From Isoetes taiwanensis (Eukaryota; Streptophyta; Lycopodiopsida; Isoetales; Isoetaceae), in contig JAJEKV010000011.1 of the NCBI GenBank assembly GCA_021234155.1, positions 2,547,294 through 2,611,293 on the forward strand: 64,000 bases of DNA, in the 5' to 3' direction. Within the stretch, counting starts at the first letter, position 1. Each line of letters opens with the position of its first letter. The position numbers and the translations under genes were made by a program. Positions 1 through 64,000 of the stretch are shown here, one piece after another. The notes under the pieces were generated by a model. It had not been told where the DNA came from, did no database searches, and saw nothing but the letters and a program-made list of their open reading frames with translations.

Positions 1-541
1 TAGTCCGGGATTGAAATATGGACCGATTCAAACTATCCTACAAAGAAGGTTAGTATCATTTGTGGATGCAGATTGGTAGGAGATCGGGACACGAGAAGGT
101 CTACCACAGGATTACGCATCATGTTGCATGGAGCAGCATTATTCCTTGGACAAGTTCAAAGCGGACATCTCGTAGCCTTATCATCATCGTGAGGTGAATA
201 TGTAGCTACCTCACAGCTAAATCGGAGAAACAGTTTGGTTAAGGCGGTTTTGCATGAGATTGGATACAAACGGGGAGGATCCTACAAGTAATTTATAATG
301 ACAATAGGAGCAAGCATTGCATTGACAGAGAATCCAATCCATCACCAGAAGATCCAAGCATATCTCCATCCACCATCATTTTTACCGGGGAAAAGGTAGC
401 AGATCGAACAATTAGAATGGAATATTTGCTCATGCAGAGAAATGCCACGGATCTGTTCACAAAACCTCTGGGTTCAGATAAGTTCGAAGAACACAGAAAT
501 ACCTTAGGGCTAGATTCGTCTTTATAAGCAGAAAGAGGGAG
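1..541 (+). pseudogene. Copia pol 3' fragment (RNase H region)
   Basis: This is the decayed RNase H end of a Ty1/Copia polyprotein. Reading across frames gives FVDADW at 58-76, then GDRDTRRSTTGY, an ALSSS stretch near 178, LHEIGY near 252, ALTENPIHH near 318 and LFTKPLGSDKF-like residues near 455-486. These appear in the order usual for Copia RNase H. At least three frameshifts and several stops break it, the first being a lost base just after FVDADW. A purine-rich stretch, AGAAAGAGGGAG (530-541), follows and would be the polypurine tract. The LTR should start at the TGTTAAAA at 542. The 5' part of the element lies outside the window. It is unrelated in sequence to the intact Copia element at 2251-6910, which is on the other strand. 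Confidence 0.8.
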
Positions 542-1146
542 TGTTAAAATAGTTAAAGGATATTGTTCTGCTTTTAAAGAAAGTAGACGTTGAAAAACAA
601 ACCACAAATATGGTTACAGCTAATTATAGCTTCGTTATTGTAAGTATCTCTGTATATTAATAGAAGGTGGAGGCTAATTTGGAACCACCTGATTCTTGCA
701 ATTCTTGCGTCCGTGTGGTGTCGTGTGGAACTACCAATTGTTTCACCTATGTAGTTGGCAACTTGGCGGGATGGCGAGACTTACCCCATGGAATCATATC
801 CCATCACCAATGCTTCACCCTGTAAAGACAAACTGGCCGATTGCAAAAGCTCCCTATGGCAGTTCCGGCAATAGGTATGTAATACCATATTACGATGCAT
901 CAAAGATTCTCATGGCAAGATGCTTGGTGATACTCATATCTGCTTCATTTCCTTATAACTCGCAACTCCACATCCCTTATAATATAGTTGTAGCATATTC
1001 GACAAAGAATAAAAGCACTGGATTCAATCAATAGACGGGATTTGCAGCCTAGGTTACAGAAAATTGGCAATCAGATACATGAGCATGTTTTGATACCCAA
1101 GTAAAGAAAAAATGCACAAAATATAAATGTTTTGAATCTGTTAGAC
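542..1146. other. Probable LTR start, then unassigned sequence
   Basis: The sequence from TGTTAAAA at 542 directly follows a polypurine-like tract and is probably the 3' LTR of the Copia remnant. I cannot find its CA end or a second LTR copy. The rest up to the cyclophilin exon shows no coding similarity or RNA gene. Confidence 0.4.
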
Positions 1147-1277
1147 CTGGGATGGAATTCGTCCTCAAAGAAGCCACCCCATATAGATTCTCCACCAGTT
1201 CCATCCCCTTTTGGATCACCTGCTTGTACCATGAAACCTTTGATAACTCGGTGAAACAATACCCCATTATAATATCC
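1147..1277 (-). pseudogene. Cyclophilin exon fragment (CYP71/PPWD1-like)
   Basis: This single exon encodes the core of a cyclophilin-type peptidyl-prolyl isomerase. It reads [18 protein letters not shown], then [17 protein letters not shown], then [18 protein letters not shown] is the active-site signature of the family, and the GDGTGG.SIWG wording is closest to the nuclear multidomain cyclophilins such as plant CYP71. The exon ends at a GT donor (GTCTAA) at 1146, just where the RHDRPF part of the family would continue. No exon with the downstream MANAGPNTNGSQFF block is present. The upstream acceptor is unclear. It therefore looks like an isolated, captured or decayed exon and not a working gene. 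Confidence 0.75.
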
Positions 1278-1298
1278 AAAGAAAACAGCTTGAATCTG

Positions 1299-1370
1299 CA
1301 TCGAATCTGCTTCAATCGCCCCTGCAAGGTAATCCATCGAATCTGCTTCAATCGCCCCTGCAAGGTAATC
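1299..1370 (-). repeat. 36-bp tandem duplication
   Basis: Two adjacent 36-bp copies (1299-1334 and 1335-1370) are identical. On the minus strand each encodes the same 12 residues, [12 protein letters not shown], without changing frame. They lie just upstream of the cyclophilin exon. Confidence 0.9.
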
Positions 1371-1604
1371 GACGGAATTCCCCCCTACCTGTGGGCCACG
1401 TGTGTAAACCTCACGGCAGTCCAGGGTTTCCGGTGGGAAACCGGCAGGCGGCGGCGCCGCGTGGGTTCCGGCAGGGTTCGAAAAAGTGGGGGTTAGGCCC
1501 TTAAAATTCCGGTTGGAATTCAAAATTTCCAGTTTAGATTTTTGGATGCCGGCAAAATTCCAGTGCAAAATAAGATAGTTTAGTGTAAAATCCGGTATAT
1601 CCAA

Positions 1605-2250
1605 GTCTTGTTCTATATTAAATCCGGTACATATTATCTATATAGGCGGCAAATTGTCTGGTAAGGCTTAGAAAGTTTTTCGAACCCTGGGGTTCCCTAG
1701 CACGTTCCGGCTGCCACAGAAAATTTGTTACACCTATAAGCACAGCGTCTTAGGCCCAGATTCCACCAAACGGCCGTCTGTTACCTCTGCAGTCTCGATC
1801 TTCCACCCTAAATACCAGGGCCACCATTCCACTACAATTCCGTCAATTCTTCAGCATAACACAGCCACATCCAGATGGCAGGTTTTTATCGCAGTACCGG
1901 CAAACTCCCGGGGGATCTTGCCCGGGAGTAAAATCTCTGATAATTGCTGCCACATCAGTAACTGCCAGGGTGTGATGGAATCGTAAAACTTAAAATGCTA
2001 CTTGGACTTCGCGAATTCGTCCTGTGTATGAACTTCCTACGATGGAATGGGCCTTATTTAAGGAGGTGCCCGTCATTGGTTAGGGGCACCCATTTGGTGG
2101 CACCAATGCGTCCGCCAAAGTTTTTGTTCGGCGAAGGTTTATGCCCTATTTTCCACGTAAGCGGACTCCATGTGAGCATCCAGGAGCCATCTTGGCACAT
2201 TTGTTGTGCCATCGTGGAGAACTTTTCAACATCAAATGGAGCGGGAGACG
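1605..2250. other. Intergenic; contains a GC-rich hairpin
   Basis: No coding similarity was found. ACTCCCGGG (1904-1912) pairs with CCCGGGAGT (1921-1929) around an 8-bp loop; its role is unknown. Confidence 0.5.
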
Positions 2251-2255
2251 GACAG

Positions 2256-2508
2256 TGTGAAATTAAACTTATGGAATAATAGAGAATTCAACACAACAGA
2301 TGAGAACACAATGAGACAAGAACACGAATGATCAGAAGATGATATCATTATCAAAATGTTCACTGTTTAAATACAACTATCTCCATGAGTTAAGCTTACA
2401 TCATGGAGTCACTCATGCCACAATTCCTTCAACTGCTTCAACTGCTTAACTACTTGCCAAACATGAAATAACCAAAATAGGAAACCCAAAAACACTTAAT
2501 GTTTAACA
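2256..2508 (-). repeat. Copia 3' LTR
   Basis: On the minus strand it starts TGTTAAAC and ends TTTCACA, so it has TG...CA termini. It matches 6653-6905 in length and in about 244 of 253 positions. It is followed on the left by the GACAG target duplication. Confidence 0.95.
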
Positions 2509-2517
2509 CCCCCACTT
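2509..2517 (-). other. Copia polypurine tract
   Basis: AAGTGGGGG on the minus strand lies directly next to the 3' LTR, where plus-strand DNA priming occurs in LTR elements. It overlaps the pol stop codon (2516-2518). Confidence 0.8.
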
Positions 2518-5500
2518 AAGTGTTTGCCGTCTTTAACCCAATCATTTCAAGAAATTTTTGAAACTTGATGGTTCCCAGAGCTTTTGTCATTGCATCAGCA
2601 ACCATTTCTGCTGTAGGACAGTAAGCCAACTTCAAGGTACCTGTATTTAAGATATCTCTGATGTAGTGATACTTAATATCAATATGATTCATCCTCTTGT
2701 GCTCAGCAGGATCATATGAAACTTTCATGGCTCCTTGATTATCTGCCATCAGTGTCATTCCTATGCTGTCATGAATTTTCAATTCAATTACTAACCTTTG
2801 CAGCCAAATGGCTTCATTAAAAGCATGTGTAATCGCATAGAATTCAACCTCAGTGGTGGATTGAGCAATGCATTTTTGTTTGGAGCTACTCCAACTTATG
2901 ATTCCTCCTGCAAGAGTAAAGACATAAACTGAGATGGATTTTCTGTTTGGATCCCCTCCCTAGTCTGAATCCGTGTATCCAACAATCTTCCTGCTGCCAT
3001 TAGCATCAAAACTTATTCCAAGCTTGGAGGTATCTGCAATGTACCTTAGACACCTTTTGAGCGAGCAACAATGACTATGCTTTGGATTATTTGCAAACTG
3101 ACTTAACTTGGAGAGTGTCAAGGACAAGTCAGATCTTGTGGCTACTGCTGCAAAATTCAGAGTCCCCAAGATGTTCCTGTACTGTTCATGAATGTAAAAT
3201 AGATTTTGAGAACAAGACTCACCTGAGGCAACTAAATTTACTCCAAACTCAAGAGGAGTTGCAACTGTTTTACAATTTGTCATGCCCACCCTGTGCAAAA
3301 GATCAACCAAGTATTTTTCTTGATGTAAAAACATCTTCCCTTTTTCCCTATCATAATTTATCTGTATGCCAAGAAAGTGATGTATCATGCCTAAATCCTT
3401 CATTCTGAATTGTTTATGGAGTTGCTCTTTCAGCAATACCAACTCATTCTCTCGAGCTGCTAAGATGATTAAATCATCCACATAACATAATACAAGTACA
3501 GGAAAAGGCATGAATCGAAAGTAAACACCAGGGTCATTTGCACTTACTTGGAAGTCAAGCATAAGGAGCACTTGATTCAATCTGGAATACCAAGTTCTGG
3601 ATGCCTGCTTCAGACCATATATTGCCTTATGCAACTTGCAGACCACATTAGATCCTTGAATAAAACCCTCTGGCTGTTCTAAATAGAGTTCCTCCTCAAG
3701 TTCCCCATGCAAGAAGGCATTTGTGACATCCATTTGGTGTATGTGATAATGCTGTTGACATCCATATGCCAAGATGGTTCTCACAGATGTGAGTAACTAC
3801 AGGAGCAAAGGTCCTGTCATAATCTATCCCATATACCTGTGTAAAGCCTTTGGCCACAAGCCTTGCTTTAAAACGGTCAATGCTGCCATCACTATGGTAT
3901 TTGATTTTAAATACCCATTTGGATCTTATTATGTTTTTGTCAATTGGTTTTTCAACCAAAGACCAACTCCCAGCTTCTTGTATTGATGCAAGTTCAGCTT
4001 CCATAGCAGCAATCCACTGATCCCTTTCATTGCTATTAATGGCCTCAAGATAAGTCTGTGGTTCAATAGCATACTCCGTGATTGAAAACACATAATCTTG
4101 GAGCCATGCAGGAGGTCTCCTATGGTGTGTTGGCCTTACAGCAGCAGGATACTCTGTTGTATCATTCTCCCCTAAGGGTTCAACATCAATATTACCATTA
4201 TAACTTTCTATGACATCATTCCTTTCTGTGCTGGTATTCTCCAAAGGAATTGCTGATGCGGCAGGCAGAGTTTTGCTGGGTACTTCTAAGTCTGCTATGA
4301 TGACAAAGGTTGATGCTTCTGGCTTAGCCTGAGGGAAACAATTCTCATATTCATTGAATTCAGCATGGTAGCTAATCACTAGTTTCCGAGTCTCAAGATC
4401 AATGAATCTGTATGCTTTTCTGTTACTGCAGTAGCCTATAAACATGCATGATTTTGCTTGACCCCCTAGCTTTAAGTTTGGAACATTTAACTTTACAAAA
4501 GCTTTGCATCCAAAAACTTTCAAATGTTTAAGCACAGGAGGTTTACCTGCCCAAATGTCTTCAAGAACTTTGAATTCAAGTTTGGCATGAGGAGCTCTAT
4601 TTATCAAATAGGCTGCTGTAGCTATAGCTTCACCCCAAAAACAAGCTGGAACTTTCATGCGTAATAACAGTGTCCTGGCCATTTCAATGAGGGTTCTATT
4701 TACCCTTTCTGCTCGACCATTCTGCTCACTAGTATATGGTGCAGTGAGTTGGTGTTCAATCCCATTCATCATGAGAAAATCCTCAAAGGCCTTAGAACAA
4801 AATTCACCTCCATTGTCAGATCTTAAGGCTAAGATTTGATCTCCAGTTCCCTTTTCAACCAGCTGTTTGAAAATGCAAAAATATTCAAAGCATTGATTCT
4901 TAGTTTTGAGTAAATACACAAATACCTTTCTGGAGAAATCATCTAAGAACACAAGGAAATATTTTGATCCTGCAGATGTAGCTGGACTGATTGGACCACA
5001 TAGGTCAGTGTGCAGCAGAGCAAGCCTCTGTTTTGCATGTGAAGTGGAAGCCGGGAATCTCCCCCTTGTGATCTTGCATTGTAAACAAATGTTGCAGGGT
5101 CTGGTGGATACCTTGCCAATCTTCACAAATCCTTGCTTGACCAGAAATTCCATCCGAAAGAAGGCAATATGCCCGAGCCTGTACTGCCATAATGTTTGCT
5201 CAGAAGGAGCTTCGCCTGCATAATGTACTTCTTCACTGATTCTAGGTGAACCAAGGATCTCATACAAGTTGCCCTTCCGTATTGCTCGAATCAGCACTCG
5301 CCCATTTGCATCTAGCACCTCACAACTAGAGGTAGAAAATTTGATTTCACTTCCTGCATCAGTTATTCTGCTGACTGACAAGAGATTCTTTTGCAAACGT
5401 GGTACATGCAGAACATTTTCGACAGTTGTGACAGCTTTTCCAAACAGAATTGAAATGCTACCTGTTCCAATTGCTTCCTGAACATGGTGATCTCCCATGC

Positions 5501-5591
5501 GAATCATCTTAGGGCATGACAGTGGTGGTAATTGAAGAAAAGTTCTCTTTGTGAAGTCATATGGCTTGTAGCTCCAGAATCCATGTACCAC
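2516..5591 (-). pseudogene. Copia pol: integrase, reverse transcriptase, RNase H
   Basis: This region carries the pol domains of the Copia polyprotein. Integrase comes first: a GAG-pre-integrase zinc region (LWQYRLGHI ... CNICLQCK), then the DDE core with HTDLCGP, RSDNGGEF and QNGRAERVNRT. Reverse transcriptase follows with KWVFKIKY, RFKARLVAKGF, MDVTNAFLHGEL and the catalytic CYVDDLI. RNase H comes last, ending with KYHYIRDI and AMTKALG. One frameshift lies at the gag/pol junction in the protease (5504-5591), a second lies in RT near 3700-3790, and a stop replaces the Trp of TDSDW near 2960. Domain order is complete and catalytic residues are still visible, so decay is mild. Other members would be expected to encode one continuous polyprotein. 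Confidence 0.92.
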
Positions 5592-6559
5592 TTAGAGTTA
5601 GGCTTCCCTTCCATCAATTCTAAGGCAACAAATAGGAACTCCCCATGATCATCCTCCAGTTCTTCAACTATGCAGTTGTGGTCCCCCTCAGAATTGTCAA
5701 CACATTTTTCTTCCTCTGCAACGGCTGCTTGCTCTCTGGGTATCGGAGCAGGGGCTTGACAATCTCTTGCCAGATGTCCAATATTTTGGCATCGAAAGCA
5801 AGTTGCTTTGTTTTTACCAAATCGAGGCTTCCTACCTCCATTCTTTTCTCCCTTTTTATTTTTAGCTTCACTGAACATCAGCGTATCTGTCACAAGATGT
5901 GCCTTGTTCTGATTCTGACGAATGACTTCAGCTTTGAGTCTCTCCAGAGCCTTGTCGAAAGTGTATTCCGACAATCTGCCTTCCATATTGATAATGACTC
6001 CTTCAAAAGTCGAAGGTAAACTGTTGAGCAGCATGCTTACCTTCTCATCTTCCGTGATATCGACACTAGTGGCTTGCAATTCATCCAACATCTCCCTCAT
6101 GATGCATGCATGCTCATAGAAATCTCCTCCCTCAGTCAAATGAAGACTATTATAGAGCTTTTTCCTTAGAGTTAGAGCAAGACGATTTCCTGCCAAATCA
6201 GAAGCATAATGGTTCATGAGAACCCGCCAAATTGCTTGAGCAGATGAAAGTCCCCTGACCAATCTCACAGGGATGTCATCTAAACCAGAGCAGATCACCA
6301 ATCGCGCCTTCCGGTCCTTCTCAACAAGGTCCGAAGCGGATTCTAGAATAACCTCAATGGTTTCTTCATCAGTGCCCTCAGTAGCACTAGATCCGGCAGG
6401 AGTGCCTTGATTCACACTCCCTGTCGGATTGACAGCACCCCAGAGGCCCTTATCCTCCAGGATCATCTGGATCCGCCATTTCCAGAGCATAAAATTTTTT
6501 CCATTGAACCTGGGAATCAGCTTCCATTCGAATGCATTCAGTGTTCCATTATTCTCCAT
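5504..6559 (-). CDS. Copia gag and N-terminal protease
   Basis: The first ATG (6559) starts MENNGTLNAFEW, a usual Copia gag opening followed by FNGKNFMLWKWRIQ. The capsid region (UBN2/DUF4219-like) contains VSMLLNSLP. A CCHC zinc knuckle, CFRCQNIGHLARDC, follows. The frame then enters the aspartic protease with WYMDSGATSHMT, where DSGAT holds the catalytic Asp, and ends about 12 residues later. The remaining protease and pol lie in another frame overlapping by about 90 bp. This could be a mutation or a programmed shift; a mutation is more likely because pol has two further lesions. The gag part itself is open over about 350 codons. Confidence 0.88.
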   Translation of the reverse strand: MENNGTLNAFEWKLIPRFNGKNFMLWKWRIQMILEDKGLWGAVNPTGSVNQGTPAGSSATEGTDEETIEVILESASDLVEKDRKARLVICSGLDDIPVRLVRGLSSAQAIWRVLMNHYASDLAGNRLALTLRKKLYNSLHLTEGGDFYEHACIMREMLDELQATSVDITEDEKVSMLLNSLPSTFEGVIINMEGRLSEYTFDKALERLKAEVIRQNQNKAHLVTDTLMFSEAKNKKGEKNGGRKPRFGKNKATCFRCQNIGHLARDCQAPAPIPREQAAVAEEEKCVDNSEGDHNCIVEELEDDHGEFLFVALELMEGKPNSKWYMDSGATSHMTSQRELFFNYHHCHALR

Positions 6560-6636
6560 CGTACAGGTATTAAAGGTGGTTAACACAAGGATTGTGGAAA
6601 TCAGTCAGGACAATGACAGAGTCAGAGCAGTTATAT

Positions 6637-6652
6637 GCGTGGGCCCATAACC
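6637..6652 (-). other. Primer binding site for the initiator tRNA anticodon arm
   Basis: Directly next to the 5' LTR, the minus strand reads GGTTATGGGCCCACGC. GGTTATGGGCCCAC is the complement of the anticodon stem-loop of plant initiator tRNA-Met (GGGCCCAUAACC), not of its 3' end. Drosophila copia is known to prime from the same internal part of this tRNA. Confidence 0.8.
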
Positions 6653-6905
6653 TGTGAATTTGAACTTATGGAATAATAGAGAATTCAACACAGCAGATGA
6701 GAACACAATGAGACAAGAACACGAATGATCAGAAGATGATATCATTATCAAAATGTTCACTGTTTAAATACAGCTATCTCCATGAGTTAAACTTAGATCA
6801 TGGAGTAACTCATGCCACAATTCCTTCAACCGCTTCAACCGCTTAACTACTTGCCAAACATGAAATAACCAAAATAGGAAACCCAAAAACACTTAATGTT
6901 TAACA
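6653..6905 (-). repeat. Copia 5' LTR
   Basis: This is the partner of 2256-2508: same length, TG...CA termini on the minus strand, and the GACAG target duplication immediately to the right (6906-6910). Confidence 0.95.
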
Positions 6906-6910
6906 GACAG

Positions 6911-7843
6911 CATATGGCGCGTTTCTTGGCTCTGGAGGTGATGACATAACCCTAATCGTTTTTGTGGAGGCGCCCAAATGGTGCTCATGCAGTCCTTGAT
7001 GGCATGCGGCAAAAATTGGTTACAGCTTCTTCCCTCCTTCATTTCTGCATGGTTTTCCCTCCTAATCTACGATTTCTCATAGTATTAAGCACAGTTGCAG
7101 GATTAGGCAGCTAAGAGCCCTTCATTTGACGGATCTCTGACATGGAAACATTGTGGCCATGGATTTTTATGAAGCATCTATTCTTCTTCTGAATTCATGG
7201 TTCAATGCATTTAGTTTGAAGGCTAAGATGGATTTATGAGCTCGGATCACTGACATGGCAGCTTCTAATCCCTAGATTTTTCATTTCTGATAACCTCATG
7301 GATGAATCTGCCCGAATATAAATAGAACCACTGTTTAGGGTTCTTTCACAGTTCTTCCTATTCGTCCAATTTGCAGCTCTTGTATGGAACCTCTGATGCT
7401 TTTTTCCCTCTCAGTTTTACTTGCTTCTACCTTTTGAGTGCCATAGATTTTTCTCTGCTTTTGCTTTCACATCTTCCTATCCTTATATTCCCTTTGTCTA
7501 CTTGCCTTCTCTCTTCTTCCATTCAAGTAACTAGAGCTTGTTCACGACTCTTCCATTCTATAACAAAGTAAGTGTTGCATCTTTCTATTATATTTATATT
7601 TATATTAGTTCTACCCAAGATTAACTTATTGTTGTTGATGTTGCAGATTTAGAGCTATTGTTGATGTTGCAAATTTAGAGCAGAAGCCTAAGGCTAACTT
7701 CTGGTGAATTTATATGCATCTCAAGATGTATAAGTATTCTTTTTGTAATGTTATATGTTGTTCACCTTCAATGCATTTACTGATAATTCATTTCTTCTTG
7801 TGTTGCAGTTTTAGGCTGCCACTTCCTTGTGCTATTGTTAGCT
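6911..7843 (+). other. 5' region of the pogo/Tigger-like gene
   Basis: No coding region is seen. T-rich stretches ending in TTGCAG occur near 7646 and 7808, just ahead of the transposase start, and a GTAAGT lies near 7567. This suggests 5' untranslated exons separated by short introns. I could not identify terminal inverted repeats for the transposon. Confidence 0.4.
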
Positions 7844-10055
7844 ATGCTTCTTAGAAGGAATAGGGTGGTTGCTCCACCCTTAAATTCAGAAATGCCTCCA
7901 AATCCCATAGATATTCCTATACCTTCTAAGAAGAGCAGGACTGATAGGCATATCCTTGCTGAAAAAGATCCCTAACCAATAAAAATGTTATGGCAGCTGC
8001 TAGAGGTGTCTGATCTATGGAGCAAATGGAAGAAGCTATAGATGCAATTGAAGATGGAGTTCTTTCCATTAGAAAAGCAGCTACCAGATTTGGTATCCCC
8101 CAAACCACCTTGAGAAACCACTTGTATGGTATTAGCCAGCACAAGTTTGGTGCCATTTCTAGGGCTTTAACAGTGCAAGAAGAAGAACAGCTTGCTGAAT
8201 GGGCACTTAAGGCATCTGAGGAGGGAAAAGCTGTTACATTAGATTTGCTTAGGCAGAGAGTTAAAGAAATGGCTATTCATAGGTCTACCTGTTTTGTTAA
8301 TGGGCTGCCAGGTTTGAAATGGTGGAGAGGGTTCAAGAAGAGGCACCCACAAATCACTTTAAGGTCCACTCAATGTGTTGAACTGATTAGAATTTGTGCA
8401 ATGACCTCTAGAAACTTGCAGAATTTTTATTCTACTTTAGAGGGAACCTTGAATGTTATGTCCTTAGATGCATCTAGGATTTGGAACTGTGATGAAACTG
8501 GTGTCCAAGCTGGTAATAGAACAGGGTTAAGGGTTGTGGCCAGGAGAGGGGCTAGAAATGTTACTGAAACTGTGCCTACCAGTAGTGAATGGGTATCCAT
8601 TATGTGTTGTGTGTGAATGCTAATGGGCATAGGCTTCCAAATTTGTATGTGTTTAAGGGGAAAAGAATGAGAGACTTAGACCTCTTGGCTGGATGTGAAG
8701 CTGGTGCAGTTATGGCTTTCCAGAAAAATGCTTGGATTGGATGACGGATGAATTATTTGAGGCATGGTTGGATTTATTCTGCAAAAATGTTCCTGGGGGG
8801 ATTAGTCCAGAAAGGCCACACTTGATGATATGTGATGGCCATGGCAGCCATATCAATTTCTCAGCTTGTCTTAAGGCTAAACAAATGGGTTTGGAAATTC
8901 TGCTGCTTCCACCTTATACTTCCCATAAGCTCCAACCTCTAGATGTTGCTTGTTTCTCTCCTTTTAAAACAGCATTTAGGAGATTAAGGGCTGAGTTGAT
9001 GCATACTAAACGTCATGTGGAACCAACCAAAGAGGATATAGCTGCCATGGTCAGCAAAGCCATTGAACAAGGACTTACCCCCAGAAACATTTCTGCAGGC
9101 TTTCAGAAGACAGGAATTTGGCCTTTCAATTCACAAGCTGTCCTTCCTGATCCTCAAGCAGATAACATGGAGCAAGAACGATCAAGTGTTCAGGTTCAAA
9201 ATGCTGCAGACAATATTTCAGATAATGAAGAATCTGATGACAGTGACAATGAATTGATTGTGGAGGTTCCAGCAAGAGGAAGAGATGAAGAACTTGCTAA
9301 CAATGGTCTTGATGCTCTTGTACAGGCTGCAACAAATGAGGTTGCTGAAGCAGTAGTTGCAGGTGGACGGGATGCTATAGAAGAGGTCCAAGTTCAATCC
9401 AAGTCAAGGAAAAGTAGAGTGCCCAAGTGTTTTGCTCATAAACTCTTGGTCACAGCTGATGATGTGATGCAGGCTAGAGCAGACCATAAGAAACAGGTGG
9501 AAGAGGCAGAAAAGGCTGAAGAGAAAAGGAGATTGATGGAGGAAAGGAAGGTCTTCAAAGAGAAAGAGAGGGTCAGGAAGGAACAGATGAGGAAAGAAAG
9601 GGAGGAAAGAAGAAAGGCAGAGGAAGAGGAAGACTATTGATGATTCAGATGAGGATATTGAGATAATAGAAAGGTTTGAGGCAGAACAAGCAGAACAAGA
9701 ACAAATGGAACATGTAGAACATGAGTTGGAAGACAACCAACTTTCACCTAGGCCATTACAGTTGGAGATTCAGCTTGGTGGTGAAAATGATTGTGAAGAA
9801 CCAAGTTCTCAAGTCCATGTAGCAGGGAACCTCTTCCAAGACAGTCAATTAGATGATAGTGATGAGATTTGTGGTTGTTCACTTGAAGACACACATATCT
9901 GCAGCTATGATGAACATTTAAGGCGGAAGAAATTAAGGGCACAGGTTACAGGTCCTGATTCTGAGTCTGATGTTCCTGTGAACAGAAAAACCATGGCTTT
10001 GGATGACCTGTACAGAAAGGAAGCTAATCTTCATTTAAAGTCTCTTGGACTGTGA
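7844..10055 (+). pseudogene. pogo/Tigger-type DDE transposase, frameshifted
   Basis: This is a Tc1/mariner-superfamily (pogo/Tigger) transposase, a DNA cut-and-paste enzyme. The order is a short N-terminus from ATG 7844 (MLLRRNRVV), a psq-type helix-turn-helix (DGVLSIRKAATRFGIPQTTL, about 8053-8112), a CENP-B-like second DNA-binding part (GLKWWRGFKKRHP), then the catalytic core: IWNCDETGV (first Asp), LMICDGHGSH (second Asp, near 8831) and QPLDVACFSPFK (third acidic residue, near 8936). An acidic and Glu/Lys-rich C-terminus runs to 10055. Lesions include a frameshift near 7972, a TGA just before the ATG at 8017, an extra GT in the TG run near 8610, a duplication-type shift near 8730 and a shift near 9635. 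The triad is visible but the gene cannot make one protein. Confidence 0.88.
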
Positions 10056-11148
10056 TTGTAATCTGAAGTATTCTATATTTGTTTATCTGCAAGTCTGGTC
10101 ATTATGATGAAAGCCTTGACATGTTATGTAAAGTATCATTTGTGAAGCTAAGAGATATAATTTTTGTAATTTTATTCACCATAACTTTTGCTGAACTTGT
10201 GGACCATATGTGGCATCTTTCTTATGTTATTTCTTGTTCAATGGTAGGGCTTCTTGTATACACTTTTGTAAATGAATGGCAAGGGTATTCAGAGTTGTGC
10301 AGATCAGAGTTGTGCATATCAGGTATGTTTCCTTGTTCAATTCACCTTTTTCCTAAACCTGCCATGTAGCATCTAAAGTATGTTCTTATTAAATCTGAAA
10401 TATTTTTTAGATGCAAAGTTCTGTGTCCACAATTCTTCCTTTGGACAGCTTGTTACTTCATTCCACAAATAAGGTAAGTATATACCGAAACCTTATTTTA
10501 TTTGCAAACTTTCATAAAAACCTGCCATGTCTGATCATGAAGAATGATTTTATCAAAGACATGGCTGGTTTAGTAAGGCTGGAAGCGCTGAAAGGTTCAA
10601 CACCTTTCCTTACTTATGTTCAATTAATGTGTAATTCAAGTTTATGCATCACACAATTTGGGTACTAACAAACCACTAGTTGCAGTTGCAGCTACCACCA
10701 TTGGGGTTCTTGAAACCCACAACTGCAGTTGCAGCTATCACCATTGGGGTTCTACATATGAACAATTGCAGGTGCAGCACATGCACAAGCAAGGTAGGTG
10801 CACTGTGCCATTACACATTTTGTTGTGATCAATTTAGGTACAGCCAGTGCACCATCAGGGTACTTTGTTGTGATCAAATTAGGTGCAATAAGTGCACCAT
10901 AAGGGGTATCGGACTGCACCACTTAAACTGCACCATTAGGTTCAAGGTATCACCATCATGGTACCTACACCCCCCTGTAATCTAGTTAGCTTATGTCACC
11001 TTCAAATTTTGATTTCATATTTTTTCTTGTTACAGGTTGTAGTGGGCCTTTCGGGCACAAGTTCGCAAAAAATTGGGAGCAATTTGGGATCCAAGCTGCA
11101 AATTTACGCCAATCTCTCCTTAACTGCACCATACATGGGCACCTCCCC
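10056..11148. other. No gene; short direct repeats
   Basis: Two short direct repeats are visible. One unit containing GTTGCAGCTACCACCATTGG occurs near 10684 and again, with one change, near 10729. Another, with TTTGTTGTGATCAA...AGTGCACCAT, occurs near 10818 and 10863. No protein or RNA gene was recognised. Confidence 0.5.
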
Positions 11149-11307
11149 TTAACAACCACGATCATGTTTGAACCAGCATGAAATAAAAAAAACTCCGTGT
11201 ATTTTTTCTCTCAATGTGGCTTTAACATGACACTCACTAAAAACTTCGTTAAGTCCACAAAAATCTCGTGTATTTTTTTTTGGTTCAAACATGACAGTGG
11301 TTGTTAA
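11149..11307. mobile_element. Small TIR element (MITE), 159 bp
   Basis: The arm at 11149-11175 begins TTAACAACCAC and is the inverted complement, with a few mismatches, of 11281-11307, which ends GTGGTTGTTAA. Each outer edge reads TTAA. Target duplications of TA, TTA/TAA or TTAA therefore all fit, and the superfamily (mariner, Harbinger or piggyBac type) cannot be settled. The interior is AT-rich and non-coding. Confidence 0.65.
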
Positions 11308-12610
11308 ATACCACGATGCGCATAAGCGCAAGGTAAATGTAGAGACATAGTATATTGAATGATAATTAAGGGCTCTAGACCTTCTCATTTATGATTCAAC
11401 ATAATGGGTGGGCACATGCCCCATAGAGCGTACTAGATAAGCCCATAACTCATTTATGAGTCAACATGAGGGGTGGGCATTTATATAGACATATTGATGA
11501 ACATTTTCTGGAAGGACCGGGCCCATTAAAAGATGTAAATATTGAAAAACGTTTCTAATAAAAAGGATTAGTCGCATAAAACAAAGTCTTTTGGGAGGCT
11601 AAACCAGGTCCTTGAAGACATGATCTAGTTGTGCAAAATACAACTTAGGTTGGGATCATAAATTGTTAAAAAGAACTAGTGATACCATATGTATTCTACC
11701 GTTCTCTTTTGGGGGACCTAGACTTGCCTCTGCTAGCTTTCAAAGTGCTTGAATGAAGATGCATTTATAATGAAGCCAATTTATAAGAAACTTCGCTACC
11801 AAAATCAAATCGTCTAAGGATACCAAGTCACAAAAGAAGAATGTAAACAATTTCTCACCACAATGCATTTCCTTTGAAAAGATGAAGACTTTAAAGTTAT
11901 ATGCTGATGAATATTTCAAGAAGGATTCTCACAAAACAATGTCCTCAACTGCATTAAGTTACATATGACAAGCCATGTCCAAGTCCATGCCCATTGTAGC
12001 TTTTCAAGTTGTGCAAAGCACAATCCTACATTGGTCTGTCATCATACATTTCCAAATATGTATCATAGCTAGTAAAAGTTGTCTATACGAAAAATTCAAT
12101 GATGTACTCCATTAGTTAATTAAATATTGGTATTATCATAATGAGTTTTCCATCACCAATCCAAATCACAAAGAAAAAGTAAGGATCTCATAAACATTTC
12201 TAAGAGGGCCTGGGACCACAAGACAAAGACATAATGAGATGAAGGCTAAAGTTAAATTTGAGTTGCCCGTGGGATGCTATTATTGTTGTTTGTTGTATTA
12301 GCAATGCCACAATAATTGGTTGGTGAATAAGCACTCACACAAAAACATCCTTTAAACACCTAATTTGTAATGACAAAAGATCGAGAAAGAAGGCTTAGGC
12401 GTGGGAGGTATAGAAAGAAGTATACCACAGAGACAACACGGGAATGTGAAGTCCGATTGGAAAAGAAGAAAGTTGCAACAAGCTGCAATAGAAGGCCAAT
12501 ATCGATAAAGATTGGCTGAACACATCCATTATCAAAGCCCATGGAGAGCCCAGTAGGCCACCATAGAAACAGTAAGCAAAATACCCTTCAAATCTTCACT
12601 CTGCAATATG
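11308..12610. other. No gene seen
   Basis: About 1.3 kb of AT-rich sequence with no coding similarity, RNA gene or clear repeat structure. Confidence 0.5.
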
Positions 12611-12650
12611 TAATGTAATGTAATGTAATGTAATGTAATGTAATGTAATG
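12611..12650 (-). repeat. (CATTA)8 tail of the LINE
   Basis: Eight perfect TAATG units on plus, CATTA on minus, lie about 65 bp after the LINE stop codon. Non-L1 LINE clades (CR1, L2, I, RTE) typically end in such short tandem repeats and not poly(A). Confidence 0.8.
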
Positions 12651-12714
12651 TATTAGTCAAACTCTCTTTGGGCCTTGAGAGACCATGGAGCTTCCAAGTA
12701 CAGATTTAAGCAAT

Positions 12715-15700
12715 TTACAGATGTAATAATAAAGAACGATGTGCATCCACCACTTTAAAATATGGACCTAATCTTTGTGGTGACAACTGAAATAAAGATT
12801 TGAAATCGTGCGCTTGAATGCCAAACTTATCTCTTATATCCTTGTAAGCGGGGCAGCTTGCAAAAACATGATGCTCATCCTCAATGCTATCTGTCTCGCA
12901 AACTTTGCCTAGCCTTTTTTCAACCGGGATTTTATACCAGCGTCCTGTCTCCATAGCAAGTCTGTGTGAGCTCGTCCTGTACCTTGCTATGACCTGCTTC
13001 AAATTTTTTGGCATATTAGCATTTAAATAATCTTGACTTTTATGCTCACTACTTGAATTTACATGTGATCTATAATGTATTAGCCGGCTGCCCTGAACCG
13101 CCCATAAGCGCTCAATAGAAAGCTGTTCAAGCAGTGCTCTTGCATCCTCCTTGTTTTCTGGCCAATTCATATCAGTTACTCCCCATTTACTTGCCCAATT
13201 CTTAAGATCATGTAACCACCCCTACTGATCCGAGGACACAAATGCTTGATATGAGATGCGGTCTGACGCTTGATTCCTTACCCTGTTTACAAAATTGATT
13301 GCTTGAAAGAGTGCTTCTAGTTCGAGCGGGAACATCCCTGTTTCATCAAGCATTATTGCGTATGGTGTCTGAACTTTGATACCTAATTCTTCTCGCATGA
13401 ACACCTTTTGCACTGATGCGATCTGCCTCCAGAGCTTAGGTGAGATACTTGGCCCCCAAATCGGTGCACCATAAAGCAAAACCGGCTGCACTAATGTCTT
13501 ATATAGAATCCTTTTAAGCCCCCAATCCGAGAGTGATGCCTTTGAGCATTTTATTAGCATGCTATACAGAGCAGATTTTCCTCCTGTCACTCTTCTCTTG
13601 ATACATTCTTTCCAATTGTATTTTGCAGAAAAATCCAGCCCCAAATACTTATAATTCTCCATATTTCTAACTCTTCTCCACGGTAACAAATGCTGGCCTG
13701 TCCCTTGTTCCAAAAACTATATCTTTGATTTGGATGTGTTTACCCGCATTGTCTTCTTCTCACAAAAGGACTCCAAGATGTCCAGGAGATCTTGCAATGC
13801 TTTCTGCTTGCTTGCAACCAAGACCACGTCATCAGCATATAGCAACAATTGGATCAGATACATACCCAATTTCGTCCCTGCTAAGGAGCGAGCACGCATC
13901 CATTCTTCCAATTCCTCTATGAAAAGACCAAACAACGTTGGTGACAATGGGCATCCCTGGCGCACTCCTATGATATTCTTGACTGTTGTATCCAAATCAT
14001 ATGATAATTTGATAAGCACTTCAGAATAGAGCTGCGAAATAGCACTGACCATCTCTGCTGGTACTCCAATTCGTGTCATTCTTTCACCTAGTTCTCTTCG
14101 CGGAACAGTATCAAATGCCTTAGCAAAATCTATGAATGCCACATATAATACCTTGTTTGGTTTTTTAGCTTTCTCAACAAGCACACGCAATGTTAGTGCA
14201 TGATCAAGAGTATTATGTCCTCCTCTAAAACTTGCTTGGCAGAAAGATCATTTGTTATTTGCCTCTGCCCATATGCTCAGTTTGCATTCCAGTAAACTGC
14301 CTAATATTTTGGCATAGACACTCCCAATTAGTGTAGTTCTGTAATTGCTTGCATCCCTTTTGACCCCTAATTTATGGATTGGATGGACACGGTTCATCTT
14401 CCAATTGTCTGGCAATCCTTGTCTGATGCACCCATTTAGCAGTTTTGTGAGAAAAGATACCGTCCTCTGCCCTCCCTATTTGAGCAATTCCACACACAGT
14501 CCTTCTAAATCTTGTGCTTTATTTTTCTCCATATCTGTGATAACAACCTTTACTTCTACCTCTGTAAACAAATCAATCTGTGTGGCTAAAATCTGCATGC
14601 AACCTGCGCCTTCTTTACTATAAATATCTTGCACTAATTTTAGCAATGCCTCTGTTTTTAAATTTTGCTTTTCTGATCTTCCCTTCAACGTTGTCCAAAA
14701 GGTTTTTGGGCTTTTTTTGAGTTTCTCACTAAGCTCTATTTGCCTTTGCTTGTAGAATGTGCGCTTTTTATTTCGCAGCAAGTTCTTGTACCATGTGGGT
14801 TTGTAAATACAATTCTGTGGCAGTTTCATTCTTGCAACATTGCATTCTGCATCCCACCAAGCATTACACGGTTTACCTTTTATAGGTTTCTTCGTGTAAC
14901 CAAATACATCTCCAGCAGCTTGATGAATGAGATGAGTAAACGGCCTTGCATCTACATTCAAATCTCCTGTCCAACTGGCATGTTCAAGGAGTGCTTCGAT
15001 TCTCTTTTTGTAATTTTTACTTGCTTTATAATCAATCTTCAACCTCGGATGAAAAGTAGGATGTTGAATTTCAGATTTTTGCATATGCTTTATCAATAAG
15101 TGCAGGGGCTTATGATCAGATTCTGGTAGCTTCTCACCAATGTAAAAATCTTGAACGATGTCAAGACTCTTTGCCATGAAATAATCAACTACACTTGCTC
15201 CAGAATGATTGAGACATGTGAACCCCTTCGATTCTGGAAAGCACACTATACCATTAAGAATCTTCAAATTGCTAACCGTATTGAGCTCTAAAAGGGATTC
15301 ACCCATACTATTGGAGGTTTTGTCTTCAGAAAATCTTTGAAAATCCGAATCTTCTTTCTCATGTAATTGGACATCTGTGATGTCTTCATAAACAGTGGAT
15401 TGCTGGCAGCCTGTGCGGGCATTAAAATCACCCAATATAAGTACTTCACCTTGTGAACTATACCTCAAAGTATCTACACAAAGATTCTGAAACGGATCTT
15501 CCTTGTCCATGTCTCTTCTATCATAAATTTTCGCATTGCTTGGTGCAAAATAGCATATAGCTATAAATATATCACTTCTTATTCCCTCTATTTTCAGCCA
15601 CATATACTGTTTGTTAATATCTGATTTCAAGACTTGAAGCTTTTGTGTAAAACAGTCTTTGCTGTAAATCCCTATTCCTCCAAAACCACGGCCTACCCCT

Positions 15701-15867
15701 GTTTTCTTCTCATTCCATATGTGATCTACCACCACATAACCTGGGATGTCCGGTAATGGGCGGGTTTGATGTTCCCATGTCTCAACGAAGAACAGCAGAT
15801 CATGTTGCTTCCAGACTCCATAAGTGGCTGCTACTTTATCCTGGCTCAATCCATGAGAATTCCACAT
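12715..15867 (-). pseudogene. LINE ORF2: endonuclease and reverse transcriptase
   Basis: This is the replication protein of the LINE. The N-terminal APE-type endonuclease shows MWNSHGL, ETWEHQ, LILGDFNARTG, SVVDYFMA and ESDHKPLH. A linker leads into the reverse transcriptase with NYR, FRGGHNTLDHA, VAFIDFAKAFDTV, GVRQGCPLSPTLF and the catalytic LLYADDVVL near 13825. The C-terminus has a Cys/His cluster (CETDSIEDEHHVFASCPAY) near 12880. All segments share one frame over about 1050 codons, interrupted only by in-frame stops at 14476-14478, near 14248, at 13717-13719 and at 13222-13224. There is no frameshift. The first ATG (15867) sits in MWNSHGL; the true start may be a few codons upstream. Confidence 0.9.
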
Positions 15868-15891
15868 ACCAATCCTCAAGGCCCCGAGTCC

Positions 15892-16609
15892 CTAATTGCG
15901 CTTCTTGCTTGTTACTATTGCTTTGCCGCTGTGATCTAAGTAAGCCACATATCCTGCCTCCCGTGCCTCTTTGATTCTTGCCCATTCTTTCTTCCTAACT
16001 TCTAATTGTGCCGGGGTCAGATCCAAATCCAACCAGATTTTTTTACCTTTTAGAGCACTTCAATTTTGAAGGACTCTATCTCTTACTTCCTTGCTACGAA
16101 ATTTAACCATGATTGGCCGGTTATGGAATCCTGGCTTACCTAATCTTCTCCCAGATATGAACTGAGGCTCGTGAAGGTGCATAGTATCATTAAAGAAATG
16201 AATAAGCATTTCGTTTAAGTTCTCACCTTCGTCTTCTAGAATGCCTGAAATCTTTAAATTACGTGCTCTTGCCTCTTGGTCTGCTTGCTCAGCTGTGATA
16301 TGGGCTTGATATCTGCCCTTTTGTTGTTTCTGCTACCAACGAAGCAAGCTTGGCCTCTAATTCTTGAATCTGCATGGAATAATCAGGGGATGGTCTCTGA
16401 AGGGATGCTGCCATTTCGGAACTTTGCATCTTCAATGTTGAATTCTGCTCCACTACATTATCCAATTGCTTTTTCATTCCCTGAACTTCTGTTTTCAAGC
16501 TAAGGACTTTAAATTTAAGTTCGTGGATCAAAGATATGAGATGCGCAGAGTCTCCCTCATATTCGATCAGGTCTCCCTTGCTGGGAGACCCTTTCTTCTT
16601 CGGTGGCAT
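15892..16609 (-). pseudogene. LINE ORF1: coiled-coil RNA-binding protein
   Basis: This is a nucleic-acid chaperone type ORF1 protein. From ATG 16609 it begins MPPKKKGSPSKGD, followed by a heptad-rich coiled coil (about 16420-16540). An RRM-like region then reads ARARNLKISGILEDEGE, GRRLGKPG and PIMVKFRSKEVRDRVL, close in style to L1-type ORF1 proteins. A frameshift lies near 16305 and a TGA near 16057. It ends at TAG 15892-15894, directly ahead of ORF2. The stop and ORF2 start are only about 25 bp apart, so ORF2 would be reached by reinitiation or a similar route. Confidence 0.78.
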
Positions 16610-16790
16610 GTACAGCCTACGAATAAACTTCCAGAAGTCCGCCTGCACTTACTTTCTTAATCCGTTCTGATTCATGTTACAAATGTAATATGATTCTATT
16701 TATACTACTATATTCCATTTGCAAACTAGATTACATCTACCCTCTACAGACGTACAACTAATGCCTGGCATTGCTGGGCACACGTTTCTA

Positions 16791-16900
16791 TAGAATAGAA
16801 TAGAATAGAATAGAATAGAATAGAATAGAATAGAATAGAATAGAATAGAATAGAATAGAATAGAATAGAATAGAATAGAATAGAATAGAATAGAATAGAA
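16791..16900. repeat. (TAGAA)22 microsatellite
   Basis: There are 22 perfect tandem TAGAA units. Long open frames on the minus strand here (ILFYS repeats) are only a product of the repeat. Confidence 0.97.
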
Positions 16901-19228
16901 TATAGAGCAGAATGCCAGTTGCAAAATATTGAAACAATGGCACCAAGATTACAATTAATTTGAATTGTTACATGTGTGAATTGTGGTTGTGGATTATGTA
17001 AATGTGTTATTTGGTGCAACTTATCACTTCATATATAATTCAGTTTGTCATTTTCCTTTGTTTTTGTCCCTGGCTAATATTTCTGCGCCGCAATCTATTG
17101 TAACGGTTATCTGCCACGTATTTTTTGAAACAATATCCTGCTCCGACGCTTCCGACGCCTGGCAACGACCTATACTGTGCTCCCACGATGGCTATGGCGA
17201 TTGCTTCGTCTAAAAAGCTTTGATGCTGGCAGAGCAACTAGATTCGAGGAAGAAGCTCTGACCCAGGCGACCATGGCATGAGCATCTAAGCTCCTTAAAC
17301 GAAGCAGATGCAGAGGATTCTGCCTGTTCTTCTTCTTGGATCGCTGGATTGGATAAACCTGATAAAACTTTGCAGCAAGCAATCTGGTACTATAATCTGG
17401 CGGTACTATAATCTGGCGATTTCTGCAAAAGAACGCATCAAAAAATTTGAAAATTACAAGGGCGAAAGGGTTGCAGTATCTTCTTTTCCGCGGCACTCTG
17501 GGATGGATCGAATGACTTCTAATCCATCATGCTGCCATTGAATCCATCATGCATTCTTTGTTGAATCGAAGGCAGGGGCAAGAGGCAGAGGCATAGGCGG
17601 GTTACCTCTTGGTTATTTCTTGCAAAACCTTTGAAGCAGCCACGCTAAAGCTCCATTGAAGCTCCGCAACCTGCAGGGCTTCTACTAGCTCACAAAATGC
17701 AAGCGATTTAACTCTAAGCTAACGTCTAGCAGTTTAGAGTCTTCTAAACAAAATGACAAAATCTTATCTGAGAGGGTTGAATCCAACTGTAGAACCGAAC
17801 AATCCCTTTGCCTCCCCAGGAATCTGGATAGACCGGTTAAATTAAAGTGAGCTGGGGATTTAAATCCGGATGGCGTTCTCTGCATGGTGCGCTGAGCTTT
17901 GCTTTTGCAGGTACAGATTTGCTGTTGGATTTTTGCAGGTACAGATTTGCGCCATGGCTGGGCCTGGAAGCTATTGTAATTCTGAGGGATACTGGGTGAT
18001 GGTATCTCCTTTTTGAGGTTCCATTGCTTTTCTCAACCTATTTATTTTCAACCTATCGATTTAACGCTCTAATTATTGTTTATTCCAAGTGGCCAATAGA
18101 CAAAGAACAACTAAGTTACTAACAGCTAACTTAAATAGGTTCCAATGTGAGTCGTGCGTTAAGCATTGCTATTTGAAATTGTTGGATGTGCCTAGAAAAT
18201 GGAAAGTCACTTAAAAAAAATATTCCAAGTTGCCATTAGACAAAGAACAACTAAGATATGTTCCAATCTTGAGTCATGCGTTAAGCATTGCCATTTGAAA
18301 TTATTGGATGTGCCTAAAAAATGGAAAGTCGATTTGTTTTTCAATATTGATGCAATATGTAGAAGATGATTAAGAAAATAAGAAAATTGATTTGATTCTC
18401 TAAATAGAAGGTGTGGAAAAGAGAAATGTTCGCGGCGGCCTTGGCCGCCGCGATAAATTTCTTGTAGTAGATAAGTTGCTTTACACACAACAAACTACCT
18501 AGAATGTAGTTGAAATGCATGATATTGCCAAGTGTGAACTTTTGAGCAATTGGATATACGTTATTACAAAACATGAGTTCACAATGGCATGGAACAATGA
18601 CATGCTTCTATCATTAACAAGTTTCCAACTTTGCCTATGTAAACAACGATAGAAAGTTTTGGACCATAATATCCAAATATAATGCAACGTTGCGTTTTGC
18701 TAGAGTGATACCACAATAGTAGCAACACTACAATAAAATTCATCTTATCTTATCTTATCTTACAATATTGACATTATTAGTGTTCAACTTCATAACATTC
18801 CTGTGGACATATTATATTTCAATATTAGTGTTTCACCGAGGATGACGAATCCAATCCATCATTTACAATGTGTTATCTTATGTCCAGCCTCACAAAGAGT
18901 TATAGACTTTAGCTATAGTTATAGACTTTGACTATAGCCTTACCTCAAAATATGCTCAACTTAACCTTTCCTCATTCTGACTTGCTATGGACATGCACTA
19001 CTCAAAGCTCAAAAGGATAGAGATGCACTACTCGAATGGAGCTAGGTTTCTTTTAAAAGGTTGTTAAGGCTTTCAAAAGTTTTTATTATAATAAAACGCT
19101 AAAAAGTTAGATTATTACTGCAAGCTTTTCTAATTGCGGCCAAAACATTTACATTTACAGGCAGACGTTATGGTTCACAAAATACACTCTAGGACTATGC
19201 ATAAAATATAACAATAATACATGTAGAA
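16901..19228. other. No gene; tandem duplication and palindrome
   Basis: I see no coding similarity. A diverged direct duplication of about 135 bp starts near 18081 and near 18220; both copies contain AGACAAAGAACAACTAAG and GCGTTAAGCATTGC. A GC-rich palindrome lies at 18431-18452 and a short (TCTTA)4 run at about 18743-18763. Confidence 0.5.
18431..18452. repeat. GC-rich near-perfect palindrome
   Basis: CGCGGCGGCC and GGCCGCCGCG are exact inverted copies separated by TT. The surrounding sequence is AT-rich, so it stands out. Its function is unknown. Confidence 0.85.
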
Positions 19229-19775
19229 TCATCGGGAAAGGCAATGCGTGGCGATCCATTGTTGATGGATCTCCAAAGCCGTTTCTAATACCTTGTCGAC
19301 GATGTGGTTGCAGCGATGGCTCATTAGAGATACAGAAATTGTAGCACCTATGGCAGAACCCACAATCGGAACAGAGTCTGCAGCAGCTTCAAACCCAATT
19401 TCTACAGCTACCTTGGCAAGCAGATGGCCAGCCATATCGTTACCAACTATAAGCGCACCTTCTTTTCCAGCATTTGTTCTGCTTGTATCAATCAGACCTA
19501 CTATGATCAGCAATCTCGCAATAAAGCCCTTCACTTCTTCATACGTCAAATATCCTGATAATAACCCAAACGGAACCACTGCTCCTGCAACAACATGCTT
19601 TGAGAATGCTTTTCAGCTTGTCTCTCTTCCTCATTGTCCTATAGGGTGCCAGAGCCTTTTCCGTTTCCTCTTTGGCATAGCTGTATAGCGCGTTTTGGTC
19701 ACGACCCACATTTGCTGCTCGGGTTTGATAACGGTGTTGCCAATCTTCAGCCAGATAAATTTCAGCCTCGCCCAT
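19229..19775 (-). pseudogene. Unrecognised protein-like gene fragment
   Basis: I do not recognise this family. From an ATG at 19775 it reads MGEAEIYLAEDWQHRY, then AKEETEKALAPYRTMRKRDK. After a frame change near 19590, at a possible TTGTTGCAG acceptor, a hydrophobic part continues: LLSGYLTYEEVKGFIARLL, ALIVGNDMAGHLLAK, GFEAAADSVPIVGSAIGAT and HRCNHIVDKVLE, ending at 19229. The Gly/Ala-rich hydrophobic helix-like stretches suggest membrane contact or a helical bundle. Codon-level continuity suggests real coding origin. It could be the C-terminal part of a longer gene together with 20247-20627. Confidence 0.5.
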
Positions 19776-20009
19776 TTTAGATACAGACGTCTTATTATTG
19801 TACACGAAGAATGTAAGTTAGAAAAGCTGAGGCTGGCAAGCAATGGAGCGCACTCCTTTGATCACTAGCATGCATTGCCAGTTTATGGACATTTTGATTT
19901 TGGACCTGTGGTTTCCACAAGTTTATAAGATAAGGTTTATATGGTTTGTAATAAGCGTGGATCTTATTATTCTTGCTCTTCTTCGTTTCAAATGTCCCTA
20001 CCATCTTAC

Positions 20010-20280
20010 CAACATGCCTAGTTGTATACCATCTTCCATACATGCTTAGTTGTATTGTCCTAGTTGTATACCATCTTAACTAGTAGTTATATATCATCTT
20101 CCAGCCATGCCTAGTTGTATTGCTAGTTGTATACCATCTTAACTAGTTGTATACCATCTTCCAAACATGCCTAGTTGTATTGTCCTAGTTGTATACCATC
20201 TTAACTAGTTGTATACCATCTTCCAAACATGCCTAGTTGTATTGTCCTAGTTGTACACCATTGTATACCATCTTCCAAAC
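20010..20280 (-). repeat. Tandem repeat with GGAAGATGGTATACAACTAG
   Basis: About four to five imperfect units of roughly 60 bp share GATGGTATACAACTAG on the minus strand. The first unit overlaps the end of the open frame at 20247-20627 (residues FGRWYTM), so the array seems to have expanded from that sequence. Confidence 0.75.
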
Positions 20281-20627
20281 ACGGCATCAAGCTGAGGTAG
20301 ATCAGCTTCTTCAAGTTTTTTTAGGCAATTAGGCAAGTTGTCGTCCTTGACAAAAATGATCAGAGCATCTGCAAGAATGAAGACCCACTTACCTTGACTT
20401 GACCTGAAGGTATAATAAGCAAGGTGACAAAGAAATATAGCAAGCCCTCTAATAGCAACACGATACAAGATGCTCTTCCAGAAAAATCTTTGACCTAGTA
20501 GGCGTGGACCTGGTCCTTTATTTTCCAAATAAGCAAGAAGCAAGCACATTCTTGGAGGAATGAATTCAACCAAACCTCCTTGAACCCCCTTCCACATGTC
20601 CTTAACTTCTGTTTTTGTGGCTTGCAT
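20247..20627 (-). CDS. Unrecognised 126-residue open frame
   Basis: The ATG at 20627 starts MQATKTEVKDMWKGVQGG. The rest is mixed, with a hydrophobic stretch (AIRGLAIFLCHLAYYTF) and KWVFILADALIIFVKD. I recognise no family. The composition looks protein-like, and it may be an upstream exon of the segment at 19229-19775. Its end runs into the tandem repeat, so the true C-terminus or splice site is unknown. It could also be non-coding. Confidence 0.35.
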   Translation of the reverse strand: MQATKTEVKDMWKGVQGGLVEFIPPRMCLLLAYLENKGPGPRLLGQRFFWKSILYRVAIRGLAIFLCHLAYYTFRSSQGKWVFILADALIIFVKDDNLPNCLKKLEEADLPQLDAVFGRWYTMVYN

Positions 20628-20881
20628 CGCTTTTACGTATTTGTACGATGACTTTACAAATAGTCATGACCAAAGGGAAGGATAGGGAACCCAAGGCTTA
20701 TTTCCTGTACGATGTATGTGGTCCAGTAAGATTGGTAAGATCGTTGCTATACACTCTCTATAGTAATCTTGTAGCCCAAAATCATTTTTAAATTCTGCCC
20801 ATCCACATTAAGTCCAATGCAAACATGAATAAGAGCATTATAGTAAAGCACCAAGGTATCCTCAAGTTCAGCACTTGGACC

Positions 20882-23800
20882 ATGGCCTCCTACCTTCTCC
20901 ATGGCACACTTCAAGTCACCATCAACAAAGCTATCCATCTTACTGACAAAAATCGTCACACGGGAAGAGCTCCAAGATTTCTTTGCAAGGTAAGGATGTA
21001 AAGATGTTTTTGATTCAACATTTTGAATGTTTCATATGCTAATTTTGTACCTTAACAATTGATAGGTAGTGGAAGGCATAGAGGAAAGAATTGGGCATGG
21101 CAAGGGTGAAAGCAGGCTGTATGCTACCATAGCTCTTGATAGTTGTCGAGTGGGGCGGACACATACTGCCCAGCATGAACCAGTCAATCCAGTATGGGAT
21201 GAGACTTTGCGCATCCATTGTGCTCATGAGGTTTCTAACATTGTCATTAATGTGAAGGAAGATTTAAGTGTAGGTTCTGTTATAATAGGAGAAGCTAACA
21301 TCCCTATAAAGAGTATTATTTCTGGAGCCAAAGTTGATAATTGGTATGATCTCTATGATGGCAGTAAAAACAAGCTCAAGGGCGGAAGCAAGCTTCATGT
21401 TTCTTTAGTTTTTACCTGTGCAGAAAAGGAACCTTCCTCAGGCCTGAGGATCAGCAAGAGCTTGGAATTTACAGGAGTTCCATTCACATACTTCAAGCAA
21501 CATAGGGGGTGCAAAGTCACATTGTATCAAGATGCACATATGTACGATAATTTCCTTCCACCTATATAAACCTTGCATTTGGCAAGGTATATGAGCCCAA
21601 AAAGTGTTGGCAAGATATGTATGATGCTATGTATAATGCTAAGCATATTATATACATCACGGGCTGGTCAGTTCATACAGAAGTGTTGATGGTCAGTGGC
21701 GATCTGGAGTTACAAGTACATCAAAATTAGGTGAGCTCTTAAAGCGAAGGCTGCCATGGGAGTTGCGATTGTAAAACTTCTAATTTGGGATGACAAAACT
21801 TACGTTTTAAACCTCAAAGGCAGCAATTCTTCTACACTTCAAAAGTTAAGCTTGGGCGTGATGAAGACACGTGATGAAGAAACTCTAGATTACTTTAGTA
21901 ACTTCGGTTTGTGAAATGCGAGAAAATGTCCTCGAAATCCGGGCGATGCCTTTAGAAAGGCAAAAGGGTTTGGTGGGTTTCTCTTATCACCGGAGGGCGA
22001 GTTATTGTGGATGTTCGATAGTGGACTCAAAAACAAGCAATCGTAGAATAATAAGCTTTATTGGTGGCCTGGACCTATGTGGTGGAAGATATGACACTCA
22101 AGATCATTCTCTCTTCCACACTCTCAACACGACTCATAAGAAAGATTTCTACCAGCCATGCTTTCCAAAAGCTGATCTAGCTTTTGGTGGTCCTAGAGAA
22201 CCATGGCATGACATTCATGCCAAAATAGAGGGCCCAGCTGCTTGGGACATTCTTGACAATTTTGAGCAAAGATGGAAAATGCAAGTGGATACAGACCTTT
22301 ATCCTATCAAAAAGCTTAAGCACATAGAATCACCAGATTCTGCGATAGTAGACTCTGAAGCAGATTCCTGGAATGTACAGATTTTTAGGTCGATTGATAC
22401 GGACCGCCGTATTTAGAGTCCGGGATGTGGTGTTTCCAGACTTTTTTTGTGGTGTTTCCGGCCACCCGTTATCAGCCACTGCGCACTTCACAGTTTCAAG
22501 CCCAGAATCAACTGTTTTGGGTCATTTTTTGCTTGATCCGGCCCTATCTGAGCTCAAATCACTTCCTCTCTTCATCAAACTAGTGTTAAAGAGGAAGACA
22601 AAGCGATTGGAAGGGCTTTTGAAGCATTTCAAGCCCTCCAGGGAGCTGCAAGAAGGATCCTACCAAAGATTTTGGCTCCGCCGCGCAGTTTCGCGCTTGG
22701 TTTTTGGCCAGAAATACCACATTTTTGGCCAGAAACACCACTTTTTTTTGGCCAGAAACACCACTTTTTTGGCCGGAAATACCACTTGGCTGATATCGGA
22801 TAGCCGGAAACACCACAAAAAAAGGCCAGAAACACCACATCCCGGACTCTATATACGAGCGTCCGATTGATACAGGCTCTGTAGCAGGACTTGAAACCAC
22901 GCCAACAGAAAAAACACAAAGGGGACTGGTTAATGGCAAAGCATCCTTAATAGACAAAAGCATCCAAGATGCCTATGTTCATGCAATTCGCCATGCAAAG
23001 AATTTCTTTTACATAGAGAACCAGTATTTCATAGGAAGCTCTTTCGCCTGGGTTTCACATAAAAATGCAGGAGCCTTAAATATAATCCCAAGAGAAATAG
23101 CATTGAATGTAAGCAAGATTGAGGCTGGAGAACGCTTTGCAGCATATATTGTCATCGCAATGTGAACAGAAGGTGATCCCCATAGTTCCAAGATGCAACA
23201 TATTTTACAGCTTCAGACTAGAACGATAGAGATGATGTACAAGATACAGATGTCTGGCATGAACCCAAAGGATTACCTGTCCTTCTTTTGCTTAGGAAAT
23301 CGAGAGCCAAAGATTGGGGGCGAATATGTTGCTCCCGTAGTGCGGATCCCGAGTCGGTTACATGGCAGCTCAAGTAAATCGCCGATTCATGTTCTCGTTC
23401 ATTCCAAATTGATGATAGGTAAAATATGATTTTTTTTTTTGCAAAATATCTCCCTTGTCTAGTGTTGTTTCCTAATGCCCCCCCCCCCTTTGTTTTTTCC
23501 CCTAGTTGATGATGAATACATAATTGTTGGATCTGCCAACATTAACCAGCGCTCTATGGATGGCGGTCGTGATACAGAAATTGCTATGGGGGCTTATCAA
23601 CCATCTCAAATCACATCCAAAGATCGACCACCACGTGGGGAAGTGCATGGATTCAGAATGGCTCTCTGGTATGAGCATCTTGGTGCCCTCGATGAGGAGT
23701 TTTTACAACCCCATGATTTAAAATGTCTATGAAAAGTCAACATGATTTCAGATAGGTTGTGGAGGTTCTTCACAGATTCTACCATTACAAATCTTCATGG

Positions 23801-23939
23801 ACATCTGTTAACTTATCCCATTGCCATAGGAGTAGATGGTTCAGTGACATCACTACCCAATTTTACATGTTTCCCTGACACAAAGGCTCCAATTACAGGC
23901 ACAAGGAACGTGTTCCTACCCGAAATTATTATGACATAG
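20882..23939 (+). pseudogene. Phospholipase D alpha-type pseudogene
   Basis: PLD alpha hydrolyses membrane phospholipids to phosphatidic acid. Exon 1 (20882-20989) starts MASYLLHGTLQVTI and ends RFLCK at a GTAAGG donor. Exon 2 starts at 21066 (VVEGIEERIGHGKG) and completes the C2 domain with RVGRTHTAQHEP. The catalytic part shows [61 protein letters not shown] and YIENQYFIGSSFAW. The second HKD motif is intact across an intron (23419-23505): HSKLMI then [20 protein letters not shown]. The first HKD motif (HHQK...D in the family) is destroyed near 21990. Frameshifts near 21565, 21750 and 21910, stops near 23163 and 23730, and an inserted element at 22401-22864 make it non-functional. Confidence 0.93.
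22401..22864. mobile_element. Mutator-like non-autonomous element, 464 bp
   Basis: It sits inside the PLD coding sequence with a perfect 9-bp target duplication, GATTGATAC (22392-22400 and 22865-22873). Nine bases is the hallmark of Mutator-like elements. The inverted ends, starting GGAC and sharing AGAGTCCGGGATGTGGTGTT, extend about 76 bp with few mismatches. Next to the right arm is a tandem array of a roughly 22-bp unit, TTTTTGGCCAGAAACACCAC, with about four to five copies (22700-22795). No transposase is encoded. Removing it joins the PLD residues FRSIDT and GSVAG in frame. Confidence 0.9.
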
Positions 23940-24523
23940 TTCTCTAGTATGTTTAAATAAATAAATAATTTTTGCTTATGCGGCATGTCCAATAAAGGTC
24001 GTGATTTACCTATAACGGCTCGCTAGTTATACACTTAGATGGCATATGGAATTGAAAGCAATGCAACATTGCACAATCTTTCAATCGAATTGAATTGAGT
24101 TTTATAGTCCACGAGGACCAAGAGGCCTATGGAACCCGAAAAAAGAAAGTGAAAACACAAAATGCAAAAATGCAAAGTAAAAAACACAAAATGCATAATT
24201 TCTCTTTTCCCCTAGGGCCAAATTCGTCGTCGTCATTTCTTTTGCCAAACATTGACAAAATACGAATAATAAACCAACAGCTCAGCAATTTTTTATGTCT
24301 GCTATATTTCACGCTCGAGAGAAATCCGCATCGTTGTGCTTAGATGTACTGCTAAAACCTAAAATTAAACAGCAAGGGGTTGTGTATGGGAATTTTGTCA
24401 AATGCTTCCAGCTAGGCGCCACATATACATAGGAGGAACAAGGGCGTGAATTATACCTGAATCAAGACAGAGATCATTCTCTGATCTAAATGGCTTTATT
24501 TTATTTTATGTGACGTTAAAATA
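23940..24523. other. No gene seen
   Basis: AT-rich sequence downstream of the PLD pseudogene. I see no coding similarity. Confidence 0.5.
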
Positions 24524-24866
<343 letters not shown>

Positions 24867-24870
<4 letters not shown>

Positions 24871-24900
24871 AACAAAGTTTAAAATGAAACGCACTTATTT
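24867..24900. repeat. Left TIR and TAAG target site of the composite element
   Basis: 24871-24900 begins AACAAAGTTTAAAATGAAAC and ends GCACTTATTT. It matches the reverse complement of 50785-50814 at 29 of 30 positions. TAAG (24867-24870) lies directly outside and is repeated as TAAG at 50815-50818. Similarity continues weakly inward (GATTCC motifs). Confidence 0.75.
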
Positions 24901-25340
24901 GCTCCAAATGCACTTCAAAAGGAATCTTTAAAAGATTCCCTAAAATTCCCCTAAAAAGTCCATTTTTAAGGTTTTTTTGTGACAGGTGTGACAATTTAGG
25001 TTATTTAGGTACCCTTTTTGAGGGGTTGATTGAACATAACTTCCATGCAAAAATTTTAAATAGCAATTTTCATCCTCCTAATTTAGAACAAAAAATAGTT
25101 ACTTATATAAAGTGTAGCAAAAAAGGGGCAATAAAAAAAATAGCAAGGGTAGTAGATTGACAAAGAAGTGATATATTCAAGGTTGTGAAAATTGTACAAA
25201 ATTATGAACAAAATTGTCAAAAATATAGGACATTTTGACAAACACTCATCGCCTGCACTTTCTGTTCTTTACATGTTCGAGTCATCGGACAAACTTACAT
25301 TTTGCAACAATATCAGGACGCATGTCATCCTCAGACTCAT

Positions 25341-28300
25341 TTAATCCCTGATCACTTGAGCCTTCATCCTTAGCTTCACTCTCGAACGATCCTCCTCCTC
25401 ACTGTCTACAAGTGAGTCTTCATCATCATCTTTTTTGGCCACCTTTCTAGGTTGTTTGTCTAATCCACATGCCGACCTTATTAAAGTTTGAGTGACCATA
25501 CGTAACTTATTAGCAGCAGTCAGAACAAAGTCATATGCAAGAACCTTTACTTCAGCTAGATCTATGACAGCAGTATTTGCTTTGGACTTTGCTCTCTTTC
25601 CCACTCTTGTTTTTACCATCTCCAAAGTATAACTCCCACTGAAAGCATTGGCAGCATTTGTTCTCATCCAGTGCACTTTTAATTGAGTGAGAATTCCATC
25701 CTCTCTTGTTACCTCCAGTACTCTAGCTAGCCAGAATGGCTTCCCAGATTCATCATTATCAGCTGGGACAGCTATGAGCATTTCTTTTCTCGAATCTCGA
25801 GGCCTGAGGCAGGAGACTCGAGCAACTTGTTGTGCCGTGCGTCTGGGGCCAGTGTACATGACTCTGTCATCTTCATCTGAGCTAGCCATTATCTCTACAT
25901 ATTCCTCTTGATTCTCAACTTGCACAGGGAGAGTTTGCCTAGATGGCGGTTGAATGTGGCGGTCTTCGACCTTGTAATGAAGCTTGCAACATGTCACGTT
26001 GCCGAGAAAAAAACTGAGGCCACCATAAAGCATCTGCCTCCCCAAAGTGGTTAGAGCACGATTGAATACTTGTCTCAATATAATCCAATGATTTGTTTGA
26101 GTCAAATGCTCTTCCCTCCTTTTTACTCTTTGTGATTTCTTTCAAGCTTTTTAGAGGCATTTGCTCTGCAGAGAGCATAGAACTAGTATTGGGGATGGTG
26201 CGAATGAATTGAATACCTGCTGCTGGCTGCCACCGCAAGGATGTGGCATATTTCTTTCCTTGTAAGATGGCCTTGCCATCTACAAGTGAAATTTTGATCT
26301 GATGCTGAAATGTAATGTTTCTCAAGGGCACAATAGCACAGTGACCAAGTTGATCTCTTCGATAAATCCATTCCTTGAAATCATAAGTTTCTTCTAATAA
26401 CTCGATGTCTGGACGAGGATTGTAGGAATCTTGGATAACCTCAATCATTGCTGGTAGGCTGAGAGCTTTTTTTCGAGCAAGACATTTAGAGAACCTACTG
26501 AACATCTGATCAATTTGATCGTGTGTATGACCAACAAGCAGGAAACCAATCTTCACCTTCTTGAATATTTGTTTCTCAACTAGCATATATACTGATAAGC
26601 AAACAACGCCTGATTCCTATTTTCTCTTGTCGTGTTGTCTAGCTGAAGATATAGAACCGGTGGTATATGTTCTAGATTGGAAAGAAGCTTATTCAATATT
26701 GTGATAGTGAGATTTGGACCAGCATGAATGTTTGGATAGTTCAAAAATGCCTTGCAAGATAGTTTTCCATTAAATACCATAGCATCAACAACATGCAGGT
26801 GTATGAAATCTTCTTCAGCAGCATCCTTAGGCACATTGACAAAATGTGGTAGGGTGGTCTTCTTTTAGTCCATTCCATCAATAACAACCGATATGTAGTT
26901 GAGTGGTTGTTCCAGTGCTTTCTTCCTATGTTTTGTCAATTTTCTCCTTTCCAAAGATTGTTGTTCTCTGTGCTTGTTCAGTTTCTCTTTCAATTCATCT
27001 GAAATGGAAATATGTTTAGGAAAAAACCTACTTTTAAGTAGAACTAGGCAAGAACACGTTTTGGAAGCTTACTTTTAGTGCGAAGTGTCCTTGCATTTTG
27101 TCTCTGAGCTTTTAATTCAGAGCATGTAGCACAAACAGACATCCGGTGCTTTCTAGGAATGGACACGAGAAAACTCTTTTTTCGAGCCGCGATTGAAGTA
27201 AGAGTAGCGGAGACATGGCGTTCTCGACCTCAACACACATGTCCTTATAATTATCGTGAGACTTCCACGTTTCATGAAGTTGTCACTCAAGTGGTACATG
27301 GGGCTGTTAGGGAGTTTTCGCCAAGACTCCTTAAAGAAACCTTCCATCCGGGGAAACACATTGAAGGGCATGAATTCGGATATACCTCTGAATGGCGGTA
27401 GTCATTAATGCCCGGATTCTTGTCAAGCCTTTTCTTCAGCGGTCAAGTCGTCACATTTGCCCTAAAGCATAAATCAATTTAAAGGCTGTTTGACAGACGG
27501 TGTGGCCACCAGCTGTGTAAGCAAACTTCTCACCATAATCTGGCCTAATATTGAAGGCTAAGTAGCCCCTTTGGTCTAGCAGAGTCATTGAACTGCAACC
27601 TCAATTCCTTTAGTCCAACCTTAAGCAAACAACGTTGAGAACAACAGTGCTTTGTATGTGTTGCCCTCAAGTGAGCCTCGTCCATGAGTTTTTTTCTTCT
27701 TTGGGTTGTACATGCTTTCTTATGTAAGTTTCGCTTAAGATTCTTACTTGCAGGAGCTTTGAGTTCGAACATAGAGTTGTGGCTTTGGTAGGTCCTCGTC
27801 TGAGAGATTAACATGAGATGTTTCTTCGTCTGAGAGATCAACATGAGGTGTACTAGTAGATGCTGAGAGGTTTGATGTGGGCAAGTCCTAGGGGGAGGTG
27901 CTTTCCCTCTCTCTGGGAAAAAGTAATCGAGGTTGGTGACGTAATTGACCAGCTCCGAAGTGTCGAGAACGGGGGAGTTGCGTGTGGCTGCTCCCACTTG
28001 TTGTACCAATTAGCGAAATGGATGGAGTTGGCGTGATTTGCCTCCGGGGAGGCGACCCTCTGATGGACTATGGGAGGCGTCTGAAAATGAAGCTGGAGGA
28101 AGCTCAAGCTTTGTGGTGGAGTAAAATGCATTGGTGGGGGGCAAGCGGCGTTCGGGGAGCCGGGTGTGGTGGAGTAAATTGAACCTGGTGGTGGAAGCCG
28201 AGGTGGTCGTGCTGGAGTAAACTCAACAGAGCTGGGGGTTTGAATATCGGAGGTAGAATATTCGTGGCTACTTCCTGGTGTCAGTTGAGGAGGTGTGAAA

Positions 28301-28365
28301 GTCATTGCAGGAGGAAGCCTGCGAACACGAGTTGGAGGCTCTGCAGTTCTTTTCTCTCGAGCCAT
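25341..28365 (-). pseudogene. DUF7869-like protein, candidate transposase, broken
   Basis: From ATG 28365 it starts MAREKRTAEPPTRVRRLPP, a Pro-rich N-terminus. A Cys cluster (HCCSQRCLLKVG) and a VCQTAFKLIYALG segment follow, then RKHRMSVCATCSELKAQ. An intron (26999-27072) follows, then DELKEKLNKHREQQS, YISVVIDGMD, YLQLDNTTRENRNQ, KIGFLLVGHTHDQID, QMFSRFSKCL and a C-terminal part with KPFWLARVLEV. This series matches a eukaryotic family I believe is catalogued as DUF7869. The three acidic sites (VVIDGMD, QLDN, GHTH..ID) resemble an RNase H-fold triad, which is inference. Lesions are frameshifts near 28000, 27550, 26580 and 25980 and a TAA replacing the Gln after IDGMD at 26865-26867. Its start lies about 25 bp from the first palindrome. 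Confidence 0.78.
26999..27072 (-). other. Intron of the DUF7869-like gene (74 bp)
   Basis: On the minus strand it begins GTAAGC and ends TTTCAG. Removing it joins ELKAQRQNARTLRTK to DELKEKLNKHREQQS as in the family, so the gene has been in a eukaryotic genome and spliced. Confidence 0.75.
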
Positions 28366-28389
28366 ACTCAGAAAGTTAGCGTCACACTG

Positions 28390-28452
28390 TATAAATTTAT
28401 ACGACAGAAGAACAGATGGTATAAATTTATACAGAGATGGTATAAATTTGTA
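28390..28452. repeat. Palindrome cluster A (3 cores)
   Basis: TATAAATTTATA cores lie at 28390-28401 and 28420-28431, with a variant (TATAAATTTGTA) at 28441-28452. They lie just upstream of the DUF7869-like start codon at 28365. Shared spacer words with cluster B (ACAGAGATGG) show that both derive from one repeat unit. Confidence 0.9.
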
Positions 28453-28802
28453 CAGAGAAGGGAAACTTAAGGCGGCAGACTGTATAAGGGTACAAAATTG
28501 CTAGTGGGGTACAATTTTTGGCGAAGAACATATTAAGCACGTAAATAAATGGACACTATGAGAAGACCTGGACCATTAGGACCGTCAAAATCAATCAACG
28601 GCTAAAATTTCTTGATATGAGCCCGATGCTTCGTAACAGCAGCGGCACTCCATTTGTGGCATTTGATCTACTTCACCAAATACAGCAAGCTATGGCTCAT
28701 TGGAATCGGCATCCAAAACTAAGAATCCTTATGAAATTACAGCTTCTACCTGTGCATATTTTGAGCACAATCATGAAAAATTTGATCAACGTTGCCATAG
28801 AG

Positions 28803-29215
28803 TAGAAGCCAATATCTCATAAACTACTTGACGAAATGGATTGCCGTCAGTTCCTATGGATTCATAGTGCAAAAACATTCTAGGACACCAAGTTTCAAGT
28901 AAATCCATTGAGTATTTTCACCGCAAGAGGCCAAAAAACGATTTCTGATATTTTACCGTAAAAGCCTAATATCTTACAAACTACAATACAGAATTTGATG
29001 TCGTCTGTTCCATTGGATTCGTGATGCAAAAGCGTCTTTGGAGGTCAAGTTTCAGATCATTCCATAGAGGATTGATAGTGAAAAAAGCTAAAAAACGATT
29101 TCTGGTATCTATAAGGGAAAAACTTATATCTCACAAATGGCTTCATAAAATCTATGCAAAAACGTATTAGGAGATCAAATTTGAGTGACTTTCGTGAAGA
29201 ATTATTGTGAATCAA
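28803..29215. repeat. Three diverged tandem copies of about 150 bp
   Basis: Copies begin near 28806, 28963 and 29113. Each starts with a word like AATATCTCATAAACTAC, has GTGCAAAAACATT in the middle and, in the first two, ends CAAAAAACGATTTCTG-like. They fill most of the space between palindrome clusters A and B. Confidence 0.75.
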
Positions 29216-29345
29216 CCAAAAAATATTTCATCAGGTGCTTGCACCGCACGTGAAATGCTTATTATGTGCTGAAAAATCGCTGCGTTTAAGCACTTTAAGC
29301 GACGTCCGGACGGTGATTTCTGCTACCCAGTATCAATTTTATGCC

Positions 29346-29419
29346 CATAAATTTATACAGAGATGGTATAAATTTATACAGAGGAGGGCAACATAGAACA
29401 GAAACGGTATAAATTTATA
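29346..29419. repeat. Palindrome cluster B (3 cores)
   Basis: Cores lie at 29346-29357 (first base changed), 29367-29378 and 29408-29419. The cluster sits about 35 bp upstream of the plus-strand ATG at 29453. Confidence 0.9.
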
Positions 29420-29452
29420 CGAAAACTCACAAACACTTGTATTGGAAACTTT

Positions 29453-29609
29453 ATGGAGAAACGCTATACGAAACGACACTTAATAGAGGTACTTAAGCCC
29501 GACGCCGGCCACCCTATTTTCTATATACACAGCTCGGAGTCGAAGGCGCTCGCGGTGCGGCTTATATTCTCCGGAACGGCTATAAGCGAATCCATACTGT
29601 CATGGCCAC
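29453..29609 (+). CDS. Possible first exon of the methyltransferase gene
   Basis: The ATG at 29453 opens MEKRYTKRHLIEVLKPDAGH and stays open to a strong donor, C|GTAAGT, at 29609/29610. It diverges from the DUF7869-like gene across palindrome clusters A and B. With Helitron 29680-33594 removed, its intron would run into cluster C and could splice to an acceptor at 34234. No domain is recognised. It could be an unrelated open frame; the donor, position and palindrome context are the only support. Confidence 0.4.
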
Positions 29610-30067
29610 GTAAGTCTTTAATCCGTACTGTTCTAGTTTCTGTTTTCTTTTAATCTGTTGAGTCTAAGCGCCCACGGTATCTTATATTATAATGTTTTAG
29701 TGCAAGTAATGGACCACGCCCTAAAATAGACAGCCTAGATTTTGAGTTAAAAGTTTGAGGTTCAGATGTCGACGGGTTTCTTTTCTTCTTCTCGCTATAT
29801 CGATTTAGGGCTTAAGGTTTTTTCACCATCGGACTAGCAGCGGACTTCTAGCAACGAGTTCTCTAGCACTCGGCTATATATGGCTATCAGACCTTGCGAT
29901 TTAGGGAGCTCTGTGAGCTCTGGAGCTTACGCCCAAATCCCAGCACCTCAACATGGCTTTGGGCTTTTCTTAGACACCTCTTCCAAAAGTTTCATTTCCA
30001 AAATTTATCTACTGCTTAAAAACTTCTCTGAATCCCTCAATTTCGGACGACCAGCATGCTTTAACGC

Positions 30068-30345
30068 GATGTTTCCAACATAGCAGCTTTTTTGCGACGG
30101 TGTGCCAATTTGAGATCGTTATCAGAAAAGAACGTTCATTGCCATATTATCAAATCTGGGCTTCAAGAAAATGTATTTTTAGGTAACCTGCTTATGCATA
30201 TGTATGGCAAATGTGGAGATATGCAAGATGCATATGCAATGTTTCAGAGTATATCCAATCGAAATCAATCGAAATTATTTTTCCTGGAATATTATGCTTT
30301 CCGTTTATATCAAACATGGACAGTTAACAATTGCTCAGGCACAAG
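30068..30345 (+). pseudogene. PPR protein fragment captured by the Helitron
   Basis: Pentatricopeptide-repeat proteins bind organellar RNA. This fragment reads FLRRCANLRSLSE, KNVHCHIIKSGLQENVF, LGNLLMHMYGKCGDMQDAY and, after a frameshift near 30270, FSWNIMLSVYIKHGQL. That is the N-terminal PPR register of plant PLS-class proteins. A Met-rich open stretch upstream (29880) may be leader sequence in another frame. The many following repeats of a PPR gene are missing, so it is a partial capture. Confidence 0.85.
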
Positions 30346-33264
30346 CCACAAGCAGATTAAGAAAGTTTTCCAGGTATATGCTTTGTTTCGCTTCTAGCGT
30401 CAATTTTCTTCAGGAAAAACGGCCAAGCTCTATAACCAGAATTCTTAGTCAAATCGGCTATCGGCTATTAATGGGAAGGATTTATATAAGGTCTACATTA
30501 TCTTTGGCATGCTACAGCAAATTCGGATTTTAAGGAGAAGGATTCACATAAGCTCCTTGCTATCTTCTGCATGCTGCAACAGTGCACAGTGATGCAAGAG
30601 TGACGTACTGTAAGGCCCCTTTACTTTTACATTTTTCCAGGGATTTTGCCTTCGTAATTTTGCATTACAAAAGGGAAAGACGGCCAGTTCTTTTGCTTTT
30701 GCTCTGTATCGAAGATGGGGGAAATTCTTGATAACCCTTTGCTTATTGGAAGAACCCTTTGTTCTACATTTTCCCATGCTTTTATTAAGGATCTACATTA
30801 GAAAAGAATAAATGGTGGATTATGATACAGATGGCCATTTCTTGCTCATTTCTTGCTCAGGTCTGAGAGCGGACAAATCTACAACGAAATTGCTGGAGGC
30901 ACTACTGTCTGGACCATTTATAATGATATTCTTTTGCCTGAACATACAAGGCGAACATTGTGGCTTGATTTTCTAGAATGAAAAGGCCATGTTTATATCC
31001 TGCAATCCCTGTTCTAATCATTTCTAAGTGTGGCATCTCTTTTTTATTTCTAGGGTTAATGCTGCTCTTTACGAATTGGAATATAGTATAAGTTATCGTT
31101 TGGAGTTTGGGCTGTTAGGTTTCCAAAACTGCAGCAGAAACAATCAAACATGGAAACATGGAAACATGGAAGTTTTATTGAAGATTCGAAACGGTTTGAA
31201 ATCTTCAAAAATACCTTGAAGTTTACTCACGAAGGGCATCGAATTTCCATGCCTTTTCGTGGAAAATTTCATGTAAGTACTTACCTGTAAATTAAGCTCT
31301 ATATGAGGAAGGATATCACATTTTGTAAATTCTCTGTTGTTTGCTCCTTAGCTCTAACACACCATTTACTCCTTCCAAGATTGCTAAGACAAAAATTATT
31401 AAGGGTCTGCTTCTCCGACGGTAAAAGAAAATTTGATAACACAACTTTAAAGCTATGATCAGGAGATTATGCCCATGGTTCTAGCATTGGGATCTTGCTC
31501 ATTTGTTCAAAAATGTCTGTTTTCTTTTATTTCAGAATTTGCTCATACTGCGTAAAATGCTAGAGGATCCTGCCTTTGGAGTTTTGCTTCCCAGTGCAGT
31601 GCGGTTACATGTTCTGGTGCCATGGCTTGGTTCAAACTTCTTGATATACATGTAAAATGACATTTGTTGGCGCTATCTGTCATCAATTTCTATAGTCTCC
31701 TTTTATCAGGTATGAAATGATGTCCTTTTCTTGATATAAAAACAGGCTACTTGCCCAGAAGTTGCAGCATCTTATTGAGAGACACGAAGATACGTTATTA
31801 AAGGCATGCAATGATGGCTGAAAAGTCCAAATAAATCCTGCTATCTTTGAAGAATACAGGTTTCACTCCAACTATGGATATTTGTACTGAGAAGTTGTTA
31901 TATTCTCAATAAGTTTCTTTAATTTAACCAGTTCTTATAGTCCTTTCTTCTTCCTATACAGGTAAATTGGTAGGGAACTCCTAATGCTTATACATTATCT
32001 TGAACTGGACACTATAGGACTACATAAAATATTAAAGAAGCTTGATAAAAGGGTTGGTTTCAGACTTGGAGAACGGTATCTTGGATCACGAATTAATCAC
32101 CCCTACGCTCAACTTCAGCATGTCTATCAATAGCTGGTATGATTTAGGTCAAGCATCCTAGCATCATATAGAATCATTTGATGCAGTGTGTTGTGGCATA
32201 ACTGCTATTGTTATCTTTGGTGTCAAGATGAGATGTAATATAGAGTGAATCTATATGCACCTCTTTATCTAGGTTATCAATATAAAAGTGCATTTCGAAG
32301 GGGCAACATAAGAATATGAAGGCCCATATATGCATGGTTTCTGCCAGTCTTTACACATCAGGTGCTCAAGCTTGCATCATTTTCTAAAAGCCATGAGCCC
32401 TTTCTCAGCAAATCTTGGTTACACAATGGCAATGAGAATTTAAAAGCTTCTCCTTGGAAATTGACTGTTTCTCCATTTGTTATATTGGCAGGTTTTGGGT
32501 AAATTTGTAAAATGCTTAGAACTTCTTGTGAATATGTCTAAGAATTAGTGCAAAGATATCTTTGCATGGAAATTGAATAAAATAAACCAACAGGAGCTAC
32601 AGGAATTATGCAGGTCGCAAACAAATGATTGGACTTGATTTGCATACTCCTACCGCAGGTTACAGTTATATGTCCCAATGGGGGTAACATCGTCTTTTTA
32701 GAAAACTCAACGAGTTATATTTCAGTGATGTTTGGAGACAAAGGCTCTCATAGATTAATGGGATGCACGGACTTTGTTTAATTTGTGCACTTTCTGAGGA
32801 AGGATTTTATATTTTAAATAGACTTTGGTGTTTGTTCCTTTATATACTTACATAACTCTAATGCCATGTTAGTTTCCAACAACTACAAATGTATACTTTT
32901 ATAACTGTATTGCCATGTCTTTTTCTACAACTATGCGCCATGTCATTCTTCAACAACTACAATTTCATACTTAAATAATTGTATTGTCTTATGTCCTTTT
33001 TCAACAACAACTACAAGGGTTATACGAAAAGAAAAGTGGATAAAAAGGCCCTTTTTTAAAGAACTTCCTCTCTTTCGCCTACGATGAAGATGGAAGACAA
33101 TAATGAACACAACTTAGGTATCGAAAGATCTTGGCATTGTTATCAACCCTAGGATAAGACATATTTTCGGTTGCATTCAAAAAAATATATCAATTAACAT
33201 CATGCTTTTGTTTTACAGGCATCCAGAAAAATGTATCAATTAGCATCATGCTTTTGCTTTACAG
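30346..33264 (+). other. Helitron interior, mostly unassigned
   Basis: No clear gene. A short exon-like piece follows an AAAACAG near 31745 (LLAQKLQHLIERHEDTLLKA). Near 33187-33264 a segment of about 50 bp that contains an intron end (CATGCTTTTG.TTTACAGGCA) is duplicated. The rest is AT-rich and resembles intron sequence. Confidence 0.4.
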
Positions 33265-33441
33265 GCACCTACAAAAAATGATACAGACGATGTGCTCGAA
33301 CACATTGCTCAGCTGGAGCAATCAACCGATGATTTATATGGTTCAATGACGTTATTCGATATGAACTTGAATGAATGGGACATCACCCTCCTACAATTGA
33401 AGACAATTCAAGCTATACTTTGCCAACACCTAAATGAATGA
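33265..33441 (+). pseudogene. Exon-like fragment near the Helitron 3' end
   Basis: After a good acceptor (TTTGCTTTACAG) the frame reads APTKNDTDDVLEHIAQLEQS, then DDLYGSMTLFDMNLNEWD and ends at TGA 33439-33441. It looks like a captured last exon of an unrecognised host gene. Confidence 0.4.
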
Positions 33442-33594
33442 ATCCAACAACATATTCTTGGCACCCGTTTATTTTTTATCCTTTGTACAGAAATTATGAG
33501 AAAAGAGTACAAAATACTGCACGATTTTCTCATTGCAGCTAGAACTTTTATAGGCTCTCAAATTATGCCCAGCAACGCTGGGCACCATTACTAG

Positions 33595-33997
33595 TAAATT
33601 TATACCGATATGGTTCTGGAATGGTATAAATTTATACGCCCTCGAAACCTGGCGGTATAAATTTATACCGATTGCGAGAACAACGGTGATATAAATTTAT
33701 CGCCCTCGAAACGGCGGTATAAATTTATCTGGATTCGAACACTTTTCGGTAAACACTTTCGCGGTATAAATTTATCGCCTCGAGCCTGGCGGTATAAATT
33801 TATACCGATTCGAACACTTTAAAACTCGGTATAAATTTATACCGCGAGTGTTCTGCAACGGTATAAATTTATACCGCTCGTGCTCGAGGCGTATAAATTT
33901 ATACCGCGAGTGTTCTGCAACGGTATAAATTTATACCGCTCGTGCTCGAGGCGTATAAATTTATAACGTTCCAGAACCATATCGGTATAAATTTATA
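33595..33997. repeat. Palindrome cluster C (13 cores), nested inverted repeat
   Basis: Cores start at 33625, 33656, 33690, 33718, 33765, 33793, 33830, 33862, 33892, 33924, 33954 and 33986. A half core at 33595 is completed on the other side of the Helitron. Several are full GGTATAAATTTATACC; three end TTTATC. Spacers with CGAGTGTTCTGCAACGG form a 62-bp tandem unit (33842-33903 and 33904-33965). The outer arms 33601-33620 and 33970-33989 are exact 20-bp inverted copies, so the whole cluster is itself an inverted repeat. Confidence 0.95.
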
Positions 33998-34604
33998 CAG
34001 AAGATAGCATTTAAGGTTTCTATTCTCGTAATGTGCCGAGTGTCTAAAAAAATGTCCTGAACCTTAGTAGTTTAGTAATAATGTTGTGTTTTAAAGGTTA
34101 AATGACACAAATAAAAGGTTTAAATAGCGTGCATTTTAGGTCCTTTAAGCCAGTTTTCTTACAGTTAAAGTGTCCAAAATAGTGGCGAAAAACTGTTCTT
34201 TTGGTGTAAAAATTAGTTTTTTTCTCCTTTTCAGCCAAAAGATCAAGTTCACACAGAGAGGCCAATCATCAAAGGCGAATCCACCAGAGCCACAAACAGA
34301 CGAATTGACAGACTAGACGTGGTATGTACGACACAGGGATGCAAGAGAGCGCAAACCCACAGAGGCGTACCTTTATTTGTGTAACCAGTCAGGGAGGGGA
34401 AAGTTTACCAAAGACGATTACTACCCCGCCGGCGAAATGTTAACCACTACTGCAACAGAAAATGAAGATGAGATTCTTATGAAGTCTTCTATATTCTAAA
34501 CAGTAGAATGCTCCGCATAAGTATGTGCAGACCTAAAGACGTCCATGATTACATGGCAGAAAATTACAAGAATGACTATGTAAGTATGTCTTAGTGGCCT
34601 CACA

Positions 34605-34616
34605 TATAAATTTATA
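34605..34616. repeat. Palindrome core in methyltransferase intron 1
   Basis: One TATAAATTTATACC core lies inside the 69-bp intron 34580-34648 (GTAAGT...CATTACAG). Confidence 0.9.
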
Positions 34617-35672
34617 CCGTCATCTTTTTAATTTACCCTGCATTACAGGACGTAGTGGACATTTTGTCCTCAGTAGTACTTTGTGAAGAAAAAGAAATGG
34701 TCAAGGGTCTTTAGTACCCACTTCCTCAAGAAGATGTCGAGAAGGACGAGGTTTCGGAACAAGAGGAGGAAGAGGAGGAACCAGTGGTGCCAAAGGGGAA
34801 GGGTAGGAAGCATTCCCTGGTAGTAGATACACAGCCTCCTACCAAAAAGAAAAGAACCACAAAAGCCTTGACTATAGATGAGTCAGCAGAAGCTCTACAA
34901 AAGGCTCCTGGAGCTGATATTGTTGTGCAGCCCTCAGACAAGTCAAGTGCCATTCTAAAGAAAGTAAATGAAACCAAACTCCTCAAGCAGACCATTTCTT
35001 TGACACTAAGCACTATTAAAAGGCCACCAAAAAATGAAGATGGGGTCAGAGTGCTTCAGGTCCGAAAGTTGTACGCGGCACATGTGGCTATCCTTAAGCG
35101 AAGAATGAGAAGGAATCCTCATGCGCATGTGTCGCCACTAGTTGTGATGGTTCATAGAAGTCAGTGCAACCAATTAAAAGATTACAAAAAGGCAGACTTC
35201 GAAGATTACACCTATTATGTCCTTGGAGGCACACACAGTTACAAGGCAAGAAAAGAACTATCAAAGGAAGAAAGCCGTAATGAAGTGTGGAAAAGCGTGG
35301 AAGCGCATATTTACGTGGGTGTAACAGACGAAGAGGCAAAAGTCATTGCCGTGAGTCACAATCTCGACAATGACTTTAGACTAAAAATGAGCCTAATAGA
35401 CAAGATCCGTTTCATGCACCAAGAGTACATGGATTTCAAACAAGTGCATGGAGAGGACTTCAAAAAATAAAAGAACAAGCTTCAAGAGCTTCGAGAAGCC
35501 TGTGTGACAGAGTGCTGCCTCAGTTATGATTCTGATAAGAAGCCCATTATGGCTGTGAAACAATACAATAACTGCTTTCAGCTCGCTTTCAGAGATGGTC
35601 AAGTAAGTAAATGCTTTAATTCAGTTTTTTGTAGTATGTTTAGCGTGGTTAGAAGTGTGTATTCAATCACGG

Positions 35673-35746
35673 TATAAATTTATACCGTGCCCAGGTCATG
35701 GTATAAATTTATACCGTGCCCAGGTCACGGTAGGTATAAATTTATA
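35673..35746. repeat. Three palindromes in methyltransferase intron 2
   Basis: Cores lie at 35673-35684, 35702-35713 and 35735-35746 inside intron 35603-35842. They are joined by repeated spacers (CCGTGCCCAGGTCA). Confidence 0.92.
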
Positions 35747-36826
35747 CCGTGACTAGTCACCGTGCGCATTTAGACAGTAGACTGTGCAACAAATTCTCTT
35801 ACGCCATTCAACACTAAACTACTTGCGTTTGTCCATTTACAGGTGTGGGATCTTCAAGAGAGAATTTTTTGTATGTTCGAAGATGGTGAGCTTAAAGAAC
35901 AAGCTAGCTTCGCAGGAAAGAAACCAAAAAAAGGTGGTGAATCAAAACAAAAAATATGAGCATTGTACCCTGGACGCAGTTACAGGGTCTAAAAAGCAAA
36001 GAAATTTTTGCTCGCCTCTTGGAAAAAGTTGTGGCCAAGGAATTCACATTAGACGAGATGGCCAAGGAAGCTAAGACGTAAGCATTTGCTATGCCGTGTT
36101 TTTTTTCTACCTTTTTTTGTCTTACAACATTTTTCCCGTTGCAGTCAGAAAGACATTGTTACCTGCCAGGCCGAGTTAATGAAGCATCTAAACCTAGAGG
36201 ACTGGGAGGAGTGCAAGCTTTTATACCCAAGTTGTACCACAGATAGTATCATCAGAGAGCACGCTGTTAACTTCAGTGGCTGGGTAAGTTTTGCAGAAAA
36301 TATGTTCTGTGTTTGTGCCTTTGTCTCACAGTATTCTTACAGAACAAGAAGAAGGGGCTATCAACTGGATTTTTAAACCTGGTTCGTAGGGCCAAGGAGG
36401 AGAGGCAGAGACTTAAGGCAATTGAACAGGGTAAAGAGGTCGCCACTGGCAGTTTTGACACTACTTATGAGAGATTTACAACATTTGGTCAGGACTGCTT
36501 GTACAGGGTTGTTCAGGGTGATTGCACGAGGCTGGGGACTCTTTTAGACAAGCAAAAGTTTACATTATGCATTGCAGATATTCCTTATGGCTTTAAAATT
36601 AAGGATAGCGCTTTTGACGAGGAGGCTTTCACGCACGTGCAAGTCCGTTCTTTTTTGGATGGCCTGAAGGAAGTGACGATATATGCTAACTGGAGGGTCA
36701 TCATTTTCCATTCCGACCTACAGACGATGTCGGTGCTTAAACCTATGGGAGCGGTCTGTAACGCCGGCTTCGAAAACTGCGTTTGGAAAGCTTTACATTC
36801 AATGTTTTTTTACTGTAACTCCACGG

Positions 36827-36983
36827 TATAAATTTATACCACAGCTGCCTTAAGGTTTAAATTTAAATGGTTGGAACAACCGTAGTATAAATTTATACAG
36901 CAAGGCAATGTTTGTATAAATTTATACGGCTTGCCGCCGTGGTATAAATTTATACAGCAAGGCAACCGTGGTATAAATTTATA
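36827..36983. repeat. Five palindromes in methyltransferase intron 5
   Basis: Cores lie at 36827, 36886, 36915, 36943 and 36972 (12 bp each), with CAGCAAGGCAA spacers. All lie in the intron 36786-37057, whose donor appears mutated (GAAAGC in place of GTAAGC). Confidence 0.92.
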
Positions 36984-37678
36984 CCGCCACACTACTGGGC
37001 TAACTTATTTTCCTTGTTTTCTTTCTACTAATTTTTAATTGCTGTATTGTTTGGCAGGCTTAAAACAAACGTCAAGGGTCATGGTGGTGGTCCGCGCTTA
37101 GTGAGTTGTTTCGAGCATTTTCATATAGGTTTTTACAGCGCGGACGCCAAAAAAACCATGGTTCATTTCAATACGCAGAATGAGAAGACTCCTCCCTGCA
37201 ATGCTTTTCAGTTCCCGGCTGTTCTGCAGAAATTAAGAGACCACAGCGACAAGGCGCTGTGGTGTCCCATTATCAGAAGCCACAAAGGCTTATTAATAAT
37301 TTGATACAGTGGTTTTCTTGCCCTGGAGACTGGATCTTACATGCATTTTCTAGATCAGGCACCACAGCAGTTTGCGCCCTTAAGCAGGGGCGCAATGTCG
37401 TCTCCGTCGACATAGACCCAGATAAAGTAAGTTTCATCAGGACCAGGATAAGCTCTTGTGAATCCTTTCCTGATGAAAACGAGGAACTGGGAGCAAAGAA
37501 CAGTGCCAGCGATGTTAAAGGCACTTATACAGAAATCTAGCCTCCACTTACAGGGAGAAAAGATGAGGAGGTGGAGTTTGTCGACTTGGAGCCTGTGCAG
37601 CCTGTGCCCGAGAAACCGGCTGTGCCGGTAGGTACGAGAGTCCCGTGGACTGGGAAGAGCCACCTCCCCCACCTCCCG

Positions 37679-37690
37679 TATAAATTTATA
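37679..37690 (+). repeat. Palindrome supplying the methyltransferase stop codon
   Basis: The last core overlaps the end of the coding sequence. In the frame ending DWEEPPPPPPV, the GTA and TAA codons (37678-37683) come from the palindrome itself. Confidence 0.7.
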
Positions 37691-37775
37691 CAGACAGAGT
37701 TATTAACTACTTCCATTGTAAACTATGTGCTAAGAATTATAATATACTAGTAATGGTGCCCAGCGTTGCTGGGCA

Positions 37776-39688
37776 TAAGTTAGGAGCTTGTAAATGTTTT
37801 GGCTGAAATGAGAAAAACGTGTAATAATAATCCAACTTTTGTAGTTTTTATAACCAAACCCCGCATTGTTGGGCTACGCTTGGACCCTATCAATGAAACA
37901 AACGCAATGGAAACGTAGTGGGAACATGTAAAGGATTTTTAACATTAGAGAGGAATTGATAATGATCACTCAAAAATACTACCTTCATAAAAATGTGTGT
38001 TATGGGATTGTATGTCTATGCAACATTTTAAATGTCTAAATTACGCACTATTATACACACTATTACGCACAGCCTATTACACATATAGTGCGTAATGGGG
38101 TGTGCATAATAGGGTGTGATATGAATAAGGTGCCATGTTGGATGGGCTTTTCATTTTTCTAACACATGGATTGTGTGATAGCTCGGGATGATTCTTATTA
38201 TGTTGCATTTTAAGGTATAAAGCTTCATTTCATTAGCTTCCCCCCTTTTTCTTTTTCTTTTTTTTTTTAAGTTGGAACTCTCAATGAATTTGTTGGATAT
38301 TTAAACAATACTATTATGAATAAATTATGACGCCCAACATTTGGCGTAAGTTTGAAACTTATAGATATTGCAAAAGGTGAGCATGCATTGATGGTGTTAG
38401 AAAGGATATGGCATATTTCTTCTCATGTGAAAGTGCTGGCGCTTAGAAAATATTTTTTCTCATATGATGACGGTCCTTAAATATGGTAATATCTTAAACT
38501 CAAGGCGAATGGGAAGGAAATTTAGGTTCAGTCTTGCTTTGTTTAATATTGCTTTGTGACATGTGAGTTTAAGTTTAGTTGCAAATTTTCTTAGTTAGTT
38601 ATAAAATAGATAATTCATTTGCCTAAGAGCCTGCATGTCTCTTATCTTAGAGCCTATCTTAGAGCCTATATGCCCCCTATTTGTTACTTTGAAATGAATT
38701 ATTAATCCTAGAGATTTGCCATTCCTTGTTTTTGTAGTTCCTTGAAGAAGTGCATGCAAGGGGTTAAAGGTGGTTGTCCATTCTAATGCATTTATGTAGA
38801 GAATAACATCAACATTAAAAAATATACAATTCTTGTTGAAACGATCTCTTGGTAGTCCATAACAACTGCACTGTGCATTGCATAATTCTAACAAAATCAA
38901 ACTTTAATCACTGGTATACTAACATAATCGCAAGTTCTACCGTACACTTGAGAACTGCATTGGAACATATGTCCCCTTGCAATCTTTTATCATAATAGGC
39001 AGGCTTTTTGTGGTCTGGTTTCCATTCGGTTAACCCAACATAATAGCCCAACATAAGAATGATAAGAATAAAAAATATTTAGACAAAGTTGGCAAAGTTG
39101 ACACACTATCTGCCCTTAATCTTCTTCTATTTGATCTGAGGTATAAAGCATCAACCACAATTCGTCCTTCACCTTCATGTCAGAACTTTCACACTGGACC
39201 TGTACTAAGAAAAAATGTAAACATAAATAGAAGAAATGAACTCCAGTAGCAAACAGATGTGTTGAGTTTTACGCATAGGCATGTCAAGTTTCAAAATTCA
39301 CTTGAAATATTAGAAGCTCAACTATAAAGAAATTGAGATAGCCATCATGCACATGACAATAGAATGACTGTGCGAGATTCAAATCAACCTTATTGGATCT
39401 CAGAAAAATGCTTTTATAAATACAGAGAAAGATGATTGCTTTAACATTTTTTAGAAGCTTTCAAACTGCAACTTATATATTGCATTTTTGGGTTGCCCCT
39501 AAGGGGGCAAGCCCTTGTTTACGTGGGTTTATGGCATATTCCCGGTATATGCCAGTATATGCCAGGAATATGCCAATGACCGCTAAAAACCTGCTATTGG
39601 GGGTAAATTGGCGGTGGCCGCTGTTGCTGTGCAGCTATTTGGAAACCGGGTAACCTGATGAAGCGAAAAAGCGTCGAGAGCTTTAGCT
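37776..39688. other. Helitron interior, no gene seen
   Basis: AT-rich and unassigned. A hairpin-prone block around 38042-38100 has ATTACGCACTAT and its near complement ATAGTGCGTAAT. A second GC-rich stem, TTGCCCCTAAGGGGGCAA, is at about 39494-39511. Confidence 0.45.
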
Positions 39689-40285
39689 ATGGCGGCCAAA
39701 AAGACAGACTCTAAGAAATTGCTTTTTATGACCCGAAACATAGCTAGTGAGTTTTTCTCTCAGAAATTGCAAGATTTTGCTTCTTTGCAATGGGTTCCGG
39801 GTGGTCATAATATCCCAGTTTTCTTGATTACGTTGTCATTCCAGTATACTTGGCTCATCTGCATCAGGTGTTAGGTCAACGTACAGGTTATATCTAATTC
39901 CTTCTTCTTCTAACTTATGATGGTAGTCACTTCTTTAACATAAACGGCATTATTTGCATAACACTTACATCTGGAAATGCAGCTCAGTCAAAATGCAAGG
40001 TTCCAGCTTTCCAGTTCAAGCGAAAGACAGTGTATAGTAAAACTCCTGCTGAAGTCAGTGTTGCATCACATGAAATAAAACAAAGGAATTCTGCAGACTC
40101 AGCTTCGTCATTAGGTTTTGACATTGAGTTGAGTTTAGGTTTTTGGCAGATGTTGTTTCCACAGGGAAAAGCAGCTGTCCTCCAGCTATGTGTTGATAGA
40201 AGTCGGTATGATGTAATGCACATCTTTCATTCTGGCATTCCTGCTCCACTTCAGCACATTCTAGAGGATGCTAGTATTTTTTAAA
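39689..40285 (+). pseudogene. WRN-like 3'-5' exonuclease fragment (captured)
   Basis: Werner-type exonucleases of the DnaQ fold trim DNA 3' ends. A possible first exon starts MAAKKTDSKKLLFMTRNIAS at 39689 with a donor near 39867. The next exon, after TGGAAATGCAG (39980), reads FQFKRKTVYSKTPAEV, LGFDIELSLGFWQM, GKAAVLQLCVDRSRYDVMHI and FHSGIPAPLQHILEDASI. The DIE of GFDIE is catalytic motif I. The frame stops at 40285 and the later motifs (II, III) are absent, so only the N-terminal half was captured. Confidence 0.75.
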
Positions 40286-41172
40286 TCCTTGGTCTTGCTC
40301 TAGATCCGGTGGTTCAGCTTGATCATCTGGGTTTTCTGAGACCTGTAAAGTAGATATATTTGTAGATCAATGAATGCACAATACTGCCCTGCATTGCTCT
40401 GATCAGCATTTACTCTGCAGCGCTGCCTTGCTTAATCTTCTCAAGCCTGTTACTACCTCATTCTGTGTGTAAAAAATAAGTGGCACGTCAATTTCCAGTT
40501 GCAAGTCAATACGTTTTTTGCTTTTTTCTTTGTTAATTGCTGGTTTTAACTGTATATGCACAGGAATGGCGTGGATTGGGACGATGGAACTCTTAATGGA
40601 TCGGTGTTGGCATTTGAGCTGATGCTGCATTTGAGAATAACAGACCTGGAGTCTGTTATTTTGATACTGGAATTACCCTATGCGAAGCCCCTTTTTCAAG
40701 GCTGTCTACTTTGGTGAAAGTCACTCGGCAACTGAGGTGCAATTTCAAGTTTTCTTAATCTGTTTGCTCTAAGGACATTTTATTTGCATGCTATTTAAGG
40801 TGATCATTTATCAAATCTGTACAATGCCATTTTGCTATGAAAAACATTTAGACCTTGCTTACCGGTTATTGTGAATGGCTATTATTTGCTTCATTTCCTG
40901 CCATGGCTGTACATGTGTTTTGAAGATAGGGTGAGAAATAGGTTGGGTGCTTTGCCTGCGATGGCTATATATGTTTTGTTGAACTTAAATGGGGATAATC
41001 TACGCAATCCTGCAGACTGTTATGGGTCTTTGGAAAAAAATAGGATAAGAGCTGTGTGAGTTGATTGTGTTAATGCATTGATGGAATACGTCTAGCCAGC
41101 GATGGAAAACATTTTTGTGCTTGGGTCGTTTCGTTCCTAGACGGTTTGACAGTAGAGATGTGGTAGACTACA
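40286..41172. other. Helitron interior, intron-like
   Basis: No gene recognised. AT-rich with short repeated phrases such as ACAATGCCATTTTGCTATGA that recur in the duplicated block downstream. Confidence 0.4.
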
Positions 41173-43641
41173 ATGCTAGAACATGCAGATTGCTGTATTT
41201 GGCTGCATAGATTTGTTTGGTATGCCAAATTATTATCCATCTGTGTGGCATGCATCTATTTTCTAGTTTTGTGTATAAGCTGTCATTCACGGTGATGTTG
41301 CAGGCCTGAGGCATCGAAGGCGATGATACTGTTGAGCAGTGGAGGCACTTGAAGGATACCATGCTAACAGCTTTGAGGTAGGTTACATAGATTATGTAGA
41401 TAGGATTATTTGCAATCTGCATAAGCTAGTGCTGTTAATGCATCTATGGCGCACATTCCTTTTGAGTCCCTGTAGCCCGAGAGTTTTATTCTGTATTGAG
41501 CTACGTATTTGGATAGGCTTTCTCATCGTCATGATGTACCAAGACTCTGCCAGTATATGATTTGCAGAATTTGTACAGTGCCACTTTGTTGTGATTGCCA
41601 TTTTTACACATTGTTGCCCTTGTGGTTTTTTGCAAGGCAGAGAAGTCCAAGGAGAGCCTTTCTTAGAGCATAGACATCTTGGGACTTATCTGCCAAATTT
41701 GAACAATGCCATTTTGCTGTGATGATTTGCCAAATTTGAACAATGCCATTTTGCTGTGAAAGACACTTAGATGTTTATTTAGGAAAGATAAAATATATGC
41801 TAGCTTACTAGTTATTGTGAGTGGCTATTGGTTAAGTGGAGTTGCTATTTAGATGTAGATATTTGCATACTATTTAAGGTGATGATTTGCAGAATTTGTA
41901 CAATGCCACTTTACCATAAAAAGGATTTAGATCTTTATTTAGCAAAGCTAGAACATTCACTAGATTAATAGTTGTTGTGGTTGGTCATTGCCTGGCTTAT
42001 TTGCTCTTATGGCTGTAGATATCTTTTCGGGATAAACCTTGCCTATTGAAGCAGGTTGAATGCTTTACTTTCCCTACGATACATCGAAGGGTGGGCTTTT
42101 GTTGTGACGGGCAAATGAAAAACAGAGGGAATGAGTGTTGAGAAGAGAGAGAAGAAAGATAGGTTAACTGAAAAGCGTCGTAGGAAGTACGCTGAGTTGC
42201 CTGCTGAGTTGCCTGGGACAAAGCAAAATGAACTGAGACAAAAATGCTGAGAGTACACAAGCAGGCATAGAGAATGAATTGTGAATGCTCCAATGTAGAA
42301 AAGAGTAGAGGGGCCAGTCCGCGATGCTCTGGGCCATCTGGCAGGTGAACAATGGGACGATGGCTCCATTTCAATGATTATGGATCAGTTGGCCATGGCG
42401 GCGATGGAGCAAATGCTTCATGCTAGAACAGGCAGATTGCTGTATTTGGCTACATAGATTTGTTTGGTATGCCAAATTATTATCCATCTGTGTGGCATGC
42501 ATCTATTTTCCAGTTTTGTGTATAAGCTGTTATTCATAGTGATGTTGCAGGCCTGAGGCATCGAAGACGATGATACTGTTGAGCAATGGAGGCACTTGAA
42601 GGATACCATGCTAACAGCTTTGAGGTAGGTTACATAGATTATGTAGATAGGATAATTTGCAATCTGAGGAGAAAAGCTGCATAGGCTAGTGCTGATAATG
42701 CATCTATGGCACACATTCCTTTTGATTGTCTCCCTGTAGCCCGAGAGTTTTATTCTGTATTGAGCTACGTATTTGGATAGGCTTTCTCATCGTCATGATG
42801 TACCAAGACTCTGCCAGCAGAATTTTTACAGTGCCACTTTGTTGTGATTCCCATTTTAACACATTATTGCCCTTGTGGTTTTTTGCAAGGCAGAGAAGTC
42901 CAAGGAGAGCCGTTCTTAGAGCATACACATCTTGGGACTTATCTGCGTGCTATTCCAGGTGATGATTTGCCAAATGCCGTTTTGCTGTGAAAAACACTTA
43001 GATGCTTGTTTAGGAAAGATAAAATATATGCTAGCTTACTAGTTATTGTGAGTGGCTACTGCTTAAGCGGAGTTGCTATTTAGATGTAGATATTTGCATA
43101 CTATTTAAGGTGATGATTTGCAGAATTTGTACAATGCCACTTTACCATAAAAAGGATTTAGATCTTTATTTAGCAAAGCTAGAACATTCACTAGATTAAT
43201 AGTTGTTGTGATTGGTCATTGCCTGGCTTATCTGCTCTTTTGGCTATAGATATCTTTTCGGGATAAACCTTGCCTACTGAAGCAGGTTGATTGCTTTACT
43301 TTCCCTACAATACATCGAAGGGTGAGCTTTTGTTGTGATGGGCAAATGAAAAACAGAGGGAATGAGTGTTGAGAAGAGAGAGAAGAAAGATAGGTTAAAT
43401 GAAAAGCGTCGTAGGAAGTACGCTGAGTTGCCTGGGACAAAGAAAAATGAACTGAGACAAAAACGCTGAGAGTACGCAAGCAAGCGTAGAGAATGAATTG
43501 TGAGTGCTCCAATGTAGGAAAGAGTAGAGGGGCCAGTCCGCAATGCTCTGGGCCATTTGGCAGGTGAACAATGGGACGATGGCTCCATTTCGATGATTAT
43601 GGGTCGGTTGGCCATGACGGCAATGGAGTGACTGCTTCGGT
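41173..43641. repeat. 1.25-kb tandem duplication
   Basis: Unit 1 (41173-42419) and unit 2 (42420-about 43641) are direct copies, differing by scattered substitutions and small indels. Both start with ATGCTAGAACA and both contain TATCTTTTCGGGATAAACC and CAATGGGACGATGGCTCC. No coding similarity was recognised in either. Confidence 0.88.
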
Positions 43642-43740
43642 GATTTACCCCCACAGCCAAAGGCTAGGTCTCTGCTAGTTCTGTTCCAACTTTTCTCAGG
43701 TAGGCAATGATGTCAAGTTAAAAAGAAATGTTGAGAATGA

Positions 43741-45402
43741 TAAGAACAAAAAAAAAGAAGATTCGGAAAGCAATAATTCGCGAAGCTGAGATAGTTCTAA
43801 CCACGCTAAGTGGCTGTGGAGGAGATGTGTATTCTATTTGCATGGAGTCTGCTAATGAGAAAAAACAAATTAGGTGCAATGGCTTTTTTGATGTTGTTAT
43901 CATTGATGAAGCTGCTCAGGTATTTACATCTTAAGTTTCAAGTTTGTGGTGATTATTCAAAGTTACTAAACTAATAGCTTGTTATAAGCACCGGAGCCAG
44001 CTACCTTAATTCCCTTGCAGCTTCTTTCGGACACCCAAGCAAGATGTATTATGGTACTGGTTCTCCCTATATTTGATATTTCTATATCTCTTAGACATGG
44101 AAGCCTCCCTCTTGTTGTTTCTGATCATACGGATATGCTACTACTACATTCATTGTCTTTTACCCGGCCATTCAATAAGCTTGACAGTCAAGTATGCATT
44201 TGGTTTGAAGGGAGAGTAAACAGAGAGTAAGCTACTTCCTGTAATTATTGCATTGAGCCTCAAAACTAGAGATCATGTTGATGGCATAAGTTGCTAGCTC
44301 ATTTACGCAATGTTAGGGTTATGCCTTAAATTGTATAGTAATAGATGGATTAAAGCAGAGTGGATTGTCTTGTTCATTAGTGTTGTAAGTGCAAGATTTG
44401 GAGGAGTTGAAGATGAACCGCTGCAATGCCATATTATTGCCCCATATAGTTGGGTGAATGGCAGATTAAGAAGTTTCCCCAATTTTGCATTGTATTATCT
44501 GGGACGCAATCACAGCTTTTGCTTCTAGTTTGTTTTCCAAACTTGAGGGAGAACAATTGACACAAGTACCAATGCCGCACTAACATAAGTCCGAGATAGA
44601 TGCCCGTGACAATGTGCATGCAGGGTTGTACCTGTGTGAGAATCATGGTTGCTGAAATGGCAAGTCTGATATTTATGACGATGCTTAAATGGTATTACAT
44701 GTCTCTATAGAGTTGCCAAGCAATATTCTATGAAGAAATGTGTGTAGCAAAACTCAAGGAACAGCACCATAACTTTGCTCATTTCACAGATTGGTGATCC
44801 AAAGCAGCTCACAGCAACAGTTTTATCCAGTGCAGCAAACAAAATGTCGTATGAATGCAGTATGTTTGAGCGGTTTCAGCGTAATTCCAGTTACTATGCT
44901 CAGTATTCAGGTCAGTTGACCCTTCGCCTTTGTGTGATCTAGGATATGGTGCTGGGCATTAAGTTTGTATTCTTAGGCATATTCTTTTTGCTGGTGTGAG
45001 TTCTTCAGTTTTCATGGCATGCTTGATGTCTATTTTGTTATGCGTATTGCTTGATGCCTCCATAATGACCTTTTCTGCAGTATCGTATGCATCCAGAAAT
45101 TTGTAGGTTCCCTTCAGCACATTTCTATGACAGCCAATTGACAGATGGTAAAGATATTGCCAATGGGTGCAGGACAACATCCTTTCACAAACACCAGTAT
45201 GATGCTTATGCTGACTATTTCCTGTGTCTCACTATTTGTTAAGACTTGTTATCTCGACTTATGTTGCAAAGAAATATGAAAATGAATGTTTATGGCTTGA
45301 GATGATACTGGTTGCAGATATTTTGGTCCATACGTGTTTTTTAATGTTTCTGAAGGACAAGAGAAATCAGGGAGCTCATCAATTCGAATTACAATGGCCA
45401 TA
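43741..45402 (+). pseudogene. SEN1/MAA3-like SF1 helicase exons (captured)
   Basis: These exons come from a Upf1/Sen1-class RNA/DNA helicase. They read in order: AEIVLTTLSGCGGDVYSI and DVVIIDEAAQ (motif II; exon ends at 43919), LLSDTQARCIM (44021-44052), IGDPKQLTATVLSS and ECSMFERFQR (motif III; 44790-44910), YRMHPEICRFPSAHFYDSQL (motif IV; 45081-45166) and YFGPYVFFNVSEGQEKSG (from 45318). Introns begin GT and end TTGCAG, TTTCACAG or TTCTGCAG, as in a host gene. The upstream Walker A exon and the downstream motifs V and VI are missing, so it is a partial capture by the Helitron. Confidence 0.88.
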
Positions 45403-48400
45403 ATCGACTTTTTCTTTTACTGTGTATGCTAGAAGCTTTGGCTAGAGGCAGGATCTACAACAAAAAATACATTTGATGTGCAACAATATTTAGTCTTTTT
45501 GTTTTGTTTCGGACTTGCCTCTATGTTTTATTCTTATAGATGATGAGGATTTTTTTAATGCACCAATGCTTCCACGTCTTCATACTGATGTGCAAGAAGG
45601 CATTGCAAAATTAATTAGGAAACGGGCAGCACGTGGAAAGACATCAAGGAAGATGTGTCTACTAGTTTGCCTCACTTAGACTCATCACATGAGTACTTCA
45701 ATTTGAAAGAGTCTAAATTATTTTTGGCTATTGATTGGAATTATAGTTTAAGCTTCCTTTGGATGATTCTTGAATTGTACTAGTGTCCAACTAGAAGCAT
45801 GCTTCAAGTTAAAAAATAAACGAATTCCAAAAATGTCAAGTCAAAATCTTGACTTTTAACATGTGTTACCTCCATCATTCGCAATGAATTATACAAGATT
45901 AAATGCATCCCTAAAATAGCAAGTCAAATTTGAGCTTTTAGCATATGCTTACCTCTGCCATTTGCCCATAAATAATATCCCTTCAATCATTTGTCATGAA
46001 TAAAAGAAGATTAAATTCATCCTTAAATACCAAGCCGAATTTGACGTTCTAACATATGCATTACAGCCGCCATTTGCCAATAAATAATATTCCTCTCACA
46101 CCTAAGACAAATGTCATCCTAAAATATAAATAATACTCCCTTCACACTTGGACTAATGTCATCCCAAAATATATTGACACTTTTGTGTTTTAAGAAGCCA
46201 AGGCACAAGGAAATCATAAATATAATACTCGAAAAGAACATAATTTCTCGGACCCTACAGTTTAAGAGATAGAACAAAGAACAACGAGTATAGGTACTCC
46301 AAAATATGCTAAAACTAGTTATTTTTTTAATATTTGTAGGTCATGAAGGGCACAGACGCAAGCGCAAGAACTGGACATGGGAGTCCAAGGCTAGCATTGA
46401 ACTAGAATGGTTTTGTATGGCTTCGACCAGCCCTTATACAAACAAGATTATATTGTCTAATGCATAATTTAAATGTTTGCAGGACTGCCACTTGGCGAGT
46501 ATACATGAATGCCACCTTGGAGGAGTGCCAGTTTGGTGAGTATGCATGGTCGTTATCATGCATGATCTTCATATGAGTCCATGAGAATATATAGGTGCTA
46601 GGTTGTTTTCTTTGAGCTAAGGAGGTCATAGGTTTGAAATTCGACTCAAACATTGATGATTGAACGTAGAGAAACTCGACCCAAGTATGCAAAATGCTAT
46701 GTTAGCATTGGGATGATGGTCGTTTGTATAGGATCTATAAAGTTGTCATAGCCATTCGATGACGATTATACATATGTTCATATACTCGACTTGATAGTGA
46801 CAGTCAGGTCATGTGCAAGTAGTATTTGATTGGATCATGTATGTTACTACAATTTCAACTTGTACAATCTGTTATATGCCATTTGTGACCCTAATAATTT
46901 GGTTCCAATTCAAACATGTATGGAATATATCCAAATATCCAAGTGAAGATACGTAGTTCCACATCATATAGAAATGCTCCATGTCGAATGTTTATTTCCT
47001 TATCTAATACATTCACGTGATGTGACTCGTTCAACGATGCTATAGATGAAGACCTATAGCTTAAAATATTGTGAGTACTGGGAAATGTTGACATTATGAC
47101 GTTTGGAGTTAGGCTATGCATCAATGTTTCATTCCTCTACAAAGCCTACTCCTCAGATGTTTGAAGCTCTCCATGACAAAAAACCGATCAAAGGTCTTCA
47201 AGGAGTTCTCTCATTTCTATGCTAACAAAACATGTATTTCCATTTTCTGCTCTATTACACTTGTCTATATGCTTCTGTAATACTTCTTCCATGCCGAGCA
47301 CCAAAGATTTCTTCAGGCCAATTCCAATAAAGTCATGGTATCAAGTATTCTATTGTCTAGAATTAGCAATTTGAATTGATTGTTAAAACATGACCTTGAA
47401 CTATGATTTAACCCACTTCACCCTCCGGCCATAGAGGGCAACCCTCCGTGCGCAGCACCTTGTTTACAAAGCTTGCAAACTGCAACTTATATGTTGAACT
47501 GCTCCTAATAAGTGTCTTTCTGTGCCTCCTTTCAATTATTCCTTGCAAGCCCTGCTCATGTGAATGTATTGAAGCAGTGAAACAGACATGCAATGCACAT
47601 TCATATAAAACTGAAGCAATTCTCGGGGCCTTCACCTTGCCATGCAATGACTATTATAATTTGGCATGTTCAGATTTTGAAGATGGATGGAGCATGCGCA
47701 TGACCATCTGAACAGTTGCTAATTGCTAACTGGTTTGCTGCAAGAAGCTTGACAAAGCCATGCCATGCACAACCAATAATAATGGTGGGAGATTTCAGCC
47801 TGTCATATCTTTAAATCTGTGGTGCTTGCTTCTAATGTTGTAATCATTCTTTTAATGCATCTAAAAAACCAAACCTGCACGACCGCAATGACCAAGTACT
47901 CCAATGTAACTCCAATGAGTGGCCAAAAATCTAAGAAAAAACAGTGCAAAATCTAAGAAGCTAACAACGCACCATAAACCTTAAAGAAACAGATATCTAT
48001 TCTCAAGCACTTGAAACATTGCGTGTTCCGACAAATCTTGACAAATCTCTATGCCGCTCCACCAATCACATAGGGGTGTGTCCACGTTAGGGATTTTGTC
48101 TACATGAACCATAATTTCTGCTTTTTTAATCAACTGTCTCTTCTACAGGGTCTAGTAATACCAACGGATCTAACTCATACCAATAAAGTTCTTATTTATC
48201 TCCATCCACACAGGTAATTTGCAAATTTCGTGCAACAAAACTTGGTTCTCAATCAACTACGAATGCTACTTTTAAGTACCAAAAAATATAAGAGAAAATA
48301 GAGCACCTTATCAAGTTTTTCTTTGCATTAGATCCGACTACCTCTTCTTCAAATGCTTGCCGTCAAAAAACTTCCTTGGTTTCTTTCCTTTCAATTTAAT

Positions 48401-48445
48401 TCGTGGTCAAGAAACGAAAGTCAGTGAGAGACTCAACGATTGATT
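45403..48445. other. Helitron interior, no gene seen
   Basis: A further exon-like stretch (DDEDFFNAPMLPRLHTDVQE, about 45540-45600) may extend the helicase fragment. Beyond that I see no gene or RNA; the sequence is AT-rich. Confidence 0.4.
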
Positions 48446-49612
48446 TTAGTCGTTCCAGACCCGGCTCTTGATCCGTAACTTCGGACCTCTTGTTTCTTGC
48501 ATCTCCTTAGAAGCCTTGGGATTGATTAGTGTCTTACGGAAAGTTTGTGAAAATCCGGTAGAATAATAATTGTAACGTGAACTTCACCATCGTATCTTTC
48601 ATCAACAACAGCACCAAATATAATATTTCTTTGAGGGATGCCGATCCAGTTACAACCTAGTAAAGTGGAAAAAAGCAAATGACATAAGAAAACGAAGCGG
48701 TATGTAACTTCGTGAAACGATTTGTAAATCCTAGTTCTAATCATCATGAAGTATAATTTTAATGGGAAAAGCACACGAGAAACCACGTTAACCTCAGAGT
48801 AAGATCTCTCCCACCGTAATATTATAAACCACACCAGTTGCTCGTTCAATTGATCTTTCGATAAGAGGTGCAGATGTAGCCTGCTGGGCTTCTTCTTCTG
48901 CCCGGTTCTTCCAAGTAGCAGAGCCTACACCTAACATTGTTGTGCCTGAGTTTGTCATTATTGCCCTGACATCTGCAAAGTCTACATTTGCCAAACCTGG
49001 AATCTGCAAATAGAAATTTCTTACTACGGTGTATTATAGAAATATGACCTAGGAAACTGATGTTAGCTAGCCATCTAAACAGTGCCCAATCGATCGATAG
49101 CAATGCAAAGTCTAGGATATAAGATAGTGGAAGGCTGGTTACATATAGTAATGATATCAAAAATTCCCTGGACGCGTTGGCGAAGCACATCATCTGCAAG
49201 AAGGAAGGCCTGTTGTAAAGGAGTCTGCACAACATCCAACAGCGTACCATTTGGAATAACAATGAGGGTATCAACACTTTTTCGCAATTGTTCAATTGCC
49301 TCAAGAGCCTGCAAATGCAATTGCCGTGATGTCACTTTTTGTGTAAAAGCTCCAAAATGAGAAATATAATTCACTTGTTGAGCTCTCCGCCCAGCCTTCG
49401 AAGGTGAAGGGATAAGTAACAACTCCAACTGTCAGCTGGCCTATCTCCTTAGATAGGCGTGCCACAACTGGCGCTGCACCAGAGCCTGTACCTCCTCCCA
49501 TACCCGCTGTTATAAACACCAGATCTGAATCAGCCACAGCCTCCTTAATTAAATCTTGACTCTCCTCTGCAGCTTGTTCACCAAGATCGGGATTTCCACC
49601 TAGCAGTGCCAT
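48446..49612 (-). pseudogene. FtsZ2-like plastid division gene fragment (captured)
   Basis: FtsZ is the tubulin-like GTPase of the plastid division ring. Exon a (49612-49375) has [14 protein letters not shown] and the GTP-binding signature [15 protein letters not shown]. Exon b (49308-49147) has [19 protein letters not shown] and LADDVLRQRVQG. Exon c (49003-48795) has IPGLANVDFADVRAIM. Exon d (48656-48446) has NIIFGAVVDERYDGEVHVT and, after a frameshift, TGFSQTFRKTL. NIIFGAVVDERY favours FtsZ2. The N-terminal third and transit peptide are missing. Frameshifts lie near 49388, 48815 and 48548, and the donor after exon b reads ATATGT in place of GTATGT. It lies inside the large Helitron on the same strand. 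Confidence 0.92.
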
Positions 49613-50276
49613 TCCCTCACAATTCGGAGCCTTTATTTTTCATTTTTTTTGGAAAAAATGAGGCATGATCTATGCCATGATCTGTAACCCTTACATGCAT
49701 GGGCTTTGCTTTTTCCATGCCAATCTAAAACCCATTATCAGGCAGGATCAGTCAGAGACCAATTCAAATCCTTAAAATACCAGTTACCTTATAGAACACA
49801 CAGAGATTTCTACAACCTGCACCAGGATCCAGCAGCCCAAAACTCGAATTTGCCCACATTGTAACACAGGCATCTATGAATATCTAGAGGCACATGTGAA
49901 TACGGAGCACATGTTGAACAATGGGCCTTATGCTGAGTTAGAGTATTTTATTTTTAAACTGGGTGTCCATCACTAACTTCAGGCTTGTCGTACTATATCG
50001 ATTAACCTGGAATCCTGACTTGGGCATAGAATTGCTAGCTTTGAAAGTGAAGTTAGAATCCAAATTATCCGCTATAGAAGAAGACATTGAGAGGAAAAGT
50101 GAAAGACCAGAACTCGGGCCCTGGTTCATCATTTGAGAATACGATTTTTCGCGAACCCTAAAAAAAACTCAAAACTTTGTGACGTGGCATCATCATCGCC
50201 ATTGGTTTGGTCGAATCTGGGCCGTTAAAATTAGGGTTGGGTCCAACACTTACATAATAACATTATAATATAAAGA
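49613..50276. other. Helitron 5' end region
   Basis: Non-coding up to the Helitron 5' terminus (TC at 50276-50275 on minus). The last 65 bp match the 5' end of the Helitron at 29680. Confidence 0.6.
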
Positions 50277-50814
50277 TTTTGATGAAGAATTTTAAACTGA
50301 AAGCTTTGTCTCTTCAACAATGCTTAATTAGAACAACTCTTTCTTGCTCCATGATTTCACACTCTTTGTCTTTCCTATGTTTGATTTTCTTAGTACTTAT
50401 ATTAAGCTTGCAAAAAGACAAGCAATGTAAAGTTGGTGGGGGAAGGATGTAAAGTGGTGGGGGCAGGACCCATCTGGGTGTGTTGTAAAGTGTCACATGT
50501 CCGATAGGACGCTGCCTTGTGGCGTGACGTTAAAATCTCTTCTTCTTCTTCTTCTTCTTCTATTTTCAACAATAAATACTTACTGAGTTATCAAAATTAA
50601 TGTCTCTCTCCTCAAAACAAGCATTTTTTTTTGCCCTCTTTTAAAAATGAAAAGGCTTCAAAAATGTTGCTTTTTTTGGGGTATTCCGAATGCTAATTGC
50701 TCAACAATCTATTTTGCTCCCTATTTTGTCTGTTTTTTTTCAAGTTTTCAATTTTTATAAAGGAATCTTTCAAACGCACTTCTTAAATAAGTGCGTTTCA
50801 TTTTAAACCTTGTT
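50277..50814. other. Right end of the composite TIR element
   Basis: 538 bp between the large Helitron and the right inverted repeat. It has a (TTC)n run at about 50536-50560 and no coding region. The right TIR 50785-50814 can fold with GCACTTCTTAAATAAGTGC just inside it. Confidence 0.6.
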
Positions 50815-50818
50815 TAAG
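50785..50818. repeat. Right TIR and TAAG target site
   Basis: 50785-50814 ends AAACCTTGTT and is the reverse complement of the left end (29/30). TAAG at 50815-50818 matches 24867-24870. Confidence 0.75.
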
Positions 50819-51067
50819 CTTTATCTTGTGCTGAGCAAAACGAAGAAGCTGCTGATCAGAGATGTGTGTACCTTGAAAAATACGTAGACGTTGCCTCGGC
50901 CAAATAGACCACAAAATCCAACTAGAAGCAAGATGAAATGCCAGCTTACGCAAGTTAGGCCAAACATGGGGATAAATTGCAAGTATCTCCTGGCTAGTGA
51001 GAGACGCACTGAAAAGAGTAAGCAAACGGTAGATGATCGCACAAGAAGATACATGTGTTAAAGGCAA
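50815..51067 (-). pseudogene. LINE ORF2 C-terminal remnant
   Basis: The minus strand reads LRKLAFHLASSWILWSIWPR, RLRIFQGTHISDQQLLRFAQ and HKIKL. This is the zf-RVT-like tail typical of plant LINE reverse transcriptases (W..W..R..RIFQG). The coding sense runs into the composite element exactly at its TAAG site. The upstream RT domain is not recognisable to the right, so the remnant was already short. Confidence 0.65.
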
Positions 51068-54000
51068 TACATGTCTCGAATATGTACCTAGGTTTAGTAG
51101 TAGCGGAGCTTAATAGGTATTTTCTCGACACGTGGAGCATTTTAGCTACAATAAATTTTAGTGTTTAACACCTCTATTTAGTAGATCAAGGTGTGTTTCA
51201 CATCCACATCTTTTTTTTTTTTTTTTTTAATTTTTGGAGTGCTTTGGGTTTTGTGCCAAGGGTACGCTGCATGTTACGCTGCATGTTAGGTCTAAGTTTT
51301 CTTGCTACAAATTAGGCCGAAATTAATTGCTACAAATTTGAAGTTGAACTCGAGCACTAGCATTCAATAAGGAAAAAAAAACTAGACTGAAGGGATGGCA
51401 TGCTCTAATTATTGCTTTATGATTTTCCTCGACTCATTTTGGGGCCTCAGCTCAGATGATAATCGCCTCAGCTAGGTCGGATCCTGGAACTTTGAGCAGA
51501 CACCATTCCACTTGCCATCTCCAAGCACCAGTTAAAGCATTGCATTGGATGACTCAGGTGGGCTGGATCATGCTAAAGCCAATGATAACATTTTTTTTCC
51601 TCATTCAAAGCTTCTGGAACCGACCTTGAAAGGTAAGATAATGACATCAATTGTTTTAAGATTTAAGCTTTTTCTGAGCTGGCCCTTTAAATTCAGACTT
51701 TGGAGTTATTCTTTTCTTGCTTTTGGAGCCGGTCTGGGAAGATAAGATTTGGCACCAAATTGTATGTTGTTTCAAGTTCTAAGTTTTTGTGAGACTAGAG
51801 ACAGAGGTAAGATCGTTCTGATTTATGCTTCTTGAATAGAGGTATCAGAATCATTTTGCTTATTAAAATATAAGGTTCTGGCATATTTTTCAGACGGTAT
51901 TCCCTTTTCTCAAGTTCTCGAATGAAGAGGTTTTGAGGGATCCTTTTTCTAAAGCATCATGCAGGTAGGAACAAAGGTTAAATATTTCTAAAATCTGATG
52001 CATTGTGCAACAACCATTATACCATCTTTCTCTTTCATATATTTTAGGTTTCTTACATGGGAAGGGATGATGGCTACAGAATGTTAGAAGCCTATAATAT
52101 GTTGTATGTGTTATGTAACGGTACTGGCCACCTGATGGGTCAATATACGTATTTATGTATGTATATACATATTCATGGCATGTATGCAGCATGAAATTAG
52201 GGTTTTGTCTTTTTGGAGAAAGGATTGTTGCAGAGCATGAAGGCAAGGAGCAATTCTGGGCAGTTTTGGAGCCCGAAATTTGAAGCATCATATCTCGACG
52301 ACCCGAGATCCTTTTCAAGTGATTTTTCTTTTGCAGGAAAGATCTTCAATTTAATTCTTGGAGCTAGATGACGATCTTTGGAGGCATAATCAATTGCAAG
52401 GGGCCCAGAGGTCTATCCGTGAAGAAATTATCAGGTGGGGTTTTTCTTTGATCAATTGAAATGTGCTATGAGCTGCCATGATTAGTTTGTGCATGACTCT
52501 TGGATGTGGAGATGATAAATTATGAATTTGTTAGAGACTCATAAGGCTAGAGAAGGTTATCAGTGATTGGAAATATCTTTGTAAGGGCTGATTCTAAGTC
52601 AGAAATGGCTGAATATTACATGAGAAGCACCAATTCAGCATGGAAACTTCAGAAAAGACAGAATTGAATTGGATCTGATCGGCACCGAGCTCTCCAATGC
52701 CATTTTGTGTTCACGTTATGTTTTTGTTATTTTGTGTTTTGTGCTTTAGCTTGTTGGTCTTGTATATGCTTTTTTTTATCAATTTATTTGCATGTCCTAA
52801 TATAAAACTAAGTACCTGTGGATGGAATTGGGTTGCATTTGAGCTTAGCAGCAGAGGAGATCGGAGCATGAAGAGCGAAAGTAATAATCATAAGTAGTAA
52901 GAATATGCATTGTTTGATTAATTGTCTAACTATGGTAAAATTCTAAGGATTGGGATAAAGTATCTTTCTTAGCTCATGGAGATGGGGCTAATGTGGAAAA
53001 GTAGCCTAGCACAGATGTAGAGCATCAACGACCCCTCGGCATCAAGGATTTCAGCATCAAGTTCACATGTGGATCTTGAAATGGGGATAAGCAGATATCA
53101 AGGAGTATTGAGATTGAGACAGGTCCGCATTGGTACAAGGAGAGCCATGTGAAGCTTGGGGGTTTCTGAATGTGGCTATAGCATGAAGTACTGCTAGTCT
53201 GAGCGCATAATTGTAAGTTTCTAGGTTGTTGCATTGTATTTTATCAAGAGCATCATAGCTAATGGAATGAAATGTTGTATCCTTCATGAGAGGTTGATTT
53301 TGAGGTAAGTTTTGCATTATAGAAGATGGTAGTATCTTTCCTTGATCAGTAACATACATAGGTATTGGAGCTACATCAATGACAGTCAGGCTCGTAAGTT
53401 CCTCAACATGTTGGATTGCTATCAAGGTCTTCATCACCGAGTTGCTACCTCGACATGGCATAGGATGTATGAGTAACCTTGGCAAGAGGATTACATGTAG
53501 AGAATATGATAAGTTATCATGGCTACTGGATTTAATGGAAGCTAATATGAAATTGCATTCCTTATGGAGGGAATTGCATTAGTGCAAGCTGTGAGTATTG
53601 TGAAAATGCTAAGTATGAGATCTACTTCGATGTCATTGTAAGATCATTGGATAAGCTACTTCAGCAGGTTGTATGGGCAACCTCGGCAATAGTATGATAT
53701 AGACACATGTTGAGAAAATATCTAATGAACTTCACATGTCTTGGTCTTTGCATTGTTCCACTGTTGTCTTGGTATTTGACTATGTCTATTGGAACCTCCG
53801 GGGTCGGACTTCTAGGTTCGGTGGCCTAGGTTGCTCCGGCATGCTCATGTTCATCTGTGATTCTCTGTGGTTCTTGTGCTCTGTGACACCGGGCGTTAGT
53901 TTTCCTGGCAGGGATTGCTACGTCAGAGTCAACTCTTGTGAAATCCCATGGTAAGAGGTCCTCCAGTGCCAGACGTGGGCTGAGAGGGTATGCGCATACG

Positions 54001-56253
54001 AGGTTCACCCCACCACCTGCTACAGGGCTTGGAATGTAAGCTGGCTGGGCAACATGCTGCTAACAGGGCCTATATGTAGGCTAGCTGAGCTACCCATTGT
54101 CCCGGAGTTTGTTTATGATGGTTTGGGTACTTTGGGTTATGTTCTTTGCTATTGATGTTTATGTTGCTTTCTTTATTGTCATAGTCTAGCATTGCACCAT
54201 AGGTTCTTGTGTCTTTGAGTTGTTTATGTTGTTATTCAAGACTTTCAAGATGTTTTATGCATGCAGAGGAAGCTATGGGATCCCCACTTAGTCACAAGGA
54301 CTAACCCCTTTGAGTGCATGCAGTGATTGAGCAAGGTGGTGCTCGGGCCAGTAGCAACAATACTGCTCAGGATCGTGGCTGAGTTGGAGTTTTCTAGAAG
54401 TTGAATCTTAGCTTTGGTTTTACATAAATCTATTATGGATGTATTTCTCTTGAAATTATATTACAACAGTTGGATATTAGATATATGTAAGAAGGGAATC
54501 ATTTTCCATTACTTATTGGAAGATTAAATTCTTCACCAACATAGTTGATTAAAGTTTTCATCACAACATAGATCTAGCCTTAAGTATAGACAAGATCCCG
54601 AGTTGCCAAGAGGGTCAACTCGGCAGGCTCGACACATGTTAAGTGTCCAGAATCTACTATTTCTTAATGCAAAACACAATTGTTGGATGTCACAATCAAT
54701 ATTCAATATTCTGTCTTTATTGCGGACCAAATTTTTGTCTTAGTTGAGGAAAGCATGCCATCAAATTATTGAGCCTTGAAATATACAGATATAACGAAGC
54801 AGATATAACGAAGGTATAATGAAGCAAGTCATTCGTGTTTAGGGAGCAACCAAAATGGTTTTGGATTAGGACCTACTGTCCTGGAAGAAACTGCCATGTT
54901 CAAAGGTTGGATATGGAAGCAACTGAAAGGGTTCGTCGTGGGACAATAGATATGTAACATCTGAGGCTTCCTTTAGTTGCATGTTAGGCATATCTTGGGA
55001 GATAATGGGACATATTGGGCATGTCGTAATTTATATGCTATTGTTGTACTGTTAGAGATTCTATGTCTGTAAAGCATTCAGAGATTGGCACAGAGTCGTT
55101 AGTTTAATGTGGTATATTCTTCAGTTTTATCCATTTTTTGCCACATCTACATTCCGTTTGCTCTTAAATGTTGTGGATTGATGCCTTGTGCCAATGGATA
55201 GTGAGAAGTGAGTCTTCTAATGAGACTTGAGAACAAGAAGCCAGTTTTACTCCAAGGTATGTGCTTCCCAATTTCAATAAGAAAGGACCTACCAATCTTA
55301 TGGTTTAGTGAGACGAACAGTATATTGTTACAAATGATGAGCAACGCTTTGCTCCTCCATGCATTGTGCTTCAAAGGAATAACGATCCAATTCTACAATG
55401 ATTTCATGCCAAGATATGTCATATTCATCTTTCTCAGTTGCAACAACAAATAAGGACTCATTGATCTCATGGTTTAATGCAGGAAAACAAGTCTGATGTC
55501 ATGGGACATGGTACAGGACTGCAACAGTAGAATAACATTTTGTCCATTACGCAATGTGCTTCAAAAAGAATAGTGATCATGTGTTCTAAGGTGCGCAAAT
55601 TCATTATTCTCGATAATGCTTTCAAATAAATGTAACGATTTCGATCACTGCATTGTAGTTGCACATCCCTTCCAATGCTGGGGGCCATATTGCACTACAT
55701 CATAGTATATTGCACTTTATATTTTAGTTGAAAAGTATATCCTTGGTTTTCTAATTCCAAGCCCACAATGACATGTGCTTATACATATTGTACATAATGT
55801 TTGGTAATGTGTTTGCCGGCATTTTGGTTTGGTTTCAAATGACAAATATAAATGAACCTATATAAACACATTGTACATAATTTTTTGCATGTTTTTTAGA
55901 TATATGCTCAACATGCAATTTTCAGATTATTTCTGATGCAAAAACATTCTCATGACCCAAAAACAAATCACTCTTGCATCTTTGCCGTAACTTAAGGACA
56001 TATTTTGCATCATGCCATTATTAGCCTAGAAGAATCTCTAGAGATAATTACTTTTGCCATACAATCCTATATACTACTCTTCAATTACTTAAGTGAAAAT
56101 GCCATTTACAATCTAATGTCCTTTGGGCCAAATCTTGTAAATGAAAAAGCAAATACTACCATAATATTAGTTTTGCAAGCACACAATTTCAAATCTTTGC
56201 ATTTTACTATTTCCTTTTTGGTATAAAGTTCTTAATTTCTATGGGTTATTATA
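51068..56253. other. No gene seen over 5.2 kb
   Basis: AT-rich with a poly(T) run near 51211-51229. Several short open frames (for example 51890-52318 and 53063-53485) lack any family resemblance or splice context. No tRNA or rRNA was recognised. Confidence 0.5.
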
Positions 56254-57935
56254 TGTGACGTCCCCTACTCATATACGGTGCACTCACCATATACAAACAG
56301 GAGTTCATCCCCCATACCAGCTCCAACTGATACAGGGCCCTCCATGTGTCACTGCAACCTTGAGTTCCAGTGGGAAGAATGAAGGGGTCATTTTACCCTG
56401 TCTCCCTTCAGGGCCTACCTAGCTGCGGAAGCGTAAACATGCATGTCAGTAGTACATACATCAACATCACATGACCATCACGAAGGATGGTTCACCACAT
56501 ATCTGCATAGACAAAGATCAAAGACATCACATAGGGAATCCTACCCAAGGCTCGCATTAATGGGATGGGGTGACAAGCTTGGGTCTCTCGAGTTCATTGC
56601 GCATGAATCATGACAATGGATTTGGCCGGGCATAAGAACATGGCATTGGGTTGTCCACTCCATCCGCCCCTCCCGTGCACACTTTGCGAGTAGGTTGAAA
56701 AGTGTTGGGACCTGATCGTAGCCGCCGGGATGCATAGCCGAGGGGCTATATCCCGGGTTACATCTCCCCGGTTCGATGGGGCGGGTAGGGATCTCTCCCT
56801 CGAGAGATCTACATGCCGACTCAAGGTGACTAGAGGGCCACCGCCCTTATTCGACCGAACCCACTGGAAGGTGAACCCCACCCCCACGGGTGTGAGCCCA
56901 TGCCTTGCCCCCGCACTCGGTGGCAAGCCATTAGACCTAGTCACAATGATCCCCTGAGGCCTTACACACGGAGGGATCGTTCAAGAGTCGAGAAACGAAC
57001 CTCCTTCTTATCCGGTCGGCCCCTTCACCCACAACCAGGGTGTGGTTCTTGTACACAGTAATCTATAGTGTGCTAGAGAGGCTAATCTAGGAGCATCTAC
57101 TACCAAGCTTTTAGGTCTTTACCCCCTTCCCAATACAAGGAGTTCATAGAGATACATCATCCACATACATCATAAGAGAACTAAAGAACAAGATCTAATC
57201 TATATCATAGAGTTAGGTTCTTTAGTTAGAGTCCGGTATCTAGAGATCTAGAAGGTCGCTATGGGCAATTAAATAGGCTAAACCTAACGATTCTATGGCT
57301 AAAAAGAGGGTTTAGGCTATTGAATTGACCCAATACCTAATCCTTGAGTTGCTCCTCCCTGTCCCGAAGTTCGACCATCCTGCTTGAAATGCTCGAAACC
57401 AAGGGAAACTAATGGTGCAATTCTCTCGGCAGTAGTTCGGGATGCGGTTTTGGCTCTTGAGGCAGCCAAAACAGAGCTCTAAAACCCTAGAAACGAAAAT
57501 GGGCAAGTTAGGGCTCTCCACCTTAAATAGACAAGGGGTTGGGCTAGGGTTTCCAATTATCCCCTTTAGGCATGTGGGATAATTGGGAATGGGCCCACTT
57601 GCCTTTAATGGCTAGGTGGCAAAATGTGCCCACATGGAAAGGTGTGCCCACATTAATGTGCATATTGGTAAATGTGCACATTAATTGCACACTTGGGTAT
57701 GGCCCACTTGGCATAAAGTGTCCACATGGGAAAATGTGCACCTAGATAAATGTGCACATGGTTAAATGTGCACATTAATAAATGCACACTCCTTGCAAGT
57801 TGCCCCTAGGGGCTACCCACTGGCTACGCCTCGGGCGTACAGACATCGCCGGGCCGGGTGGCGTGTACGCAGCGTGATTTAGGCAAAGACAAAGATACGC
57901 CCCGGGACCGTATATAATCGTGGCCGAACGTCACA
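56254..57935 (-). repeat. Long LTR of a retrotransposon (1682 bp)
   Basis: On the minus strand it runs from TGTGACGTTCGG (57935) to GGGGACGTCACA (56254), so it has TG...CA ends with short inverted TGTGACGT. The purine tract to its right on plus (minus-strand upstream) marks it as a 3' LTR. Most open frames within it are short. The other LTR is outside the window, so its length rests on the end signals only. Confidence 0.65.
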
Positions 57936-57951
57936 TTCTCCCCACCTTGAA
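57936..57951 (-). other. Polypurine tract of the LTR element
   Basis: The minus strand reads AAGGTGGGGAGAA immediately before TGTGACGT. FQGGENVT is the encoded reading here, a wording common at the 3' end of Ty3/gypsy pol before the LTR. Confidence 0.7.
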
Positions 57952-60900
57952 ATGATGTTTGTGTCGCAAAGATCGCGGGGTCCCACCTTGGAATCTTCCT
58001 ATCCGCAATCAACCTGATGCATACGATATACTACTATAATACTTACACATTTATTAAGATTACCTTAAGGTAATATTTTTAAATCATTATTACACCATTA
58101 CATTATCAACTAACTTGTCAATTCGTAACTTCTATTAAAACAATGTACTTATTAGTCTCCGTTATCACAACATTCACTTTCATATACAATTATTATTTAA
58201 GGTACTCTTCATTCCTTGCAACACATTCTAACTAAATTTGTGTTGCAAGCCTTCGTAGTTCGACCTCCTTGCCCTCCGGAGCGCTCTATTGGCCTGCAGG
58301 TCGACACTACCTATTATTAATTATTAATAAAATTTTGGTTATATGGTGACCACCCCACCTATCTACATGGATGCATGGCTAATCTCCCGGCGTAGGAAGA
58401 GGGTGAATCTTCCATTATGGCCGAGGAGACAGCGCCTATATGCCTATATGCCGCTCATGCCTACACCCTGGTTGCCCAGCGTGGAGGATAGGTCCTTCCC
58501 GTATATGGGGCGTGAAGGCCAGATTCCTCCTATCAAAGCATATATGGGGCTAGAGGTGCTTTTCCTATCAATGCATTCCTCAGGGTCTACGCATGATATT
58601 GGGGGACACTTTTTTGGTCTGCGACACTGGGTGCTTGTGAGGTGCTTTAAAAACCATTTTCTTTGTATTTTGAAAAAAAAATTCAATTTTTTTTTTTAAT
58701 ATTTTTCTTTAACACGCATTCATGTTTCGCCTTGGAATATAAAATTTCAGACCAAACGGACTTATAAAAAAAAAGTGGGGTGCTGGTGCTATGCTTGACG
58801 GACGCGAAATTGCCCCCCAGTTTCGTGCGTAGACCTCCTTTCTCTCGAGGTCGTCTACTTCCGTGGAACAGAAGTAGACTTTCTAATCTACCTTCCACTC
58901 ATCCAAGCGGAAACGCGGTCATGCCTACATTGACATTACACCACGCCCTAGAGATCACCGTAGTGGTCCCATCATCGGTAAATACACATGCAACTCACAT
59001 GCATGCGTAGATTAATCTTAACTACACATGAAACTAATCTAAACACCAATCGACATGCCTGAGCCAATTTTTGTTGGCTCCCTTAATGCATGTGATTAAC
59101 ATAATTACCCTAAGGTAATATTTATGAATTAACATTATCATAGTATCGGATACATTACTTCCGATAGTACAACTATATTTACTCTAAGCTTTGCAATATT
59201 TAACGACTTTTAGATCGCGATTATTTAAACAATAACCCTGATTTAGACCTATTGTTACATAGACAAGGTTTTTAATTATCATACACAAGAATTAGATGTG
59301 CTTCTTATTCTCTTCCTTGGGTCCCGCATTACCCTTGGAAGTATATCCCTAAGATGCACTTAAGTATATCTGAATTCTATTTCCTATTTATTTTTATAAG
59401 GACCCGAGGTCATATAGCTATCCTTGTAAGGAATTGCATCCTTGCGACGGATTAATTAACATGCTACCTCACATTACCGTTGTTAGTTAACTTATTTCCC
59501 TATGATACATATACGTACGGCAATTCTATGCAGTTATTATGATCTAGATTTAACTTATCTATAAGACACATTAAGCTTATAATATATATATGCACGCCTT
59601 ACTTAAGGCTAGAACGCATCCACCCATTGAGCCGGCATCGAGTAATTTGGAGATGACTTGGTCGTTGTATTGCTCCCATAGTTTTGCTCCACTTCATTGG
59701 TGTAGTTAGCTATCATGTCGGTCCCGCACGTTGAAGGCCTCCTGAGCTATCTATCTATCTATCTATCTTACTCTCTATTTGCTTCGGCCATTGCCGGAGT
59801 GAACTCTATTCTACGGGTCAGTAAATTCGATGCAAGTACGTTCAATCATAAGATTGAGCTCTCCCACTTTCTTCGAAAAGAAAATGGTCCTGCACCCCTT
59901 CAATGACGTTGTACACAACGTCCTATCTATTCTCTCCCCTTAAGAGGTTATACGCTTCTTACTTAGCGCATTACTTTACTAGCCTTAGCTAACATATATA
60001 ACCATCTAAGATGGATGCACATATTATGTCATCATTTATTTCAATATAGTTATGGGTTACCTACTTAGTTAGACGATTCTAAACCACAAGGTTTTGTCAT
60101 GACGACAATTCCTTTTGTCTCAAAAGACTATTTGATTAATATAATTCTTATCTTAGATGTACCTTACATGTATTATTCTTTTATTTTCTAGAGATTCCCC
60201 CTTTCTTAGTTAGTTAAACTCTTGGAATATTCCTACCAATCGAATTGATGTCATCGTAACAAGTTGGCCGGACTTGTTAGATTACTTCTTTTCTTTCGGT
60301 TGGATTATTCTTTTGGAGGTACTAGATTTATACATGGTCAACAATCATCCTAGTAATGATTCCTTCTTAGTGAGGAGATCAATCTCACCAAGTGGTTTCA
60401 ATACATTGGATGTCTGTTAACAATCGTGTATAATTATAGTTACTCCTACGCATTTCCTTCCCAATCTTGACGCTTAGCTCAATATTGGGGCGATCCTTTC
60501 AGCGAGAATATCTGGAAATGCCTTCTAATCCCAATATGGATGTTACCGTCCATACATTTAACCTACTAGGCCCCATGGCCTCAGATGCTTGAGCTTGCTA
60601 GAAGCTCATCCACTCGTTGCCTGCTTGAAGGAGCAAGGTAACGTTCTTCCGAGTCGCTCAATACTTCAGTCTCCTTGACGGTGGATCCCCTTTGATGTAG
60701 AGGTTGACTTTGTTCATTAGAAGCCTCTCATTGCTGGTGGCTTGATGGTGTAGTTGATCACTTGAAATCTTCGATGCCGCTTTTCAAAAGCCTGAAGGTG
60801 GCGCCGTTGAAAAAGATCTTTCATCTTGAACTCTTTGTCTTGGCAGCTAAAGGACGACTCTGTTTCCGATATTGTTTCTTGACTCCATCGACGTCTCATA

Positions 60901-63900
60901 CGTCGAGTCCTTTTGTCGTTATCGTGTTGCCCGAAGGGTGTTGAGGATGTTGATTGCTGCACCCCTGCAAATTGCCTGACATCTCTTCCTTTGATCTGTT
61001 ACGCTATGGGAGGGAAGGAATAACAAGGGAACTATACATGCAAAACATATAGCTTACATAATTACAATTACTACTAGAGCTATTAGGTCCCCCTTGTGCC
61101 TCCCTTCGAGTTGCACACCTACTCCTTGGCAATGTCATCGGTGTTCCTCCCGGTGCAATGGTGTTGATGATCTCTATCCTCCTATTTGTACGTCAGCTCA
61201 TACTCCGGGGTAACTTGTTGATATACTTGGGCCCTCCGATGTTTGTCGGCTATGGCACAACACGCTTTGCATCACATTCTAACTAAAGGTGTGCTGGTCG
61301 TTGATGCTTCGACGTTTCGGTCTGCTTCCCGATCCTGTTCTCGGGCGGTAATTGTTCCCCCCTTCATGATACTTGAAGCTATTCGGAGGCGTCTCTTGAG
61401 GCTGTGTGCGCTTCCTTTGGCTATACTCCTCTGGACTTGTTCTCTTCTGCAGTTGTTCTTTGAATCGTCCATCCTTGGGTTCACCAAGTTGCATGCAAGT
61501 CCACGTGCAAGTCATCGGCTCGCCTCGCCTCACCTAGTTGCTGCTCCATCGAGCTTCCAAACTTCCCTTGTTTGATCCCCTCGATCACATGGCTTGGACG
61601 TTGTCACGTTCCACAGTGCTATGCCGTCTTCTTGTCTTGAGGTACCTTCTGGTGGTTTTGATTGTGCTCGTCAGTTTTGATCCTCCTGTTGCCTCTAGGG
61701 AGCTCGTGGAAGAAGTCGGTTGCTAGCACTTCTCCAGCTTTCAGTTCCTGACCTTTGTCCCTCTATGCATGTCGATCTCTCTGGCAAGTAGAACATCATG
61801 GCTCTCCTCCCTGCTGGCTATGTTGTCGGGGTGATGGATCCTTATATCTGCGCAGCTTGACCCTTGAGTTGAAGAAGTACTTGCCTTAGATATACTCTTG
61901 TCGTTGAATAGCCTGGCTATTATCTTGAACTCTCTTTTTGCCGAAGGTGCTTCAGTTGCTATCATTGTCGTTAAGGTGTCGAATGCTTCTACCTTGGGCG
62001 TTTGACGTGCCACATGTCGGAGATATGATCGATAGGAGTACCTGACGAAGCCATCACCTAGTTGTTGAAGGCATATCTCCTCGTCGCAGTGCCTTTTGTA
62101 AGTGCATCTCCATCTAATACACGTGTCATAGCGCATCACCCTATATTACCACAAGGTGGAATTATGGTCGTCGAGATGTTGCCTTCTTAGTTGGCTCGTT
62201 GATGTCGGGGCGTTCCTCCTTCTATTGTTGAGGCCACTCGTGTCATAAGTTCGTCAAGTGCTGCCACTGCTACAAGAGGTAGTGTTGCGCCCTGCTGATG
62301 TCCTGGTGCAGCGCTGACGATCTTGACATGACTGGTGTTGTCTCTTATTCTGACATTAGTTGGACGAGCGGTCTTCTTCTTGAGGGCACTTCTGGAAGTG
62401 TTGGGAGTCGAAGGTTTGCTTGGCCTCTGGTCGTTCTCCCTCGTACATGCTCTTCCATTTTGATCTTGGGCTATAGTTGTGCTTCCTTGCTTCCTCCTTT
62501 GGTAGATGAAGTGAAGGAGCTTCCTGATCTAAGCGCTAAATCCGTAAAACATGACTTTAAACTCATGTTTCTCCACTATATCTGTGAGCAGTCGAGATAT
62601 ACAATAGACATATACGCATTTATATTGGGATTTTAATTCATCCACTTTTTCAAAACAACTACGAAGATCTACTTAAATGCTTATACTCCTTTAGGGTTTC
62701 CCCTCCTCCTAAAGTGTTTGATTCTTCGGTTTTGCTGCATCTTCTTCGTTTTGGTTGACTCCGGGATTCCTTAAGATACTGCTACTATTGTTGAGCTTCA
62801 TGTCTGATCCGAGCTCGTCACCCCAAGTTGCGAAGAGTGTTCGTCGATGTGATCCCTTGAAAAAGATGCTCCTCCTTAATGTGTATGTCCGTTGTTAGGA
62901 ATGCGGTGACTGCTCAATGTCCCTACATGCAATGTGTCGTTGCAAGGTTGCCGATGTGCGGTGCCTTTGATCGCTTGAGTAGGATCACCTGGCTGTTGCA
63001 GTTGGGCATTCTTGAATGTCTTCGAAGCTCTGAGATCGTGGTCGGTAGGCAGGCAATGTCATTTCTCCACAGGTTGAATTTCCGAGTGCGACTCCTGTTG
63101 CTTGGGCTTTGCTTCATTCCGAGGTGTCTCTCCTGTGCCTGGAAGTGTGGTCATCTCCATTGCCCCTACCATGGCTCCTTCTGGTCGCCTTTGCATGATT
63201 TGTACTTGCTGGCTAGGTTGTCTCCTCCGTCACTTGGGTCTTATCCATTCGAGTCTCGCACTCCTTGGCTGACGTAGTAAAGTCATCCTTCCTTTGTTCT
63301 AGATGTTTCTGGGTCCGGAATTCTTGTTCGAGCGGAATATTCTCCTCCTTGATCTTGCTCCTAATGATGATAGAGGCCTTCAAGTCGGAGATGTTCCTTC
63401 CCTGTATGCATCTCCTCCCCCTCATGGTCTCCTACTTTTTGGAACTGATGAAAGTTCTCCTGCTGGTGCAAGGGAGCTGGAAGCTCGTCCGGGTCAGCCT
63501 TAGGTGCTTTGTGGTTGCCTAGCTTGGTTGCTCCTTTTGTTGACGTTGCATGACATTCGCTTGAGCTGCTGGGCTGCAAGGTCGTAGTTGTCTTCCCTCC
63601 GGTTTCTATACGCTCCTGTGTCGCCATGACTTCTCTCGTCGACGGAAGATTATGCCCTCTGGCCTTAACTCGTGATGCCAACGTGGCATTGCTGTCTAAC
63701 GTCTTCCTGCACCTGTATTTTGCTGCCTTGCGTTCTTCCATTTGAAACTCATGTATGTCGAGTTGGTGAAGGCGTCGAGATCCTCTTTCTGATGTGAGCT
63801 CGTGGACGTGGTAGCCGGGAGGTTGACATCTAGAAGAAATTCTTGATGCCGTTGGTTACCAATATTCTTCCCATTTGATGAAGATTGATGATAGGCCGGA

Positions 63901-64000
63901 GGTGTCCTGTTCTACTCGTTTGTCGATTGAGGTGTTTGTCGTTGTGCTTCCCTCTCTTGGATCTGCCTTTTGGGTCTCCTCTCCTTATCTGTCTGTACAT
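57952..64000 (-). mobile_element. Internal region of the LTR element, non-coding or decayed
   Basis: This follows from the LTR and polypurine tract to the left. Only the final residues near the tract (KIPRWDPAIFATQTSFQGG) look coding. The rest has scattered open frames (for example 61741-62139 and 63361-63741 on minus) in which I could not find protease, RT, RNase H or integrase motifs. It may be a non-autonomous large retrotransposon derivative or a heavily decayed gypsy body. A short (CTAT)n run lies at about 59747-59769. Confidence 0.45.

Follow-up and report, generated by a model that had tools for sequence, protein, structure and literature searches.

A decayed plant transposon carrying an intron-split, bacterial-type DNA methyltransferase gene, a probable ParB-like domain, and an array of palindromes

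Proteins that pair a ParB-like domain with a DNA methyltransferase have been described in algal transposons. According to excerpts of PMC12477816, one is present in the Sola1-1 transposon of the brown alga Ectocarpus, where its gene lies on the strand opposite a transposase-like gene, and cases from green and red algal transposons are cited there as Iyer 2011 and Petroll 2025. The same excerpts suggest that the transposon encoding a ParB-methyltransferase may itself be bound and modified by that protein. Phages encode proteins with ParB and N6_N4 methyltransferase domains as well (AcaML1 gp25, M.PhiCh1-I). Among eukaryotic host genes, the intron-containing N4CMT of bdelloid rotifers encodes a bacterial-type N6_N4_Mtase together with a chromodomain and an SPPY motif, and is said in excerpts of PMC8885841 to lack eukaryotic homologs. 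In the liverwort Marchantia, DN4MT1 comprises 4mC enzymes of bacterial origin, encoded in the nuclear genome by sperm-specific host genes without extra domains (excerpts of PMC8885841 and PMC8566409).

The locus that we analyzed resembles the algal cases, Sola1-1_Ec32 included, in its putative domain pair and its transposon setting, and resembles Sola1-1_Ec32 further in that the gene lies on the strand opposite a transposase-like gene. By contrast, and set against the algal proteins by their description in excerpts of PMC12477816, it differs in its plant host, in its linked gene (DUF7869), and in its intron-borne palindromes. Because algal transposon pairs have already been reported there, the kind is known, and the plant gene is a relative rather than a new kind. 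We infer that it is a plant relative of the algal transposon ParB-methyltransferase accessory proteins. Novelty among eukaryotes, as the earlier note on this DNA might suggest, is not supported, as the algal transposon proteins (PMC12477816) and the liverwort 4mC enzyme (PMC8885841, PMC8566409) precede it, at least as the excerpted sources describe them. Still, among the matches listed in a literature search of titles and abstract openings, no ParB-methyltransferase in a land-plant transposon appeared.

The phage proteins share the putative domain order, and their methyltransferases align with the plant one across the span between motifs IV and I, at 26% identity over 205 columns. The plant gene differs from them in having introns, a long charged N-terminal region, and a longer linker. 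Compared by description (excerpts of PMC8885841), bdelloid N4CMT is likewise an intron-bearing eukaryotic gene for a bacterial-type N6_N4_Mtase, whereas the plant gene has DIPY and a probable ParB-like domain, and sits in a transposon; no chromodomain was found among its Pfam matches up to E 1, and SPPY is absent. Marchantia DN4MT1, also compared by description (excerpts of PMC8885841 and PMC8566409), offers a parallel, an amino-methyltransferase of bacterial origin encoded by the nuclear DNA of a plant, and differs in being a set of host genes.

The window (the whole stretch of DNA analyzed, 64,000 nucleotides) contains the gene inside a decayed transposon bounded by inverted repeats. The element is larger than the extent first claimed for it, 34235..37683, since its inverted repeats lie at 33515-33600 and 37741-37826, and both arms carry the palindrome TGCCCAGC(AAC or GTT)GCTGGGCA. 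Its features are as follows.

33515..33600, no strand: left inverted-repeat arm, 86 nt, 85% complementary to the right arm; contains palindrome TGCCCAGCAACGCTGGGCA; outer end provisional
33623..33999, no strand: 5' array, 12 GGTATAAATTTATACC palindromes (variants), 28-47 bp apart
34235..34579, + strand: exon 1, decayed, stops in all frames; GTAAGT donor at its end
34580..34648, + strand: intron 1, GT(AAG)...AG; 1 palindrome
34649..35602, + strand: exon 2, charged N-terminal region, then probable ParB-like domain; VLGGTHSYKAR
35603..35842, + strand: intron 2, GT(AAG)...AG; 3 palindromes
35843..36077, + strand: exon 3, one internal frame change
36078..36144, + strand: intron 3, GT(AAG)...AG
36145..36283, + strand: exon 4, in frame with its neighbors, exons 3 and 5
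36284..36342, + strand: intron 4, GT(AAG)...AG
36343..36803, + strand: exon 5, methyltransferase start; motif IV ADIPYG (ADIPYGF)
36804..37057, + strand: intron 5, weaker GTTTTT donor; 5 palindromes
37058..37540, + strand: exon 6, remaining methyltransferase, motif I FSRSGTT, FSRSGTTAVCALKQ; one internal frame change
37677..37692, no strand: 3' palindrome copy, from the GGTATAAATTTATACC scan of the window
37741..37826, no strand: right inverted-repeat arm, 86 nt, pairs with 33515-33600; outer end provisional

Translation of the region places the methyltransferase gene on the + strand at about 34.2-37.5 kb, in six exons and five introns, with its stop codon at 37538 in exon 6. The earlier note had counted at least four canonical introns, and this is borne out by four GT(AAG)...AG introns and a fifth with the weaker GTTTTT donor. 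The motifs that it named are likewise present: VLGGTHSYKAR in exon 2, ADIPYGF in exon 5, and FSRSGTTAVCALKQ in exon 6. Reading frame is preserved at all five exon junctions (5/5), with exon 1 continuous into exon 2 and exon 2 into the start of exon 3; a frame change within exon 3 then leads to a second frame, which carries on through exon 6. The gene is broken: exon 2 has in-frame stops at 34712 and 35468, the frame shifts once within exon 3 and once within exon 6, and exon 1 has decayed. In its present state, this copy does not encode a complete enzyme.

To the left of the element, a phospholipase D gene has phospholipase D alpha 1, an Arabidopsis protein, as its best match among solved structures (6kz8, E 2.7e-42). 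A C2 domain and Copia, LINE, and pogo-type elements are found on that side too, and by these matches the DNA left of the element looks plant nuclear. To the right, no Pfam match was found in the ORFs scanned. The GC of the element is similar to that of the rest of the window. If the locus came from contaminating DNA of bacteria or phages, or had been inserted recently from a bacterium, its methyltransferase would be expected to resemble enzymes of phages and plasmids, as it does. However, the anatomy of the gene speaks against contamination: five introns keep the frame, palindromes lie within three of them, the left side of the same window carries a phospholipase D gene of the plant type as well as retrotransposons, and the GC is window-like. 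Contamination was rejected on the introns and the plant neighbors, and we regard this explanation as a whole as extremely improbable. The proposed plant nuclear transposon setting is supported, as inverted repeats enclose the gene and plant-type neighbors lie to its left.

Judged by sequence comparison, the encoded protein is a beta-class DNA amino-methyltransferase, with a match far above chance. In a read-through model of the gene, Pfam N6_N4_Mtase (PF01555) scored 42.1 bits against a cut-off of 26.7, with the match in the exon 6 part at residues 631-717. PHROG methyltransferases matched at E 1.7e-12 across residues 53-286 of a 288-residue part, and solved relatives include MboIIA (E 2e-5), RsrI, and CcrM. 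NCBIfam adenine-specific methyltransferases matched at E 1e-8, with scores far under their curated cut-offs. We also aligned the protein with ten phage proteins, comprising the two in which a Pfam scan had found ParB_N and eight long tblastn relatives of AcaML1 gp25; a ninth relative was excluded because it had no annotation, and the ParB part was checked by Pfam in two of the ten. Against this phage alignment, hhalign gave 97.5% (E 5.5e-12, 26% identity, 205 columns) from motif IV to motif I, and in an hmmsearch with its methyltransferase half the plant protein scored 42.6 bits, against 6.2 for the runner-up in a set of 2002 that included 2000 shuffles.

The motifs follow the beta-class order, IV before I, with ADIPYG in exon 5 and FSRSGTT in exon 6. 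Motif IV reads DIPY against the family's (D/N/S)PP(Y/F), and a Klebsiella phage methyltransferase in the phage alignment likewise has DIPY. Motif I reads FSRSG against the family's FxGxG, an R replacing the first G, so that the family pattern fails in this damaged copy; the departure is perhaps due to decay. The earlier assignment to a beta-class methyltransferase is upheld by Pfam and hhalign alike, with motif IV reading DIPY and motif I damaged.

By tblastn, 92 phage records matched the methyltransferase at E 0.01 or better (best 24.0% over 82%), as did 1958 plasmid records at E 0.1 or better (best 27.3% over 83%). ParB fusions were found in none of the six regions scanned out of the first eight for the best tblastn methyltransferase relatives; of nine further regions, four were scanned, and two of these had ParB_N at 32.5 and 23.7 bits (cut-off 26.3). 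Protein searches returned no match at E 0.001, either with the full model among the matches listed (7994 candidates) or with the methyltransferase part (1658 candidates), and a viral scan with exon 5 gave 20 pattern matches, 0 of them confirmed. This absence of relatives in protein databases may reflect poor coverage there of intron-split plant genes. We infer a horizontal origin for the methyltransferase gene; a transfer directly from bacteria, and a mobilization that came only once introns had been gained, are hypothetical steps.

The upstream half is less clear-cut. We consider that a ParB-like domain quite probably precedes the methyltransferase, a view that rests on colinearity and on the published pairing. 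In hhalign, the landmarks of the region fall in the expected order: a flank, a hydrophobic strand, VLGGTHSYKARKEL on the AGHxR box, and TDEEAKVIAVSHN on the N box that follows. The score was 25.6 against the whole phage alignment (E 0.0082, probability 4.8) and 25.8 against its ParB part (E 0.0019, probability 14.2), and none of 300 shuffles came up to the latter score. PHROG returned two ParB families at the expected place (E 0.014 and 0.077), the sole PHROG matches there, although this profile support is weak and the box reads GGTHSYKA, without the arginine of G-x-x-R.

Alternatively, the upstream region could be an unrelated, lineage-specific domain with no ParB in it. Pfam gave no ParB match in this region, its sole match on the stretch being a sub-threshold IgA-protease autotransporter domain (E 0.005 and 0.012 in two scans). 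Among the 79 window ORFs of at least 100 aa, an unrelated Copia gag ORF practically tied in hhalign at 25.2, next to the element's own raw ORF at 25.1, and in a plain HMM search the region scored 5.3 bits, ranking 3 of 2002, below two shuffles. A single-sequence AlphaFold model of the ParB exon was unusable, with a pLDDT of 38. Searches with this exon found no protein match at E 0.01 (416 candidates), no phage match by tblastn at E 0.1, and 246 pattern matches in a viral scan, of which 0 were confirmed. Against this, the only two PHROG families matched are ParB-like and correctly positioned, the landmarks are colinear, GGTHSYKA and the N box after it among them, and both phages and algal transposons are known to pair ParB with methyltransferases of this type. 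We therefore consider a region without ParB unlikely. The ParB-like domain named at the outset remains probable on its colinear landmarks, but with no Pfam ParB match and a Copia decoy that ties, it is weaker than had been claimed. The suggested Pfam check, run on the read-through model, came out divided, positive for N6_N4_Mtase at 42.1 bits and without a match for ParB.

The array of palindromes is an addition to the earlier note, which named none. When up to three mismatches are allowed, the window contains 27 copies of the palindrome GGTATAAATTTATACC, compared with 0.31 expected. The core of this palindrome, ATAAATTTAT, likewise occurs 27 times in the window. The element holds 22 of these cores: 12 in the 719-bp 5' region, one in intron 1, three in intron 2, five in intron 5, and one at the 3' side. 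The bounds used for introns 3 and 5 in this count were 2-3 bp away from those finally adopted. No core was found in the 2676 bp of exons. When the three internal clusters were placed at random, all fell inside introns in 209 of 200000 trials, using intron bounds set from splice sites and frame, independently of the motif. The median core spacing is 31 bp (17 spacings below 65 bp). Helical phasing was modest, with phase vectors of 0.46, 0.41, and 0.36 at 10.0, 10.5, and 11.0 bp (21 spacings) and no peak at 10.5 bp. In prokaryote genomes, 91 stretches contained the exact 16-mer, with one site each among the 80 of 91 listed, and no paired palindrome sites were found in viral contigs.

The other five cores of the window lie upstream of a second gene.

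25341..28365, - strand: DUF7869 gene, broken, identified by Pfam; candidate transposase of the same transposon family
28388..29421, no strand: five exact palindrome cores and a near-copy at 28439, upstream of the DUF7869 gene at a distance of at most 1.1 kb

The Pfam score of DUF7869 was 97.1 bits with the raw ORF and 161.2 bits once segments in two frames had been joined. The residues DGMD, LQLDN, and GHTHDQID may represent a DDE-type triad, and DUF7869 is likely the transposase that moves the element. A Sola1 or EnSpm transposon would carry a transposase of its own superfamily, and here the DUF7869 gene is the only candidate nearby. A literature search on DUF7869 found no paper. The sole link between this gene and the methyltransferase gene, which lies about 5 kb away on the opposite strand, is the shared palindrome.

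The two genes might instead belong to one composite element spanning 25.0-37.8 kb, roughly 12.5 kb in length, that carries them on opposite strands as in Ectocarpus Sola1-1. Their divergent orientation and common palindromes would fit, as would the Ectocarpus ParB-methyltransferase gene, which in excerpts of PMC12477816 also lies opposite its transposase. However, the inverted repeats enclose the methyltransferase gene alone, a PPR-like fragment (below the Pfam cut-off) lies between the genes, and no match between 24.0-25.3 kb and 37.7-38.6 kb had an E value below 0.19. When the DUF7869 flank was compared with the sequence up to 33.5 kb, the strongest match in inverted orientation covered 119 nt at 61% (E 0.044). 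A composite element is, in our estimation, rather unlikely.

The reading that we favor, and hold to be moderately likely, is that of a decayed transposon whose intact copies encoded an accessory enzyme that bound and adenine-methylated the element's own palindromes, with DUF7869 as the likely transposase. The protein of intact copies would bind the palindromes and methylate adenines within or near them, and this methylation would mark the element's own DNA so that it stays expressible, visible to the transposase, or out of host silencing, while DUF7869 would move the element. Such self-DNA methylation by intact copies is plausible, and the palindrome array gives the self-binding idea in excerpts of PMC12477816 a physical target. 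As for the mark, 6mA is the likelier one because DIPY begins with D and the 12-bp core contains no cytosine; in excerpts of PMC8885841, the D of motif IV marks bacterial N6-adenine enzymes (DPPY vs. SPPY).

It is quite possible, if short of probable, that the array serves the transposase alone, and that the methyltransferase rides along as a passenger acting on unrelated targets. Plant CACTA elements usually carry subterminal transposase sites, and here the densest array sits just inside the left inverted repeat and the palindrome also occurs upstream of the DUF7869 gene. Yet 9 of the 22 sites in the element lie in introns of the methyltransferase gene, away from the ends. Returning to an enzyme that methylates its own element, a broader proposal, which we advance as doubtful, is a plant transposon family with its own bacterial-type epigenetic system. 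In it, the ParB-methyltransferase would load on regularly spaced, perhaps helically phased, promoter and intron palindromes and write adenine methylation that marks the element for transcription or transposition, shared in trans with a DUF7869 transposase partner.

If the favored reading is true, ParB-methyltransferase transposon proteins would extend from algae to a plant genome, probably that of a land plant. The palindrome array is a concrete candidate target, so that self-methylation becomes testable with long-read data. The presence of 6mA in plant DNA is a matter of debate, to which a transposon-encoded enzyme, as a defined source of 6mA, would be relevant.

Among the palindromes of the element, 19 are exact, three have one mismatch, and two have two, which amounts to about 2% change. 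We considered whether these intact palindromes indicate selection and rejected the idea, as this level of change fits neutral decay. A stretch at 37789-37851, overlapping the right arm, also resembles 19091-19153 at 82.8%.

Several further features accompany the methyltransferase element, a decayed transposon carrying an intron-split N6_N4_Mtase gene, in the window:

8014-10055, (+): pogo-type transposase (HTH_psq, Tc5 HTH, DDE_1)
16756-16801, 18860-18888 and 19091-19153: three short stretches, each similar to some part of the methyltransferase element's inverted repeat
16790-16902: perfect (ATAGA)22 microsatellite
22400-22865: 79-nt inverted repeat (arms 22400-22478 and 22787-22865)
24524-24665: perfect (CTAT)35 microsatellite
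25341-28365, (-): broken DUF7869 gene
30140-30270, (+): PPR-like fragment, scoring under the Pfam cut-off
41173-43638: tandem duplication of ~1.25 kb, 90.7% identity

The three stretches resembling the element's inverted repeat all lie in the same orientation, with the likeness being weak in the first two, and they are perhaps remnants of a related element. The product of the DUF7869 gene is perhaps an uncharacterised transposase of DDE type; our literature search found no mention of DUF7869. The PPR-like fragment is flanked by this gene on one side and the methyltransferase element on the other.

In the tandem duplication, neither of the two ORFs scanned had a Pfam match. The pogo-type transposase ends in a charged C-terminal tail. 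Finally, the 79-nt inverted repeat is located in the region of the plant-type phospholipase D gene and encloses a short tandem array (22701-22787), and together these may represent a small insertion within that gene.
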